Of a DNA stretch of 64,000 nt, positions 1 to 64,000 are shown one piece after another (the stretch's first letter is position 1; the number at the start of each line of letters is the position of its first letter). The notes beneath the pieces were generated by a model. It ran no database searches. It was given only the letters and a program-made list of their open reading frames with translations, and was not told where the DNA came from. The position numbers and the translations under genes were made by a program. Source of the DNA: Brevibacterium limosum (GTDB lineage Bacteria > Actinomycetota > Actinomycetes > Actinomycetales > Brevibacteriaceae); contig NZ_CP050154.1 in NCBI RefSeq assembly GCF_011617705.1, positions 1,178,001 through 1,242,000 on the forward strand. The letters are read 5' to 3'.

Positions 1-722
1 ACTTCGCGCTCATCGACTCCACATTCTCCGACGCCGACGGCAAGCCCGTGACGATCGACAACGCCAAGGCAGTCGTCTTCAACACCGCCGAGGCCGCGTA
101 CCTGGCCGGCTATGTTGCGGCCGCCACCTCGGAGTCCGGCAAGGTCGGCACCTTCGGCGGTATCCAGATTCCGTCGGTGACGATCTTCATGGACGGTTTC
201 GCCGACGGTGTGGACAAGTTCAACGAGGACAACAAGAAGGACGTCAAGCTGCTCGGCTGGAACAAGGAGAAGCAGGACGGATCGTTCTCCGGTGACTTCG
301 AGAACCAGGGCCAGGGCCAGGAGCTGACCAAGCAGCTCATCTCGCAGGGCGCCGACGTCATCATGCCCGTCGCCGGACCCGTCGGCCTCGGTGCCGCAGC
401 GGCCGCGAAGGAAGCCGGCGACGTCAACCTCGTGTGGGTCGACTCCGACGGCTACGAGTCGACCGAATACGGCGACATCATCCTGACCTCGGTGGTCAAG
501 CAGATCTCGCAGGCCGTGGAGGACACCATCAAGGAAGGCACCGAGGACAAGTTCTCGAACGAGCCCTACGTCGGCACGCTCGAGAACGAAGGTGTGGGCC
601 TCGCCCCGTACCACGACTTCGAGGACAAGGTTCCCGAAGACGTGAAGAAGAAGGTCGAGGAGCTGAAGAAGCAGATCGTCGACGGCAGCCTCGTCGTCGA
701 GTCGGAGAGCACGCCGAAGTAA
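1..722 (+). CDS. nupN: BMP-family nucleoside-binding lipoprotein (5' partial)
   Basis: Substrate-binding component of an ABC nucleoside importer of the BMP/Med family, expected to be a lipoprotein outside the membrane. The reading frame is open from base 3, so the N-terminus with signal peptide and lipobox lies outside the window; about 239 codons are visible. Family features seen are the NTAEAAYLAGYVAA stretch, the GTFGGIQIPSVTIFMDGF segment and the alternating Gly-rich ligand-binding strands (GADVIMPVAGPVGLGAAAAA). It is followed by a hairpin terminator and then by the ATPase and two permeases, the usual binding protein-ATPase-permease-permease order. Nucleoside specificity is inferred from the downstream cdd, deoA and deoC genes. 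Confidence 0.9.
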   Translation, partial: FALIDSTFSDADGKPVTIDNAKAVVFNTAEAAYLAGYVAAATSESGKVGTFGGIQIPSVTIFMDGFADGVDKFNEDNKKDVKLLGWNKEKQDGSFSGDFENQGQGQELTKQLISQGADVIMPVAGPVGLGAAAAAKEAGDVNLVWVDSDGYESTEYGDIILTSVVKQISQAVEDTIKEGTEDKFSNEPYVGTLENEGVGLAPYHDFEDKVPEDVKKKVEELKKQIVDGSLVVESESTPK

Positions 723-733
723 GCTCGTCGGTT

Positions 734-770
734 AAACTGCAGGGCCGAGTTCCTTCGGCCCTGCAGTTTT
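734..770 (+). terminator. Hairpin between binding-protein and ATPase genes
   Basis: Arms at 734-748 and 755-769 pair perfectly over 15 bp (core CTGCAGGGCCGA / TCGGCCCTGCAG) with a 6-nt loop, followed by a short T run. It lies between the stop of the binding protein and the start of the ATPase. Partial termination here would give more binding protein than transporter, as is common for ABC importers. Confidence 0.75.
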
Positions 771-796
771 CAAGTTTGTGAGGAGAACCGGAAGCA

Positions 797-2428
797 GTGA
801 AACTCGAGCTTCGCGGGATGACCAAGGTGTTCGGATCGTTTGTGGCCAATGACCACATCGATCTCACCATTCAGCCGGGCGAGATCCATGCCCTGCTGGG
901 TGAGAACGGCGCGGGCAAATCCACCATGATGAATGTCCTCTACGGGCTCTACGACGCCGATGGGGGAGAGATCCTCATCGACGACGAGCCGGTGAAGTTC
1001 TCCGGCCCGGGCGATGCCGTGGCAGCCGGAATCGGCATGGTCCACCAGCATTTCATGCTCGTGCCCGTGTTCACCGTCGCCGAATCCGTGGCTCTGGGTT
1101 ACGAGCCGACGAAGAGCCTCGGACTCCTCGACATCGCCGAGGCGCGGAAGAAGGTCATCGAGATCTCGTCGCGCTTCAACTTCAATATCGATCCCGACGT
1201 CCTCATCGAGGATCTGCCGGTCGGCGCACAGCAGCGCGTGGAGATCATCAAGGCCCTGTCCCGGGACGCCGAGATCCTCATCCTCGACGAGCCCACGGCC
1301 GTGCTGACCCCGCAGGAGACCGACGAGCTGATCTCGATCATGCGCCAGCTCAAGGAGCAGGGCACCTCGATCGTGTTCATCACCCACAAACTCCGTGAGG
1401 TCCGCGCGATCGCCGATGCGATCACTGTCATCCGCCGCGGCAAGATCGTCGGCGAGGCCTCCCCGGACTCGACCGAGACCGAGTTGGCCAGCCAGATGGT
1501 CGGCCGCGCCGTGTCGCTGACGACGGACAAGGACGCCGCCGACCCCGGCGATGCGACCTTCCAGGTCCGCGGCCTCACCGTCGTCGACAAGGCCGAGAAC
1601 GTCGTCGTCGACGATGTGTCCTTCGACGTCCGCCGCGGGGAGATCCTCGCCGTCGCCGGCGTCCAGGGAAACGGGCAGACGGAACTGGCGGAGACGATCA
1701 TCGGGCTGACCGAACCTCGGCTGGGCACGATCATCCTCGACGGGAAGAAGCTCGTCGGGAACTCGGTCAAGGACCGCCTCGGTGCCGGTGTCGGCTTCGT
1801 TCCCGAGGATCGGTCGACCGACGGCATCATCGCGGAATTCGCGATCCGCGAGAACATGATCCTCGACGTCTACGACCGCGAACCCTATGCCAAGGGGCTG
1901 AATATGCGGTCGAAGGTCATCACCGAAGAGGCGAAGAAGAAGGTCGAGGAATTCGACATCCGCCTCGGCAGCGTCGCCGATCCGATCTCGACCCTGTCCG
2001 GCGGCAACCAGCAGAAAGTGGTGCTGTCCCGCGAACTCGGTCGCGATCTGCGTCTGTTCATCGCCAGTCAGCCCACCCGCGGCCTCGACGTCGGATCGAT
2101 CGAATTCGTGCACAAGCGCGTCATCGCCGAACGCGATTCGGGCACCCCCTGCATCATCGTCTCGACCGAACTCGACGAGGTCTACGGACTCGCCGACCGC
2201 ATCGCCGTGATGTATGCCGGGCGCATCGTCGGCATCGTGGGGCCCGAGACCTCTCGTGAGGCACTGGGCCTGATGATGGCCGGCGTTCCCGCCGACGAAG
2301 CCCTCGAAGCGACGGCAGGCGGAGCGAGCACCGACGGTGCTGAGAACCCTGCCGACGATGCGGAACCGGCCGCCGCCTCGGCCGATGATGACGACTCAGC
2401 CACCACCTCGGCGGAGGAGACCAAATGA
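797..2428 (+). CDS. nupO: Nucleoside ABC transporter ATP-binding protein
   Basis: Fused double ATPase subunit (543 aa) energising nucleoside import at the inner membrane face. The N-terminal domain has Walker A GENGAGKST (residues 35-43) and Walker B ILILDEPTA. The second domain, from about residue 255, has a degenerate Walker A (GVQGNGQTE), an intact LSGGNQQK signature and a degenerate Walker B (IASQPTRGLD), as in the sugar/nucleoside ATPases of the RbsA/YufO type. The last ~45 residues are an acidic Ala-rich tail. The GTG start at 797 follows AGGAG at 781. The stop overlaps the ATG of the next gene (ATGA), so the two are translationally coupled. Confidence 0.93.
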   Translation: MKLELRGMTKVFGSFVANDHIDLTIQPGEIHALLGENGAGKSTMMNVLYGLYDADGGEILIDDEPVKFSGPGDAVAAGIGMVHQHFMLVPVFTVAESVALGYEPTKSLGLLDIAEARKKVIEISSRFNFNIDPDVLIEDLPVGAQQRVEIIKALSRDAEILILDEPTAVLTPQETDELISIMRQLKEQGTSIVFITHKLREVRAIADAITVIRRGKIVGEASPDSTETELASQMVGRAVSLTTDKDAADPGDATFQVRGLTVVDKAENVVVDDVSFDVRRGEILAVAGVQGNGQTELAETIIGLTEPRLGTIILDGKKLVGNSVKDRLGAGVGFVPEDRSTDGIIAEFAIRENMILDVYDREPYAKGLNMRSKVITEEAKKKVEEFDIRLGSVADPISTLSGGNQQKVVLSRELGRDLRLFIASQPTRGLDVGSIEFVHKRVIAERDSGTPCIIVSTELDEVYGLADRIAVMYAGRIVGIVGPETSREALGLMMAGVPADEALEATAGGASTDGAENPADDAEPAAASADDDDSATTSAEETK

Positions 2429-3657
2429 CGACTGATATCTCACCGGCGGCCCCCTCGGCGGCACCGCCGCCGGAGTCCGAGGCCGCGGACGGCAAGGAAC
2501 AGACTCTGCTGCAGCAGATCCTCTCGGGGTCCTGGCTCGTCTCGCTGCTGGCGATCGTGCTCGCCCTGTTGCTCGGCGGTGTCCTCATCGCCGTGTCGAA
2601 CGCCGAGGTCGTGGCCGCGGCCGAGAACTTCTTCGCCGCTCCCGGCGAATTCTTCTCCACTCTCTTCCAGACCGTCGGCAACGCGTATTCGGCGCTGTTC
2701 CGCGGAGCGGTCTTCGACTGGGAGGCACGCACCACCGAACGTGCCATCCGTCCGCTGACCGAGTCGATGGTCTCGGGCACCCCGCTCATCCTCACCGGTC
2801 TCGGCATCGCTCTGGCCTTCCGCTGCGGTCTGTTCAACATCGGCGGTCAGGGCCAGGTCATCCTCGGCGCGACCATCGCCGGATTCCTCGGCTACGCGAT
2901 GTCCCTGCCCCCGGTCGTGCACATGCTCATCGCGGCCGTCGGCGGCATCGTCGGGGGTGCGATCTGGGCCGGGATCGCCGGTGTCCTCAAGGCCCGGACC
3001 GGTGCCAACGAGGTGATCGTGACGATCATGCTCAACTCGATCGCCGGCTACGCGCTGGGCTACCTGCTCAAGCAGAACTGGTTCACGCACACGACCTCGG
3101 CGAACCCGCAGTCGCGTGTCATCGACGACTCGTCGCAGATGTTCCTGCTCCTGCCTGCGCCGTTCCGCCTCCACTTCGGTTTCATCATCGCGATCCTCGC
3201 CACGATCTTCGTCTGGTGGCTGCTCGAGCGCTCGACCGTCGGCTTCGAGTTCAAGGCAGTCGGTGCGAACCCCCACGCGGCCCGGACCGCAGGCATCTCC
3301 GTGTCGAAGGTGACGATCCTCGTCATGATCGTCGCCGGTGCCCTGGCCGGGCTCGGCGGCGCCGCACAGGTGCTCGGCACAGAATTCAAGCTCACCGGCG
3401 GCATCAGCGGATCGATCGGCTTCGACGCGATCACCGTGGCCCTGCTGGGACGGTCGAAGCCGCTGGGCACGTTCCTCGCCGGTCTGCTCTTCGGCGCGTT
3501 CAAGGCCGGCGGCTACCTCATGCAGTCGCAGACGGGAACGCCGATCGACATCGTCCTCGTCGTCCAGTCCGTCATCGTGCTGCTCATCGCGGCCCCGCCC
3601 CTGGTGAGGTCGATCTTCCGGTTGCCCACACCGGTGCTCAAGCGGAAGGAGGACTGA
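2425..3657 (+). CDS. nupP: Nucleoside ABC transporter permease 1
   Basis: Integral membrane permease (410 aa) of the BPD_transp_2 type. A cytoplasmic Ala/Pro-rich N-terminus is followed by a hydrophobic segment near residue 35 and a run of about eight further membrane spans. Family landmarks are the FRCGLFNIGGQGQVILGA stretch, the ANEVIVTIMLNSIA loop and the GANPHAARTAGI cytoplasmic coupling segment. It overlaps the ATPase gene by 4 bp and is followed after one base by the second permease, so all are in one transcript. Confidence 0.92.
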   Translation: MTTDISPAAPSAAPPPESEAADGKEQTLLQQILSGSWLVSLLAIVLALLLGGVLIAVSNAEVVAAAENFFAAPGEFFSTLFQTVGNAYSALFRGAVFDWEARTTERAIRPLTESMVSGTPLILTGLGIALAFRCGLFNIGGQGQVILGATIAGFLGYAMSLPPVVHMLIAAVGGIVGGAIWAGIAGVLKARTGANEVIVTIMLNSIAGYALGYLLKQNWFTHTTSANPQSRVIDDSSQMFLLLPAPFRLHFGFIIAILATIFVWWLLERSTVGFEFKAVGANPHAARTAGISVSKVTILVMIVAGALAGLGGAAQVLGTEFKLTGGISGSIGFDAITVALLGRSKPLGTFLAGLLFGAFKAGGYLMQSQTGTPIDIVLVVQSVIVLLIAAPPLVRSIFRLPTPVLKRKED

Positions 3658-3658
3658 G

Positions 3659-4939
3659 ATGACTGCTCAGACCGTGGACAACACACCTTCGCAGGCCAAG
3701 GCGCTTGCGCCGATCGCCTGGAAGTACCCGATCGTCTACTCGATCCTGGCTTTGGTCTCCCTGATCTTCTTCGGCCTCATCGGTCGTGACGGTGAGACGA
3801 CCTTCCGTGTCGCCACCGGGGGTGACTTCTTCGCGATCCCCGACTTCGCCGTGTCCTCGACCGCGGCGGGGCTGACGCTGGGCATCCTGCTCATCATCAT
3901 GGCCGCCGTGTCGGTCTGCTTGAGCGTCAAGCGCATCGACCTCGGCTCCTGGTTCCCGATGCTCTTCGGCGTCCTCTTCGTGCTGTCCTTCCTCGCCTGG
4001 GCCGGCGGCGGATCGGGCGGTGTGATCCCGCTGACGACGCTGCTCGCCGGTGCCCTGGCACTGTCCGTGCCGCTGATCTTCGGCGCCATGTGCGGTCTCG
4101 TCGGTGAGCGTTCGGGCATCATCAACATCGCCATCGAAGGTCAGCTGCTGGCCGGGGCCTTCCTCGCAGCGGTCGTCGCCTCGGTGGTGAAGAACCCGTA
4201 TGCGGGTCTGCTGGCCGCTCCCGTGGCCGGTGCCCTGGTCGCCGTCGTCCTCACCTTCTTCGCGGTGAAGTACTGGGTCAACCAGATCATCATCGGCGTC
4301 GTTCTCAACGTCCTCGTCGTCGGCGTCACGAGCTTCCTCTACTCGACGGTGCTCACCGAGGACCCCGGACTGTGGAACTCCCGACAGAAGCTGCCGGATC
4401 TGCCGATCCCGCTGCTGTCCGACATCCCGGTGCTCGGGCGAGTGCTCTTCGACCAGAACATCCTCGTCTACATCATGTACGTCGTCGTCATCGCCCTGCA
4501 GATCTTCGTGTTCCGCTCGAAGTGGGGGCTGCGGATGCGCGCCGTCGGTGAGCACCCGAAGGCCGCAGACACCGTGGGCATCAAGGTCAACTTCACCCGC
4601 GTGCGCAACACTCTGCTCGCCGGTGCCATCGCCGGTCTCGGCGGTGCCTTCTTCACCGTCGGATCGGGCCTGGCCTTCGGCAAGGAGATGTCGGCCGGTC
4701 AGGGCTATATCGCCCTGGCTGCGATGATCCTGGGCAAATGGAACCCGAAGGGCGCGCTGTTCGCGGCTCTGCTGTTCGGCTTCTCCAAGAGCCTCGGCAA
4801 TACCCTGCAGTCCATAGGCACCCCCGTGGCCAACGAGCTGCTGCTCATGCTGCCCTATATCGTCACCGTCTTCGCCGTCGCCGGCTTCGTCGGTCGGGTC
4901 CGCCCACCGGCCGCGGAAGGTGTGCCCTACGTGAAGTGA
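3659..4939 (+). CDS. nupQ: Nucleoside ABC transporter permease 2
   Basis: Second membrane permease (426 aa), pairing with the preceding one. It has many hydrophobic spans and the paired family motifs GERSGIINIAIEGQLLAGAF, YWVNQIIIGVVLNVL and the coupling segment GEHPKAADTVGIKV. The ATG at 3659 lies one base after the previous stop with GGAGG just upstream inside the preceding gene. It is the last transporter gene before the salvage enzymes. Confidence 0.92.
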   Translation: MTAQTVDNTPSQAKALAPIAWKYPIVYSILALVSLIFFGLIGRDGETTFRVATGGDFFAIPDFAVSSTAAGLTLGILLIIMAAVSVCLSVKRIDLGSWFPMLFGVLFVLSFLAWAGGGSGGVIPLTTLLAGALALSVPLIFGAMCGLVGERSGIINIAIEGQLLAGAFLAAVVASVVKNPYAGLLAAPVAGALVAVVLTFFAVKYWVNQIIIGVVLNVLVVGVTSFLYSTVLTEDPGLWNSRQKLPDLPIPLLSDIPVLGRVLFDQNILVYIMYVVVIALQIFVFRSKWGLRMRAVGEHPKAADTVGIKVNFTRVRNTLLAGAIAGLGGAFFTVGSGLAFGKEMSAGQGYIALAAMILGKWNPKGALFAALLFGFSKSLGNTLQSIGTPVANELLLMLPYIVTVFAVAGFVGRVRPPAAEGVPYVK

Positions 4940-5014
4940 GCCCCGCCTCGGCGACGGATCGCCTGCGACCCCTCGACCGCCCCACAGTCACTCCCCGAAG
5001 GAAGAGGTATCCCC

Positions 5015-5521
5015 ATGACTGTCCCCGAACCCCACGCTTCCACCCACGAATCGACCGAACCGGTCTGGAGCGAGGAACCCACCCCGGTCTGCCCCGAGGA
5101 CCTCAGCGAAGGCACCTGGGAGCTGCTGCGCGCCGAGGCGATGCGGGCGATGAAGAAGGCCTACGTGCCGTATTCGTCGTACCCCGTGGGGGCCGCCGGC
5201 CTCGCCGACGACGGTCGCCTCGTCGGCGGCTGCAACATCGAGAACGCATCGTTCGGTGTCACGCTGTGCGCCGAATGCTCACTCGTCTCCGATCTGCTCA
5301 TGTCCGGCGGCGGCCGCCTCGTCGCCTTCGACTGCGTTGACGGAGAGGGCAACACCCTCGTTCCCTGCGGGCGATGCCGACAGCTGCTGTTCGAACACGG
5401 CGGCAACGAGCTCATTCTCAACATGCCCAGCGGGCGAGCCCCGATGTCCGTGGTCCTGCCCGAGGCGTTCGGGCCCGATCACCTGAGCACGACCCGGACC
5501 GACCACAACGCGAAGCACTGA
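5015..5521 (+). CDS. cdd: Cytidine deaminase
   Basis: Hydrolytic deamination of cytidine and deoxycytidine to uridine and deoxyuridine in the cytoplasm, the first step after pyrimidine nucleoside uptake. The zinc-binding pattern is visible: NIENASFGVTLCAEC (zinc Cys and catalytic Glu near residues 87-89) and PCGRCRQLL (two zinc Cys near 117-120). At 168 aa it is slightly longer than the usual ~130 aa because of a ~30 residue N-terminal extension. The ATG at 5015 has GAAGGAAGAGG upstream. The gene lies 75 bp after the transporter and before deoA. Confidence 0.93.
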   Translation: MTVPEPHASTHESTEPVWSEEPTPVCPEDLSEGTWELLRAEAMRAMKKAYVPYSSYPVGAAGLADDGRLVGGCNIENASFGVTLCAECSLVSDLLMSGGGRLVAFDCVDGEGNTLVPCGRCRQLLFEHGGNELILNMPSGRAPMSVVLPEAFGPDHLSTTRTDHNAKH

Positions 5522-5591
5522 CACCCTCACCGAGGTGGCCCGCCGGTGCGGGAATCGCCAGCCGGTGCGACGACAACGAAGGATTGAGACC

Positions 5592-6881
5592 GTGAGCGCA
5601 GAAGCATTCGACACCGTCGACGTCATCGCCGCCAAGCGCGATGGCCGAGCCCTGAGCAAGGAGCAGATCGACTGGGTCATCGACGCCTACACCCGGGGCG
5701 CCGTCGCCGAAGAGCAGATGGCGGCCCTGGCCATGGCGATCTTCATCAACGAAATGGAGCCGGAAGAGATCGCGCACTGGACGCAGGCGATGATCGACTC
5801 CGGTGAGCGCATGGACTTCTCGTCCCTGTCCCGACCCACCTCGGACAAGCATTCGACCGGGGGAGTCGGCGACAAGATCACCCTGCCCCTGGCCCCGCTC
5901 GTCGCGGTCTTCGATGTCGCCGTCCCACAGCTGTCCGGTCGCGGTCTCGGCCACACCGGAGGCACCCTCGACAAACTCGAATCGATTCCCGGCTGGCAGG
6001 CGGGACTGAGCAACGAGGCGATCGTCGACCAGCTCGACGACGTCGGCGCCGTCATCTGTGCGGCCGGTACCGGACTGGCTCCGGCGGACAAGAAGCTCTA
6101 CGCCCTGCGCGACATCACCTCGACGGTCGACTGCATTCCGCTCATCGCCTCATCGATCATGTCGAAGAAGATCGCCGAAGGCACCGCCGGGCTCGTCCTC
6201 GACGTCAAGGTCGGATCCGGTGCGTTCATGAAGGACCTGACCAAGGCCCGCAAGCTCGCCCGGACGATGGTCGAACTCGGCAAGACCGCAGGCGTTCACA
6301 CCTCGGCGCTGCTGACCGACATGTCCACCCCCTTGGGCCTGACCGTCGGCAACGCCCTCGAGGTCCGCGAATCCGTCGAGGTCCTCGCCGGTGGCGGACC
6401 CACCGACGTCGTCGACCTCACCGTGGCCCTGGCCGAGGAGATGCTGCGCCTGGCCGGCAAGACCGATGTCGACGTCCGCGCCGCACTGAGCGATGGGCGG
6501 GCGATGGACAAGTGGAGGCAGATGATCCGCGCCCAGAACGGCGACCCGGACGCCGCACTGCCCGTGGCCGAACACACCGAGGTCGTCACCGCCACCGAGT
6601 CCGGCGTGCTAACGAGACTCGATGCGCTGTCGGTGGGAGTCGCCTCGTGGAGGCTCGGTGCAGGACGTGCCCGGAAGGAAGACCCGGTCCAGAACGTGGC
6701 CGGAATCGAACTCCACGCCAAACCCGGGGACACGGTCACGGCCGGTCAGCCGCTCATGACACTGCACACGGCCACCCCGGAACGCTTTGAGAGGTCGATC
6801 GAGGCGTTGGAGTCCGCGGTCGAGATCGGCGGGGATGCCGCCTCGGTGCCGGAATCGATCGTCTTCGACACGATCACCTGA
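5592..6881 (+). CDS. deoA: Pyrimidine-nucleoside / thymidine phosphorylase
   Basis: Phosphorolysis of thymidine or uridine to the free base plus (deoxy)ribose-1-phosphate. Landmarks are the [17 protein letters not shown] phosphate-binding stretch, [20 protein letters not shown], the [11 protein letters not shown] segment and the C-terminal barrel-sandwich domain ([17 protein letters not shown]). I place the start at GTG 5592 (429 aa), because AAGGA precedes it and homologues begin close to the [13 protein letters not shown] block; the frame is open further upstream to 5535 but that part looks non-coding. It sits between cdd and deoC. Confidence 0.93.
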
Positions 6882-7015
6882 GCCGAATCGCACACTCTCA
6901 GCACTGCCGCGCGGCCGCTGGCCTCGCTACGCTGGACCTGATGACTCTGCGCGGCACCTGCACGCGCAACCATGCACGACCACGCAACCTTGCACGACCA
7001 CTTCTGGAGGACCGA

Positions 7016-7663
7016 ATGACCAGCCGCACCGATGTCGCGAACATCATCGACCACACCCTGCTCAAGCCCGAAGCGACCCGCGCCGACGTCGATGCCCTCG
7101 TGGCGGAGGCGAAGGAGCTGGGCGTGCTCGCGATCTGCGTGTCACCGTCCATGCTGCCGATCACCGATCCGGGTGAGCTCGTCGTGGCGACCGTCGTCGG
7201 GTTCCCCTCCGGCCAGGTGAAGCCGGAGATCAAAGCCGCCGAGGCTGCTCAGGCCGTCGCCGACGGTGCTGCCGAAGTCGACATGGTCATCAACATCGGA
7301 CAGGCCGTCGCCGGGGACTTCGACGGACTCGAGGCCGATATCCGCGGCGTCGTCGAGGCCAGCGGGGACGCCCTCGTCAAGGTCATCATCGAATCGGCTG
7401 CGCTCAACGACGAGCAGATCGTCGAGGCCTGCCGCCGCTCGGAGGCCGCAGGAGCCGGATTCGTCAAGACGTCGACCGGTTTCCACCCGGCCGGAGGCGC
7501 CAGCGCTCATGCTGTGTCTCTCATGCGCGAGACCGTGGGCGACCGCCTGGGAGTGAAGGCCTCCGGCGGAATCCGCACCGCCGAAGCCGCCGAAGAGATG
7601 ATCGCTGCCGGCGCGTCCCGCCTGGGCCTCTCCGGCAGCGCCGCAATCCTCAACTCCCTCTAA
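7016..7663 (+). CDS. deoC: Deoxyribose-phosphate aldolase
   Basis: Class I aldolase cleaving deoxyribose-5-phosphate to glyceraldehyde-3-phosphate and acetaldehyde, ending deoxynucleoside catabolism. Visible signatures are [12 protein letters not shown] at the N-terminus, the VDMVINIG strand, KVIIESAAL, and the Schiff-base lysine in GFVKTSTGF followed by [13 protein letters not shown]. The chosen ATG at 7016 (215 aa) has TGGAGG 5 nt upstream and gives the normal family length; an in-frame ATG at 6941 would add 25 residues encoded by a repetitive TGCACG-rich stretch. Its TAA stop overlaps the start of a 64-nt perfect palindrome. Confidence 0.95.
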
Positions 7664-7725
7664 CTACTACCTGACGGCGGCCCTGCAACCTCGCGAGGTT
7701 GCAGGGCCGCCGTCAGGTAGTAGTT
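7662..7725 (+). repeat. Stop-codon palindromic repeat, copy 1 (probable bidirectional terminator)
   Basis: A 64-nt perfect palindrome of two 32-nt arms that begins inside the TAA stop of deoC. The core of each arm is CTACCTGACGGCGGCCCTGC. Two near-identical copies lie at 37090-37145 and 44739-44794, also directly after TAA stops. There is no T tract. Compared with the other copies, one base pair in the stem has changed on both sides (CCCTGCAACC versus CCCAGCAACC), which supports a folded or symmetric function. Confidence 0.9.
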
Positions 7726-7782
7726 GGGCATTATCTCTGCAATTATCAGTTCGAGATCCGCCACGCCGACTAGGCTGGAGAC

Positions 7783-8491
7783 ATGTTTGGAACCTGAGAA
7801 TGGCATGTTGACAGTCTGCGCATGAAAAACTTCAGGTGCTTTGATGAGCTGTCAATTGATTTTGACGAGGAACTCACCGTGGTGATCGGTAAGAACGGCA
7901 GTTTTAAGTCTTTTGTGCTTGATAGGTTGGCAATCATGTTGTCGACCGTGCTGACAAATTTCGATGGCCCCAACAGAGGCTTTCAGCTGTCTGACGCGCG
8001 AAAGGTTCCGGTGGATCTGGACTCCAAGGAAGCAGTAACTGAGATGAGCCAGCAATTTCCGGAGTCTTTGCATATCGATGAAGTCGACTCGCATCTTCAT
8101 CCGATGTGGCAACAGCAGATAGGACCCAAACTCAGACAGACGTTGCCTCGAGTGCAATTGATCGTCACAACTCACTTTCCACAGGTCCTGTCGACAGTGG
8201 ACGCATCGCGCATTCGGATTCTCGATGGCTCGACCGTCAGAGAAGCTGAGTTCTCAGAACGGCTTCGCAGCGACATCATTCTTAGCAGCGTCATGGTGAC
8301 CGATCCCGAACCAGCGATGGGCATCAATGCTACTTTACAAAGCTATGCGGAATTAGCTGACAATGGGGAAGGAGCCAGAGCCCGGCGGTTGAGCTCTGAC
8401 GAAGACTTGATTCCGAACTGGGAGGTTTTGCTTCCGTCCCTAAACTGGCTGAGGCCGATGCCATGATGGCGTTCGATGGTTTGGATGACTG
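7783..8491 (+). pseudogene. Decayed PtuA-like AAA ATPase (Septu-type defence)
   Basis: Remnant of an SMC/RecF-like AAA ATPase related to PtuA of Septu and retron-associated systems. Reading from ATG 7783 (GGAG upstream) the frame hits TGA after four codons, then resumes with RMKNFRCFDELSIDFDEELT. Walker A reads GKNGSFKS, with the final glycine lost. After about residue 85 the sequence jumps straight to the Walker B/D-loop region LHIDEVDSHLHPMWQQQ, so roughly 200 or more internal codons are missing. Near 8425 a frameshift moves the C-terminus (KLAEADAMMAFDGLDD) to another frame, ending at a TGA that overlaps the ATG of the next gene. Function is certainly lost; family assignment is from motif recognition. 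Confidence 0.75.
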
Positions 8492-8791
8492 ATGTTGAGA
8501 ATCCATCCGTCGCCACCGTCGAGAATATGTGCAGAGCTGAGGAACCAGAAGGTCGACTTTGCGGGGCTCAAAGGCTCTGATCAGATTGGGCGAACGCTGT
8601 GGGTCCAACAGCAGGGGCCTTGTGCCTACTATGAACGAGCTCTTCGTGATCCTGACCGCGATGACCACCAGACCAAGATCGAACACTTTCATACTCAGAA
8701 TGCTCTCGAGTGGACCGAATGCTGTGCCTACTGTAGTGGCGCGGCGTCGACGCTCGATGCCAGTACGACCTGGAAGAATCTGCTTCTAGTT

Positions 8792-9036
8792 CGTAAGGGG
8801 GGTGCCCCTATATTTATTGATAGGCCCTGAACGGGGTCTGGTCGCTGGTCCTGGTATGGCTGATTTGCCCTGTCATTGATGATCCGGGGGTGTTGCCGCC
8901 AGGAATCCAGGACATGCGTTGACTGCTGATAGGGACTCGGCCCAGCTTTGTCTGAGGTCTCGTCGTAACATGGGTGCCAGCATCGGGTGTCACGACATAC
9001 CTGCGACCATGGAACTGATGGTCGAGGAGGACTGTC
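8792..9036 (+). ncRNA. Candidate bridge-RNA region of the IS110 element
   Basis: The ~245-nt left end upstream of the transposase has no credible ORF. In IS110-group elements such as IS621 this region encodes the bridge RNA that pairs with target and donor DNA. The assignment here rests on position and length only. I did not resolve the internal loops or match guide segments to the flanking sequence. Confidence 0.4.
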
Positions 9037-10239
9037 ATGAACACCGAATACGACGTCTGGTTGGGGCTCGACGTCGGCAAGACCAGTCATCACGGTTGCG
9101 GACTGGGGCCCGCCGGTGAGCGGGTCTTCGACCACGAGCTCGCACAGGACGAGACTGCACTTCGTGACGTGATTACGAGTCTGCAAAATGAGTTCGGTCG
9201 TGTGCTCGTCGTCGTTGATCAGCCGAACACGATCGGGGCGCTACCCGTCGCGGTCGCCCGGGATTGCGGTGCCGATATCGCTTATCTGCCGGGGTTGGCG
9301 ATGCGCAAGGCTGCTGACTTGTATCCGGGGCAGGCGAAGACGGGTGCCAGGGACGCGTTCATCATCGCCGACACTGCGCGCACGATGCCACACACCTTGA
9401 GGTCGGTGGATCGGGAGTCGGATGTCTTGGCCAATCTCAATGTCTTAGCCGGCACGGACGAGGACCTCGCTCATGACATTACGCGAGCGATCAACCGTCT
9501 GAGGTCCTAACTGTTACAGATCCACTCGGCGCTGGAACGAGTCTTCAAGGGAACCGTGCTGACCAGGACAATCGTGTTGGACCTGTTGATTCGGTACCGA
9601 GGTCCGGCCGGCCTGCGCACAGCTGGGAAATCAGGGGTGAAGCGGTGGGCGCGTAACCATACCCGCAAGGACCCGTCGGTGCTGATCGATGCGATCTTCG
9701 ACTCTCTGGCCGAGCAGACGGTGACCGTGCCCGGCAGTCAGGCCTCGGAGCCGGTGGTGCCGCGGCATGCCGCCAGGATCAAGGCGTTGAAGGTTGAGCG
9801 GGGCGAGATCGAGGCAGAAGCTACTGAGTTGGCTGATTCGCTCCCTCTTCTTCAGGTCTTAACGTCCATGCCGGGAGTCGGCGTTAAGACCGCGTCCCAG
9901 ATCCTCCTGGCAGCCGGTGATTTCTCTGCGTTCAAGACCGTCGGTCATCTGGCTGCGTATGCCGGGATCGTGCCGGTGACGCGGAGGTCGGGAACATCGA
10001 TTCGGGGCGAGTTCCCGTCGCGGGCGGGCAACAAAAGGTTAAAGAACGCGTTGTTCCACTCAGCGTGGGTGGCATCGTGTCATGACCCGTTATCGAAGGC
10101 CTACTACGACTGGAAACGGGCCGAAGGCAAGCGTCACAATGCTGCGGTCATGTGTCTGGCTCGTCGCCGGCTCAATGTCCTGTTCGCGATGGTCAAGACA
10201 GGGGCCTTCTACGAGGAGAAGACCCCTGTTGCTGCTTGA
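9037..10239 (+). pseudogene. IS110-family transposase with in-frame stop
   Basis: DEDD-type recombinase of the IS110 family. The N-terminal RuvC-like part begins WLGLDVGKTSHH, and ARDAFIIADTAR carries a later acidic residue. The C-terminal transposase_20 part has LTSMPGVGVKTASQILLA, LAAYAGIVPVTRRSG and the SRAGNKRLKNALF serine region. A single TAA at 9508-9510 splits the 400-codon frame with no change of phase: upstream reads NRLRS, downstream LLQIHSALERVF. GAGGAGG precedes the ATG. The stop most simply means inactivation; readthrough cannot be excluded from sequence. Confidence 0.85.
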
Positions 10240-10526
10240 CAGTAAATGTAACGGGCTTCCGAGAAAGGGCGGGCCAACCACTTGCGATGCCTCGAAAGAT
10301 AACGAGGACATCTGCGCTCGGTTCCGCGATCCGAAAGTGTGGGAGTCGGCTGTGTTGGCAACAGTCAGCCGGTCCGGTCGATGTCGGTGCAGGGCTTCCG
10401 TGCGGTGCCAACGACGTGATCGACAGAGTCCTCAATCTCAACGATGAGCACTTGATCAGTGCTCGACGGACGATCATCGCGGCGGTCGGCGCAGAGGCGA
10501 ACAAGACCTAAGCGCGATAACACGGC

Positions 10527-10631
10527 CTGACACGTGCTGATCGGGAGACGATTGATTCCAAGCTGAGGGTGCAAGCTCAGGCGCTGGAGTTTGCAACGAC
10601 TCGCTTGTCGATCGCCGAACGCTTAAAATAA
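10527..10631 (+). other. Possible coding remnant after the defence genes
   Basis: A 34-codon stretch in one frame reads as an amphipathic helical segment (LTRADRETIDSKL, then ALEFATTRLSIAERLK) and ends at TAA 10629. It has no start codon or ribosome site of its own and follows the ptuB-like remnant by 15 bp. It may be the tail of that gene in another frame or part of a lost neighbour. I do not recognise it. Confidence 0.25.
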
Positions 10632-10700
10632 TGGAACTGAGAAGTCCTGCACCTGGTTGAGAGGTTGCCTCGAGTACCGACGCCAGTACGCAACCGAAAT

Positions 10701-10732
10701 TGACCCAAGCTTAAGTCTTACTCCATGGGTCA
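10701..10732 (-). terminator. Candidate terminator of the rraA-like gene
   Basis: Inverted repeat TGACCCA (10701-10707) / TGGGTCA (10726-10732) starting 2 nt beyond the stop of the minus-strand gene, with an 18-nt loop, followed in the minus direction by ATTTC. The stem is short, so this is only a candidate. Confidence 0.35.
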
Positions 10733-10734
10733 GT

Positions 10735-11238
10735 TCATGCTGGCTCTTCGAGGTCCGTCATCGTGGTGCCTTCCGGTAAGACCACGATGCCGTCGTTGTC
10801 GCTGACTAGTAGGCGGTTGGGCGTGAAGGTGGCACCGCCGAACGACAACGAAACGTTGCGCTCACCGTCACCGGATTTGAGACTGCGGCGAGGGTTGCTT
10901 CCAAGCGCTTTGACAGCGATGGGGATCTCGGCAAGTAAGTCAACATCGCGCACAGCGCCGTTGCAGATGAGTGCTGCCCATCCGTTTTCTGCGGCGACGG
11001 CAGCCATGTTATCGCCGAACATCGCCACATTCATAGAGCCTGCAGTGTCAATCACGAGCACGCGACCGTTACCAGCCTCGCGAATAATGGATTTGACCTG
11101 CATGTTGTCTTCGGAAGAACGGAAAGTGACGATTTCGCCGGCCACATGTGCGCGAGCCCCGAACTGGCGCAGCTGCAAGCTGCAACTCTCCAGCTGTTCA
11201 CCGTAGATATCGTATAAATCGGAAGTGCTCCGAAGCAT
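10735..11238 (-). CDS. RraA-like aldolase/decarboxylase family protein
   Basis: Member of the RraA / 4-hydroxy-4-methyl-2-oxoglutarate (HMG) aldolase family (167 aa), cytosolic. Family blocks seen are TSDLYDIYGEQLESC at the N-terminus, the EDNMQVKSIIREAGNGRVLVID stretch split by the usual turn, the GDNMAAVAAENGWAALICNG block, VRDVDLL with the Arg-Asp pair used for substrate and metal binding in the aldolases, and DNDGIVVLP. True RraA (RNase E inhibitor) is unlikely in this setting: beside a GntR regulator, dehydrogenases and a dicarboxylate-type transporter an enzymatic lyase or oxaloacetate-decarboxylase role fits better. AGGAG precedes the ATG. Confidence 0.8.
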   Translation of the reverse strand: MLRSTSDLYDIYGEQLESCSLQLRQFGARAHVAGEIVTFRSSEDNMQVKSIIREAGNGRVLVIDTAGSMNVAMFGDNMAAVAAENGWAALICNGAVRDVDLLAEIPIAVKALGSNPRRSLKSGDGERNVSLSFGGATFTPNRLLVSDNDGIVVLPEGTTMTDLEEPA

Positions 11239-11274
11239 GGTGACTCCTCTTCTATCGAGCTGAGAGTTAGCGGT

Positions 11275-11985
11275 TTAGATGCCTTCAAAGTCGTTTTCCT
11301 CGAGCGCCTTTAGGGCGCGAAGGACTAGTGATTCTGTCAGAGCTCTTGCCAAAGTCTCATTGCGTTCCAAATAGGCATCGTACAAAGATCGATGGTCCTG
11401 ATATGAGCGCGCTAGGCGGCCAGGAAGAGTAAGGCCGCGGCGTCGCACACGCAGTACACGTAGGCCTAATGAATCGATCATGTTGCCGACTAGAGGATTG
11501 TTACCCAGCTCCACCTCGCGCTGGCGGAAGCGTACGGATTGGCTAAAGTACATGTCCACATTTCCCTCCCCAGCAGCTGAACGCATGAGTTCCAAGGGGC
11601 CTTCGAGTGTTGTCAGGTCTTCGGTCGAAGCATGACGCACGATCTCTCGGGATACTAACGAATACAAAGTGGCCCGGACATGATAGAAGTCCCGAACTTC
11701 CTTGGGCGAGAGGCGGGAAACACGTGGCCTCACACGAGGACGGATTTCCACGAGTCCCTCACGAGATAGGACCGCTAAGGCTTCGCGCACAGGGGTGCGA
11801 CTTGTGTGGAAGCGTTTGCCCAGTTCTACGGAAGTGAGTTCGAAGCCGACTGGAATGGTGCCCTCGATGATTTCTAGTGCGAGCGTTGTGACGATGTTGC
11901 GTACCAGGTCACCCTGGTCGGTGAGGCTCTGCAGTTTGGGCAACACCTCATCAGTGAGCATCCGCGTGAATGTTGTAGCGGTCAT
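11275..11985 (-). CDS. GntR-family (FadR-type) transcriptional regulator
   Basis: DNA-binding regulator (236 aa). The winged helix spans roughly residues 35-90, with LGKRFHTSRTPVREALAVLS as recognition region followed by GLVEIRPRVRPRVSRLS. The remainder is an all-helical FCD-like effector domain (FYHVRATLYSLVSREIVRHA). It is transcribed divergently from the HD-Ldh-MFS-dehydrogenase operon and upstream of the rraA-like gene in the same direction. Palindromic sites in the shared intergenic region are its likely operators, and the inducer is probably the compound the operon degrades. Confidence 0.9.
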   Translation of the reverse strand: MTATTFTRMLTDEVLPKLQSLTDQGDLVRNIVTTLALEIIEGTIPVGFELTSVELGKRFHTSRTPVREALAVLSREGLVEIRPRVRPRVSRLSPKEVRDFYHVRATLYSLVSREIVRHASTEDLTTLEGPLELMRSAAGEGNVDMYFSQSVRFRQREVELGNNPLVGNMIDSLGLRVLRVRRRGLTLPGRLARSYQDHRSLYDAYLERNETLARALTESLVLRALKALEENDFEGI

Positions 11986-12042
11986 GGGCTCCTCTTCGCA
12001 GTCGGCCAGCGAACTCGATCATACATTAGCTGCTCAATACGC

Positions 12043-12120
12043 AAATGGCGACACTTAGGGGGTTGATGTAGCGCAAATCACGGTGTTTACTTGTTCATGT
12101 CGTCAAAGTGGCGACACTTT
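12043..12120. promoter_or_regulatory. Probable GntR operators in the divergent promoter
   Basis: TGGCGACACTT occurs at 12046-12056 and again at 12109-12119, 63 bp apart (about six helical turns). The second copy is a perfect inverted repeat, AAAGTG-GCGA-CACTTT (12105-12120); the first is an imperfect version. A -10-like TATGAT for gntR lies on the minus strand at 12018-12023, so site 1 covers its upstream promoter part, and site 2 lies just before the ribosome site of the rightward operon. Confidence 0.6.
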
Positions 12121-12138
12121 ATGCAAGGAGGGTCCACA

Positions 12139-12705
12139 TTGGAGAGGACCGAACGAGTGAAAATCGTCCGCGAGGCATTCCCGGAGGCTGAAGAAATCGA
12201 GGACGAAGCCCTTCAGCTGGTTGTCATTGAGATCTGGGCACGGGCTTGGGAAACCAGCGAGTGGGAGAAGCTCGAAGATTGCCCGAAGGGCATCGACCTG
12301 CCAGTTGTACATAACCTGATAATGCACTCTCGCGCCGTGGCGTCTTTTGCTATGAGCTTGTGCGACCAGCATCGCGCGTATAACGGTATCTCGATGAATC
12401 GCGACGACGTCATTGCCATCGCGTTGTTGCATGATGTCTGCAAACTCCACGAGTTCACTAAGACCGATGCAGGCTATGCAAAGTCGCGAATCGGCAACAT
12501 CTACCAGCACGGTTATCTCTCAGCGCATTGGGCACAAGAGGCCGGTCTGAGTGACGAGATCGTTCACGGGCTGATCTCCCACACGCCGCTCTCCGGCGTT
12601 GTTCCTCAGACTCAGGAGGCCGTGCTGGTGCACTACGCCGACTTCGCTGACACAGATGCCCTCCTCCTGGAAGCTGGTCTGACTCTTTTCTGTAAGCGCA
12701 AATAA
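12139..12705 (+). CDS. HD-domain hydrolase, function unknown
   Basis: Soluble HD-superfamily protein of 188 aa. The metal-binding pattern is visible: VHNLIMHSRAVASFAM (first His), IALLHDVCKLHEF (HD pair) and later His residues in HGYLSAHWAQEAGL and LISHTPL. I chose TTG 12139, which has AAGGAGGG 6 nt upstream; the frame is open further up but passes through the operator. As the first gene of a catabolic operon it may act on a phosphorylated or CoA intermediate, or be regulatory; nothing in the sequence decides this. Confidence 0.75.
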   Translation: MERTERVKIVREAFPEAEEIEDEALQLVVIEIWARAWETSEWEKLEDCPKGIDLPVVHNLIMHSRAVASFAMSLCDQHRAYNGISMNRDDVIAIALLHDVCKLHEFTKTDAGYAKSRIGNIYQHGYLSAHWAQEAGLSDEIVHGLISHTPLSGVVPQTQEAVLVHYADFADTDALLLEAGLTLFCKRK

Positions 12706-12718
12706 GGACTTCTCAAAC

Positions 12719-13834
12719 ATGATCATTTCTACCGAGCCCCTGGACAGCACCCTCACCGTCGATGCCCTGGAAACCTACATCACCCAGATATTTGAAAAGT
12801 TCGGGATGAGGAGCGCGGACGCCGCAATATTGGCCGAGTCACTCGTCGACGCCGACAGTCACGGCACCGCGACACATGGTTCTGCCCGAGTCACCTCTTA
12901 TACGCGTCAATTGGAAAGCGGCCAGGTAAAGGCCGCCCCGGACGAGTACATCGTCGCAGAAACACCTGGAGCGTTGTTGATTGATGCCGACGGTGCCTTC
13001 GGTGCTCCCGTTGGTATCCGAGCCGTCGAGATGGGAATGGAGCGCGCCAGAAGGCTTGGCGTTGCGCTGGTGGGCGTCAAAAATGTCGCCCACTTCGGTG
13101 CGGCTGGCTTTTACACCCGGTACGCCGCCGACCGGGGTTTCATTGCCTTGGCTATGAGTTCCAGTTCCGCTTCGGTAGTACCTTTCGGCGGCCGTGTTCC
13201 GCGAGTGGGCAACAGCCCCATGTCTTTTGCGGCCCCGGGAAGTGAACACCCCGAGTTGAATTTGGACTTTGCTCAGTCCATGGCCGCTCGTGGCAAAATC
13301 AAGCTTCTCAAAGACCGCGGTGAGCAGCTACCGGAGAACTGGGCAATCGACGCTGATGGCCGCCCGACAACTGACCCGGACGAGGCCCTTCGCGGTGCAG
13401 TACTGCCGAGCGGCGGACATAAGGGGTCTGCACTATCGCTCCTGGTGGAAATGCTCTCCTCAGGCCTGACCGGCGCACACCTGACTCAAGACATCAAACA
13501 TGCGGGTTTTACTGGTGTGGGCCAGACCGACGTGGACGCGGATGTAACAGTCGGCAACTTCTACCTGATCATTGATGCATCCGCGTTCGGAACGGGCGAC
13601 AGCGTCCGCTCGCGAGCCACTGCGATCGCTGAATACGTGCGCGAGTCCCCGGCCGCACCGGGCTTCGAGCGCGTGTTCGCTCCCGGCGACATCGAGCGCT
13701 CCCTACATGAGCGCGCCGTCGAACAAGGTATCTCTCTACGTCGCACGACTGCGGTCGAACTTGTCGAGGTGGGCGAACGCTTCGGCCTCGAGGTTCCTGC
13801 TGCACTGCATCTCCAGACGGAGGTCGGATCATGA
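12719..13834 (+). CDS. Ldh-family (malate/L-lactate/sulfolactate) dehydrogenase
   Basis: NAD(P)-dependent 2-hydroxyacid dehydrogenase of the Ldh_2 family (371 aa), distinct in fold from ordinary lactate dehydrogenases. Landmarks are the DADSHGTATHGSARV active-site segment near residue 45, GVALVGVKNVAHFGAAGFYT, and the C-terminal LPSGGHKGSALSLLVEML block. The family oxidises malate, L-lactate, ureidoglycolate, sulfolactate and similar acids, so the exact substrate cannot be read from sequence. The stop overlaps the ATG of the transporter gene by 4 bp, indicating coupled translation. Confidence 0.88.
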   Translation: MIISTEPLDSTLTVDALETYITQIFEKFGMRSADAAILAESLVDADSHGTATHGSARVTSYTRQLESGQVKAAPDEYIVAETPGALLIDADGAFGAPVGIRAVEMGMERARRLGVALVGVKNVAHFGAAGFYTRYAADRGFIALAMSSSSASVVPFGGRVPRVGNSPMSFAAPGSEHPELNLDFAQSMAARGKIKLLKDRGEQLPENWAIDADGRPTTDPDEALRGAVLPSGGHKGSALSLLVEMLSSGLTGAHLTQDIKHAGFTGVGQTDVDADVTVGNFYLIIDASAFGTGDSVRSRATAIAEYVRESPAAPGFERVFAPGDIERSLHERAVEQGISLRRTTAVELVEVGERFGLEVPAALHLQTEVGS

Positions 13835-15216
13835 ACACACACGCAAACACTAATCCTCTGGCTCCGGGCCGCGTGGATTTCGAGCACGATGAGTTGAGTC
13901 CGCGACAGCGTCGTCGGATGATCACAGCGGCAGCCGCCGGCAATTTTGTTGAATGGTACGACGCCGGAGTTTACGGAATCGCAGCCACCGTGATAGCGGA
14001 ACAGATGTTTCCAAATAGCCTAAACCCGACTTTCGCACTGCTGAATACTTACGCGCTCTTTGCCATCTCCTATATTCTGCGCCCGGCTGGTGGGTTGATC
14101 TTCGGCAACATTGCGGACCGCGTGGGCCGAAAACACGCCCTCACAATCACCATAATCATGACTAGCGTAGCTACGGGCCTCATCGGTCTGACCCCCGGGT
14201 TTGGCGCCATCGGGTGGGCGGCTCCTGCAATATTGCTGATCTTGCGGGTGGTCCAATCCATGGGTACAGGCGGAGAGTACTCGACCGCCATCAGTTTCGT
14301 GTACGAACACGGGCCCACAGGGCGCAAAGCTCGTTCAGTCGGTGTCATGACCTCCATGACCTTCGTTGGCTTCCTTGTGGGAGCGGGCCTATCCACATTG
14401 CTCACCCTGTTGCCAGGAGACGCGTATTCTACTTACGGCTGGCGGGTCCTTTTCCTTCTGGCTCTTCCCTTCGGCATGATCGGTCTCTATGTACGCAAGC
14501 GAACTGAGGAAGGTGCAGAATTTAAGCGTCTGCAGATCGAGCGCAACCGGAACGACGTGCACGCCACACCCGTTGCAGACACCTTTCGTTTGTATTGGAA
14601 GCGTGTCCTGAGCTTCACCGCCTTCCTGGGTATTTGGGCCGTGTTCTCCACAATGCTGACCAACTACCTACCCACCTTCCTGAAGAACAACCCGGATATG
14701 AGTTCCACTGAAGCTAACGGGGCCAACCTCGTAGCCAGTGCCGCGATCGTCGTGGTCATCTTCCTATACGCGCCGTTGGCGGACCGATTTGGTTTGCGGA
14801 CCACATTGATCGTGTCTATGGTCGCGGCGATCACTTTGACGATCCCCGGCTTTAGCGTGGCAAGTCACGGTGTGATTGGGGGCTTCATCGGTGCCATCAT
14901 CCTGGGCGGAACCAAGGGACTGCTGGCAGTGCCTATGTTGCTCTCATTGAGCCAACTCTTCCCAGCGAAAGTTCGAGTGACTGCGGGAGGTCTGTCGTAC
15001 AACTTGGCGCAATCCATCATCGGCGGGACCGCACCGTTCGTGGCTGTATGGCTGAATTCTTTCAGCGGTAAACCAACAACTTTCGCCATTTACGTGATGT
15101 TCTTCGCAGCGGTCACGCTGATCATCACCTTGATTTGCGGACGCCGTTGGATCGCAGAAACCGCAGAGATCTCTGGAGACGTAGGCGGTCTCAAGACTTT
15201 GAAGGAAAACGCATGA
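13831..15216 (+). CDS. MFS transporter, metabolite:H+ symporter (MHS) type
   Basis: Twelve-span proton symporter (461 aa) of the MHS branch of the MFS (KgtP/CitA/ProP/ShiA relatives), which import di- and tricarboxylates, betaines or shikimate. Signature segments are GNFVEWYDAGVYGI at the first span, RPAGGLIFGNIADRVGRKHA in loop 2-3 and RVVQSMGTGGEY in span 4. It is translationally coupled to both neighbours (4-bp overlaps), so it most likely imports the hydroxy acid processed by the two dehydrogenases. Confidence 0.9.
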   Translation: MNTHANTNPLAPGRVDFEHDELSPRQRRRMITAAAAGNFVEWYDAGVYGIAATVIAEQMFPNSLNPTFALLNTYALFAISYILRPAGGLIFGNIADRVGRKHALTITIIMTSVATGLIGLTPGFGAIGWAAPAILLILRVVQSMGTGGEYSTAISFVYEHGPTGRKARSVGVMTSMTFVGFLVGAGLSTLLTLLPGDAYSTYGWRVLFLLALPFGMIGLYVRKRTEEGAEFKRLQIERNRNDVHATPVADTFRLYWKRVLSFTAFLGIWAVFSTMLTNYLPTFLKNNPDMSSTEANGANLVASAAIVVVIFLYAPLADRFGLRTTLIVSMVAAITLTIPGFSVASHGVIGGFIGAIILGGTKGLLAVPMLLSLSQLFPAKVRVTAGGLSYNLAQSIIGGTAPFVAVWLNSFSGKPTTFAIYVMFFAAVTLIITLICGRRWIAETAEISGDVGGLKTLKENA

Positions 15217-16289
15217 ACGCGCGGAAGACTCTGGATATCGCTGTCCTGCCCGGTGACGGAATCGGGCCGGAGACCGTGGACGCCGCACTGGCCGTCGTGA
15301 CCGCTGCGCTAGTCAAATATGACGTTGCATGGGCACCCCGTCGCCTACCAATTGGCTTCGAGGCATTGCACGCAGTGGGCACCACCATGCCGGAGTCCTC
15401 CTTCGAGAGGGCCCGCGATGCGGATGGGGTGATACTTGGCCCTGTCTCTCACAACGAGTACCCAAGTGCAGACGAGGGAGGCGTCAACCCCTCCGGCACC
15501 CTGCGTAAGAGGTTGGATTTATACTCCAACGTACGCCCGGCCAAGACGGTAGGCGGCTTGCCCAGCCGTGTTCCCGGAACCATGGACCTAGTGATCGTTC
15601 GCGAGAACACCGAAGGGTTCTACGCTGACCGCACTATGTATGCTGGCACGGGAGAGTTTATGCCCACTCCGGACCTGGCCATGGCCATGCGTAAGGTAAC
15701 CCGTGCCGGTTCTGAGCGCATCGCCCGCTACGCCTTCGCACTGGCGCAGACACGACGCAAGAAGCTAACTGCAGTTCACAAGGCCAACGTGTTACGTATG
15801 TCTGACGGCCTGTTTTTGGACGTCATGCGAGGAGTTCGGGAAGAATTCCCCGAGGTGCAGTATGAGGAGCAACTAGTGGATGCTATGGCTGCCCTGCTTA
15901 TCCGTAAGGCGGATGACTTCGACGTTGTAGTCACGACTAACATGTTCGGCGACATCCTCTCCGATGAGGCTACGGAGATCAGTGGCGGCATAGGATTGGC
16001 AGCGTCGCTGAATGTGGGCGACGAACACGCCGTGGCACAAGCCCAACATGGTTCTGCCCCAACGCTGGCAAATCAGGACGTGGCCAACCCTTCCTCACTC
16101 ATCGGATCCGCGGCCATGCTATTGGAATGGATATCCGTGAAGTTCAACGACGAACGCTTGATGTCCGCCGCGGCGGACATCAAGCGGGCCGTCGAGGCTA
16201 TCGTGAAGAACCCGGCCACACGCACTAGGGATCTGGGCGGTGTGCTTGGGACGAGAGCCTTCACTCGGGCAGTGATTGAGCGTCTCTGA
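15213..16289 (+). CDS. Isocitrate/isopropylmalate-type decarboxylating dehydrogenase
   Basis: Beta-decarboxylating dehydrogenase family protein (358 aa) acting on a 2R-hydroxy diacid. Family motifs: AVLPGDGIGPETV at the N-terminus, VRENTEGFYAD, the lysine in TAVHKANVLRMSDGL, and the metal/NAD segment NMFGDILSDEATEISGGIG followed by HGSAPTLANQDVANP. The ATG 15213 overlaps the transporter stop and is preceded by GAAGGA. It is not the housekeeping leuB or icd by context; tartrate, methylmalate, homoisocitrate or an alkylmalate are possible substrates. It ends the operon at a strong hairpin. Confidence 0.88.
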   Translation: MNARKTLDIAVLPGDGIGPETVDAALAVVTAALVKYDVAWAPRRLPIGFEALHAVGTTMPESSFERARDADGVILGPVSHNEYPSADEGGVNPSGTLRKRLDLYSNVRPAKTVGGLPSRVPGTMDLVIVRENTEGFYADRTMYAGTGEFMPTPDLAMAMRKVTRAGSERIARYAFALAQTRRKKLTAVHKANVLRMSDGLFLDVMRGVREEFPEVQYEEQLVDAMAALLIRKADDFDVVVTTNMFGDILSDEATEISGGIGLAASLNVGDEHAVAQAQHGSAPTLANQDVANPSSLIGSAAMLLEWISVKFNDERLMSAAADIKRAVEAIVKNPATRTRDLGGVLGTRAFTRAVIERL

Positions 16290-16402
16290 CACAAAACCGG
16301 AATACATCAACAGTGCCGTTACTCCTCGGCAAGGGCAAAATAGACGTTCTCGATGCAGTGACGCACTGACGCCACGGGACCAAGGTGCCGGAACGGCCGC
16401 TC

Positions 16403-16444
16403 AGCTCAGGTGGCGACGGCTTGCAAGGCGTCGCCACCTGAGCT
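16403..16444. terminator. Bidirectional hairpin between convergent genes
   Basis: Perfect 16-bp stem (arms 16403-16418 and 16429-16444; core AGCTCAGGTGGCGACG) with a 10-nt loop that is itself palindromic (CTTGCAAG). It lies between the end of the catabolic operon and the convergent phosphosugar mutase gene, with no clear T run on either side. Confidence 0.8.
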
Positions 16445-16517
16445 CGGAGCACGACTGTTGACGTTCGTCGCCACACTACTTTTTTGTCCCGACATCCTGA
16501 GCGAAAAATTGGATTGG

Positions 16518-18344
16518 TCAGAGGCCGAAGAAGGCCTTGAGCTCGGTGGTGATCGAGGCCAGACGCTCCTTGAGTGCTGGTGTGAGTGAAGCACTCGCCG
16601 AGGTGGCCGACAAGCGCACTCCGGCGCTGGCCGCAGCACGTGCATCGGCCTCGGCCGCAGCCTGGAGTTCCGAGGGTTCGGCAACGACCTCGAGATAGCA
16701 CTTGAGCTTCGGCTCGGTGCCCGAAGGACGCACGATGACCCGCGAGTTCGACTCCGAGAGGAGCAGGATTCCATCGGTCGGCGGCAGCCCCCCATACCCT
16801 GCCGACAGGTCGTGGACCTCGGCGACCGGGGAGCCGGCAAGTGTGGCCGGAGGATTCTCGCGCAGCTTGGCCATCGCCGTGGCGATGAGGGAGACATCGT
16901 CGAGGCGGAAACTCAAGGGAGCGGTGGCGAAGTAGCCGTCGCGGCCCCGGATCCGGTCGAGCTCGGCCTCGATGCTGCTGTCCGCCGCCTTGAGACGCGA
17001 GGTCAGCGCTGCAAACGTCACGGCGGCAGAGATGCCGTCCTTATCGCGCACTGCAGCCGGGTCGACGCAGTAGCCGAGTGCCTCTTCGTAGCCGAAGACG
17101 AGTCCGGCCACGCGGGAGATCCATTTGAACCCGGTGAGCGTGTTCGCCGCAGCGAATCCGTGGCTGGCAGCCGCCGCCGCAAGACCGCGGGAGGACACGA
17201 TCGAGTTCGCGAACACCGGCGCAGTCGCTCCGTGCGCATGATGCGTACCATCGGCCAGTCGGTTCGCGGCATCCTCACCCAACAGCAGCCCCACCTCGTC
17301 GCCGGTCAGCTGACGGTAGCCGGTGGCTGCCGAGGCATCGGGGATGGCGGCGGAGAACCGGTCGGCATCCGGATCGTTGGCGATGATGAGTTCGGCTCCG
17401 ACCTCACGGGCCAGGGCGAACGACTCGTCGAGTGCCCCGGCCTCTTCCGGGTTCGGGAACGACACCGTCGGGAAGTCCGGGTCCGGGGCCTGCTGGGAAG
17501 CCACCGGGTGGAGGTTAGTGAAGCCGGTGCGGGTCAGCGCCGCCTCGGCGACTCCGGCACCGACGCCGTGCAGTGAGGTCAGCACGATCGAGAGATCCGC
17601 TTCGGCACTCACCCCCAGATCGTCGATGCGCGACAAGTAGTTCTCGACGATCGACTCGTCGAGGTGCTCCCACCCGGATTCGGCACGCGGCACCGATTCC
17701 ACGGATTCCACGGCCGCGATCTTCTCGGCGATGAGGGCATCGGCAGGGCTGACGATCTGAGCTCCGGCACCCGCCTCAGCCGCGGCCGGATCGGTTTCGA
17801 TTGCCTGCAGGGGCCGTTCGCCCAGGTAGACCTTGTAGCCGTTGTCGGTCGGTGGGTTGTGGCTGGCCGTGACCATGACACCGGCGTCTGCCTCGAGATG
17901 CGACAGCGCGAAGGCGAGCAGCGGGGTCGGCAGCTGCTCGGGCAGCTGGATCGCGACTCCACCGGCGGCGGTGATGACAGCGGCGGTGTCCGCGGCGAAC
18001 TCCGCGGACTTGTACCGGGCGTCGCACCCGATGACGACTTGGAACCCCTCACCGACGGTGTCGGCGAGGAACGCGGACAGCCCGGCGGCGGCACGGATGA
18101 CGACGGCCCGGTTCATCCGGTTCGGCCCTGCCGCGATCTCGCCGCGCAGACCGGCGGTGCCGAAGACGAGGGGGCCTGAGAACCGGTCCTCGAGGTCGGC
18201 GATCGCGGCCTCGTCGCCGCTCTCGGCCTCGGCGAGGATGTGCTCCAAGGAGATGGCCGTTTGCGGATCGGGGTCGTCGGCGATCCAGGCGCGGACGACC
18301 TCGGCGTCGAATCCATTCGTGAAGCGGTCGGCTACGCGGGTCAT
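16518..18344 (-). CDS. Alpha-D-phosphohexomutase family phosphosugar mutase
   Basis: Four-domain phosphosugar mutase of 608 aa. All catalytic elements are present: the phosphoserine loop TASHNPPTDNG, the Mg loop DPDADRFSAA, the sugar-specificity loop GYEEALGY and the phosphate loop RPSGTEPKLK. It lies 61 bp downstream of the purine nucleoside phosphorylase gene on the same strand, so its working substrate may be ribose-1-phosphate or deoxyribose-1-phosphate (phosphopentomutase activity known in this subgroup) as well as glucose- or mannose-phosphates. AAAGGA precedes the ATG. Confidence 0.9.
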   Translation of the reverse strand: MTRVADRFTNGFDAEVVRAWIADDPDPQTAISLEHILAEAESGDEAAIADLEDRFSGPLVFGTAGLRGEIAAGPNRMNRAVVIRAAAGLSAFLADTVGEGFQVVIGCDARYKSAEFAADTAAVITAAGGVAIQLPEQLPTPLLAFALSHLEADAGVMVTASHNPPTDNGYKVYLGERPLQAIETDPAAAEAGAGAQIVSPADALIAEKIAAVESVESVPRAESGWEHLDESIVENYLSRIDDLGVSAEADLSIVLTSLHGVGAGVAEAALTRTGFTNLHPVASQQAPDPDFPTVSFPNPEEAGALDESFALAREVGAELIIANDPDADRFSAAIPDASAATGYRQLTGDEVGLLLGEDAANRLADGTHHAHGATAPVFANSIVSSRGLAAAAASHGFAAANTLTGFKWISRVAGLVFGYEEALGYCVDPAAVRDKDGISAAVTFAALTSRLKAADSSIEAELDRIRGRDGYFATAPLSFRLDDVSLIATAMAKLRENPPATLAGSPVAEVHDLSAGYGGLPPTDGILLLSESNSRVIVRPSGTEPKLKCYLEVVAEPSELQAAAEADARAAASAGVRLSATSASASLTPALKERLASITTELKAFFGL

Positions 18345-18405
18345 ATGAGGTCCTTTGCGAATTCGCGGTGGCGGGGTGGGCGAGTGCGGAGTGGGGCTGG
18401 CCGTC

Positions 18406-19215
18406 TCAGAGCTTCGCGACGATGTCGGCGAGCAGACGGGAGATGCGCGGGGCGGCTGCGGCTCCGGCTTCGATGACCTCGGCGTGGGAGAGCGGGGTCT
18501 CCTGGATGCCGGCGGCGAGGTTCGTCACCAGCGAGATGCCCATGAGCTCGAGCCCGGCCTGACGTGCGGCGATGGCCTCCAACGTCGTCGACATGCCCAC
18601 CAGGTCAGCGCCGAGGACCCCGGCCATGCGCACCTCGGCGGGGGTCTCGTAATGGGGTCCGCGGAACTGCGCGTACACGCCTTCGTCGAGCGTCGGGTCG
18701 ATTTCCTTGGCGATGGCACGCATGCGCGGGGAGTACAGATCGGTGAGATCGATGAAGTTCGCGCCCTCGATCGGGGAGGTCCCGGTGAGGTTGATGTGGT
18801 CGGAGATGAGCACCGGGGCGCCGGGCGCCCAGTTGCGGTTCAGCCCGCCGCAGCCGTTCGTCAGCACGAGCGAGGAGCAGCCGGCCGCGGCCGCGGTGCG
18901 CACTCCGTGGGAGACCGCGCGCACACCCTTGCCCTCGTAGTAATGGGTGCGCGATCCGAGGACGAGCGCATGTTTGCCGCTGGCTTCGATCCGCACCGTG
19001 CGCAGGGTCGCACCGTGACCCTCGACCGCGGGAGCGTGGAAACCGGGGACTTCCGCCGCGGAGATCTCGGCGACGGTCTCGCCGAGGAGGTCCGCCGCCC
19101 CGCCCCAACCGGAGCCGAGGACGAGAGCGATGGCATGGGATTCGATGCCCGCGTTCGCGTTGATGGTCGTGGCCGCGGCGTGCGCGGCGGCGGTAGGATC
19201 GCTTAAGTCAGTCAT
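18406..19215 (-). CDS. punA: Purine nucleoside phosphorylase (trimeric type)
   Basis: Phosphorolysis of purine (deoxy)nucleosides to base and pentose-1-phosphate. Motifs: the phosphate loop VLGSGWGGAADLL, SRTHYYEGKG, GGLNRNWAPG, the GPHYETPAEVRM substrate loop and VTNLAAGI. The start at ATG 19215 gives 269 aa, normal for the family. No Shine-Dalgarno is visible; instead GATAAT lies 9 nt upstream of the ATG (19225-19230, minus strand), suggesting a leaderless mRNA. It completes the nucleoside salvage set begun at the window start. Confidence 0.93.
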   Translation of the reverse strand: MTDLSDPTAAAHAAATTINANAGIESHAIALVLGSGWGGAADLLGETVAEISAAEVPGFHAPAVEGHGATLRTVRIEASGKHALVLGSRTHYYEGKGVRAVSHGVRTAAAAGCSSLVLTNGCGGLNRNWAPGAPVLISDHINLTGTSPIEGANFIDLTDLYSPRMRAIAKEIDPTLDEGVYAQFRGPHYETPAEVRMAGVLGADLVGMSTTLEAIAARQAGLELMGISLVTNLAAGIQETPLSHAEVIEAGAAAAPRISRLLADIVAKL

Positions 19216-19224
19216 GACGCCAAG

Positions 19225-19230
19225 ATTATC
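19225..19230 (-). promoter_or_regulatory. -10 box of punA, probable leaderless start
   Basis: GATAAT on the minus strand ends 9 nt before the punA ATG. A transcript starting 7-9 nt after this box would begin at or next to the start codon. Confidence 0.5.
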
Positions 19231-19259
19231 AAGTTCCCCACCGCCCAAGGAGCGAGCAC

Positions 19260-20321
19260 ATGCCGATTCGAGAGCTGAACGACGGTGACGATCTGCGCCT
19301 GAATGAGGTGTTCGCCGACGCGACCACCCCGGCCGGTCATATGGCCAGGTCCCTGTTCCGTCCGTCCTCGGATTCGCCGTTGATCCGCTCCGTCATCGCC
19401 GAGGTGGTCCCCGACGTTCCCGTCGGAGCCGCCGCCATCGCCGAATCCCCGCTGCACCCCTACCGGGCGTGGGTCCACGTCGAGGTGGCCGCCGAGGAGC
19501 AGGGGCAGGGTCAGGGGCGCGAACTGTTCGAGGCAGTGTGCGCGGAGACGCGGGGAACCGCGCTCGAGGGCCTCGATCTGCGGGCCCGTGTGCAGGCCGG
19601 CAGCCCGGGCGAAGGCTTCGCTCGGGCGCTCGGATTCACCTCGCTGACGACGACCCGCGTGATCAAGGTCCCCGCCGGTGCTCTGCCGCCGGCCGGAGGC
19701 GGTCGTGCCGAGGACCTCGAGATCGTGGCGACGGGTTCGGTGAAGCTGACGAAGGCGTTCCTTGACTGGTACACCGCCGTCAATCGTGACGATGCGGTCG
19801 GTCCGCTGACCATTGGACAGGTGAACAGCGCCTTCCTCTCCGAGGCGGCCGGAGCTCATGGTGCCGCGCTGCTGAATGGTGCGGCCGGAACCGCCGAGGC
19901 GGGTGGGCTCAGTGCCTTCGCCGTGTCCTATGCCAGGGAAGCCGATGAGACCGCCGGGACCGTGCCGTCGGCCGGTGAACCGGACGCCGGTACGGGGGCA
20001 GGTCAGCCGGGTGCTGGTCAGGGCGAGGGCCGGGCCATCGTCGATCAGGCCGTGGAGGAAGCCCCGACCGAACTCATCCTCGGATCGATGTTCGAGACCC
20101 GCGATGATGCCGCCGACACGACCGGCGAGGACTTCGCCGCTGCGGTCGCGGATGCCGAACTGCTGCTGGCCCGACTGTCGGTCGACGCCGATGTCGTCAT
20201 CGAGGTCACGAGCGGAATGCCTGTGATCTCGGCACTCGCGGATCGTCTGCTCGAGACGGGCACGGCCACCGAGCTCTACCGTTATGAGACGCTGTCGGGA
20301 CCTCCTGCCGACGCAAGCTGA
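19260..20321 (+). CDS. GNAT-family N-acetyltransferase
   Basis: Cytosolic acyltransferase of unknown substrate (353 aa). The N-terminal GNAT fold shows the acetyl-CoA loop EEQGQGQGRELFEAVC near residue 80, followed by a strand-helix pair and GFARALGF. The second half resembles a degenerate second GNAT domain interrupted by a Gly/Ala/Glu-rich stretch (about residues 235-260). AAGGAG precedes the ATG. It is divergent from punA by 44 bp, and its stop is one base from the convergent FtsK-like gene. Confidence 0.7.
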   Translation: MPIRELNDGDDLRLNEVFADATTPAGHMARSLFRPSSDSPLIRSVIAEVVPDVPVGAAAIAESPLHPYRAWVHVEVAAEEQGQGQGRELFEAVCAETRGTALEGLDLRARVQAGSPGEGFARALGFTSLTTTRVIKVPAGALPPAGGGRAEDLEIVATGSVKLTKAFLDWYTAVNRDDAVGPLTIGQVNSAFLSEAAGAHGAALLNGAAGTAEAGGLSAFAVSYAREADETAGTVPSAGEPDAGTGAGQPGAGQGEGRAIVDQAVEEAPTELILGSMFETRDDAADTTGEDFAAAVADAELLLARLSVDADVVIEVTSGMPVISALADRLLETGTATELYRYETLSGPPADAS

Positions 20322-20322
20322 T

Positions 20323-23300
20323 TCAGGCTCGACTCTCGTCGGCGGTGAAGAGTCGGACAGGGCGAGCCTGGTCCTCGGTGACGAACCAGCCCGTCCCCGG
20401 CAGTCCGTCGATGGGGGCCTGTCTCATCAGCCCGAGCCCGGTGAGATCCTGCCTGGTGTGCACACCGAGCACGAGCAGGGGCCCGAGATTCTGCGCCTTG
20501 GCCAGAGGCGAACCATAGCTGGGAGTGAACCGTGTCGGCACGGTGAGCACATGGAAGCACCCGTCGAGCAGATCCCAGTCGACAGGTTCTGGCTCTCGGT
20601 GGGCATCATCGTGGACGGTGATTCCTCCGAGGGTGCCCACGAGAGCCGCGAACTCACTCTTGCCGCTCTGCGGTGAACCGCGAACCGTGAGAACCGAGCC
20701 ATCTCGCAGGGGATTCCACGTGACGAGGTCGCCGAAGGCATCGACGCCGACGGGGACGACGTCGGAAGCGGTGATGGCGTCGAGCGGATCGCCGCCTGCT
20801 CTCGATCGGACGGGAGGCGGCGGTCCGACGAGTCCCGTCCAGCGCGGCGTAAAACCTTCCCGGGCGAGCTTTTCGGGGAAGGCCTCGCCGAGGATGGACT
20901 GTTCTTTCCCAGGTTCGGGAGGTGTGCTCAGTGCCGCGGCAGCGGGCACGAACTGCACATCGGCTCCGTCCCCGCCGGCGGCCTGCACGCGGGGGCCGCG
21001 GATGACGGCGCGAAAGTCCGGCCACGTACCGGCGAACCGCTGCCGGCTGAGTCCGACGCTCGTCCCGTCTTCGCCGGCCTCGGGCGGGAAGATGATCTGG
21101 GTGGCGAACCGAGAGCTCCTGCTCGTCATGTTCCGGCAGCCGGCGAGCAGGAACACGAGATCCGATCCGGCACCGTGTCCGAGCAGACGTTCGGCGCGTT
21201 CGGCCCAGTAGTGATCGAGCGAGTCGACGAATTCGGCCCAATTGCTGCACACGAGCAGGCTCGGCGGGTGTCGGTGCGTCCCCGAAGCTGGTTGTGTGCG
21301 GGAGCCGGCACAGTCCTGCGACATCTTGACCGTGCCCATTCCTGCGGTGAGGTGGTCGAGGATCGCCTGAATCTGCCAGCCGGTGTTCATTCCGCAGCTG
21401 ATCTCGGCCCAGTCGAGGGCCGCGGCGATCCTGCCTATTGCGATGATCCGCCGGGTCCGAGCACTCGCCCGTGCCATATTCACGAGCACATGTTCCATGG
21501 TTTCGGCGCTGCCGCCTGTGAGGATCGCCGAACCGTCGACATCGGGGTCGAAGGTCCACGTCTGCTGCCGCTGTTCCGTGGGAACATCGATGATCCCCGT
21601 GACCGTCCCGGCCGGCTCCTCTCCTGGCCCGGCCCTCATCTCGTCCGGTTCGGGCAACGGCGGCAACACCACCTGTCGTCGCTGCCCGTTGAACGAAGGA
21701 TTCACAGCCACCTCGTCGGCCCCGACCGCAGCACCGTTTCCGGCCATGGTGCTGTCCTCGGCCGCTGCGATGATGTTGTCGACGTGCACTCCTTCCACAC
21801 CGGTGGCCAGCGACGGAATCGGTCCCTGAGCCCAGGGCCGCACACGGGGACGGAGGGCCGCCTCGGTGTGGGTGTCATGTCCGAACGGCACGGCCACGCG
21901 GAACCGAGTGACGCTGATCCCGGAGTCCAGGCAGGCGGCGCCGGGCTTGTCCGCGGGCAGAGAGGCGGCCGCCTCGGTGCCGATGACGTCGAAGGAATCG
22001 GTCTCATCGCGCACCCGCAGGCAGACGCGGATGTTGATGTTCGCCTTCATCTGACCGGTCACGACTCCCATGGGTCGCTGAGTGGCGAGAATGAGGTGGA
22101 CACCGAGGGATCTGCCCAGAGCGGTGAGGTGTTCAAGCAGGTCCGCGGCGCGCGGATGGCTGGCCATCAGCGCATGGAACTCATCGATGACGACAATGAG
22201 GCGTGGGAGCGGATCGGTCAGATCGGCGACATCGGCGCGCCCGTGCTCGGCCAGCAGCCGTTCACGGTAGGTGATCTCGGCACGCACCGAGACGAGGGCG
22301 CGGAACGCGAGCCCGGAATCGAAATCGTCGAGCACGCTGTCGGTGTGCGGCAGCTCCTGCAACGGTGCGAACGTGGCCCCGCCCTTGAAATCGATGAGGA
22401 CGAACCGCAGTCGCCGAGGCGGCTGTGCCAGGGCCATCGCCAGCAGCCATGTCTGGAGGAGCAGGGATTTTCCGCTGCCGGTGGTGCCGGCGACGAGAGC
22501 GTGTGGTCCGTCGGCGAACAGATCGATTCCGACCTCGCCGTCGGTTCCGCGGCCGATCATCACCGGTCCCGAGACGGGCCGAGACCATCGTGATCTGATG
22601 GCCTCGGGCGCATCGTCGCAGAGTTCGCCGAGTCCGTGGTCGGGCCAGGCTCGGGGTCCGGTTTCGGCACTGAGCCTGCGGTGGAGAGTGACGAATCGGG
22701 CGGCGGGCATGAGGGCGGCGGTGAGCGCCCGCCCGGGCACCGGGCCGCCGGGTGCGGTCGATGAAGCGGTGCGTGCCTGCGCGAGACTGCCCACCGTCAT
22801 CGAGACAGTGGAGCCGGAATGCGGGGCGGCGAGGGTGAGCACGGCGGGCTGGGTCGCCTCGTCGAGGGTGATCGCAATGGGATCATCGACGTTGTTGTCG
22901 GGGCCGGACTCTGACCGAGCCGTGTTCGAGGAACGGTCGCCGAAGAACTCGGTGCCGGCCAGTTCCGGCAGCAGTGCGAGTTCGGGGCCCGGCTGCCAGC
23001 TGAACCGACGATCAGCCAGCCATGCGAAGGCCATGGTGCGCAAGACGGCGGGTGACCCGCTGACGGTGACCGTCGTCGTTCGCGGATCGATGCGGATCGG
23101 CATTTCAGCGAAGACGACTCGACCGTCGACGTGGTCGGTTCCGTCCTGCAGCTGTTCGTCGATGGTGAGGTCGGCGAAGACCGTCCCGAACCCGATGCAC
23201 AGACCGGGGGAGGAGAGAACCGCGCGCCGGTGCGTCCCTTCGAGGTGGCGCAGCCGTGTGCGCGCCTCGTCCAGGGCATCGTCACGCTCGAGTCGGCATT

Positions 23301-24141
23301 GTGCGCTGTCGCGGGTGAAGCGCTTCTTCTCCACCAGGTAGGCGACCCATCCGGAGAGCGGGGCGGAAACGCTGAAGAGCAGGAACCACCACATTCCGGT
23401 GACCATGGCCAGCACCACGCCGATGCCCACGGGGATGAGGAACGTCCACCACTGTGGGGGCCTGGCCGGTCGGGGATCGTCGATCGTCTTCGGCGCGATA
23501 TGCGTGTCGTCGCTGCGGTGCAGCGGCGGGGACCGGATCGGCGGAGGCGAACCAGCGGCCGAGGATGAAGCGCGCGCGGATGAGCCGTCTGCTGTGCCCG
23601 GTGCGAGCACGCTCGCACCCATTTGGACTGCGGGCCGGGCGCTTGTGGCGTCGAGGCACAGCGGCTGAGGGGTGCGGGAGATGCAGGGGTCGATGACGGT
23701 CAGGCAATCGGCGTGGGGCAGCCGGGACAGGCGGGCGCGTCGTGGGTCGAGTGTCAGAGTGAAGCCCGAGTCCGGCCCTGCCAGGACGGACACGGCCGAC
23801 AGTTCGGAGTCGGCCGAGGTGTCGATGGTGCGCAGAGAATCCGCCCCGACGACGGTGATGGGGTTGAGCTTCTGCCAGTGGCCCCAGCTGATCGACTCGA
23901 GGTTGTGGCCCTCGAGCCGGTTGCCGACAGCGAGGTCCCTGTGCGTCAGCTCCGATCCTAAGACAGACCGGAAGACGTGGAATGCCGGTCGGCCTGATTC
24001 GGCTTCGACGCTGGTGCTCGTGACGGTTCCGTTCGTCTCGATGCGGTGGATGAGTCCCAGGGTTCTCATGAGCACAGATTCGCGGTGGCCGCGTGGTTCG
24101 GGCAAGAGGCGAAGAAGAGCCTGTGGACACGGTGCGGCCAT
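20323..24141 (-). CDS. EssC/EccC-like FtsK/SpoIIIE ATPase, orphan
   Basis: Large membrane ATPase (up to 1272 aa). An N-terminal ~200 residue FHA-like region is followed by two adjacent hydrophobic spans (about residues 228-270). The first FtsK/SpoIIIE domain has an intact Walker A (GTTGSGKS, near 553) and Walker B (LIVVIDEFHAL, near 650), and ILATQRP. The second domain lacks a Walker A. A third domain has SPQSGKSE near 1157 and VHDDAH as a degenerate Walker B. This domain order is that of type VII secretion motors, but no WXG100 substrate or other ESX gene is nearby. It lies 68 bp downstream of the Tad genes. The start is uncertain: ATG 24141 or ATG 24069, neither with a good ribosome site. 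Confidence 0.85.
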   Translation of the reverse strand: MAAPCPQALLRLLPEPRGHRESVLMRTLGLIHRIETNGTVTSTSVEAESGRPAFHVFRSVLGSELTHRDLAVGNRLEGHNLESISWGHWQKLNPITVVGADSLRTIDTSADSELSAVSVLAGPDSGFTLTLDPRRARLSRLPHADCLTVIDPCISRTPQPLCLDATSARPAVQMGASVLAPGTADGSSARASSSAAGSPPPIRSPPLHRSDDTHIAPKTIDDPRPARPPQWWTFLIPVGIGVVLAMVTGMWWFLLFSVSAPLSGWVAYLVEKKRFTRDSAQCRLERDDALDEARTRLRHLEGTHRRAVLSSPGLCIGFGTVFADLTIDEQLQDGTDHVDGRVVFAEMPIRIDPRTTTVTVSGSPAVLRTMAFAWLADRRFSWQPGPELALLPELAGTEFFGDRSSNTARSESGPDNNVDDPIAITLDEATQPAVLTLAAPHSGSTVSMTVGSLAQARTASSTAPGGPVPGRALTAALMPAARFVTLHRRLSAETGPRAWPDHGLGELCDDAPEAIRSRWSRPVSGPVMIGRGTDGEVGIDLFADGPHALVAGTTGSGKSLLLQTWLLAMALAQPPRRLRFVLIDFKGGATFAPLQELPHTDSVLDDFDSGLAFRALVSVRAEITYRERLLAEHGRADVADLTDPLPRLIVVIDEFHALMASHPRAADLLEHLTALGRSLGVHLILATQRPMGVVTGQMKANINIRVCLRVRDETDSFDVIGTEAAASLPADKPGAACLDSGISVTRFRVAVPFGHDTHTEAALRPRVRPWAQGPIPSLATGVEGVHVDNIIAAAEDSTMAGNGAAVGADEVAVNPSFNGQRRQVVLPPLPEPDEMRAGPGEEPAGTVTGIIDVPTEQRQQTWTFDPDVDGSAILTGGSAETMEHVLVNMARASARTRRIIAIGRIAAALDWAEISCGMNTGWQIQAILDHLTAGMGTVKMSQDCAGSRTQPASGTHRHPPSLLVCSNWAEFVDSLDHYWAERAERLLGHGAGSDLVFLLAGCRNMTSRSSRFATQIIFPPEAGEDGTSVGLSRQRFAGTWPDFRAVIRGPRVQAAGGDGADVQFVPAAAALSTPPEPGKEQSILGEAFPEKLAREGFTPRWTGLVGPPPPVRSRAGGDPLDAITASDVVPVGVDAFGDLVTWNPLRDGSVLTVRGSPQSGKSEFAALVGTLGGITVHDDAHREPEPVDWDLLDGCFHVLTVPTRFTPSYGSPLAKAQNLGPLLVLGVHTRQDLTGLGLMRQAPIDGLPGTGWFVTEDQARPVRLFTADESRA

Positions 24142-24209
24142 CCACAGCCGCAGAATGATTGAGTGGGGTGCGGGTCCACAGGAATCGGTGTCGGAGCCGA
24201 CCGGGGCTG

Positions 24210-24683
24210 TCAGTCGAGGCGGAGGGCGCCCCGGGCGTAGGCGGTGGCTCGGAGGTCGATGAGCCCGGGCACGAACGGTGAGAGCAGCGCCGGTGAGTAG
24301 CGAGCCTCGATGCGGATGCGCACCGAATGCGTCCCATCGGCATCGGCGCTCAGACGCAGATTGTGCATGTTCTTCGGATTCTGGACTGAGCCGAGGTACC
24401 GGCCGGCGGCTCGTTTGGCCGCGGGAGGTGAGAACACGAGACCGGGTTCGTCACCGGGAGCCGGTTCGAACGAGTCCGAGGCCGCCAGCGCCGCAGAATC
24501 AGCAAGTCCCTGCAGCTCACGGCGGGCCATGTGCAGATCGGTCAGGGCCGCGATGAGGAATGCCAGCAGCAAGGCGATGACGACGAAGCCGATGGCCAAT
24601 GGGGTGATCGACCCGGCATCCGAGTCATGGCATATCTGCGATTCTTCGGGCCGCTCCGAATCGTAGTTCCCTGTGGTCGGCAT
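24210..24683 (-). CDS. TadG/pseudopilin-like Tad pilus protein
   Basis: Small membrane-anchored protein of 157 aa from the Tad cluster. After a charged N-terminus comes AGSITPLAIGFVVIALLLAF, the TadE/TadG-type hydrophobic segment preceded by a Gly-Ser-containing start, then DLHMARRELQGLADSAALAA, typical of the Rv3660c-type helicase/secretion neighbourhood TadE-like family. The C-terminal half is a variable extracellular domain. ATG 24683 lies one base after the preceding stop. Confidence 0.75.
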   Translation of the reverse strand: MPTTGNYDSERPEESQICHDSDAGSITPLAIGFVVIALLLAFLIAALTDLHMARRELQGLADSAALAASDSFEPAPGDEPGLVFSPPAAKRAAGRYLGSVQNPKNMHNLRLSADADGTHSVRIRIEARYSPALLSPFVPGLIDLRATAYARGALRLD

Positions 24684-24684
24684 G

Positions 24685-25143
24685 TCAGCGACGACCTGTG
24701 GCGACGACGTCGGTGTGGTTCGCGCGCAGGGTGATGTGCGGTGACCGGTCGGAGCCGAAGAGGAGTGGGAACCCGGGCAGCGACACTTTCGTCTCGACAC
24801 GCGCGGTGACGAGGGACCCGGCTTGTCCACAGGGTCCGGTGCACGAGTAGGTGATGGAAGTCGGCGCATCACGCAGTCCGAAGTCCGCGAAATGCAGCTT
24901 CGCAACGGCGTGGGCACGAGCCTCCGACGGGTTCGCATCGCGAGCGGCGATTCGGGAGGCCGACATGGCCGCCGAGGTGGTCGCGTAGCTGGCGGCCTGC
25001 ATCTGGGAGAGGGTGAGCATGAGGTAGATGACCGGAATGAGCAGGACGATGGAGGCGAAGATGAACTCGATGACCGCAGTTCCTCCATCTGCGTCGTCGG
25101 GCGCGACACCCCGACCGGACTCGGACTCAGTCACGGTCGACAT
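24685..25143 (-). CDS. TadE-like pseudopilin 2
   Basis: 152 aa with a TadE-type N-terminus: DDADGGTAVIEFIFASIVLLIP, where the conserved Glu follows the Gly-Thr-Ala-Val start of the membrane helix as in TadE/F pseudopilins. Two cysteines (CTGPC) in the outer domain may form a disulphide. It overlaps the upstream TadE gene by 17 bp. Confidence 0.78.
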   Translation of the reverse strand: MSTVTESESGRGVAPDDADGGTAVIEFIFASIVLLIPVIYLMLTLSQMQAASYATTSAAMSASRIAARDANPSEARAHAVAKLHFADFGLRDAPTSITYSCTGPCGQAGSLVTARVETKVSLPGFPLLFGSDRSPHITLRANHTDVVATGRR

Positions 25144-25576
25144 CCTCGACGATGGACCGTCCGCGCAGGTCCCAGATCTCGGCCGGTCCCCACAGTCCGA
25201 GGACGGGGAGCGGGGTATTCACTCGCACCTCGACGATCTCGACGACACCGCGTTGTGACGTCGTGACGGTGACTTTCCGGGCATAGCGCTCGCCCACGGA
25301 TACTCGGATGAGGTCGCGTGTGAGCTCCTGCCCGTCGCGAGGAGTCTGATCGGCCAGGCTCGCCTGCCTCGCTCCGGCGATGGCGGAGTCGATGACCGTG
25401 TTCCTGACGTGGATGACGAGACCGATCTGCAGCGCCCCGGCCAAGATGAGGGCCAGCAGGGAGGCGATGAGGGCGAACTCGGCGACGGCCGATCCCGAAT
25501 CGCTGCGCTCGCCTGCGACCGGTGCCGAGGCGGCCATCATCCGACTGCCCCGTTCGGTCTCTTCATCTCCGGTCAC
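25127..25576 (-). CDS. TadE-like pseudopilin 1
   Basis: 149 aa. The segment DSGSAVAEFALIASLLALIL has the TadE hallmark of a Glu five residues into the hydrophobic helix; ARQASLADQTPRDG and a beta-rich C-terminus follow. I give the GTG at 25576, but a pair of ATG codons 12 codons in is possible. It overlaps the next gene, so the pseudopilins are co-translated. Confidence 0.78.
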   Translation of the reverse strand: MTGDEETERGSRMMAASAPVAGERSDSGSAVAEFALIASLLALILAGALQIGLVIHVRNTVIDSAIAGARQASLADQTPRDGQELTRDLIRVSVGERYARKVTVTTSQRGVVEIVEVRVNTPLPVLGLWGPAEIWDLRGRSIVEDVDRD

Positions 25577-25583
25577 AGCCTGG

Positions 25584-25862
25584 TCACCCGGCCCCGCGGA
25601 CCTTGTTCATCGCGTCTTGGAACATCGAGGTGAAGGCTTCGCCGGCCAGTGCCCACAGAGCGACCACGAGGCCCGCGGTCATCAGGGTGATGAGGACCCA
25701 GCCGGGCACGTCCCCGCGGTCGGGCGGGTCGACATCGGGGGCCAGCTTCGGCTCGGTGCCGTGGTCGGCCGCCTCGGCGATGGTGGTTCCTCCTCGCGGA
25801 GGGGGACCGGGGATCAGCCCGAGCATGAGCGGGACGAGGCGATAGGTGAACTGGCGGAACAT
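25584..25862 (-). CDS. Small Tad-cluster membrane protein, candidate pilin (DUF4244-like)
   Basis: 92 aa, in the position where actinobacterial Tad clusters usually hold the major Flp pilin. The C-terminal part has one membrane segment, PGWVLITLMTAGLVVALWAL, followed by an amphipathic tail (FTSMFQDAMNKV). The N-terminal ~55 residues are polar. AAGGAG lies upstream of the ATG. Unlike classical Flp there is no clear Gly-Glu prepilin cleavage site, so the pilin call is by position and size. Confidence 0.55.
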   Translation of the reverse strand: MFRQFTYRLVPLMLGLIPGPPPRGGTTIAEAADHGTEPKLAPDVDPPDRGDVPGWVLITLMTAGLVVALWALAGEAFTSMFQDAMNKVRGAG

Positions 25863-25982
25863 CGTGTCTCCTTCATCGGCGAGGTCGAGGGTTCGATCCG
25901 CGTGGTCGGTGGTGCGGGACTGGCTGTGGGAGCGGGCGTGGTCGGTGGTGCGGGATGTGGTCGGCGGTGCGGAGTGCGGTCG

Positions 25983-26921
25983 TTATGGACTGAGGTCGAG
26001 GACGGTCAGAGACGGGAAGACGGCGAAGATCACGGTGACGGGAAGGACGAAGACGACCACCGGGACGAGCATCCCGATCTCCTTCTTCCCGGACAGCTCG
26101 AGCAGCCTCCTCCGGGACTGTTCGCGCACGTCAGCGGCTTGGGAGCGCAGCACTTCGGCCAGTGGGGTGCCGCGGGTCATGGACACGGCGAGACCGTCGA
26201 CGAACTGGACTATTTCGGGGATGGCGATGCGTGTGGCCATCGCGTCGAGCGCTTCGACGAGCGGAGTCCCGGTGCGAGTGGCGGCCAGGGCCGCGCGGAG
26301 TTCGTCGATGAGGTCACCGGAGCAGGTGCGACACACCCGTTCGAGAGCCTCCACGATCCCCTCACCGGCGGTGATGGACAGTGCCAGGAGTTCGGCGACG
26401 GTGGGGAATTCGGCGAGCACACGGGATTCGTGGCGGGCGATGGCTTGGCTGAGTCGCCAATCGTTGAAGACGTGGCCGGCGATGCCGCCGCTGATGACGA
26501 GGACGAGGGTGACGATGGGGGAGAACCCGCGCTGCGCCGACAGGGCCCCGGCCAGGCCGCCGGCGACGATCATCCCGACGAGGATGCTCAACACCTGGCT
26601 GATGCGGAAGCGCTCGATCGTGGCATTCCCGCCGAGGCGGTCGATGCGCAGCCGCAGAGTCGCATCCGTGGTGATGCGCGAGGTCACCCACAGCGTCGAG
26701 CTGACCAGCCATGACTTCACCAGACCCCAGAATCCCTCCGTACGCGGGGTCGGAGGAGCATAGATATCGACCAAGGATTCCTGATCCCGCAGATAGGGTG
26801 CGATCCGCGACGACAGCGTCGGCCGGCGCAGCGGCGGGAGGGAGAGGACGAAGACACACAGTGCGAAACCGTTGAAGAGTCCGAGGGCCAGGATGGGCAG
26901 AGGTTCGCCGAGGAGGCTCAT
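25983..26921 (-). CDS. tadC: TadC-like type II secretion F-domain protein
   Basis: Inner-membrane platform protein (312 aa) with a T2SF domain: hydrophobic segments near the N-terminus and near residue 160, the LSITAGEGIVEALERV helix and AVSMTRGTPLAEVLRSQAADVREQ, then two C-terminal spans (KKEIGMLVPVVVFVLPVTVI). The ATG 26921 overlaps the tadB stop (ATGA). Much longer frames upstream are shadows of tadB. Confidence 0.85.
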   Translation of the reverse strand: MSLLGEPLPILALGLFNGFALCVFVLSLPPLRRPTLSSRIAPYLRDQESLVDIYAPPTPRTEGFWGLVKSWLVSSTLWVTSRITTDATLRLRIDRLGGNATIERFRISQVLSILVGMIVAGGLAGALSAQRGFSPIVTLVLVISGGIAGHVFNDWRLSQAIARHESRVLAEFPTVAELLALSITAGEGIVEALERVCRTCSGDLIDELRAALAATRTGTPLVEALDAMATRIAIPEIVQFVDGLAVSMTRGTPLAEVLRSQAADVREQSRRRLLELSGKKEIGMLVPVVVFVLPVTVIFAVFPSLTVLDLSP

Positions 26922-27892
26922 GCCGCGCGCCCGTCCACATCGTGCTCGATGCCGGTTGCGAATCCGCCGCTGGTGTTGCCGTCGCCGCCGAAGCGTCGGT
27001 GGGCGGCGCTGAGCGAGGATCCCTCGATGACCCGGGGTTCGGCCGGGAGCCGGCCGATGCGCTTCATCGCCTGGTACGCCAGCAGGGAGACGATGAAGCC
27101 CGCGGCCAAGAGGACCAGCCCGGGTCGGGAGTTGTACGCCACGGCCGTTTCGGGCCGGGTCGACAGGAACGCGAGCACCACCCACGGTGCGGCGACGGCC
27201 AATCTGGCTCCGTTGACCGTCCACTGCTGCCGAGCAGAGAGCTCGTTGCGGGTCCGGGCGTCATCACGGACGAACTGCGCCAGCGCCCGCAGCATGGTGC
27301 CCAGATCACTGCCGCCGACCTGCCGGGTGACGCTGAGAGCGACGACGATGCGATCGGCCACCGGGTCGGCGCTGACCTGTCGGAACCGCTCCAATGCCAG
27401 GGCGAACGAGCCGCTGGCCCGGTATTCCTCGGCGAAGACTTCGAACAGCGGCCGCAGCGGTTCGGGTCCGCGATGGGCCAGCGAACTCAGTGCTTCGGGC
27501 AGGGACAGTCCCGCACGGACTCCGGAATTGAGGTGGTCGAGGGTTTCGGGCCACAGCTCTCGCCGCATCACCTGTCGGCTGCGTGCCCGATGGTGCAGTG
27601 CTCGGTGAGGCAGCCAGGAGGCGAAGAGACCGAAGCACAGAGCGATCGCCCACGAACCGGTGAGCACCGTCGATACGACCGTTACGAGGCAGAACGCCGC
27701 AATCGAGATGAGCAGCAGGTGGGCCGGCCGAAGTCGCGGGAATCCGGCCCCGGTGAGCATGTCGTCGAGCTCGCGCACCCATCGCGACTGCGTCCGTCTG
27801 CTCTGCGGCCGCTGCCACAGCGACATCCACATGAGGAACAGCCCCGCCCCGAGGCAGGCACCGATGAGCAGAGCGGACTGCGAATAGCTCAC
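26918..27892 (-). CDS. tadB: TadB-like type II secretion F-domain protein
   Basis: 324-aa membrane platform protein with an N-terminal span, a central T2SF domain (LNSGVRAGLSLPEALSSL and VGGSDLGTMLRALAQFVRDD) and C-terminal spans. The GTG start at 27892 overlaps the tadA stop. TadB and TadC form the inner-membrane base that works with the TadA ATPase. Confidence 0.87.
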   Translation of the reverse strand: MSYSQSALLIGACLGAGLFLMWMSLWQRPQSRRTQSRWVRELDDMLTGAGFPRLRPAHLLLISIAAFCLVTVVSTVLTGSWAIALCFGLFASWLPHRALHHRARSRQVMRRELWPETLDHLNSGVRAGLSLPEALSSLAHRGPEPLRPLFEVFAEEYRASGSFALALERFRQVSADPVADRIVVALSVTRQVGGSDLGTMLRALAQFVRDDARTRNELSARQQWTVNGARLAVAAPWVVLAFLSTRPETAVAYNSRPGLVLLAAGFIVSLLAYQAMKRIGRLPAEPRVIEGSSLSAAHRRFGGDGNTSGGFATGIEHDVDGRAA

Positions 27893-29133
27893 GCCGCCTC
27901 CAGAATGGAGTGGAGATCGCGACCGATGCCGGCAAACCGTTCGCCGAGGTGGCCGAACCCCTGACCGCGGATGAGCTGTCCCCGTGGCGAATGGAAGATC
28001 GTGTCGAGTTCGACGACGTCGCCTTCGACCCCGCCGGGCACCGCGCAGATCTCATCGACCCGTCGCACCCCGGAGGGGTCCCGCCGCAGGTGGACGACGA
28101 CGTCGAGGCTGACGGCGACTGTGGGGACGACGAACGCTGATGAGATGTTCGCCCCGGCCAGCAGGGGCAGGGTGCAGATCTTCGTGATCGCCGCGCGAGC
28201 GGAGTTGGCGTGCAGCGTCGACATTCCTGCGAGACCCGAATTCAATGCGATGAGCATGTCGAGGCTCTCGGCCTCTCTGACCTCGCCGACGATGATCCGG
28301 GTCGGCCGCATCCGCAGAGCCTCCTTGACCAGGGCGCGGAGGGTGACCTCGCCGGTGCCTTCCAGCGACGGCTGCCGGCACTGCATGGGCACCCAGTCGC
28401 GACTGGGCAGGTTGAGTTCGAAGACCTCTTCACAGGAGATCGTGCGTTCCCGCGCCGGAATCGACCCGGCCAAGGCGTTGAGCATCGTGGTCTTGCCCGC
28501 CTGAGTCGCTCCGGAGACGAGGATGTTCGCCCCGCACGCCACGGCGGCGTCGAGGAACTCGGCGGCACCGGGAGTCAGTGATCCATGAGCGACGAGGTTG
28601 GCGAGATTGCGCGGCCGGGCGATGAACTTGCGGATATTCACGGCCGGATGAGTGCGGGTGATATCGGGCAGCACAACATGCAGCCGGGACCCGTCGGGCA
28701 GAATGGCGTCGACAAAAGGCTGGGAGAGATCGACGCGGCGACCCGAGGTCCGCAGCATCCGCTCGATCAGGTCGTCGAGCTCGGCCGAGCTCAGTTTCGT
28801 CGTCGTCAATTGGTGGATTCCGTCGACGGCGATGAAGACCTCGCTGGGCGAGTTCACCCAGATCTCCTCGACGTGCGGATCATCGAAATAGTCCTGCAGC
28901 GCACCGAAACCCGACAGCTGATTGTCGATATGGCGGAAGGTCGCCTCTTTGTCTTCGAGCAGGGGAAGATCAGCGACGAGACTGCGCTCATCGTACTCGG
29001 CGATGACGGTGCGAATGAGCTCGCGAGAGCGCTGGGTATCGGCGCGGGGATCCACATCGAGATCTCTGATCCGCTTGTGAACCTCACTGGTGATGACTTC
29101 GGTGGCTTCCACTCTGAACCCTTGCCCGATCAT
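27889..29133 (-). CDS. tadA: TadA/CpaF-type pilus assembly ATPase
   Basis: Cytoplasmic secretion ATPase (414 aa). An N-terminal helical domain is followed by EEIWVNSPSEVFIA, Walker A SGATQAGKTT (about residue 209), the acidic box in ISCEEVFELNLP, Walker B region RIIVGEVREAE and the His box STLHANSARAA. It is the first gene of the visible Tad cluster; the CpaE/Ssd-like gene that often precedes it is absent, and the region upstream holds only a small intergenic stretch and an IS. Confidence 0.92.
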   Translation of the reverse strand: MIGQGFRVEATEVITSEVHKRIRDLDVDPRADTQRSRELIRTVIAEYDERSLVADLPLLEDKEATFRHIDNQLSGFGALQDYFDDPHVEEIWVNSPSEVFIAVDGIHQLTTTKLSSAELDDLIERMLRTSGRRVDLSQPFVDAILPDGSRLHVVLPDITRTHPAVNIRKFIARPRNLANLVAHGSLTPGAAEFLDAAVACGANILVSGATQAGKTTMLNALAGSIPARERTISCEEVFELNLPSRDWVPMQCRQPSLEGTGEVTLRALVKEALRMRPTRIIVGEVREAESLDMLIALNSGLAGMSTLHANSARAAITKICTLPLLAGANISSAFVVPTVAVSLDVVVHLRRDPSGVRRVDEICAVPGGVEGDVVELDTIFHSPRGQLIRGQGFGHLGERFAGIGRDLHSILEAA

Positions 29134-29277
29134 TCAATTGACAGCGTGATTTGCTGTTTAACCTATCTGTAGTCGAATGAATAATCTAGTGAATTCCCAA
29201 ATCTGTGGATAACTCCGAACGGGCTTCGCAAATGCTCATCGTGTAGTTTCATGAATGTCATTGTGGCGGTTTCCGTC

Positions 29278-29306
29278 TTGCGTGAGGGTCGGTTTCGGTC
29301 TATATT
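29278..29306 (+). promoter_or_regulatory. Candidate promoter of an orphan small RNA
   Basis: TTGCGT (29278-29283) and TATATT (29301-29306) are separated by 17 bp, close to a housekeeping sigma consensus. No gene starts downstream; a strong terminator follows within 40 bp. Confidence 0.45.
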
Positions 29307-29312
29307 TTGCTC

Positions 29313-29387
29313 ACCGATCTTCAGTGGAAGCCATGTGAGCCGCGCCGCCGGCGGGATGAATCAGATCTCCCGCCGGCGGCGCTTTTT
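29313..29387 (+). ncRNA. Candidate small RNA (~75 nt)
   Basis: The region between the promoter-like pair and the terminator at 29342-29387 would give a ~75-nt transcript with a single-stranded 5' part and a very stable 3' hairpin. The only translation signal in it is a GGAAG-preceded ATG directly followed by TGA, so no protein is expected. It lies between tadA and the IS1380 element. Confidence 0.4.
29342..29387 (+). terminator. Strong intrinsic terminator without an upstream gene
   Basis: Perfect 15-bp GC-rich stem (arms 29342-29356 and 29368-29382, core GCGCCGCCGGCGGGA), an 11-nt loop and TTTTT. Orientation is +. The nearest upstream gene, tadA, is transcribed away from it. Confidence 0.85.
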
Positions 29388-29445
29388 GACCTATAACCCA
29401 CCGGCGCGGAGGTCTGTGCCCTTGCTCGGAAACGAGCTGCGTTAG

Positions 29446-31135
29446 CCTCAATTTTTCACGGTGTGGCTCGCGCCTTGATTCTCGCGCTGTGGAGCGCATT
29501 CGTTTCTGATTTTGCCATTCGGGTGTGACGCGGCCACCGTGTGTCGCCACGGTTGGGCGGGGACTCCGACCCCAACTGGTTTCCTCTACTCGAACGAACA
29601 CGGACACCACGATGGTTATCCCGGCTCGGGCCCTGGCAAGGAACGCAGTCGGTTCAGGCCAGCGACGATGTCTTGCGCGAATCGAGCAGTGTTTTTCACA
29701 TGCACCACCACCCGACGGGCCGTCCTCGCGATCGTCGCTGGCACTGTATAGATGTGCATACGCAGCTTCTTCGGCTCCCACCGACGAATCTCGTCATCGA
29801 CGAACGTCAACAGTCCGCTCCAGGCCTGCAGATCCCCGGCGAGAGCGACGATGGCCAACCAGACCCGATTCTGGTCGAAGCCTTTGAGGGGGAAATTGGC
29901 CAGCCCGGTGTCTTTGGCGATGCGGATCCGGTCCTCGCACCGTGCCCGGGAGCGGTGCCGGACTTCCAAATCGGCCAACTGCATACCGCGAGTGTTGGTC
30001 GCGAACGCGGTCAGCCGGTACCCATCAACGTCATCGAAACGCAATTGCGCACCAGGGTGGGGTCGTTCCCGACGGACGATGACTCGCATCCCGTCCGGCC
30101 AATCGTTGAGGTCGAGGACTCCGGTGAGCTCAGCAACGTCGGCACCTTCGCGGGGACGACCGTCGGTGTCGTAGGCCGGCTCCCACGCGTCCAGCTTCAT
30201 GAGTTGGCGATAGAGATCAGGCATCGTTGCCGGCAGCATCCACCCGACCGAGTACGACAGGCGCCTCCTGGTGAGGAAAGTCAGGAAGCCATGGGTGCCA
30301 CCGGCGGTATCGGTCCGGATGAGCACCGATTTACCCGGACGCGGCCTGCCGCCGGGAAGACCAGCGAGAACTTCCTTGACCAGCCGAATGTGATCGCTAG
30401 CGGTATTCGATCCGGCATTGCCCGGTCGCAGCAGCCCGGCAACGGGTTCGCCGCAACCCGATCGTCCGTGGTCGATGAACGCCAGCAGTGGATGGAATCC
30501 AAACCCTTTCTTGTACGTGGGCTTCGCCTCTTCCTTCTCACTGTGGGCGGTGACCAAGGTGGCATCGATATCAACGACCAGCGGAGCCCGAGCATCACTG
30601 TCATGGTTCGGTGCCTGAGCCCCGGCCAGTTCCCACACGCGGGCACGAGCAGCTGTCCGAGCGGTGTTGATCGCGGCCAAGGCTTGGTCGGCATCATCGG
30701 CGAGAGTGCGGATGAGGCGAGTGATCGTCGGGTTCGATGCCACCGGCCCATAGAGATCGGGCTCGTCGCGGAGGACGGAACTATCGGAGAGTGTGTCACC
30801 GCCGAGAGCCAAAGTGATGGCAATGTCGATGAGGATCTTGGCGGGGTCGTGGATGGCGAAGGGTCTCTTCCATGCCGCCAGAGCCTGCTTCAGGTGATGG
30901 CCGAGCCCGCTGGTGTGCACGGTTTCGGTGAGCAGCATGCCGCCGGCTTGCCCGAGGGCGTTGCTGGGCGCGGTATCGATGTGCAAGCGAGGATAGGTGC
31001 GGGTAGGCTTCACTCTGAGAGTGCTCCTTTTCCAATGGGTTTTTGTTGTCTTCGCAAGCACCATTATCCCTGGTCAGGAGCACTTTTCTTGTGTCAGTCC
31101 ACCATCCGGTCGATCCTAATCATGAAATCTCGAGG
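29446..31135 (-). mobile_element. IS1380-family insertion sequence with TTAG target duplication
   Basis: 1690-bp element. Left end CCTCAATTTTTCACGG and right end (reverse complement) CCTCGAGATTTCATGA match at 12 of 16 positions. TTAG flanks both sides (29442-29445 and 31136-31139), the 4-bp duplication expected for this family. The transposase gene inside is full-length, so the element looks intact and fairly recent. It inserted ~180 bp upstream of the flavohaemoglobin start. Confidence 0.93.
29616..31064 (-). CDS. IS1380-family transposase
   Basis: DDE transposase of 482 aa. After an N-terminal helical part come VVDIDATLVTAHSEKE (first catalytic Asp), HPLLAFIDHGRSGCGEP, VLIRTDTAGGTHGFL (second Asp) and LADLEVRHRSRARCEDRIR with the C-terminal acidic residue, then TGLANFPLKGF, all typical of this family. 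No frameshift or stop is seen. It ends 170 bp from the left end of the element. Confidence 0.93.
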   Translation of the reverse strand: MVLAKTTKTHWKRSTLRVKPTRTYPRLHIDTAPSNALGQAGGMLLTETVHTSGLGHHLKQALAAWKRPFAIHDPAKILIDIAITLALGGDTLSDSSVLRDEPDLYGPVASNPTITRLIRTLADDADQALAAINTARTAARARVWELAGAQAPNHDSDARAPLVVDIDATLVTAHSEKEEAKPTYKKGFGFHPLLAFIDHGRSGCGEPVAGLLRPGNAGSNTASDHIRLVKEVLAGLPGGRPRPGKSVLIRTDTAGGTHGFLTFLTRRRLSYSVGWMLPATMPDLYRQLMKLDAWEPAYDTDGRPREGADVAELTGVLDLNDWPDGMRVIVRRERPHPGAQLRFDDVDGYRLTAFATNTRGMQLADLEVRHRSRARCEDRIRIAKDTGLANFPLKGFDQNRVWLAIVALAGDLQAWSGLLTFVDDEIRRWEPKKLRMHIYTVPATIARTARRVVVHVKNTARFAQDIVAGLNRLRSLPGPEPG

Positions 31136-31197
31136 TTAGGGCGAGGCCGATCGGGCCGCGGCTGCCGGGCCTCGGTTGCGGTACGGAAAATCTCAAA

Positions 31198-31214
31198 TTC
31201 TACAACGCGTAGAA
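31198..31214. promoter_or_regulatory. Palindromic operator candidate upstream of hmp
   Basis: TTCTAC-AACGC-GTAGAA, a perfect 6-bp inverted repeat with a 5-bp centre, extending to ATTCTAC/GTAGAAA. It lies about 100 bp upstream of the hmp start in a stretch that is AT-rich for this genome. An NO-responsive repressor (NsrR-type) is the obvious candidate, but the site does not match an NsrR consensus I can quote. Confidence 0.45.
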
Positions 31215-31316
31215 ATGTGCGCGCGAGTCCGCGTAACGTCGAAATCGCACGAAGAACAGCGACCTGGAAAGGCCGTTCCAGCTGCGCGGCGAACATGCGC
31301 CGCAAAAGGAGCAGAA

Positions 31317-32543
31317 GTGATCTCCCAACCCGCACTCACTGTCGTGAAGGACACCCTCCCCGTCATCGGGTCCGCCATAGGTGACATCACCCCGGTCTTC
31401 TACGACCGGATGTTCACCGCCCGACCCGACCTGCTGCGCGATCTATTCAACCGCGGCAATCAGGCGCAGGGCGAGCAGCAGAAGGCACTGGCCGGCGCGA
31501 TCGCCGCCTATGCGAGCCTGCTCGTGTCCGAAGATGTACCGAACATCGATGCGATGATGAGCCGGATCGCGAACAAGCACGCCTCTCTGGGCATCACCGA
31601 AGACCAGTACCCGATCGTCTACGAGCACCTCTTCGCCGCCATCGGCGAAGTCCTCGGCGATGCGGTCACCCCTGAGATCGTCGACGCCTGGACCGAGGTC
31701 TACTGGGATATGGCGCACACGCTCATCCGCGCCGAGCGGGAGCTCTACGCCCGCCACGAGGTGTCACCGGGCGAGGTCTGGAACGATCTCCTCGTCGCCC
31801 GCCGCCGGCAGGAATCTCCGAACACCGTCAGCCTTGTGCTCTCCCGACCCGACGGCGGAGTGCTGCCGAAGGCCAGGCCCGGCCAGTACGTCTCCGTCCA
31901 GGTCGAGCTGCCCGACGGGGCTCACCAGATCCGTCAGTACAGCCTCACCCGGGCCACCTCACGTGAGTCCTGGACCGTCACCGTCAAGGCCGAGCCCGGT
32001 CGCGCCGAGGCCGGCATCCCCGCAGGTGAGGTGTCGAACTTCATTCACGGCAACGTCTTCGAAGGCGACAGAATCCGGTGCTCACTGCCGTACGGCGACC
32101 TCGTCGTCGAAGACGCCGAGACCCCATTGCTGCTCGTGTCCGCCGGCATCGGCTGCACCCCGATCCTCGGCGCGCTCAACGACCTCGTGTCCAAGGAGTC
32201 CCAGCGTCCCGTCACAGTCCTCCACGCCGACCAGTCGATGGCCGCTCATGCCCACCGGCATGAGATGGCGCAGCTGGTCGATCAGCTGCCGGGCGCGCGG
32301 ATGCACCACTGGTACGAACAGCTCGGTGCGCGGACGACGACCGAGACCATCCACGAAGGGTTCATCGACCTCGCCGAGGTGGACGTGGCCGCCGACGCGC
32401 AGGTCTACCTGTGCGGCCCGCCCCCGTTCATGAAGGCCGTGCGCCGCGGACTCGACGAACTCAATGTCCCGGCGGGCAATATCCACTTCGAGGTGTTCGG
32501 CCCCGACACCTGGGCCGCCGTGCCCGAGATGCAGCCGGCCTGA
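31317..32543 (+). CDS. hmp: Flavohaemoglobin / nitric oxide dioxygenase
   Basis: Converts NO and O2 to nitrate using NAD(P)H; cytosolic. The globin domain (about 1-140) has the phenylalanine in VFYDRMF, and the proximal His in ANKHASLGI. The FAD-binding domain shows RQYSLTRA; the NAD domain shows VSAGIGCTPILGAL and YLCGPPPFMKAV, ending with FEVFGPDTW. GTG 31317 is chosen because AAGGAG lies just upstream and it gives 408 aa, the family length. It is monocistronic, with a perfect hairpin 30 bp after the stop. Confidence 0.95.
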   Translation: MISQPALTVVKDTLPVIGSAIGDITPVFYDRMFTARPDLLRDLFNRGNQAQGEQQKALAGAIAAYASLLVSEDVPNIDAMMSRIANKHASLGITEDQYPIVYEHLFAAIGEVLGDAVTPEIVDAWTEVYWDMAHTLIRAERELYARHEVSPGEVWNDLLVARRRQESPNTVSLVLSRPDGGVLPKARPGQYVSVQVELPDGAHQIRQYSLTRATSRESWTVTVKAEPGRAEAGIPAGEVSNFIHGNVFEGDRIRCSLPYGDLVVEDAETPLLLVSAGIGCTPILGALNDLVSKESQRPVTVLHADQSMAAHAHRHEMAQLVDQLPGARMHHWYEQLGARTTTETIHEGFIDLAEVDVAADAQVYLCGPPPFMKAVRRGLDELNVPAGNIHFEVFGPDTWAAVPEMQPA

Positions 32544-32572
32544 GACTGAGGGGCGATCCGGGAGATTGTGCA

Positions 32573-32608
32573 GATGCGCGCCGAGGTGGCCCCACCTCGG
32601 CGCGCATC
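32573..32608 (+). terminator. hmp terminator
   Basis: Perfect 17-bp stem with a 2-nt (effectively 4-nt) loop; arm core GATGCGCGCCGAGGTGG. There is no T run after it. Both arms contain the CGCCGAGG octamer common in this window. Confidence 0.8.
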
Positions 32609-32639
32609 CCTCGGTTCCGGGCAGGCCGCGGACATGCAC

Positions 32640-32645
32640 TAGAAT
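32640..32645 (+). promoter_or_regulatory. -10 box of prfB, probable leaderless start
   Basis: TAGAAT ends 9 nt before the prfB ATG at 32655, and no Shine-Dalgarno sequence is present between them. The expected transcription start is within a few bases of the ATG. Confidence 0.55.
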
Positions 32646-32654
32646 CGGATCATT

Positions 32655-33779
32655 ATGGCCACCACTGATTACTCTTCTGAAATCGCCAACCTCCGCCAGA
32701 CGTACAAAGCGATTCTCGACGTGTCCGATCTGGACAATCTGCGCGACGAGGTCGCCGAGCTCACGGAGCAGGCGTCGTCGCCGACATTCTGGGATGATCC
32801 CGATTCGGCTCAGAAGATCTCGGCCAAGCTCTCTCACAAACAGGGCACCCTGGAGAAGCTCGAGAAGTTCGGTGAGCGCATCGACGATGCCGAACTGCTC
32901 GTCGAGATGTCTCAGGACGAAGGCGATGCGGACTCGCTCGAAGAAGCCGACCGTGACATCAGGAAGCTGCGCGATCAGCTGGCCGAACTCGAGATCTCGA
33001 CCCTGCTCAGCCACGAATACGATGAGCGCTCCGCCGTTGTGACCGTACGCTCCGGCGCCGGCGGCGACGACGCGACCGACTGGGCGCAGATGCTCACTCG
33101 CATGTACATCCGATGGGCGGAGAACCGCGGCTACAACGTCCAGGAACTCGACACCTCCTACGCCGAAGGTGCGGGAGTGAAGTCCGCGACGATCCAGATC
33201 AACGCCCCCTACGCCTATGGCACGCTGTCCGTCGAGGCCGGCACGCACCGGCTCGTGCGCATCAGCCCCTTCGACAACCAGGGACGTCGCCAGACTTCCT
33301 TCGCCGCCGTCGAGGTGGTCCCGCTCATCGAGTCCACCGACCATGTCGAGATCGATGAGAACGATCTGCGCATCGACGTCTACCGTTCCTCGGGCCCCGG
33401 CGGACAGTCGGTGAACACCACGGACTCGGCCGTGCGCATCACTCACGAGCCGACAGGTGTGGTGGTGAGCATGCAGAACGAGAAGTCCCAGATCCAGAAC
33501 AGGGAAGCTGCGATGCGCGTCCTGCAGTCGCGTCTGCTCGACCTCAAGCGCAAGGAAGAGGCGGCGCAGAAGAAGGAGCTGGCCGGCGACATCAAGGCCA
33601 GCTGGGGTGATCAGATGCGCTCCTACGTCACGCACCCGTACCAGATGGTCAAGGACCTGCGCACCGGCTACGAGGTCAACAACCCCTCGGCGGTCTTCGA
33701 CGGTGACCTCGACGGACTCATCGAGGCCGGCATCCGCTGGCGCAAGGAACAGGAGATGGCCGAAGAGGCCGACGACTGA
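32655..33779 (+). CDS. prfB: Peptide chain release factor 2
   Basis: Class I release factor for UGA/UAA (374 aa). RF2 features: the SPF anticodon-like tripeptide in [12 protein letters not shown], the catalytic GGQ loop in [12 protein letters not shown], and an N-terminal helical domain. The gene reads in one frame without the CTTTGA programmed frameshift known from many bacteria. It is followed by ~460 bp of non-coding DNA and then ftsEX, the usual actinobacterial order prfB-ftsE-ftsX-smpB-ssrA. Confidence 0.97.
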
Positions 33780-34242
33780 GCCTCTGGCAGCTTTCTTTCC
33801 GCGGCCTGCCAGGCCACCCGTCGGCAGCCAGCCAGCCTGCCTGCAGGGAGCTGGCCCGTCCACCGTGCATCCGCTCCGCTGCCCGTCTGCGGTCGATTCA
33901 CCGAGGCGATTCGCCCATTTTGGCTGTGCCCCCTTGGCGAATCGACCACAAACGCGACGTGAGGATGCCAGCTCGCGTCATATCCTGATTCGCAGGGAAG
34001 TAAATGTCGATCTTCACCGCCGAAACCAACATTTGCTTCCCTGCGAATTCCGGATTCGCCGAGGAGGCCGGACCCCGACCCCGGCTGTACGGCCCAGCCC
34101 TGTTGAGTGACCCGCACACCGAGGAAGCCGAGACTGAGCCCGACTGTGAACTTCATCAGATCGCAACACACGCCCGGCCGCCTCCCCGAACATCACGGAA
34201 CTGTTACGTACAGTGGAAACGGCCGAGCCACCCGCAACATGA
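33780..34242. other. Non-coding region between prfB and ftsE with two large inverted repeats
   Basis: No convincing gene. It holds an inverted repeat CGATTCGCC/GGCGAATCG (33907-33915, 33936-33944) and a longer one at 33988-34007/34029-34048 (20-bp arms with one mismatch, 21-nt loop). Further GATTCGCC and CGAGG repeats lie around them. The ftsE promoter is probably near GTTACGTACAGT at 34202-34213. Confidence 0.6.
33988..34048. repeat. 20-bp inverted repeat
   Basis: Arms ATTCGCAGGGAAGTAAATGT and ACATTTGCTTCCCTGCGAAT pair at 19 of 20 positions around a 21-nt loop. No T tract follows. It is too far from prfB to be a simple terminator and could be a structured RNA or a decayed small mobile element. 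Confidence 0.6.
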
Positions 34243-34944
34243 TTGAAGACCGACTTGATCAGATTCGACTCCGTTTCGAAGTCCTACGACACACGTTCCC
34301 GCAGAGCACTCGACGACATCTCGTTCGAGGCTGACCGCGGGGAATTCGTGTTCCTCGTCGGGGCCTCCGGTTCGGGAAAGTCCACGGTCATCCGACTCAT
34401 TCTGCGCGAAGAGGTTCCCAGCGCCGGGCGCATCCACATCGCCGGAAAATCCGTGGTGAAGATGCCCAGCTGGAAGGTCCCCTACCTGCGGCGGGGGATC
34501 GGCACAGTGTTCCAGGACTTCCGCCTGCTGCCGAACAAGACCGTGTTCGCCAATGTGGCCTTCGCCCTCCAGGTGATCGGGAAGTCCCGCGCTGCCCTGT
34601 CGACGCTCGTTCCCGACGTCCTCGAGACCGTGGGCCTGGCCGGCAAGGAGAAGCGCTATCCCAGTGAGCTCTCCGGCGGCGAGCAGCAGCGTGTGGCCAT
34701 CGCCCGAGCTGTGGTCAACAAGCCCGGAATCCTGCTCGCCGACGAGCCGACGGGCAACCTCGACCCGGCGACGAGCGCCGACATCATGAACGTGCTCGAG
34801 AAGATCAACCGCAACGGCACCACCGTGCTCATGGCCACCCACGACGGAGAGATCGTCAACCGGATGCGCCGGAGGGTCATCGAACTGCGAGAAGGCGAAA
34901 TCGTCCGCGACGTCGAAGAAGGCACCTACGGAGTCGCCTCATGA
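34243..34944 (+). CDS. ftsE: Cell-division ATP-binding protein FtsE
   Basis: ABC ATPase partner of FtsX at the divisome, transmitting ATP hydrolysis to activate a periplasmic or cell-wall hydrolase. Walker [10 protein letters not shown] near residue 39, the signature [14 protein letters not shown], Walker [13 protein letters not shown] and H-loop [10 protein letters not shown] are intact. The start is uncertain: TTG 34243 (233 aa) or TTG 34255, which would begin [11 protein letters not shown] as in homologues; neither has a good ribosome site. The stop overlaps the ftsX start. Confidence 0.95.
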
Positions 34945-35855
34945 GGGCCGGTTTCATCCTCTCCGAGGTCTGGTCGGGCCTGCGTCGGAACTTCTCCATG
35001 GTCATCTCCGTCGTGCTCGTGACCTTCGTGTCCCTCCTCTTCGTCGGTGCCGCGATCCTGCTGCAGATGCAGGTCGGGCAGATGAAGGACTTCTGGTACG
35101 ACCGCGTTCAGGTCTCCGTGTTCCTGTGCCCGCCGGATTCGGAGGCGACGAACTGCGTCGACGGTGAGGTCACCGGAGATCAGAAGGACCAGATTCGGGG
35201 CGAACTCGAAAGCTCCGAGCTCGCTCCCTATGTCGACAAGGTCTACTTCGAGGACAAAACCGAGGCTTACGAGCACTTCCAGGATCAGTTCAAGGGCACC
35301 AGCCTCGAGGGCACCGTGCCCAAGGACGAGATGAACGAGTCCTTCCGGGTCAAACTCAAGGACGCCGAGAAGTACGACATCATCAAGGAGACGTTCTCCT
35401 CCACCCCCGGTGTGGAAGAGGTCGTCGACCAGAACCAGCTGCTCGATCGCCTGTTCGGTGTGCTCAACATCGCGACCATCGTGGCGATCGCGATCGCGGG
35501 CATCATGCTGCTGTGCGCGATGCTGCTCATCGCCACCACCATTCGACTCTCCGCGTTCTCCAGACGCAGGGAGACCGGCATCATGCGTCTGGTCGGTGCG
35601 TCGAACACCTTCATCCAGATGCCGTTCCTGCTCGAGGGCGTCATCGCCTCGGCCATCGGTGCGACCCTGTCCTCCGGTGCCCTGGGGCTGCTCGTCCACT
35701 TCGGCGTCAGCGGCTGGCTGCAGTCGCAGGCCACCGGATTCAGCCTCATCTCCGGATGGGATGTCCTCCTCATCGCTCCCGTGCTCATCATCATCGGGGT
35801 GCTCATGGCCGGAGCTTCGTCGCTGATCACGTTGAACAAGTACACGAAGGTCTGA
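34941..35855 (+). CDS. ftsX: Cell-division membrane protein FtsX
   Basis: Four-span membrane protein (304 aa). One N-terminal span ([20 protein letters not shown]) is followed by a ~130 residue extracellular domain with two cysteines and then three C-terminal spans including the [16 protein letters not shown] cytoplasmic segment typical of FtsX. It couples FtsE to the M23 hydrolase encoded next, with overlap to ftsE and one base before the next ATG. Confidence 0.95.
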
Positions 35856-35856
35856 G

Positions 35857-37086
35857 ATGAGACACAGACTCGGACTGGTCATCACGGCAGCCGCACTGGT
35901 GGTGCTCATGCCGGTCACCTCGGTGGTGGCCGACCCGCGCGATGACAAGAGCGAGGTCGACGAACGCGTCAAGGAGCTCCAGCAGGAGTTCGAGGGCCTC
36001 GACGAGGACCTCGCCCGCGTCATCGCCGAACGCGATGCCGCGCAGGAGAAGCTGCCGGATGCCGAAGCGGAATCGAAGGCCGCTGATGATGCGCTGGCTG
36101 AGGCGATCGAGAAGGACGAGGACATGGCTGCGCGCCTGACCTCGGCGGAGAACGCGCAGACGGACCTCAAGGACACGATCAAGTCCGGCACCGAGGAGAT
36201 CGACAAGCACAAGACCTCGGCGGCGCGCATCGGGCGACAGGCGTATCAGAACTCGGGCATCACCTCCGATCTGGCAATGCTTCTGCAGATGGCCGAGGGC
36301 ACGAGCGCCGACGGCGGCATCGGACGTGTCGACTCGGCGGTGCGGTCTCAGCAGCGCACGATCGACAAGCTCTCCGAACAGCGGGCGCTGAACAAGAACA
36401 ACGAAGAGCGGCTCTCGGGGGTGACCGAGAAGATCTCCGACCTCAAGGACGAAGCCGCCGAGGCGGTGGTGGCCAAGGAGGCCGCGCAGGTCGACGCGAA
36501 GAAGAAGGCCGACAGCCTCAACGACCTCATCTCCACGAAGGACGATGCGGAGAAGACGATCTCCGACAACAAGGACAAGACGGAGAAGCAGCTGGCCGAT
36601 GAGAAGGCCGAGCAGGATCGGTTGGCCGAGAAGGTCCGGGAGTGGGAGAAGGAGCAGGAGAAGAAGGGCAAGTTCGTCTTCGGCGACGGAGTCCTGGCCA
36701 ACCCGGCCAAGGGCTACCCGACGACGTCTCCGTTCGGATACCGCGTCCACCCGATCACCGGCGCACGCAAACTGCACACGGGAATGGACTTCGGTGTGCC
36801 CTGTGGTACCCCGATCCGTTCGGCCGGCGACGGCATCGTCGTCACCTCCGGTTGGACCGGCGGCTACGGCAACCGCGTCGTCATCTCCCACGGCAAGATC
36901 AAGGGCAAGTCGATCGCGTCGACCTACAACCACAACACGAAGCTCAAGGTCCACGACGGACAGAGGGTCAAGAAGGGCGACATCATCTCGTATTCGGGCA
37001 CGACGGGAGCCTCGACCGGCTGCCACCTGCACTTCGAGATCATGGAGAACGGCGGATACGTCAACCCCAAACCCTTCATCTTCTAA
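35857..37086 (+). CDS. Secreted coiled-coil M23 (LytM) peptidase, FtsEX partner
   Basis: 409-aa exported protein with an N-terminal signal (hydrophobic segment LVITAAALVVLMPVTSVVA), a long coiled coil rich in Glu/Lys/Asp (about 30-270) and a C-terminal LytM domain. Zinc-site residues are present: HPITGARKLHTGMDFG (His and Asp) and GCHLHFEIMENGG (HxH). The EnvC-like architecture and its position directly after ftsX suggest it is a cell-wall hydrolase or activator controlled by FtsEX. Its TAA is followed by the second stop-codon palindrome. Confidence 0.92.
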   Translation: MRHRLGLVITAAALVVLMPVTSVVADPRDDKSEVDERVKELQQEFEGLDEDLARVIAERDAAQEKLPDAEAESKAADDALAEAIEKDEDMAARLTSAENAQTDLKDTIKSGTEEIDKHKTSAARIGRQAYQNSGITSDLAMLLQMAEGTSADGGIGRVDSAVRSQQRTIDKLSEQRALNKNNEERLSGVTEKISDLKDEAAEAVVAKEAAQVDAKKKADSLNDLISTKDDAEKTISDNKDKTEKQLADEKAEQDRLAEKVREWEKEQEKKGKFVFGDGVLANPAKGYPTTSPFGYRVHPITGARKLHTGMDFGVPCGTPIRSAGDGIVVTSGWTGGYGNRVVISHGKIKGKSIASTYNHNTKLKVHDGQRVKKGDIISYSGTTGASTGCHLHFEIMENGGYVNPKPFIF

Positions 37087-37089
37087 TTG

Positions 37090-37145
37090 CTACCCGACGG
37101 CGGCCCAGCAACCTGGCGCAAGGTTGCTGGGCCGCCGTCAGGTAG
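37090..37145 (+). repeat. Stop-codon palindromic repeat, copy 2
   Basis: Arms 37090-37114 and 37121-37145 (25 nt, one mismatch) with loop GGCGCA, beginning 3 nt after the TAA of the M23 peptidase gene. The arm core CGACGGCGGCCCAGCAACCT is shared with the copy at 44739-44794 and, with a paired change, with the copy at 7662-7725. Confidence 0.9.
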
Positions 37146-37185
37146 TTCGGGGAGGGGACGGGCGTGCGGAACGCGGCCGATGGGA

Positions 37186-37191
37186 TAGAAT
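37186..37191 (+). promoter_or_regulatory. -10 box of smpB
   Basis: TAGAAT, 58 bp upstream of the smpB ATG and just after the palindromic repeat, so smpB probably has its own promoter. Confidence 0.4.
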
Positions 37192-37249
37192 GGATGGCTG
37201 TGCCCGCAAACGCGTGCACAGATGATCGGGAGCAGAGAGGAGGCCGGTC

Positions 37250-37720
37250 ATGCCGAAGGACACAGGCAAGAAAGTCATTGCGAGGAACCGCAAGGCACGC
37301 CACGACTATCACATCGAAGACACGTGGGAGGCCGGACTCGTACTCACCGGCACCGAGGTGAAATCCCTGCGCGAAGGCCGTGCCTCGCTCACCGATGGCT
37401 TCGCCCTCATCTTCCAGAACGAAGCCTGGCTGGAGAACGTCTACATTCCCGAATACCTGCAGGGGACGTGGACGAACCACTCGGCCAGACGTCGCCGCAA
37501 GCTGCTGCTCCACCGCGAGGAGATCCTCAAGCTCTCGCAGAAGGTCAAGGAATCCGGCCGGACGCTGGTCCCGCTCGAACTCTACTTCGACGGTTCACGC
37601 GTCAAGGTCGAGATCGCCCTGGCCAAGGGCAAGCGCGAATGGGATAAGCGTCAGGCTCTGCGCGAGGCGCAGGACAAACGCGAGGCCGAACGCGCCATGA
37701 AGGCCAAGCAGTACCTGTAA
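37250..37720 (+). CDS. smpB: SsrA-binding protein SmpB
   Basis: tmRNA-binding trans-translation factor (156 aa). Characteristic blocks: [37 protein letters not shown], the [20 protein letters not shown] basic region and the Lys/Arg-rich tail ending AKQYL. GAGGAGG precedes the ATG. Its RNA partner ssrA is encoded 218 bp downstream. Confidence 0.97.
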
Positions 37721-37722
37721 GG

Positions 37723-37763
37723 GCCGGTGGTGCGGGTCCGATTCCCGCTATTGCACCGACCCT
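37723..37763 (+). terminator. Hairpin after smpB resembling a T-arm
   Basis: GCGGG-TCCGATT-CCCGC (37732-37748) forms a 5-bp stem with a 7-nt loop; outer arms GGCCGGTG and CACCGACC pair at 7 of 8 positions. It may terminate smpB. The inner part looks like the 3' T-arm of the tmRNA (GCGGG-TTCGATT-CCCGC at 38289-38305). Confidence 0.45.
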
Positions 37764-37938
37764 CATCTCCTTCGCCGAGGCGGCCGGACAGCATCCGCGA
37801 AAGTCCGCGCACGTGTTCGCGGAGTTGAGGGAATGCAATTGGCTCAGTATGCGTTGTACGAGTATGCTGGGATATCTGATCGGCACCAGCAGTCGCCTCG
37901 GCGGGAGAAACTGCTGATCAGGTTTGGTAACAGAATAT

Positions 37939-38313
37939 GGGGATGATCGGTTTCGACGTTGGACACTGCGTCGGGAGAAGCGGGCCGAGAATGCAGAGTC
38001 ATCTCGTTAATGTCCTCTGCAAAACAATAGGTGCTAAGTCTAACAACCGCACCGATTTCGCCCTCGCTGCCTGATAGAGCGCGAGCTGCGAATCCGTCAG
38101 CCTAGAGTTGCCTCTGCTCTAGATCCTGGCGTCGCTTAAGAGGCCACTGCTTCAGGTACTTGTTGGGGGTACCTGAGGGACTTCTACTCAACTCCGTTCG
38201 TTGGTCCATGTGTTCGTGCAAGGGCCAGAACCTAAGACACTACTTCACGAACTGCGCCCGGAGAAGTCCTGACAATCTGCCGACGGACGCGGGTTCGATT
38301 CCCGCCATCTCCA
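37939..38313 (+). ncRNA. ssrA: Transfer-messenger RNA
   Basis: The 5' end GGGGATGATCGGTTTCGACG is diagnostic, and the 3' T-arm GCGGGTTCGATTCCCGC is followed by CATCTCC, which pairs with GGGGATG, and discriminator A at 38313. The CCA is not encoded. The tag frame is 38033-38074, starting at resume codon GCT and ending TGA, encoding AKSNNRTDFALAA. Length is about 375 nt, normal for actinobacteria. Boundaries are set by acceptor-stem pairing. Confidence 0.96.
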
Positions 38314-38320
38314 CTGACAA

Positions 38321-38353
38321 GGCCTCGGATTCCCCGTGAATCCGGGGCCTTTT
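38321..38353 (+). terminator. ssrA intrinsic terminator
   Basis: Stem GGCCTCGGATTC / GAATCCGGGGCC (one G-T pair) with a 5-nt loop and TTTT, starting 8 nt after the tmRNA 3' end. Confidence 0.9.
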
Positions 38354-38502
38354 CCATGCCCGCCAGGCACCGGTGGAGTCCCGCTGTGCGTCCGTTGCGT
38401 CCCACCGGCCGTTTCGGGAGGCCAGCCGAGACCACGGCAAAGCAACGCCAGCAGGACCGTTAGGATGACGGCAAGCCAACTTTACGAGGAGGTGATGCGC
38501 AC

Positions 38503-38856
38503 GTGTTCTGTCCGCCGTTCATCGGCTACCTCATTCTCAGCGTCATCAGCACACTGCTCATCGCCGCCATCCGCCGCAATCGCCTCACCCGCAACCGTGC
38601 CATCGGCATCCGCTCCCGGCACACGCTGGCCTCCGACGCCGCCTGGCTGCGCGGGCACCGAGCGGCCGTGCCAGCGCTCATCACGCTGAGCGTCATTGCC
38701 ATCGGATTCGCTCTGGCTCTGGCTTGTGTCGAACTCTTCTCCTGGCCGTCCGCGGCCGGTCACGTTCTCGCAGTCATCGGCTGGGTGCTCATCCTCGGGA
38801 TGGCCATAAGGGCCATGTCGGCAGCCAACACGGCAGCGAAGTCAGTCGACGCCTAG
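38503..38856 (+). CDS. SdpI-family small membrane protein
   Basis: 117-aa protein with three hydrophobic spans. The cytoplasmic segment NRAIGIRSRHTLASDAAWLR after the first span is the conserved SdpI-family motif (SdpI is the immunity protein for the SDP toxin in Bacillus, but most relatives have no known role). The GTG at 38503 has GAGGAGG upstream. No toxin gene is adjacent. Confidence 0.75.
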   Translation: MFCPPFIGYLILSVISTLLIAAIRRNRLTRNRAIGIRSRHTLASDAAWLRGHRAAVPALITLSVIAIGFALALACVELFSWPSAAGHVLAVIGWVLILGMAIRAMSAANTAAKSVDA

Positions 38857-39102
38857 GCGTCGCTGCGCTCTCCTGTCCGGTGCCGAAATGAGAAGGACGA
38901 TGTCGTAAGAAGACCGGGCCACGGCCCCGGCCCGGGCCCCTGCCACGACTCACCCCGGCTCCTGCCAGTGCCAAGAACCACCTCGGCGATTGCGTCCATG
39001 CGGCCGAGGTCTATCGTCCATCTGGCCGAGGACTCGGGCGCCCGGGTTCGGAAGGATCGGCAGTGTCATCACACGCCGACCCGCAAAGGACCTCCTCCAC
39101 TC

Positions 39103-39660
39103 ATGAAGAAGGCACTCATCTCCCTCGCCGCCGTCGCCCTCATCATCCTCGCCATCATCGGCGGACTCGTCGTTGCCGAACAGCGCGCGAAAGCCGCACT
39201 CGAGGCCGACGTCGCCGACTATCTGGACAGTTGCGCGATCACCCCCGATACGATCGACGTCCACGGCCGCCCCTACCTGCTCTACGCCGCACAGCACACC
39301 GCCGACCTCAGCTACGTCGACATCACCCCCGACGACGGGATCAACAAGGATCAGATCCTCGTTCACCACCTCGTCGACGGCCACGCCGACCGGCTCACTC
39401 GCTTCATCACCTTCGACTACCCGTCCGGCGAGGTGAGCCCGATGAAGAATCCCGATGACTCCTACACCGAGGTGGCCATCCTCGAGGGAGAAAGAGTGAC
39501 CTTCTCCGCCCGGTCGGAAGGAAACCGGCTCGACGTTCTCGCAGACAGGCGCTCACTCACCGACCTCGCTCTGCCGCGGGCCGCCGAAGTGAAGAACGTG
39601 TCCGCAGGAGACGACGGCGTCATCGTCGAAATCGAATACGCCGACACCGACTGCCGCTGA
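39103..39660 (+). CDS. Membrane-anchored DUF2993/LmeA-like protein
   Basis: 185 aa: N-terminal signal anchor (MKKALISLAAVALIILAIIG), then VAEQRAKAALEADVADYL and IDVHGRPYLLYA, resembling the start of LmeA-type lipid-binding proteins (normally VxGxPFL), and a beta-rich remainder. It is short for that family, so the assignment is tentative. The last seven codons and stop are duplicated just after the gene. Confidence 0.5.
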   Translation: MKKALISLAAVALIILAIIGGLVVAEQRAKAALEADVADYLDSCAITPDTIDVHGRPYLLYAAQHTADLSYVDITPDDGINKDQILVHHLVDGHADRLTRFITFDYPSGEVSPMKNPDDSYTEVAILEGERVTFSARSEGNRLDVLADRRSLTDLALPRAAEVKNVSAGDDGVIVEIEYADTDCR

Positions 39661-39690
39661 AGCCGACACCGACTGCCGCTGAAGCCGACA
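39640..39690 (+). repeat. 22-bp tandem duplication over a stop codon
   Basis: The unit GCCGACACCGACTGCCGCTGAA occurs at 39640-39661 and 39662-39683, then a 7-nt partial copy. The first unit holds the stop codon of the preceding gene, so the duplicate is non-coding. Confidence 0.85.
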
Positions 39691-39717
39691 GCGCAGACCT
39701 CGCCGACCGGCGTTGAC

Positions 39718-39723
39718 TAGACT
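39718..39723 (+). promoter_or_regulatory. -10 box of the histidine kinase gene, probable leaderless start
   Basis: TAGACT ends 8 nt before the ATG at 39732, with no ribosome-binding sequence in between. Confidence 0.45.
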
Positions 39724-39731
39724 GTGAGCCA

Positions 39732-41021
39732 ATGAGACGACCCCTCACCTGGCTGTGGCTGCTGCCGGTCCCGCTTTCCTTCGCCTTGGAACTGCTCATC
39801 GGCAGCGGCTGGCTTCTCATCCTCGGAAACGTCCTCGCCGCCGCAGTCGCACTGCCCGCCCTCATCCGTGCCCACCGCCACCCGGACCGACGACTCAGCC
39901 TCCTGTGGGCGGTCCTCGGTCTCCTCGCCGCCCTCGCCCTGACCGCCGGCAGTACAACCCTGAGTCTGACGAGCCTGTGGCTGAGCCTGGTGGCGCTGGC
40001 GATGCTCACCCGCACCGCCGCGACCAAAGCGGGCAGCGCCCCCATCGTCGCATTGGCTGTGGCGAACATCATCGTCGCCGGGCTCATGCCCGACGGTCTG
40101 ACCTTTGCCCTCATGGTGACTGGGCTGGTCATCGCCGCGATCGCGATCGGACTCATGCTGCGATCGAATGATCGTACGCTGATCGAGAAACAGGCCACCG
40201 CCACTGAGGCGGAGCGACGTCGCATCGCCACCGAACTCCACGACCTCATCGCACACGAGGTGACCGGCATCGTCGTCCTCGCCGAGGCCGCCGGACGCAG
40301 CGACGACAACGACCTGCGTACGACCGCGCTGACGAAGATCGAGAAATCCGGCACCCGCGCGCTCGAGGAGATCCGCCGACTCGTCTCTGCCTCCCGGAAT
40401 CAGGATCACCTCTCCCAAACACGGACTGCCGCCTCGGCGAGACCTGCACGCAGCGCCGCAGGAGCCGGCTCGGTCACCGGATCCGAGGCGGCCGCCCGCA
40501 CCCCGGTCGCCGCCGGTCCCCAGGCGCTGCACGACCGGGTCGCGGCTTTCGGCGAGGCCGCACATCTCACGATCGACATCCCCGCCGAGGTGGACGGCGA
40601 AGTCTGGCCGGTCCTCGACCGGGTGCTCGTCGAATCGCTGACCAATGTGCGTCGCCATGCCGGAGCCGACGCTGAGGTCACGGTCACTGTCACCACCGAC
40701 CCCGCACCGCCGACCACCGACCCCGCACCGCCGACCACCGACCACGCATCACCGGCGGCTCTGCTCATGACCGTGACCAACGGCCCCGGTTCCGGCGGGA
40801 TCGGGGCCGGCAGCGGAACGGGAGTGGGCAGTCTGCGGGCGAGGGTGGGCCACCTCGGCGGGAGCATCGACGCCGCACCCGTACGCGGGGGTGGTTGGAG
40901 TGTTCGCGCCCGGGTGCCCGTCGCCGCGTGGGACGTCCGGCACAGCAGCGGGCGCGGCCGCCGACACGAGAACCGACAGAACAACGACCACGATGGCCTG
41001 CAGGCAGGGGAGGACCGATGA
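39732..41021 (+). CDS. NarL-type sensor histidine kinase
   Basis: Membrane sensor kinase of 429 aa with five to six N-terminal spans (to about residue 145) and no clear extracellular domain. HisKA_3 dimerisation/phosphoacceptor region: EAERRRIATELHDLIAHEVTG, with His in ELHD. In the ATPase domain, LVESLTNVRRHAGADAEV is the N-box; the G-box region has GTGVGSLRARVGHLGG. Two oddities are a linker of Ala/Arg/Ser between these domains and a PAPPTTD tandem repeat (21-bp DNA repeat near 40691-40740) inserted in a beta hairpin of the ATPase domain. The stop overlaps the regulator start. Confidence 0.9.
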   Translation: MRRPLTWLWLLPVPLSFALELLIGSGWLLILGNVLAAAVALPALIRAHRHPDRRLSLLWAVLGLLAALALTAGSTTLSLTSLWLSLVALAMLTRTAATKAGSAPIVALAVANIIVAGLMPDGLTFALMVTGLVIAAIAIGLMLRSNDRTLIEKQATATEAERRRIATELHDLIAHEVTGIVVLAEAAGRSDDNDLRTTALTKIEKSGTRALEEIRRLVSASRNQDHLSQTRTAASARPARSAAGAGSVTGSEAAARTPVAAGPQALHDRVAAFGEAAHLTIDIPAEVDGEVWPVLDRVLVESLTNVRRHAGADAEVTVTVTTDPAPPTTDPAPPTTDHASPAALLMTVTNGPGSGGIGAGSGTGVGSLRARVGHLGGSIDAAPVRGGGWSVRARVPVAAWDVRHSSGRGRRHENRQNNDHDGLQAGEDR

Positions 41022-41656
41022 TCACCGTCGCCGTCGTCGACGATCAGGAGATGGTGCGGATGGGCTTCTCCCTCATCCTCGACGCCGAGGAGACGATGCG
41101 CGTCATCGGCCAAGCCGCCGACGGTGTCGAAGCGATCGACCTGGTCAGACGCGAACAGCCCGATGTCGTTCTCCTCGACATCCGCATGCCCCGCCTCGAC
41201 GGGTTGGCCGCATTGCCGCGGCTGACATCGTATTCGAAGGTCATCATGGTCACGACCTTCGATGACGACGACTACGTCGATGCGGCCCTGGACGGAGGAG
41301 CCAGCGGCTTCCTGCTCAAGGACTCCGGTGCCGATCTCCTCATCGCCGGGGTGAAGGCCGCCGCCGACGGGGACGCGCTCATCTCTCCGTCGCTCACCCT
41401 CAACCTGCTGCAGCGGCGCACATCGACGGCTCAGGGCAACAGCTTCCGCGTGGACCGGCTCAGCCAGAGGGAGAACGACATCGCGAGATTGGTGGCCGTG
41501 GGTCGGACGAATCAGGAGATCTGCGCCGAACTCTTCATCTCCCTGGGTACCGTGAAGACCCATCTGGGAAACATCCAGACCCGCCTCGAGGCCCGCAATC
41601 GGGTGGAGATCGCCGCGAGGATGTGGGAATCCGGGGCGATGAACACGGGAGGCTGA
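41018..41656 (+). CDS. LuxR/NarL-family response regulator
   Basis: 212-aa partner of the preceding kinase. The receiver domain has VVDDQEMVR, the phosphoacceptor Asp in VVLLDIRMPRLDG and the Lys in FLLKDSGAD. The C-terminal LuxR helix-turn-helix is LSQRENDIARLVAVG with EICAELFISLGTVKTHLGNI. The ATG 41018 overlaps the kinase stop. The next gene (DUF418) may be a target or part of the same unit. Confidence 0.93.
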   Translation: MITVAVVDDQEMVRMGFSLILDAEETMRVIGQAADGVEAIDLVRREQPDVVLLDIRMPRLDGLAALPRLTSYSKVIMVTTFDDDDYVDAALDGGASGFLLKDSGADLLIAGVKAAADGDALISPSLTLNLLQRRTSTAQGNSFRVDRLSQRENDIARLVAVGRTNQEICAELFISLGTVKTHLGNIQTRLEARNRVEIAARMWESGAMNTGG

Positions 41657-41758
41657 CCCACCCCCCACCGCTCTATCAGCCGATCGGCCGACCCCTGCCG
41701 TCGAATCTCAACTGCACGGCCGATGTGCTCACTCCATCAGCCGGGAAGGATGGGGACC

Positions 41759-42775
41759 ATGACAGAGACACAGACTTTTGCCCCATCGCCGCCCCGGAGC
41801 CGCTCCCGGATCCTCGCCCTCGATGTCGTCCGCGGATTCGCACTGTGCGGGATCCTGCTGGTCAACCTCCCGCCGATCATGAGTCTGAGCAGCATCGATT
41901 CCGCCGGGCAGGCTCTGCCGATCTACAGGTTTCTCGAGGACACGGTGCAGAACCGGTTCTTCCCGATCTTCTCATTCCTGTTCGGAATCGGCTTCGGACT
42001 GATGTGGCTGGGCGCCGGTCGTCGCAGCGCTCGCCCTCGTCTGGCACTGCTGCGCCGGTTCGCCTTCCTCGGCATCCTCGGCGGCCTGCACCAGCTCCTC
42101 CAACCCGGCGAGGCCCTGCTGCCCTACGCGCTGGCCGGCATCGTCCTGCTCCTGCCGGCCACATGGATACCGGCACGCCTGCTCGGCTGGGTGACCTCCG
42201 TCCTCGGCGCCGTCCTGCTCGCTGCCGGAGTGGCCACCGGAGGCGGCTTGACCCTCATCCCCGGGCTGTTCCTGCTCGGGTTCGCCGTCGGCCGCGGCGG
42301 ATTCATCCGCTCGGTCCTGGCCCATCCGGGACGGGTCGCTGTCGCCGGTGCCTTCGCTCTGACCGTGACGCTCATCGGCTTCGCCACCACCGACTACCTC
42401 ACCCGTCACATCAACGGATGGATCAACGCCGGCCTGGGCCTGAGCATGGCACTGACCTATATCGCCGTTGTTCTGCTGCTCCTGCACACTCCCGCCGAGG
42501 TGGTCCTCAAGTCCGTGTTCGCACCCTTGGGCCGGATGGCGCTGAGCAACTATGTCGGCGCCACCCTCATCCTCGTGAGCGTGCGGATGATCGTGCCCGA
42601 CCTCACCAGCCTCGGCGACCACGGCGGCTACGTCGCCGGCCTCGTCATCTGCCTGGCGATCATCATCGTCCAGATCATCGTCTCGACGCTGTGGCTGCGC
42701 CGGTTCGGTCAGGGGCCGCTGGAGAAGCTGTGGCGACTCGTCACCTGGGGGCGCCTCACGAGTTCACGCGGATGA
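41759..42775 (+). CDS. DUF418-family membrane protein
   Basis: 338-aa multi-span protein. It shows the DUF418/YeiB pattern: ILALDVVRGFALCGILLVNL at the first span, FSFLFGIGFGLM, and the C-terminal FAPLGRMALSNYVGATL block. Function of the family is not established; some members are linked to transport or acyl transfer. The ATG 41759 has GAAGGA upstream. Its 3' end overlaps the convergent next gene by 20 bp. Confidence 0.85.
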   Translation: MTETQTFAPSPPRSRSRILALDVVRGFALCGILLVNLPPIMSLSSIDSAGQALPIYRFLEDTVQNRFFPIFSFLFGIGFGLMWLGAGRRSARPRLALLRRFAFLGILGGLHQLLQPGEALLPYALAGIVLLLPATWIPARLLGWVTSVLGAVLLAAGVATGGGLTLIPGLFLLGFAVGRGGFIRSVLAHPGRVAVAGAFALTVTLIGFATTDYLTRHINGWINAGLGLSMALTYIAVVLLLLHTPAEVVLKSVFAPLGRMALSNYVGATLILVSVRMIVPDLTSLGDHGGYVAGLVICLAIIIVQIIVSTLWLRRFGQGPLEKLWRLVTWGRLTSSRG

Positions 42776-44480
42776 CCTCCTCCTGATATGGCGCGATGAT
42801 CTCCCCGGAGATCCGCAGATCGAGGAGCAGGAAGGGCCGTTCGTCGACCGGGCGCGCCTTCCACTCCTCGACGACGGCGAGGTCGGCCAGGGACCGCACG
42901 GCGACTCCCTGCCCGCCGGCCGCTGTCGCCAGGGCCGCGAAGTCGATTTCGTCGATGAGCATGGGCGACTTCTCCAGCCCCTTGAGCCCGTAGAGGTTGA
43001 CCTCGGCACCATAGGCCGCGTCGTTGAAGATCGCGGCGATGCCGCGTCCGCCGGCTACCCGGATCGCGGTGTCGAGGTCGGACAGTGCCATGGCCCCGCC
43101 ACCATCGCCGCTGGTCAGGACGATCGTTGCCTCAGGGTTCGCACGGGCGGCACCGGCGACGCTGTGCCAGCCGAGCCCGATCGATTGGAATGCGGTGCCG
43201 ACCATCGCCAGCCGTTCCGGTGCGCTGGGCTCCCAGAACATATTCGCCCAGGCGATGAAATGTCCGCCGTCGGAGACGACGACCCGATCCTGTGGCAGAA
43301 CCTCGCCGAGGCGGCTCGCCGCCGCACGCGGATCCAGCCGGCCGTCGCCGGCGAGCTCCGACCCGACGACGTATGCGCGGTCGGCGGCGGTGTCGACGGT
43401 ATCGCGCCAGAGTGTGCGGTCGGTGCCCGCGGCGGTGACACGCCCGCCTCGGACAGTTGCCGACGCGCCCTCCGACGTCTCCGCGCGCGACCCGGCCGGG
43501 GACTCGGACAGTCGAGTCGCAAGTTCAGCCGCTGCGAGTTTCGCATCTGCTCGAATGAAGCCGCCGACGCGAGCGTTCGTGGCGCGTTCATCGGTGTCGA
43601 TCTGCCAGACCGTCGTCGAGGGATGGAAGAGCTCCCCGAAACGCATCGTGAACTGGTTGAGAGAGGCGCCGAAGACCACAGCCACATCGGCTTCGCGGAC
43701 CCTCTCCATCGCGGCCGGGGCACCGAAGCCGCCGGCGACTCCCAGGTCGTGCTCGGCGGCGGGGAAGATGTTGCGGCCCAGCGCAGTCGTGACGGTCAGG
43801 GCCCCAGTGATGTCGGCGAGTTCGCCGAGTTCGGCCTCGGCCCCGGCCAACCATGCCCCGCGACCGGCGAGCAGCAGGGGTCGTTTCGCCTCGGTCAGAT
43901 CTGCGGCGAGGCGGTCGAGGGCGGTTTGAGTGAACTCGCCGACCGGTGCCATCGGCACAGGGCGACTGGGACCGGGAACAGCCGGAATCTCACCGATATC
44001 CAGGGTGGCGACGTCGTAGGGGATGGCCAGGACGACGGGCACCCGGTAGGTCAGCGCATGCTCGATGGCGGTCACGGTTGCGGCGGCGGCATCGACGCGG
44101 CCGACAGTGTAGGTGCGCACGCCCACGGCCGAGGCCATCGCGATCTGATCGACGTCCCACGGCCGCGGACCGGAAGTGGGCTCATCCCCGACGACGAGGA
44201 CGAGGGGAACCCGGGCTTGGGCCGCCTCGGCGAGGGCGGTGAGCGTATTCGTGAACCCGGCACCATAGGTCGTGGTGGCCGCGGCGATCCGCCCGGAGGT
44301 GCGGAAGTGAGCATCGGCGGCGACGACGGCACCGGCCTCGTGGCGGACGGCGGTGTAGGTCGTCGAGGTGCCCCGCAGCAGGGCATCGAGGAAGTAGGCG
44401 TTGCCGTTGCCCATGAGGCCGAAGACCTCGTCGATGTGGACGGCGAGGGTGTGCGCGACGTGCGCGGAAGTATGAGCCAT
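42756..44480 (-). CDS. Thiamine diphosphate-dependent decarboxylase/synthase 1
   Basis: 574-aa enzyme with the acetolactate synthase/benzoylformate decarboxylase layout: N-terminal pyrimidine-binding domain with the catalytic Glu in VRHEAGAVVAA, a central domain, and C-terminal diphosphate domain with TSGDGGGAMALSDLDTAIR and the IFNDAAYGAE metal stretch (GDG...NDxxYG). ATG 44480 gives family length; the longer upstream frame has no support. Near the ureohydrolase and a second such enzyme, a 2-keto-acid decarboxylase role (for example on 2-ketoarginine) is likely, but the substrate is inferred. Confidence 0.85.
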   Translation of the reverse strand: MAHTSAHVAHTLAVHIDEVFGLMGNGNAYFLDALLRGTSTTYTAVRHEAGAVVAADAHFRTSGRIAAATTTYGAGFTNTLTALAEAAQARVPLVLVVGDEPTSGPRPWDVDQIAMASAVGVRTYTVGRVDAAAATVTAIEHALTYRVPVVLAIPYDVATLDIGEIPAVPGPSRPVPMAPVGEFTQTALDRLAADLTEAKRPLLLAGRGAWLAGAEAELGELADITGALTVTTALGRNIFPAAEHDLGVAGGFGAPAAMERVREADVAVVFGASLNQFTMRFGELFHPSTTVWQIDTDERATNARVGGFIRADAKLAAAELATRLSESPAGSRAETSEGASATVRGGRVTAAGTDRTLWRDTVDTAADRAYVVGSELAGDGRLDPRAAASRLGEVLPQDRVVVSDGGHFIAWANMFWEPSAPERLAMVGTAFQSIGLGWHSVAGAARANPEATIVLTSGDGGGAMALSDLDTAIRVAGGRGIAAIFNDAAYGAEVNLYGLKGLEKSPMLIDEIDFAALATAAGGQGVAVRSLADLAVVEEWKARPVDERPFLLLDLRISGEIIAPYQEEVIRVNS

Positions 44481-44738
44481 GAGAAGCCAATCGCTGATGA
44501 GATATGGAAGTTCGATCCATATGTGTCTCACACGCAGGCTCGGCCTCGGCGACCCTGTCGGGTGCCTGTCCGGCGGCTTCGTGCCCCTTTTTCGAGCACC
44601 GGCTGATGTGCGCTCGCCCCATTCGCCGATCCGCGGCGTTGCTGAAGGCGGCTCAGCCTGACTCTTCGAATATAGGTGACTGTGGCTTACGACACCAAGT
44701 CGGGTGACGGTCCAGCGCGCAGATCGCACTGACCAGAA

Positions 44739-44794
44739 CTACCCGACGGCGGCCCAGCAACCTTGCGCGAGGTTGCTGGGCCGCCGTCAGGTAG
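44739..44794 (-). repeat. Stop-codon palindromic repeat, copy 3
   Basis: Arms 44739-44763 and 44770-44794 with loop TGCGCG. Read on the minus strand it begins 3 nt after the TAA of the symporter gene, the same placement and orientation relative to the stop as the other two copies. Confidence 0.9.
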
Positions 44795-44797
44795 CAG

Positions 44798-46414
44798 TTA
44801 CCGGGTGAGGCGTTCCTTCCAGGCGGCCATGACCTCGGGCGGGGTCGGCTTCGAGGCGAACGACCCGACGAGGTAGCCGACCAGCGAGGCGATGAGACCC
44901 AGGTAGATGGCGGATTCGGCATAGATGCCCGACACGATCATGACGACCACTGTTGTCACGGCGCCGAGGATCATGCCGGCCATCACGCCGACGATCGTGC
45001 CGCGCTTGAACACCAGACCGCCGAGGATCGGGATGAACAGTCCGGCCACCAGCAGGTTGTAGGCCACGGTCAGCGCCTCGACGACACTGGGCATGATCAT
45101 GGCGAGAACCAGCGTGACGACGCCGAGCACGATGAGATAGATCCGCGAGTCGCGCACTTCGTCACCGGTCTCGCGCACCAGCGACCGCACGAGCGTCGAC
45201 CTCGCACCGGAGCCCGAAACAGGCCCCGAAACTGAGCCCGAAACTGAGCCCGAACCGGACCCCGATCCTGACCCGCTCGCCGAGGCGGCCGATCCATCCG
45301 TCGTCGCCCCGTTCGCACCGGCTCCCGCACTGCTCGCGCCGGCTCCCGCAGCGGCGCCCTCGGTCCCGGCCCCGTCAGGCACGATGTCCTTGCGGGCGAG
45401 GAACGGTTCGACGATGTCCTGCCGGCACACGGTCGAAGCGGCCATGAGCGATCCCGACGCCGTCGACATCATGGCGGCCAGCGCCGCCGCGAGCACGATT
45501 CCGCCGAGCACCGGAGTCATCGACGCATCGACGACGGCGACGAACACATCGTCCTGGACCTCGATCCCGGGCACGATCTTCGTCGCGGCCATGCCGATGA
45601 GCGCACCGGCGACAGCATAGAGCAGGCAGTAGACGCCTGCGGAGAATCCGCCCCACCGGGCTACACCCGGGCTGCGTGCGGTGAACACGCGCTGCCAGAT
45701 GTCCTGTCCGATGAGCAGGCCGAGGGTGTAGATGAGGATATAGCCGAGGATCGCCTGCCAGCCGATGCCCACCGGTGAGGTGTGCGTCTCGGGCAGCGAG
45801 GAGAACAGTTCGGAGAAGCCTCCGGACTTCGACAGCACGAGCGGCAGCATGATGAGGAAGATGCCGATCGTCTGGATGAAGAACTGCACGAAGTCCGTCA
45901 GCGTGATCGACCACATGCCGCCGAGCATCGAATAGAGGATGACGATGCCGCCGCCGATGAGCACCGACCACACCTTGTCGAGATCGAACAGGGCGTGGAA
46001 GACCGTGGCATAGGCGACCGTCGACGTCGTCGAGATCATCAGACCATAAGCGGTCATGATCGCACCGGAGACGAAGCGGGAGCCCTTGCCGTAGCGGAGT
46101 TCGAGCATCTGCGAGACCGTGTAGATCTCGAGCTTCTGAATCTTCGGGGCGAAGAAGAGCGAAAGCGCGATGATGCCCAGGCCGATCGACAGCACGAGCC
46201 ACATTCCCGACAGCCCCGCCGTGTAGCCCAAGCCCACACCGCCGATCGTCGACGCGCCGCCGAGGACGACGGCCGACATCGTGCCGGTGTACAGCAGACC
46301 GCCGAGGCGGCGCCCGGCGACTAAGAAGTCCTCCTGGTTATGGGCCTTGAATCGGCCCCAGACTCCGAATCCCACCATGGCGGCGAGATAGATGATGACT
46401 ACCAAAGAGTCCAC
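44798..46414 (-). CDS. Sodium:solute symporter (SSS family)
   Basis: 538-aa transporter with about 13 spans; hallmark segments are the N-terminal AGRRLGGLLYTGTMSAVVLGG, TASGSLMAASTVCRQDI after span 8 and GGMWSITLTDFVQFFIQ. Between about residues 370 and 425 there is a long insert almost wholly of Gly, Ser, Ala and Thr (GSGSGSGSVSGSVSGPVSG), encoded by 12-bp imperfect repeats, in a cytoplasmic loop. It lies 24 bp downstream of the second ThDP enzyme, so it probably imports the compound degraded here. Confidence 0.9.
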   Translation of the reverse strand: MDSLVVIIYLAAMVGFGVWGRFKAHNQEDFLVAGRRLGGLLYTGTMSAVVLGGASTIGGVGLGYTAGLSGMWLVLSIGLGIIALSLFFAPKIQKLEIYTVSQMLELRYGKGSRFVSGAIMTAYGLMISTTSTVAYATVFHALFDLDKVWSVLIGGGIVILYSMLGGMWSITLTDFVQFFIQTIGIFLIMLPLVLSKSGGFSELFSSLPETHTSPVGIGWQAILGYILIYTLGLLIGQDIWQRVFTARSPGVARWGGFSAGVYCLLYAVAGALIGMAATKIVPGIEVQDDVFVAVVDASMTPVLGGIVLAAALAAMMSTASGSLMAASTVCRQDIVEPFLARKDIVPDGAGTEGAAAGAGASSAGAGANGATTDGSAASASGSGSGSGSGSVSGSVSGPVSGSGARSTLVRSLVRETGDEVRDSRIYLIVLGVVTLVLAMIMPSVVEALTVAYNLLVAGLFIPILGGLVFKRGTIVGVMAGMILGAVTTVVVMIVSGIYAESAIYLGLIASLVGYLVGSFASKPTPPEVMAAWKERLTR

Positions 46415-46438
46415 AGCGACCCTCTCTGTTGGATCGGC

Positions 46439-48142
46439 TCAGTGGCCGATGGTGATGTGAATGACGGTGGGCACGGTGCGATCGAGCGCCTCGGCGATGG
46501 CCGCGGGCAGAGCGGAATCGATGTCCGCCTCGTCGATCGTCACCCCGGCCCCGCCCATGGACTGACCGAGCTGCGCGAAGTCCGGACGGGCGAGCCTGAC
46601 GGCGAAGGGCTCGATGTCGCGGTCGACCATCTGCCCCTCGATCTCCGCGTAGCCTCCGTTGTCGACGACGACGAAGGGGATGCCCAATCCCAGCTCGGCC
46701 GCGGTCATGAGTTCCTGAACGGAGAACATGGCCGCCCCGTCGCCGAGGATGCACACGACCGGTCGGGCGGGATCGGCGAGCTTCGCCCCGACTGCGGCGG
46801 GAATGCCGTAGCCCAGGGTCGCGAATCCGGGCATGTAGAGCAGCTGGTCGGGCGTGCTCGCCGTCAGCGCGTGCACCGTTCCGTCGTAGGTGACCTGGGA
46901 GGAGTCACCGGAGATGACGACGTTCGAGCCCGCTCCCTCTTCGACGAGGCGGGTGACCCTGGCTCCGATCGCGTCGGAGTCGAAATCGGTGCCCCAGCTC
47001 TCCCGAATCCGGGCGACCCGATCGGCCCCGGATTCCTTCGCCGAGGCGGCCGAGACGTTCGAGCCAGACGATGCCGTCCCGTCATCGCCGGCCGAGGCGG
47101 CCGTGGCCGAGGCGGACCCGAGCGCACTCATGAGCGCGGTGAGGAACTCACCGGTGTCCGCGCAGGCGAGGATGTCCCCGGGCAGATTCTTGTTCAGCTG
47201 GTCGGGGTCGATATCGCAGCGGATGACGGTCTGCCGGGCAGACTCGTCCCGCACTCCGATGCTTGTCTGCGCACCGATGACTCCGCCCCACAGATCGGAG
47301 TCGGCCAGTTCGGATCCGAGCACGATGAGCACATCGGCCGCCGCGGATTCGGCCTGCACGCTGGGGAAGCGGACGTTCGCACCCAGGGACAGCGGATGCG
47401 TCTCAGCGATGATGCCCTTGCCGTTGGCCGTTGTCGCCAGGGGAGCGTCGAGGGCCTCGACGAGACGGGCCACCTCGGTGTGGGCGCTTCTGGCACCGCC
47501 GCCGGCGATGACCAGCGGCCGCTTCGCCGAACGGATCGCCTCGGCAGCACGGGCCACGACATGCTCATCGAGTCCGGGACGGTGCCCTGCGAACGGGACA
47601 GGAACGCTGCCGTTCCATGCGCCCTCGAGCACGTCGAGGGGAACCTCGATGTGCACGGGCCCGGGACGGGCCGAGTCGAACATTGCGAACGCCTCGGCGA
47701 CGGCCTGCGCCGCGCCTTCGGCAGTGCGGGTGCGCTGGGAGGACACGAGGAGGCGGCCCACCGCCCCGGAGGAGTCCTTCGTCTCGTGCAGCATGCCGAC
47801 GTCGGCGCGCTCGAATCCGGTGGGCACACCGGGGGAGAGGATGAGCATCGGGCGGGACTCGGCATAGGCGGTCGCGGCGGCCGTGAGGACGTTCGTCAGC
47901 CCCGGCCCCGAGGTCGTGATGACGACCCCGGGCTTGCCGGAGACGAGGAAGTATCCGTCGGCGCCGTAGCCTGCTCCCTGTTCGTGGCGGGGAGTCACGG
48001 CGCGGATCCCGAACTCCGGCAGGTGTCGGTAGAACTCGAGGTTGTGGGTGCCGGGGATGCCGAAGATCGTATCGACACCGTGGGCGGCCAGTGTCGCCAC
48101 GACTGCGCGGCCGCCGTTGCGGACGTTCGGAGTCTCGGTCAT
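46439..48142 (-). CDS. Thiamine diphosphate-dependent decarboxylase 2 (AruI-like candidate)
   Basis: 567-aa ThDP enzyme. The catalytic Glu is in TPRHEQGAGYGADGY; N-terminal FGIPGTHNLEFYRHL and TSGPGLTNVLTA follow the family pattern; the cofactor domain has CILGDGAAMFSVQELMTAAE and FVVVDNGGYAEI. A Ser/Ala-rich stretch interrupts the centre. It ends 24 bp before the symporter and starts 2 bp after the ureohydrolase gene, so the three form an operon. 5-guanidino-2-oxopentanoate decarboxylase is the best guess from context; acetolactate synthase-like activity is the alternative. Confidence 0.85.
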   Translation of the reverse strand: MTETPNVRNGGRAVVATLAAHGVDTIFGIPGTHNLEFYRHLPEFGIRAVTPRHEQGAGYGADGYFLVSGKPGVVITTSGPGLTNVLTAAATAYAESRPMLILSPGVPTGFERADVGMLHETKDSSGAVGRLLVSSQRTRTAEGAAQAVAEAFAMFDSARPGPVHIEVPLDVLEGAWNGSVPVPFAGHRPGLDEHVVARAAEAIRSAKRPLVIAGGGARSAHTEVARLVEALDAPLATTANGKGIIAETHPLSLGANVRFPSVQAESAAADVLIVLGSELADSDLWGGVIGAQTSIGVRDESARQTVIRCDIDPDQLNKNLPGDILACADTGEFLTALMSALGSASATAASAGDDGTASSGSNVSAASAKESGADRVARIRESWGTDFDSDAIGARVTRLVEEGAGSNVVISGDSSQVTYDGTVHALTASTPDQLLYMPGFATLGYGIPAAVGAKLADPARPVVCILGDGAAMFSVQELMTAAELGLGIPFVVVDNGGYAEIEGQMVDRDIEPFAVRLARPDFAQLGQSMGGAGVTIDEADIDSALPAAIAEALDRTVPTVIHITIGH

Positions 48143-48144
48143 GT

Positions 48145-49155
48145 TCAGACTCCGAGGGCGTCGCCGGACGGGCCGGAGGGAGCCTTGAGTCCGTTGTTGT
48201 CCGCAGCCCACAGGGACAGGATCTCGTAGCCGACATGGGCGGCGGTGAGTCCGGTGACTTCGGCATGGTCGTAGGCGGGGGCGACTTCGACGATCTCGGC
48301 GCCGACGATGTTCAGTCCCTGGAGCCCGCGGAGCGAGTTGAGCAGCTCACGGCTGGTCATTCCGCCGGCCTCGGGGGTGCCGGTGCCGGGTGCGGCGGCC
48401 GGATCGAGGACGTCGATGTCGACGGAGACGTAGACGGGAGTATTGCCGAGGCGTTTCCGCATGCGGGCGACGACGTCGGCCACGGAAGTGAACTGGTATT
48501 CGTCGCTGCGGATGACCTGGAAGCCGAGCACCTCATCGTCCTCGAGGTCTTTCTGACCATAGAGGGGTCCGCGGATGCCGACGTGCATCGAGGCGGTCAT
48601 ATCGATGAGGCCCTCTTCGCTGGCGCGGCGGAACGGAGTGCCGTGGGTGTAGGGGGCACCGAAGTAGGTGTCCCAGGTGTCCAGATGCGCATCGAAGTGG
48701 AGGACGGCGATCTTGCCGTGCGTCTTGTGCAGGGAGCGCAGGTTCGGCAGAGCCAGGGTGTGGTCCCCGCCGAGGGTGAGCAGCTTGGCCCCGTCTGCGC
48801 GCATGGCGTCGGCGTTGGCTTCGACGGTGGTGATGGCCTCTTCGATGTCGAAGGGGTTGACGCCGAGGTCACCGCAGTCGGCGACCTGCTGCCAGGTGAA
48901 CGGGTGGACGTTCGTGGCCTGGTTGTAGGGGCGCAGCAGCTTCGAGGACTGGCGGATGTGGGCGGGACCGAAGCGGGCGCCGGGACGATAGCTGACGCCG
49001 GCGTCGAAGGGGATGCCGACGACCTTGACGTCGATCTTCTCGCCGGGACGCTGGCCTTCGACTTCGTCGATGCGTGGCAGCAGCCCGAACGTCGGTGGAC
49101 CCGCGTAGCGGGGTGTCTTGCTGTAGTCGGCTGGGCCGAGCGGCTGAGACGTCAC
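48145..49155 (-). CDS. Agmatinase/guanidinobutyrase-family ureohydrolase
   Basis: Mn-dependent hydrolase releasing urea from a guanidino compound (336 aa). The metal ligands are all visible: [21 protein letters not shown] and [13 protein letters not shown] followed by [12 protein letters not shown] 49155 has AAGGAG nine bases upstream and starts MTSQPLG; the frame upstream of it is Arg-rich and unlikely. With a 2-keto-acid decarboxylase and an aminotransferase nearby, guanidinobutyrate is a plausible substrate; agmatine or another guanidino acid is possible. Confidence 0.9.
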
Positions 49156-49245
49156 TGGCTTTCTCCTTCGTCGTCGCGGCTGACCCGACCCGGACGGGTC
49201 GGAGGTCTTGCTCCTCAGCCTAGGACGTGGCTCACACAACACCGA

Positions 49246-49290
49246 TATCCAGATCGGACAATTTGAAGTCGATGCTGTCCAGAGTGGATA
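49246..49290. promoter_or_regulatory. Operator candidate in the ureohydrolase-pucR divergent region
   Basis: TATCCAGATCGGACA (49246-49260) and TGTCCAGAGTGGATA (49276-49290) are inverted copies with conserved ends TATCCA and GGACA, centres 30 bp apart (about three turns). The right copy runs into the -10 box TAGAAT (49289-49294) of the regulator gene, suggesting autoregulation. Confidence 0.55.
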
Positions 49291-49301
49291 GAATCGGGTG
49301 C

Positions 49302-50723
49302 ATGGTCACTCTGGAACAGATCTGGTCGCGCACAGAGCTCGCGCTCGAGGTCATCATCGATTCGCCGACTGCCGCGGTCCAGGAGGTCACGATCGTCCAC
49401 TCCTCTGAGCTGCCGGAGGTCGATGAATGGCTCGCCGGCGGTGAGGTGCTGCTGACGATCGGAGTCGGTCAGGACCTCGGCGGGGACACGGTGGAGGACT
49501 ATGTGCGCCGCCTCAAGGCCGTCGGCGTCCATGCCCTGGGCATCGGTTTGGGCTCCGACCTGCCGTGGCAACAGGTCCCGCCGAAGCTCATCGCTGCCGC
49601 CGAGGAGGCGGGACTGGCTCTGTTCGGGGTGCCCGAGCCCGTGCCGTTCGTCGCAGTCGTCGATGCCTTCACGAGGATGCGGGAGGCCGAGACCAACCGG
49701 GAGCTGACCCGGGCGAGCAGTGCCGCTCGCCGCTTCGCGACCGCTCTGGCAGGCGAGGGCCCCGCGGCACTGGTGGCCGATCTGGCGCAGACGCTGGAGG
49801 CGCCGGTCCGGTTCGTCTCTCCCACCGGCAGGGCGTTGAGCGGGGACGACGCCGAGGCAGATGTGCGTTCGGCGCTGATCGAGGAGTCGTTGAAACCGAC
49901 GTCGGGGCCCCGCCTGATCCGCACCGGTTCGCGGATCGTCGAGGCCGTTCCGATCGGGGGTGATCATCCGCTCGGGTGGATCCTCACCCCCGCCGAGGCG
50001 GCCGGGTCTCCGAAGACGCGTGCCCTGCTGCTCTCGACCGCTTCGGCACTGTTGGCGATGTCGCTGACAGATCTGCCCGTTCCCTCCGGTCGTTCGCCGC
50101 TGTTCGACACCGATCTCAGTGACGACGCGGCACGCGAGGAATGGGCCCGGGCGACGGGGCTGGCTCCGGTGGCGACGGTGGGGATGCACATCTTCGGCGG
50201 GGTCCGCGGGGACATCGCCGAACGCCTCATCGCAGATATCGTCGGTCGGAGCCTGCTCACCCGCACCGGTTCGCTGCTCGGAGTCGTCGGTGCGCAGGAG
50301 CGCGGGCTGGATGAGCTGGTGGCGAAGGCCGCCGAGGTCACCGGACTGGACACGCTTGCGGAGAAGCGGCTGCCGTTGGGGCAGCTCCACCACACTTGGA
50401 TGCTGTGGCGGACTCAGCATGAGTCAGAGGCCTCCGAGGTCAGGGCGCTGCTGTCCGCGGTCGATGAGGAGGCCGCCGACCGTTTCGTCGATCGGGTCCT
50501 CGGCGAACTCTTCCGGGCACGCGGCGGTCAGGAGCTGCTGGAGACTCTGCGGGTCTTCATCTCAGCGTCCGGGGCACGGGAGCGCATCGCCGCTGAGCTG
50601 GGAGTCCACCGTCATACCGTGCGGGCGCGGTTGGCGAAGATCGAGAAGCTGCTCGGCCGTGACCTCTCCCACGCCGAAACCGTGCAGGCGGTGTCGATGG
50701 CCCTCGAGCTCGCCGAACTCTAA
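49302..50723 (+). CDS. PucR-family transcriptional regulator
   Basis: 473-aa regulator: N-terminal PucR domain ([23 protein letters not shown]), a central region, and C-terminal PucR-type helix-turn-helix [18 protein letters not shown] with [18 protein letters not shown] 49302 gives the correct N-terminus [14 protein letters not shown] ends 7 nt before it, so the message is probably leaderless. It is divergent from the ureohydrolase operon and convergent with the aminotransferase gene (4-bp overlap). Confidence 0.9.
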
Positions 50724-51913
50724 GCACAGTGTTCGGTGCGGAAGGACCGCGCGATCTCGAGGACACGGTCGAGGGCTTCTGGTTCGCCGATGCTGATGCG
50801 CACACCGGCACCGAGGTTGCGTACTGCCACGGCCTGTTCGACGCAGGCGTCTTCGAACGCTGAGGACTTCTCACCCAGCGGCAGCCACACATAGTTCGCT
50901 TGGGCTTCGGGCACGTCCCATCCCTGCTGACGGAGGGCATCGGCGAAGGCGTCGCGGGCCTGACCGATCCGGGCGGCTCGGTCGAGCACCTCGTCCCAGT
51001 GGTGGAGGGATTCGAGGGCGGCAGCCTGGCTGAGGTCGGTGACACCGAAGGGGATGACGGCTTTGAGCAGTCCTTCGATCACCGGTGGGTGGGCGACGGC
51101 GTAGCCGACGCGCAGTCCGGCGAGCCCGTGCGCCTTGGAGAATGTGCGCAGGAGAACGAGATTCGGATAGTCGCGGACAAGACTCAGACCGTCCGCGCGT
51201 CCGGGTGCTGTGGCGAACTCCCAGTACGCCTCGTCGAGGGCGACGAGGACATGGGCAGGCACCTTGTCGAGGAAAGTTCGCACCTCGTCATCGCGCAGCA
51301 CCGGACCGGTCGGATTGTTCGGTGAGCACAGGATGATGAGGCTGGTGCGGTCCGTGATCGCCGCCGCCATCGCGTCGAGGTCGTGGCGCCCCTCCGCCGT
51401 CAGCGGCACCTCATGGCGCGTGGAACCGACGAGCCCGGTGATCTGCGGATACATCTCGAACGACGGCCACGGATAGATCGCCTCGGTGGCGGCGTCCGAG
51501 GTGATCTGGGTCAGGGCGACGAGCAGTTCGCTGGCACCGGTGGCGACGACGAGCTGATCGAGCCCGACACCGAGGCGTTCGGCCAGCCCCTGACGCAGCG
51601 CCAGCGCTGCATCGTCGGGGTAGAGGGCGGGGTTCGTCGCATGGGCGACCATGGTGTCGAGGACCGCCGGCAGGGGAGGCAGATAGTTCTCGTTCGAGGA
51701 GAGTTTGAACGACTCCAGGCCCTCGACCCGGCGGGGAGGCTTGCCTGGAACATAGGGCGGGAACGTCTCCAGAGCGGCCCGCAGTCGCGGTGACGGTGCG
51801 GAGGGTGCGGCTGCAAAGGGGTGGGAAGCCGCCGAGGCGGATGCGCCCGGGAACGAAGTTCCGGGGGCGGAGGAGGAAGCCGAATCTGAGGCGATGGGGT
51901 CGGAGTCGTTCAT
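50720..51913 (-). CDS. HisC-like aminotransferase
   Basis: PLP-dependent fold-type I aminotransferase of 397 aa, of the histidinol-phosphate/aromatic aminotransferase group. Landmarks: KLSSNENYLPP, the Asn in CSPNNPTGPV, the Asp-Tyr pair in VALDEAYWEF, the PLP lysine in TFSKAHGLAGLRVGY and the C-terminal GAGVRISIGEPE Arg. The first ~40 residues are Ala/Ser/Pro-rich. It could be a true aromatic or histidinol-phosphate enzyme, or could transaminate arginine in the adjacent pathway; the sequence does not decide. Confidence 0.85.
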   Translation of the reverse strand: MNDSDPIASDSASSSAPGTSFPGASASAASHPFAAAPSAPSPRLRAALETFPPYVPGKPPRRVEGLESFKLSSNENYLPPLPAVLDTMVAHATNPALYPDDAALALRQGLAERLGVGLDQLVVATGASELLVALTQITSDAATEAIYPWPSFEMYPQITGLVGSTRHEVPLTAEGRHDLDAMAAAITDRTSLIILCSPNNPTGPVLRDDEVRTFLDKVPAHVLVALDEAYWEFATAPGRADGLSLVRDYPNLVLLRTFSKAHGLAGLRVGYAVAHPPVIEGLLKAVIPFGVTDLSQAAALESLHHWDEVLDRAARIGQARDAFADALRQQGWDVPEAQANYVWLPLGEKSSAFEDACVEQAVAVRNLGAGVRISIGEPEALDRVLEIARSFRTEHCA

Positions 51914-51982
51914 GGACTCATGATGTCACAGGGGATCTGTGCTGCCGCCACCGCCGGAGCGATCAGGCACACTCGCTGACGA

Positions 51983-52765
51983 TCACCACGGCTTCTCCGG
52001 GGTCGACCGGCCGCCGTCGCCGCCGGGACCCTGCTGGCGCTGCTGCCGTTCGGAGTCCTCACGGCGCTTCTCCAGTTCGTCACGTTTCTTCTCACGGTCG
52101 GACTTGCCCGAGGAATCGTCCGGCTTCTCCTCTTCGCCGGGGTCCTGGCTCTCTCCGCCGGAGGACTTGTCGTCCTCCGAGTCCTGATCCTTCGAATCCT
52201 CGTCCTCGGAATCGCTGTCGTCGGTTCCCTCTTCCTTGGCCTTCTCGCCCTGCTTCTTGTCCTCGACGCGCTCCTTCGCCTGGTTGCTCTTCTGCTTCTC
52301 TTCGCTCTTCTTCGGCTGGCATTGCTCGGGGGCGTCCTCGAGGGTCTTCAGCGAACGGTCGTAGAGCTCCTGCGACTGATCGGGGTCCTGCGAGGCGATC
52401 TGGTCCGCCTGCTTCTCATAGACATAGGACAGATTGATCCGCACCGCGCATTCGGCCGAGGTCGGAGCGATCTCCAGTGCGGCTTCGAGATCGGCTTGGG
52501 CCGCATCGAAATCGCCGACGGCCGCCTCGGCGGTGCCGCGATTGAAGTAGCCGATATGACGTTGGACCGGGCTGACCCGAAGGAACGCCGTCGCCGCCTT
52601 CTTCGCTCCGGGGAAGTCATTCGACGTGTATCGGACCTGCGAGGCGGTCCCGAAGTACGTGGCCATCGCGATATAGCCGAACACCAGGGCGAAGATCGTG
52701 CCGAGGATGAGGTTGATCTTCGTGATCCGGCGCAGCCGTGACCACAGATTCTTCACGCGGTTCAT
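51983..52765 (-). CDS. TPR-containing membrane protein of the MoxR-VWA operon
   Basis: 260 aa. A membrane span near the N-terminus (INLILGTIFALVFGYIAMA) is followed by two TPR-like repeats (HIGYFNRGTAEAAVGDFDAA and the next helix pair) and then a highly charged, disordered tail of Asp/Glu/Ser/Lys ending in a Gly-Pro stretch. The organisation recalls BatC-type partners of VWA proteins. ATG 52765 overlaps the stop of the VWA gene by 4 bp. Confidence 0.75.
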   Translation of the reverse strand: MNRVKNLWSRLRRITKINLILGTIFALVFGYIAMATYFGTASQVRYTSNDFPGAKKAATAFLRVSPVQRHIGYFNRGTAEAAVGDFDAAQADLEAALEIAPTSAECAVRINLSYVYEKQADQIASQDPDQSQELYDRSLKTLEDAPEQCQPKKSEEKQKSNQAKERVEDKKQGEKAKEEGTDDSDSEDEDSKDQDSEDDKSSGGESQDPGEEEKPDDSSGKSDREKKRDELEKRREDSERQQRQQGPGGDGGRSTPEKPW

Positions 52766-53997
52766 CGCGGACCTCCCTGCTGGTCGGACACCGACGGAGC
52801 AGGCCCTGGCTGGTCGGGTACCGACGGGGCAGGCCCGGGCTGGTCGGGTACCGACGGGGCAGGCCCGGGCTGGGGCGGAATTCCCACCGGCACCCGCTGG
52901 TGGGGCACCGGGCCGCCGGGACCGGGTGGGCCGCCTCGGCGAGGGCGCTTCGGGGTGATCGCCTTGAGACGAAGATACTCGCGGACTCCGAAGACGAGCT
53001 CCACGGCGATCCACGCGAAGACGAGGATGAGCGGGACCCAATAGTATTCGTCGACGGTGACCCGGCCGTCCTTCTTCACCAAAGCCTGATCGTATTTCGG
53101 CGCGGTGTAGACGCTGGAGATCGCACCGTTTCCGTCGCGATGGTGGTAGTCGACGCCGAGGTCCGAGGCGATCTGGCGCAGGTTGCCCTCGTCGATCTTC
53201 GAGACCCCCGGGTTGCCGTTGCGGTCCTGGATGTATTCGGGCGGTGCCTGATCGTCGGTGGTGTCGTCGGGGTCGCCGAGACCGGGAGCATTGCCGGGAT
53301 TGCCGACACCGGAGCCGTAGCCGAACGGCTGACGGTCGCGCATCTTCCCACCCTCTTCGGTGCCGTATCCGAATACGGCTCCGCTGTCGATGCGGGGGGC
53401 GAAGGACGACCACGAATCGGGGGTCTCCGACACCGTCTGCTCACCGTCGCCGAAGTAGAACACGACGTTCTCGTTCTCCGGACGGTCCTCATCGTTCGAG
53501 GTCATCCGCTTCTCGAGCTCCTCACCGGCCTCGGTGATCGAGGACCCCTTGGAGTTCAGGGACGACTCGGGGTCGAGGACGTCGACGGCGGAGGCGAAGG
53601 CAGCATGATCGGTCGTCAGCGGCATCACGGTGGCTGCGGTCGAGGCGAAGGTGATGATGCTCAGCCGGGTGCCGGGGAAGGCATCGGCGAGCTCGAGCAT
53701 GTCCTCCTTGACCCCTTCGAGGCGGGTGTCGTCCCCGTCGAAGTCCTCGGCGGCCATGGACGTCGTGACGTCGACGACGAAGTACACATCGGCACGCGCC
53801 TCGTATTCCTCAGTCGACGACTTGATCGGGATGCCCGGACGCGCCAGCGCGAGACCGAGCACGGCGACGACGCCCATCCGGACGAACCACTTCCAGCGCG
53901 CTCCGTCGCCGCGGATGGCCGGGATGATGCACACGGTGAACAGGGCGAGGACGACGAAGCCCCAGCCGAACCAGGTGAAGACGGGATCGAAGATCAT
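52762..53997 (-). CDS. VWA-domain membrane protein 2
   Basis: 411 aa: two N-terminal spans, a von Willebrand factor A domain with MIDAS DVTTSM (DxTxS) and a second metal residue in the FASTA segment, a C-terminal span, then a Pro-rich tail made of a tandem PGPAPSVPDQ repeat. ATG 53997 overlaps the preceding VWA gene stop. Such proteins act with MoxR ATPases as chaperone-like metal or complex assembly modules; the target is unknown. Confidence 0.85.
   Translation of the reverse strand: MIFDPVFTWFGWGFVVLALFTVCIIPAIRGDGARWKWFVRMGVVAVLGLALARPGIPIKSSTEEYEARADVYFVVDVTTSMAAEDFDGDDTRLEGVKEDMLELADAFPGTRLSIITFASTAATVMPLTTDHAAFASAVDVLDPESSLNSKGSSITEAGEELEKRMTSNDEDRPENENVVFYFGDGEQTVSETPDSWSSFAPRIDSGAVFGYGTEEGGKMRDRQPFGYGSGVGNPGNAPGLGDPDDTTDDQAPPEYIQDRNGNPGVSKIDEGNLRQIASDLGVDYHHRDGNGAISSVYTAPKYDQALVKKDGRVTVDEYYWVPLILVFAWIAVELVFGVREYLRLKAITPKRPRRGGPPGPGGPVPHQRVPVGIPPQPGPAPSVPDQPGPAPSVPDQPGPAPSVSDQQGGPR
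52779..52868 (-). repeat. 30-bp tandem repeat (three units) in a coding region
   Basis: Units at 52779-52808, 52809-52838 and 52839-52868 encode the repeated decapeptide PGPAPSVPDQ at the C-terminus of the VWA protein. Units 2 and 3 are identical; unit 1 differs at a few bases. Copy number may vary between strains. Confidence 0.9.
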
Positions 53998-54968
53998 GAC
54001 TTCGTCCTCCATGCCAGCACGAACACTCCGGCGAGGCCGAAGACGGCGATTCCGAGCGGGATCACCGGCATATCGTGGACGATCGTGTACGAACGTCCGG
54101 GTGTGTTCGCCGCTTCCTGGCTCTGGATCTCTTCGACGATGCGGTCGATCGTCGAGGCCGAGCCCATATCGAACTGTTCGCCGCCGGTGCGGTCGGACAC
54201 GGAACGCAGCTCCTTCGTCTGGGTGGTCGTCAGCACCGAGGGAGGGGAGAGGCTGTAGACGCGGACGTTCGCGTCGACGGCGATATCGGCGGCTTCGTTG
54301 AGTTCGAACAGCGGATCACCGGCGAGCATATTGTCGGTGGCGAAGATGACCGACCGGGACCGTTCCTCGTCCTTCCGGTCGAAGTTGTCGACACAGCTGA
54401 CGAGCCCGTCGCCGATGAGGGAGGAGCCGCCGATGTTCGGAGGTGAGGTCGACCATGAGTAGTCGGTGCCCTCGGCACCCCAGGTGCGGAACCCCTCCTC
54501 GGCTTCGGAGAGGAAGCTCTGGACCATGTCGTAGTCGTCGGTGAGCGGGAACGCGGAGACCGCGGTGGCATTGAACACGGTCAGACCGATGCGTTCGCCG
54601 TCGAAGCGGTCGACGAGCTCCTGATAGGACTCGAGCAGATCGGCATCGTAGCCGAGCATCGACCCCGACACGTCGAGGCAGAGCATGACATCACGCATCT
54701 TCCGCTCCGGGTTGACCGTCTCGACCCAAGCCGGGCGCGCGATTCCCGCGAGTGCGGAGAGTCCGGTGAGCACGATGACGCCGAGGAGGGCGACCGTGGT
54801 GACCAGCCGTCTGCGCATGGCCCGACGGAAACTCGGCAGGCTGGTCATCCGCCCGCTGTGGGCCACGGCCAGCGAGGACTCCGTCGACTTCGGCCGACGG
54901 AACCAGAAGACTGCGGCTGCGGCGAGGGCCAGGAGGATGAGCGCCAGCCACCAGAACATCAGGACCAT
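53994..54968 (-). CDS. VWA-domain membrane protein 1
   Basis: 324 aa: spans near residues 5-20 and 55-75, VWA domain with canonical MIDAS LDVSGSM and FNATAVSAFPLT, and a C-terminal span (PLGIAVFGLAGVFVLAW). BatA-like topology. It precedes the second VWA gene with a 4-bp overlap and follows the small membrane protein gene with a 10-bp overlap. Confidence 0.87.
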   Translation of the reverse strand: MVLMFWWLALILLALAAAAVFWFRRPKSTESSLAVAHSGRMTSLPSFRRAMRRRLVTTVALLGVIVLTGLSALAGIARPAWVETVNPERKMRDVMLCLDVSGSMLGYDADLLESYQELVDRFDGERIGLTVFNATAVSAFPLTDDYDMVQSFLSEAEEGFRTWGAEGTDYSWSTSPPNIGGSSLIGDGLVSCVDNFDRKDEERSRSVIFATDNMLAGDPLFELNEAADIAVDANVRVYSLSPPSVLTTTQTKELRSVSDRTGGEQFDMGSASTIDRIVEEIQSQEAANTPGRSYTIVHDMPVIPLGIAVFGLAGVFVLAWRTKS

Positions 54969-55411
54969 CGCGCCACCAGCTTCCGGGCCTCGGCGATCTG
55001 CGGCTGCAGACCGGCCGGTTCGGACTCGGCGAACTCCGCCTCGTAGAGACCGAGCAGGCAGTCGGCAAGGTCGTCGAGACCGGCGACGGCCGCGTCACGG
55101 TAGGTCAGATGCTCGGCTTTGACACCCCACGCATCATGGGCGAATTCGCGCACGATCGTCGCCAGCTGCTGTGCCGATTCGCGCACGTCCGCCGACTCCG
55201 CGCTCAAGTCCGTCTCGACTGCGCTGATGCGGGAGAGGTAGGTGCTGCGCACGGGAATCGGGATGCGCGGTCCGGCCGATGTGGTGGCCCCGGCGGCAGC
55301 GCGGAAGAGCGGGGCGAAGAAGTTTCCGAGCACCAGCAGCAGCACGAGGCAGGCCGCCACGTACCACGCCGGTGAGACCTCCAGGGGCCCGATCAGTTCA
55401 GCGGGGCCCAC
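54959..55411 (-). CDS. Small membrane protein of the MoxR operon
   Basis: 150 aa with one N-terminal span (WYVAACLVLLLVLGNFF) and a helical cytoplasmic part. GTG start at 55411, overlapping the DUF58 gene by 14 bp and the VWA gene by 10 bp. I do not recognise a family; position matches the DUF4381-like component of MoxR-VWA operons. Confidence 0.65.
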   Translation of the reverse strand: MGPAELIGPLEVSPAWYVAACLVLLLVLGNFFAPLFRAAAGATTSAGPRIPIPVRSTYLSRISAVETDLSAESADVRESAQQLATIVREFAHDAWGVKAEHLTYRDAAVAGLDDLADCLLGLYEAEFAESEPAGLQPQIAEARKLVARWS

Positions 55412-56282
55412 AGCGATGCCTCAGCAGAAGAGTGTGGAGCCGGCCGAGCGCCGACTTCGGATGATCGATTTCGATATGGGCGATCCCCAGCTTCGCGAGG
55501 AGATCGATGCGCTGCTGACGGCGGGCCGCCTCGGCGAGGGCGAATTCCTGCCTGACCTCGGGTTTCGACATCACCGAGGTCGGCAGCCCATGGTCGCGTC
55601 GGGCGACGTCGAACGGCGCCGAGGCGGCCGGCAGTCCGGCGAGGTCCGCGTCGGTGATCGTGATCCACAGGACCTCGTGCTGGGCGCGCAGCCGTCGGAT
55701 CGTCGCTTCGGCCTCGGGCCCCAGCGGAGCCTGATCGGAGATGACGACCAGGAGCATCCGATGCTTGATATGGCTGGTGATCCACTGCAGCTGGGTGTTG
55801 ATCGATCCGGGGGAGGTGTTGCCGGTCTCGGCGAGGATCTGCTGCAGGAGGTGTTCGAGGTGGGCCTCGCTGCCTTTCCGCGGGGATGCGGTGGTGTGGT
55901 CGGCGTGTCCGTGGATGAGCATGACGTCATCTGCGTGGCGGACGGCGAGGTAGCCGACCATCCCAGCCATGAGGATGGCCAGGTGGCGTTTGTCTGCTCC
56001 GGCGGAGGTGACGGCGTCGAAGTTCCGGGAGGTGTCGACGACGAGTCCGAGGATGTGCCGACGGTGGGCGACATAGCGTTTGACCAGGGGTTCGGTGTGC
56101 CTGGCGGTGGCTTTCCAGTCGATATCGCGGATCTCGTCACCGGGGATGTAGTCGCGCAGGTCGTCGAAGTCGAGGCTGTGGCCGTGGAAGACTGAGGAGT
56201 AGTCGCCGTCGAGGAGGCGCCGGGTCCGCCGGTGGGCGTGGATGGTCATCCGCGCCTTGATGCGATTGAGCAGGACAGTCAT
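55398..56282 (-). CDS. DUF58 domain protein
   Basis: 294 aa, with DUF58 block RDYIPGDEIRDIDWKATARH followed by a VWA-like remainder (LGLVVDTSRNFDA). It lies 12 bp after moxR, the standard MoxR-DUF58-VWA order. No membrane span is evident. Confidence 0.87.
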   Translation of the reverse strand: MTVLLNRIKARMTIHAHRRTRRLLDGDYSSVFHGHSLDFDDLRDYIPGDEIRDIDWKATARHTEPLVKRYVAHRRHILGLVVDTSRNFDAVTSAGADKRHLAILMAGMVGYLAVRHADDVMLIHGHADHTTASPRKGSEAHLEHLLQQILAETGNTSPGSINTQLQWITSHIKHRMLLVVISDQAPLGPEAEATIRRLRAQHEVLWITITDADLAGLPAASAPFDVARRDHGLPTSVMSKPEVRQEFALAEAARRQQRIDLLAKLGIAHIEIDHPKSALGRLHTLLLRHRCGPR

Positions 56283-56294
56283 CGGTATCGCCGA

Positions 56295-57290
56295 TCAGGG
56301 GGTGGGCACGGCCATGAGGAGGGCATCGACGATCTGGGCGCTCGTGATGTTCTCGGCGGCGGCTTCGAAGCCCAGTTGGATGCGGTGGGCCAACACCCGG
56401 TGGGCGAGGTCCTTGATGTCTTCGGGGATGACGTAGTTGCGACCGCGGATCATCGCCAGCGCCCGCCCGGCGTTCGTGAAGGCGATGGAGGCACGCGGGC
56501 TGGCGCCGTATTCGATGTATGGGGCGAACCGGCCGAGGTACTTCGCCGTATTGCGCGTGGCGTGGACGAGTTCGACGAGGTAGCGGGTGATGGCCGGGTC
56601 GATGTAGACGGTGCGGGCATAGCGCTGCATGGTCACGACGTCGTCGAGCGTGCAGGCCGGATCGGGCACCGAATCCCTGTCGAAGACTCCGGAGTCGAGG
56701 CGGGAGAGGATCTCGACCTCCTCGCCGGGACTCGGGTGGGTGAGCAGATCCTTGATCATGAACCGGTCGAGCTGAGCTTCGGGCAGCTGGTAGGTGCCTT
56801 CCTGCTCGATCGGGTTCTGTGTGGCCATGACGAGGAAGGGGCGGGGGAGTTCGAAGCGTTTGCCGCCGATCGTCGTCTGCTTCTCCTGCATGGCCTCGAG
56901 CATCGCCGACTGGGTCTTCGCCGACGACCGGTTGATCTCGTCGAGGAGGACGATGTTCGCATGCACCGGACCGAGCACGGTGTTGAACGAACCCTCATGC
57001 GCGTTGTAGATCTGCGAGCCGATGATGTCGGCCGGCAGCAGATCCGGGGTGCACTGGATGCGGGAGAACTTTCCGTCCACGGCATTGGCCAGAGCGGCGG
57101 CCGCCGTGGTCTTCGCCAGGCCCGGCACGCTCTCCAGCAGCAGGTGACCGCTGGAGAGGAGGCCGATGAGCAGGGATTCGCGCAGCCGCTGCTGGCCGAC
57201 GACGAAATGGTCGAGGTAGGACTCCAGGGCCTTGAGGATCGTCTGTGCGTGCGCGATCTCCTGCGTGTTCGCCGGTGCCGTTGCCGTCAT
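56295..57290 (-). CDS. MoxR-family AAA+ ATPase
   Basis: 331-aa AAA_3 ATPase. It has Walker A-region SVPGLAKTTAAAALA, Walker B VLLDEINRSSAKTQSAMLEA, sensor 1 FLVMATQNPIEQEGTYQLPE and the C-terminal GASPRASIAF sensor 2. The Walker A lysine is retained in GLAKTT, as in MoxR proteins. First gene of the operon; three short repeats lie directly upstream of it. Confidence 0.93.
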   Translation of the reverse strand: MTATAPANTQEIAHAQTILKALESYLDHFVVGQQRLRESLLIGLLSSGHLLLESVPGLAKTTAAAALANAVDGKFSRIQCTPDLLPADIIGSQIYNAHEGSFNTVLGPVHANIVLLDEINRSSAKTQSAMLEAMQEKQTTIGGKRFELPRPFLVMATQNPIEQEGTYQLPEAQLDRFMIKDLLTHPSPGEEVEILSRLDSGVFDRDSVPDPACTLDDVVTMQRYARTVYIDPAITRYLVELVHATRNTAKYLGRFAPYIEYGASPRASIAFTNAGRALAMIRGRNYVIPEDIKDLAHRVLAHRIQLGFEAAAENITSAQIVDALLMAVPTP

Positions 57291-57304
57291 GGTCCCTCAG
57301 TCTC

Positions 57305-57358
57305 TCGATGTCACTGGTATTTCGGTGTCACTGTGGTCGTTCGGTGTCACTGTGGTCG
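57305..57358 (-). promoter_or_regulatory. Iterated repeats upstream of moxR
   Basis: A 19-bp unit (TTCGGTGTCACTGTGGTCG) is repeated at 57321-57339 and 57340-57358, with a partial third copy (TCGATGTCACTGG) at 57305-57317. On the minus strand this gives three CAGTGACA boxes in the ~60 bp before the moxR ATG, likely a regulator binding array or promoter duplication. Confidence 0.5.
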
Positions 57359-57362
57359 TTCG

Positions 57363-57921
57363 ATCGCGCGAAATGGTGGATTCGTGTGGTCTCCAGCATA
57401 TTGGCTGGCACTGACATGGAACAGCCGTCGACGTTGCAGTGCTGACACACACGTCAGCGCCCCATCCCTCCGGCGACGGTCGGCCACCCACCGTTCACGG
57501 CGGGGCCATCTCATGTCAGGGCCGAGCTGTAGCGTCGACGAGAGAGGCAGAGGAAAGGAAGGAGGCAGCGTAAAGGATCCCGGTCATATCCGGAGAAGTT
57601 CACCGTCACCGAGGCGGCCGACCCGGCTGGCACGAAGGCTGCGCGGCGATGTGATCATCGCCCCCACCTCGACGTGACCGGCGCCGCACGAAACAGTTCG
57701 GAATCGTCGATCGAGGGCTGGCCGACATGCCCACAGGCAAAAATTTTTCCTGTGGAAAGCGGTGGAAAACGTCCGCGGAAAACAGGCCGAAAATCGGCTC
57801 GGGAGCCGCCGATGTCAGTGTCCGCGCAGGTGATGGAACTACACGAGTGTCGTTCACAGCCTGTGGACGATTGTGGACGGTGACGACACAGGGTGTGGAA
57901 CGTTCAAATGACACTGGTGTA
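57363..57921. other. Non-coding region between moxR and the nrd promoter
   Basis: No supported gene. It contains a purine-rich AAAGGAAGGAGG stretch near 57552-57565 that looks like a ribosome site but is not followed by a usable start, and a CCGAGGCGGCC motif at 57609. The 57720-57920 part is AT-richer and resembles an upstream promoter region. Confidence 0.5.
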
Positions 57922-57968
57922 ACACTGGATATAGGGGTAAGGTCTAACCCGAACACAACATCTAGTGG
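57922..57968. promoter_or_regulatory. Pair of NrdR-like boxes
   Basis: ACACTGGATATAGGGG (57922-57937) and ACACAACATCTAGTGG (57953-57968) resemble the NrdR consensus acaCwAtATaTwGtgt and are 31 bp apart start to start, the usual phasing of paired NrdR boxes. They precede nrdH by about 110 bp. Confidence 0.7.
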
Positions 57969-58075
57969 TCACCCCTGAGCCTGCGGCTCGTGATATTCAT
58001 CATGATCGAGCAGTTGACGGGGCACGGTCACAGCCATCAGAATGCCGAACTGCACAGCAGAATGAAGGAGTCGTC

Positions 58076-58321
58076 ATGATCACCGTGTACACCAAGCCAG
58101 CTTGCGTCCAGTGCAACGCCACCTACCGTGCTCTCGACGCCAAGGGCCTGAAGTACAAGTCGGTCGATCTCAGCGTCGACGAGAACGCCCTCGACGTCGT
58201 CAAGGCCATGGGCTACATGCAGGCTCCCGTCGTCGTCACCGACAACGACCACTGGTCGGGCTTCCGCCCGGACAAGATCGCCACCCTCACCGGCGAGAAG
58301 TCAGCTTCCGTCGTGGCCTGA
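58076..58321 (+). CDS. nrdH: NrdH glutaredoxin-like electron donor
   Basis: 81-aa thioredoxin-fold reductant of class Ib ribonucleotide reductase. It has the redox motif CVQC near the N-terminus and the conserved C-terminal segment [12 protein letters not shown] 58076 with AAGGAG upstream; longer frames upstream run into the regulatory boxes. nrdI follows after 2 bp. Confidence 0.96.
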
Positions 58322-58323
58322 CA

Positions 58324-58737
58324 ATGCTGCTGGTCTACTTCTCTGCCAACTCCGAGTACACGCATCGCTTCGTTGCGAAGCTGCGTCACCCGGCAGTGCG
58401 GTTGCCGACGTTGACCAAGGAGCCGACGCTGCGAGTGGATGAGCCATTCGTTCTCGTCACCCCCACCTACGGGGCCGGCCGCAATCGCGGGGCTGTTCCC
58501 AAACAAGTCATCAAATTCCTCAATGTCGAAGAGAACCGGCGCCATCTGGTCGGTGTCATCGGCGCCGGAAACACGAACTTCGGCGAGGACTACTGCCGCG
58601 CGGCCCACAAAGTCGCGGCAAAGTGCCAAGTACCCCTCATGTATCGAGTCGAACTCCTGGGCACTCAGGAGGATGTCGACGCTGTTAACCAAGGATTGGA
58701 CAAACTGTGCGCGAGCTCGCTGAAGACCGCAATGTAG
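58324..58737 (+). CDS. nrdI: NrdI flavodoxin-like protein
   Basis: 137-aa FMN protein that supplies the oxidant for Mn-tyrosyl radical assembly in NrdF. Motifs: [23 protein letters not shown] and [15 protein letters not shown]. It overlaps nrdE by 31 bp. Confidence 0.95.
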
Positions 58738-60869
58738 AGGACATCATCCGCGAAGAGACGGATCTGGATTACCACGCGCTCAACGCGATGCTGAACCTGT
58801 ACGACGAGGACGGCAGGATCCAGTTCGAGCGTGACAAGCAGGCTGCCCGGCAGTACTTCCTGCAGCACGTGAACAACAACACCGTCTTCTTCCACAACCT
58901 CAAGGAGAAGCTCGACTACCTCGTCGAGAAGGACTACTACGAGCCCGAGGTCCTTCAGCAGTACTCCTTCGAGTTCATCGAGCAGCTGTCGACGCGCGCC
59001 TATGATCAGAAGTTCCGCTTCCAGACCTTCCTCGGCGCATTCAAGTTCTACACCTCCTACACGCTGAAGACCTTCGACGGAAAGCGCTACCTCGAACGCT
59101 TCGAGGACCGCGTCGTCATGGTCGCTCTGTTCCTGGCTCGCGGAGACGAGACGCTGGCCACCCAGCTCGTCGACGAGATCATCTCCGGTCGCTTCCAGCC
59201 GGCCACCCCGACGTTCCTCAACGCCGGCAAGAGGCAGCGCGGTGAGCTCGTCTCCTGCTTCCTGCTGCGCATCGAAGACAATATGGAGTCGATCGGCCGC
59301 TCCATCAACTCCGCTCTGCAGCTGTCCAAGCGCGGCGGCGGTGTGGCCTTCGCTCTGACGAACATCCGCGAGTCCGGTGCCCCGATCAAGAAGATCGAGA
59401 ACCAGTCCTCCGGCGTCATCCCCGTCATGAAGCTGCTCGAAGACTCGTTCTCCTACGCCAACCAGCTCGGAGCACGCCAGGGCGCCGGCGCCGTGTACCT
59501 GCACGCCCACCACCCCGACATCTACAAGTTCCTCGACACCAAGCGCGAGAACGCCGATGAGAAGATCCGGATCAAGACCCTGTCCCTGGGCGTTGTGATC
59601 CCCGACATCACCTTCGAACTGGCCAAGCGCAACGAGGACATGTACCTCTTCAGCCCCTACGACGTCGAGCGCGTCTACGGTGTGCCCTTCTCCGACATCA
59701 ACGTAACCGAGAAGTACACCGAGCTCGTCGACAACGCCGCGATCAAGAAGAAGAAGATCAACGCTCGCGAGTTCTTCCAGACTCTGGCCGAGATCCAGTT
59801 CGAGTCCGGCTATCCGTACGTGATGTTCGAAGACACCGTCAACAAGGCGAACCCCATCGACGGCAAGATCATCATGTCTAACCTGTGCTCGGAGATCCTC
59901 CAGGTCTCCGAACCCAGCAAGTACGACGATGACCTCGGCTACGACGTCGTCGGCAAGGACATCTCCTGCAACCTCGGTTCGCTCAACATCGCTCTGACGA
60001 TGGACTCGAACAACTTCGGTCAGACCATCGCGACCGCGATCCGCGGGCTCACCGCCGTCGCCGAGACCTCGGACATCCAGTCCGTGCCCTCGATCGCACG
60101 CGGCAACGACATGTCGCACGCCATCGGCCTGGGACAGATGAACCTCCACGGCTACCTGGCTCGTGAGCACATCTACTACGGTTCCGATGAGGGCCTGGAC
60201 TTCACGAACATGTACTTCTACACTGTCGCCTACCACTGTGTGCGGGCGTCGATGGAGATCGCGAAGGAGCGCGGTGAGACCTTCGCCGGCTTCGAGCGGT
60301 CGAAGTACGCCACCGGCGAATACTTCGACAAGTACACCGATGAGGTCTGGCAGCCGCGCACCGCCCGAGTGGCCGAGCTGTTCTCCGAAGCGAACGTGCG
60401 CATCCCGACGCAGGACGACTGGCGCGAACTCAAGGCTCAAGTGGCCGAGCACGGCATCTTTAACCAGAACCTCCAGGCCGTGCCGCCGACCGGTTCGATC
60501 TCGTACATCAACAATTCGACCTCGTCGATCCACCCGGTCGCCTCGAAGATCGAAATCCGCAAGGAGGGCAAGGTCGGTCGTGTGTACTACCCGGCTCCCT
60601 TCATGGACAACGACAACCTCGAGTACTACCAGGATGCCTACGAGATCGGCTACGAGAAGATCATCGACACGTACGCCGAGGCCACGAAGCATGTGGACCA
60701 GGGGCTGTCGCTGACGCTGTTCTTCATGGACACCGCCACCACACGTGACATCAACAAGGCGCAGATCTACGCCTGGCGCAAGGGAATCAAGACCATCTAC
60801 TACATCCGGCTCCGGCAGCTCGCTCTGCAGGGCACGGAGGTCGAAGGCTGCGTTTCCTGCATGCTCTGA
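58707..60869 (+). CDS. nrdE: Class Ib ribonucleotide reductase alpha subunit
   Basis: 720-aa catalytic subunit reducing NDPs to dNDPs. Seen: active-site Cys in [13 protein letters not shown], the radical-bearing Cys in SNLCSEIL, the paired tyrosines in [11 protein letters not shown] and the C-terminal shuttle CVSCML. It lacks an N-terminal ATP cone, as expected for class Ib. GTG start 58707 lies inside the end of nrdI. A perfect hairpin separates it from nrdF. Confidence 0.96.
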
Positions 60870-60879
60870 TCAATGGAAT

Positions 60880-61987
<1,108 letters not shown>

Positions 61988-62010
61988 TCCCGCGCACCAC
62001 AGATACCGAT

Positions 62011-62052
62011 ACGGCCCATTCGAGCAAGCATGCTCGGATGGGCCGTTTGTCT
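62011..62052 (+). terminator. nrdF terminator
   Basis: Arms ACGGCCCATTCGAGCA (62011-62026) and TGCTCGGATGGGCCGT (62031-62046) pair with one mismatch around a 4-nt loop, followed by TTGTCTT. Confidence 0.85.
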
Positions 62053-62096
62053 TGGACGTAATAGATTGTGCCGCGATCGATTCGGCGGTGAATGAC

Positions 62097-62142
62097 AGAC
62101 GCCCACCTGCTGCTTAAAACCCGGCAGCAAGTGGGCGTCTTC
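62097..62142. terminator. Second hairpin between nrdF and the convergent small gene
   Basis: Arms 62097-62113 and 62124-62140 (core AGACGCCCAC / GTGGGCGTCT, one mismatch) with a 10-nt loop, followed by TCTC on + and GTCATTC on the minus strand. It probably terminates the minus-strand 56-codon gene or backs up the nrdF terminator. Confidence 0.65.
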
Positions 62143-62214
62143 TCAATCGGTGCGGATCAGGCCGGCCCGCGTGGGCAAACCTGATCCCTGCAGATCAGGG
62201 TGACCGTCGTCGAG

Positions 62215-62385
62215 TCAGGCGGCGGCCATCGGCGTGATCTCACGCAGCGAGGAGCCGGTGAACAGCACGAGGCGACCGGTCGCATCCTCGATCGTGATCT
62301 CGCCGGGAGCCTGGTGGCTGATCCGGGGATCGATCATTCCTGCGTGTGCGAGTCCGCGCTGGACCCACTGTGGGAACTCAGACAT
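62215..62385 (-). CDS. Small hypothetical protein, 56 aa
   Basis: Read on the minus strand, AAAGGAGGG precedes ATG 62385 by 4-5 nt, an excellent ribosome site, and the frame runs 56 codons to TGA. The product starts MSEFPQWVQRGLAHAG, contains GEITIEDATGRLVLFTG and ends ITPMAAA. It is soluble, with a predicted short beta hairpin; the IEDATGRL pattern looks like a small ligand-binding or regulatory fold. Codon use (GC-rich third positions) matches chromosomal genes. No known family recognised. Confidence 0.7.
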   Translation of the reverse strand: MSEFPQWVQRGLAHAGMIDPRISHQAPGEITIEDATGRLVLFTGSSLREITPMAAA

Positions 62386-62713
62386 GGTTCCCTCCTTTCT
62401 TCAGTTGTGAATAGCAGGCAACGACGCGCGCTATTCTTCAGGTTCTCAAGTCGGCGATTGGGTGATCGCCATGGGGATCTGCGATTCGAAGAGACACAGT
62501 GTCCGGAACATTCATCTGCAAAGTCGAACCACGATCGGGGCCTACGACTTCAAAAGCTAGTCGTCAGGAGCAACGCAACGATCGGTTCGATGAATGCGGA
62601 CAACTTCGAACGCTAAGAACAAGCATAGCGCGCGCATGCTCGGGTTGTCCACTCGAGTTCAGAGACCTCGAGTCAGGTTCGCTGAACTCTCGCCGAGGCG
62701 GCCCTGATTTCCC
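62386..62713. other. Intergenic region upstream of the small gene
   Basis: No gene seen. It should hold the promoter of the 56-codon gene and the 3' end of the carboxypeptidase transcript. A CGCCGAGGCGGCC motif lies at 62691-62703, 11 bp after which the carboxypeptidase stop occurs. Confidence 0.5.
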
Positions 62714-63940
62714 TTATCGTCGCCCCTGCATCCGCGCCCGGACTCGCAGCCAGAGCACCACGGTGATGATGAACAGCACGATCCCGCCGGCCAGGAGGCC
62801 GAGCGCAAGGGGATTGTCCAGAGCCACACCGACGGTCTGGGAAGTCATCGACTCCTCCGACTCACCTGACTCCTGAGTCGCGGTCGCGCCACTCGAATCT
62901 GATTCGGCACCACCGGCATCACTCGAGCTTCCCGTGGCGGTCGGGTCCGCCTCGGCGGTGGCCTGAACCCCTACGGGAACGGTCTGCAGCGATTTCGGGT
63001 CCTTCTGCGCGAAATCCCATTCGAGGAGGTCAGTGGCGACCTGGCGGGAGTTGTTGTCGATGCCGAGCATCGTCGCGACCACGCGGTGTCCATCGCGTTC
63101 GGCCACGGCCACATAGGAGCCCTTCGCAGCCCGGGTGAACCCGTTCTTCAGTCCGAGCCCGCCGTCGACCTGGCCGACGATCTTCGTGTGATTCTGGATC
63201 TCGTAGCCCTTGAACTTCTCTTTCGTCTGCGGGTTCTTCCCGCCCGGGAACTTATAGGTCTCGGTCCCGATGACCTTCATCAGGTAGTCGTCCTCGCACA
63301 CCGCCCACGCGAGCTTCATGAGGTCTTCAGCGCTCGTGTACTGGCCTTTCGCATCCAGTCCCGAGGTGTTCTTCGCCTGCGTGTTCGACAGGCCCAGCTC
63401 CGCGGCTTTCTCGTTCATCAGCTTCACGGCCTTGTCCTGTCCGCCAGCGGCTCGGCCCAGAGCATTCGCCGCATCATTGGCACTCGACATCAGCATCGCG
63501 TGGAAGAGCAGATCGATGGAGTACTTGTTCGTCTGCATGAGACCGACCTTCGTCCCATCGACTTCCATGTCCTCGAACTCGGCGGTCACTTTCTTCTTCT
63601 TGTCATCGAACTCGTCGACGAGCGCCAGAGCCGTGAGCAGCTTGATCGTCGAGGCCGGAGCGTGCCGCTTCTCCACGTTCTTCGCCACATGCAGCTCCCC
63701 GGAGTCGAGGTCGCCCACGAGCCAGGACGTGCCTGTCGGCTTCGGCGGCTTCGCACCATCGCCGAGGTCGTCGGGGCTGACATACGCCGGTGCCGTCGTC
63801 TCCGCCGGCTGGGGCGCAGCCTGCGCGCGTGCGGGGGAGTGGGCGAGCTGAGCGGCGAGCACCAGCAGTGCGGCGACGATGCCGAAAACGCACATGGCCA
63901 GGGCGCGTGGTGAGGAAGCGGTCGAGCGGGTGAAACGCAT
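62714..63940 (-). CDS. D-alanyl-D-alanine carboxypeptidase (S11 / PBP5-like)
   Basis: 408-aa exported penicillin-binding protein: signal peptide (ALAMCVFGIVAALLVLAAQLA ending ARAQA), peptidase S11 domain with the SxxK serine in ASTIKLL, the SxN in SSANDAAN, and the third motif as LGLKNGFTRAAKG where KTG is usual. A Ser/Glu/Ala-rich linker leads to a C-terminal span (ALGLLAGGIVLFIITVVLWL) and a short basic tail, so it is membrane-anchored and trims stem peptides of peptidoglycan. Confidence 0.92.
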   Translation of the reverse strand: MRFTRSTASSPRALAMCVFGIVAALLVLAAQLAHSPARAQAAPQPAETTAPAYVSPDDLGDGAKPPKPTGTSWLVGDLDSGELHVAKNVEKRHAPASTIKLLTALALVDEFDDKKKKVTAEFEDMEVDGTKVGLMQTNKYSIDLLFHAMLMSSANDAANALGRAAGGQDKAVKLMNEKAAELGLSNTQAKNTSGLDAKGQYTSAEDLMKLAWAVCEDDYLMKVIGTETYKFPGGKNPQTKEKFKGYEIQNHTKIVGQVDGGLGLKNGFTRAAKGSYVAVAERDGHRVVATMLGIDNNSRQVATDLLEWDFAQKDPKSLQTVPVGVQATAEADPTATGSSSDAGGAESDSSGATATQESGESEESMTSQTVGVALDNPLALGLLAGGIVLFIITVVLWLRVRARMQGRR

Positions 63941-64000
63941 GCGCCCCAGTCTACTTTCGCCGCACTCGACGCGTCCTCAGGTTTCCCTCACTGGGACGAA

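What the first reader, a model, noticed from the sequence alone, without database searches (positions are those of the whole stretch)
7783..10511. Fossil Septu-like defence operon (PtuA-PtuB) split by an IS110 element
An ATPase remnant and an HNH-protein remnant overlap by TGATG as in intact two-gene Septu systems. The ATPase has an early TGA, a mutated Walker A, a large internal deletion and a 3' frameshift; the HNH gene has a CAYC to CAYY change, a 3' frameshift and an IS110 insertion that can be removed on paper to restore the frame exactly (8791 joined to 10247). The number of independent hits suggests long relaxed selection.
Basis: partly seen in the sequence, partly recalled or inferred. 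Interest (0 to 1): 0.6.

Follow-up and report, generated by a model that had tools for sequence, protein, structure and literature searches.

The report
Dead Septu phage-defence genes
This is the wreck of an ordinary two-gene bacterial anti-phage system (Septu), broken by stop codons, frameshifts, a large deletion and a jumping gene, sitting in foreign DNA that close relatives lack; it is a clean example of defence-gene loss but not a new kind of system.

Summary
Window 7783-10631 carries the remnants of ptuA (ATPase) and ptuB (HNH nuclease), joined by a 1-nt TGATG overlap. Two intact Curtobacterium systems have the same overlap. The ATPase remnant scores PtuA1 at 3e-47 against 3e-15 for Gabija GajA, and groups with intact actinobacterial PtuA at 100/100 support.

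PtuA damage: a stop at codon 5, a changed Walker A, one in-frame deletion of about 205 codons that removes the ABC-signature region, a frameshift and a second stop. PtuB damage: CAYC to CAYY, an IS110 insertion, a frameshift and two stops. The IS110 transposase itself has a stop.

At sites invariant in seven intact relatives, the remnant has changed 11 of 62. Six of the intact proteins change 2-3 of about 64.

Corrections: ptuB ends near 10631, not 10511.

No PtuA/PtuB was found in 56 congeners. Close relatives have deoC and the phosphosugar mutase gene almost adjacent, so the 8.8-kb low-GC block was gained in this lineage. No RT lies beside it. Verdict: a decayed Septu type I system, ordinary.

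The parts
7783..8492 (+). ptuA (Septu ATPase) pseudogene, about 232 readable residues of about 441
   Evidence: PADLOC PtuA1 3e-47, Pfam AAA_15/AAA_21; tblastn with intact Curtobacterium PtuA covers N-term, C-term and frame-shifted tail; tree 100/100 with actinobacterial PtuA
7795..7797 (+). in-frame TGA at codon 5 of ptuA
   Evidence: sequence and tblastn alignment MFGT*EWHVD vs MAASGDWHVD
7888..7911 (+). degenerate Walker A (GKNGSFKS; invariant Gly before Lys replaced by Phe)
   Evidence: (G41F, T43S at invariant columns)
8065..8070 (+). junction of an in-frame deletion of about 205 codons (Curtobacterium PtuA residues ~96-300, including the ABC-signature region)
8373..8399 (+). frameshift, then TGA (8397-8399) in the shifted frame
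   Evidence: tblastn frame change 3 to 2 with all close relatives
8490..8494 (+). TGATG overlap of ptuA stop and ptuB start
   Evidence: same overlap in L080 and L083
8492..8800 (+). ptuB (HNH nuclease) pseudogene, 5' part; CAYC to CAYY at 8630-8632
   Evidence: PADLOC HNH_I-A 1.6e-9 and PtuB1 2.5e-8, TIGR02646 1.9e-4 and PtuB NF041761 6e-7, tblastn with Curtobacterium PtuB 1.9e-28
8798..10255 (+). IS110-family element (ends accurate to about 3 nt), transposase interrupted by TAA at 9508-9510
   Evidence: Pfam DEDD_Tnp_IS110 and Transposase_20, IS110 NF033542; ends from congener copies; single close copy in the genome
10256..10631 (+). ptuB pseudogene, 3' part: frameshift at about 10381-10391, TAA at 10509-10511 and 10518-10520, ancestral end near 10631
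   Evidence: tblastn with L080/L082/L083/L018 PtuB in frames 1 then 2
7726..16513 (.). lineage-specific low-GC block (57% vs 65-66% GC) between the deoC terminator palindrome and the phosphosugar mutase gene; holds the Septu remnant and an intact-looking RraA / GntR / HD / Ldh2 / MFS / IDH-like gene set
   Evidence: composition; empty site in congeners; block without extended match in 56 congeners; families

Best explanation
A Septu type I system (ptuA ATPase + ptuB HNH nuclease, no reverse transcriptase) of the actinobacterial branch was acquired by horizontal transfer, in or into a low-GC block between deoC and the phosphosugar mutase gene. It was later inactivated and has since decayed by point stops, frameshifts, a 205-codon deletion and an IS110 insertion. 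When intact it would have worked like characterised Septu: PtuA and PtuB form an ATPase-nuclease that, on phage infection, cuts nucleic acid (DNA or tRNA-Tyr in studied cases) and stops phage growth. In this genome it does nothing today. Shown: homology, gene order, lesions, absence from congeners, excess change at invariant sites. Inferred: the acquisition event, the former activity, and the order of lesions, which is unknown.
For: PtuA1 HMM 3e-47, next non-Septu defence families (GajA, AriA) about 1e-15. PtuB/HNH_I-A 1.6e-9, TIGR02646 and NF041761 PtuB. tblastn with intact Curtobacterium, Cryobacterium and Rhodococcus PtuA/PtuB recovers every piece in order. TGATG overlap shared with L080 and L083. 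Tree placement 100/100. 11/62 invariant sites changed vs 2-3 of about 64. Empty site in congeners and none of 56 with PtuA/PtuB. The only RT in the genome is group-II-intron-like and about 26 kb away.
Against: The PtuB piece alone scores weakly and best to the retron-associated HNH_I-A profile, but intact Curtobacterium and Rhodococcus PtuB do the same. A 214-aa ORF starting at ATG 7822 remains open, so expression of a truncated product is not excluded. Single-base frameshifts could in principle be sequencing errors; the insertion, the deletion and the several stops are much harder to explain that way.
Confidence: 0.95

Rival explanations
1. Remnant of a retron type I-A (Septu type II) module whose RT and msr-msd were lost, rather than plain Septu type I.
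For: Best PtuB-side profile is HNH_I-A; NCBIfam names are retron Ec78 PtuA/PtuB.
Against: The closest intact relatives (L080, L083) score the same way and are two-gene pairs by ORF layout. No RT lies beside the remnant: only 120 bp separate it from deoC. The genome's only RT hit is a group II intron maturase about 26 kb away. The flanks of L080 and L083 were not scanned for an RT.
Confidence: 0.04
2. A different ATPase-nuclease pair (OLD-TOPRIM, Gabija, RecF/SMC-like).
For: AAA_15/AAA_21, SMC_N and RecN also match through the shared P-loop and Walker B.
Against: Those scores are 30 or more orders of magnitude weaker than PtuA1; no TOPRIM hit was found; the partner is an HNH protein matching PtuB.
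Confidence: 0.005
3. The surviving 214-aa ATPase ORF (7822-8466) is retained for a new function.
For: The ORF is open and the deletion is in frame.
Against: Walker A is destroyed, the ABC-signature region is gone, the C-terminus is frame-shifted, and invariant sites are changing. No conspecific copies were available to test for purifying selection.
Confidence: 0.01

Closest known systems
Septu type I (ptuA + ptuB), Curtobacterium pusillum NZ_VDZH01000003.1 and Curtobacterium sp. NZ_JADKRX010000003.1 (L080, L083)
   Same: Both genes, order and TGATG overlap; identity to the remnant about 40-58% in the main PtuA stretches and about 32-50% in the PtuB stretches
   Different: Intact there; here broken by several stops, frameshifts, a 205-codon deletion and IS110
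Septu EcB88 / E. coli ATCC 25922 Septu (PMC13096335, PMC11555353)
   Same: PtuA ABC ATPase + PtuB HNH nuclease; both activities needed for defence
   Different: Not compared by sequence here; target of the actinobacterial branch untested; the remnant lacks the needed motifs or whole regions
Retron-Eco7 (Ec78), type I-A / Septu type II
   Same: Same effector families PtuA/PtuB
   Different: No RT or msr-msd found next to the remnant

Membership tests
Septu type I | PtuA: AAA_15/AAA_21 ATPase matching PtuA1 profiles | tested here: met
   3e-47 over the two surviving stretches; AAA_15 above gathering score
Septu type I | PtuB: HNH protein matching PtuB1/TIGR02646 | tested here: met
   Met through homologues: direct NCBIfam scores are below curated cut-offs and PADLOC scores are weak, but tblastn with intact PtuB reaches 1.9e-28 and is collinear on both sides of the IS
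Septu type I | ptuA directly followed by ptuB, same strand | tested here: met
   TGATG overlap at 8490-8494, as in L080 and L083
Septu type I | intact Walker A/B of PtuA and HNH of PtuB (needed for defence, PMC13096335) | tested here: not met
   Walker A GSFKS, ABC-signature region deleted, stops and frameshifts in both genes. So it is a dead derivative, not a working member
Septu type I | anti-phage activity | not testable with these tools
   needs plaque assays; expected absent
Retron I-A / Septu type II | adjacent reverse transcriptase and msr-msd | tested here: not met
   the only RT hit in the genome is a group II intron RT about 26 kb away; no Rfam hit in 7500-16700
OLD-TOPRIM / Gabija | OLD ATPase with TOPRIM nuclease | tested here: not met
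   GajA only 3e-15, best stretch the N-terminal P-loop part; no TOPRIM hit
IS110 family | DEDD transposase + C-terminal Transposase_20, long 5' non-coding end | tested here: met
   1e-40 and 2e-23; left non-coding end about 235 nt, ends conserved in congeners

The most novel reading that the evidence does not exclude
The truncated but still open 214-aa PtuA-derived ORF (ATG 7822) is expressed and has been kept as a non-catalytic regulator, for example a dominant-negative partner against incoming Septu or retron PtuAB, rather than being inert debris.
Probability: 0.01. Interest if true: 0.45.

Novelty: new member of a known kind. Interest (0 to 1): 0.15.

Why it matters
It is a well-resolved case of the loss half of defence-system turnover: gain in one lineage, then decay by several independent hits, while intact-looking catabolic genes persist in the same foreign block. 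It also points to an actinobacterial Septu branch (Curtobacterium, Cryobacterium, Rhodococcus, Corynebacterium, Patulibacter) as a source of intact relatives for tests. It does not change what is known about how Septu works.

Tried and rejected
An intact copy at the same site in congeners: none; empty site instead. OLD-TOPRIM/Gabija and RecN/SMC identities: far weaker. Retron origin: no RT next to it. Two separate internal deletions in PtuA, suggested by one alignment against Rhodococcus: rejected, because Curtobacterium PtuA aligns collinearly up to a single deletion. Rfam bridge-RNA or other RNA family in the island: no hit. deoC-mutase interval as a defence hotspot: in other congeners it is empty or carries unrelated genes that look metabolic or transposon-derived by reading the ORFs only; no defence pair was recognised, and no family search was run on them. 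The 2024 PtuAB structure paper was not held.

Full report
What is there. The window lies at 1178001-1242000 of a complete 4.25-Mb, one-contig genome. I take it from general knowledge to be an actinobacterium, probably Brevibacterium; the genus was not tested. Downstream of deoC (to 7663) and a 64-nt perfect palindrome (7662-7725) lie two broken genes on the + strand, an IS110 element inside the second, and a set of intact-looking genes (RraA-like, FCD-type GntR, HD, Ldh2-type dehydrogenase, metabolite/H+ symporter, isocitrate/isopropylmalate-type dehydrogenase). The next conserved gene is the phosphosugar mutase (16518-18344, - strand).

Identity of the ATPase. The open piece 7822-8466 scores PtuA1 (PADLOC PDLC00310) at 3e-47, followed by some twenty further PtuA1 profiles, with GajA only at 3e-15. 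Pfam gives AAA_15 and AAA_21 above their cut-offs, and NCBIfam gives retron Ec78 PtuA at 4e-37. A scan of 84,980 species genomes with an alignment of three intact PtuA returned actinobacterial proteins from Curtobacterium (two), Cryobacterium, Patulibacter and Corynebacterium (three) among its best 80. A Rhodococcus plasmid pair came from the plasmid search. In a 25-row tree the remnant falls in one 100/100 clade with Curtobacterium, Cryobacterium, Patulibacter, Rhodococcus and two of the Corynebacterium proteins; its exact place inside is unresolved, and the third Corynebacterium protein (L114) lies elsewhere.

Identity of the nuclease. The 5' piece alone scores weakly (HNH_I-A 1.6e-9, PtuB1 2.5e-8, NF041761 6e-7, TIGR02646 1.9e-4). 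With intact PtuB as query the evidence is strong: Curtobacterium PtuB matches 8492-8812 at 1.9e-28, and PtuB homology resumes after the IS in one frame to about 10384 and in the next frame from about 10389 to 10628. The intact Curtobacterium and Rhodococcus PtuB also score best to HNH_I-A and then PtuB1, so that profile does not by itself mean a retron.

Lesions. PtuA: TGA at codon 5 (7795-7797); Walker A GKNGSFKS, with the invariant Gly before Lys lost (7888-7911); one in-frame deletion of about 205 codons (Curtobacterium residues about 96-300), which removes the ABC-signature region; a frameshift at about 8373-8385; TGA at 8397-8399. An earlier alignment against Rhodococcus suggested two deletions, but collinear alignment with Curtobacterium shows one. 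PtuB: CAYC to CAYY (8630-8632), IS110, a frameshift at about 10381-10391, TAA at 10509-10511 and 10518-10520, ancestral end near 10631. The ptuA stop and ptuB start overlap as TGATG (8490-8494), exactly as in both Curtobacterium systems.

The IS110 element. The two transposase pieces match the IS110 DEDD and Transposase_20 domains and are separated by one in-frame TAA at 9508-9510. Congener copies, about 83-87% identical in DNA, show where homology stops: at the left at the G-run 8797-8802, at the right after ...AATGTAACGGG at about 10255. Because the inserted length is a multiple of three under either boundary, the statement that the frame is preserved survives; the exact join does not.

Relaxed selection. 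Among 62 columns covered by the remnant that are invariant in seven intact actinobacterial PtuA, 11 have changed. In leave-one-out controls six of the seven intact proteins change 2-3 of 64-65 such columns; one Corynebacterium MAG protein changes 9 of 71. PtuB hits in that MAG also switch frame, so it may be decaying or mis-assembled too.

Origin. None of 56 congeners has a PtuA or PtuB relative; the few PtuA hits at about 1e-3 are to 567-residue open frames that I take to be another family. In at least six congeners, including several with deoC 94-98% identical, deoC, the palindrome and the mutase gene are nearly adjacent; two close ones carry a small extra gene there. The block 10240-16520 has no extended match in the genus. 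Its GC is 57% (Septu part 52%, IS 60%) against 65-66% in the flanks. The block was therefore most likely gained in this lineage. Whether the Septu genes and the metabolic genes came together is not known; their different GC values allow separate events. The same interval holds different genes in more distant congeners, so it is a permissive site. I saw no sign that it is a defence hotspot, but the cargo there was read only by eye.

How it would have worked. Published Septu systems need the PtuA Walker motifs and the PtuB HNH motif, and Septu EcB88 cleaves tRNA-Tyr (PMC13096335). The E. coli ATCC 25922 Septu was reported to act on nicked DNA, and retron-Eco7 PtuAB depletes tRNA-Tyr (PMC11555353). 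By family, the ancestor here was an infection-triggered ATPase-nuclease; its target is unknown. PADLOC calls the RT-associated form Septu type II (PMC8565338). No RT lies beside this remnant, and the only RT hit in the genome is a group II intron maturase about 26 kb away.

Verdict. A pseudogenised Septu type I system: real, well identified, and ordinary as a kind. The order of lesions is unknown, and no conspecific genome was available.

Noticed in passing
window 7662-7725: A 64-nt perfect palindrome after deoC (core CTACCTGACGGCGGCCC) is part of a repeat family: 67 exact 17-nt half-sites in the genome, mostly as facing pairs with starts 39 nt apart, none for the reversed control pattern. It is also between deoC and the mutase gene in congeners. 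Terminator-like or REP-like; function not tested.
   Followed up: partly
window 8797-10255; L077-L079, L168-L170, L174, L179: IS110 elements related to this one fall into two groups whose terminal 15-20 nt look swapped and inverted: left CCCGTTACATTTATT and right CATAGGGACACCCC in one group are near reverse complements of the right AATGTAACGGG and left GGGGGGTGCCCCTATA ends in the other. This may bear on how IS110 ends are exchanged.
   Followed up: partly
L085 5339-6041: PtuB of a Corynebacterium MAG next to an open PtuA is hit in two frames (2 then 3), so it may be another decaying Septu copy or an assembly error.
   Followed up: no
window 16155-16186: A 32-nt perfect palindrome (CGCTTGATGTCCGCCGCGGCGGACATCAAGCG) lies inside the 3' part of the isocitrate/isopropylmalate-type dehydrogenase gene of the island.
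   Followed up: no
window 10735-16289: Lineage-specific catabolic-looking cluster (RraA-like, GntR/FCD, HD, Ldh2-type dehydrogenase, metabolite/H+ symporter, IDH-like) in the same low-GC block, open reading frames of normal length, no extended match in 56 congeners.
   Followed up: partly
genome C1:1159467-1160066 (about 18.5 kb before the window): Only reverse transcriptase hit in the genome, best match group II intron RT/maturase.
   Followed up: yes
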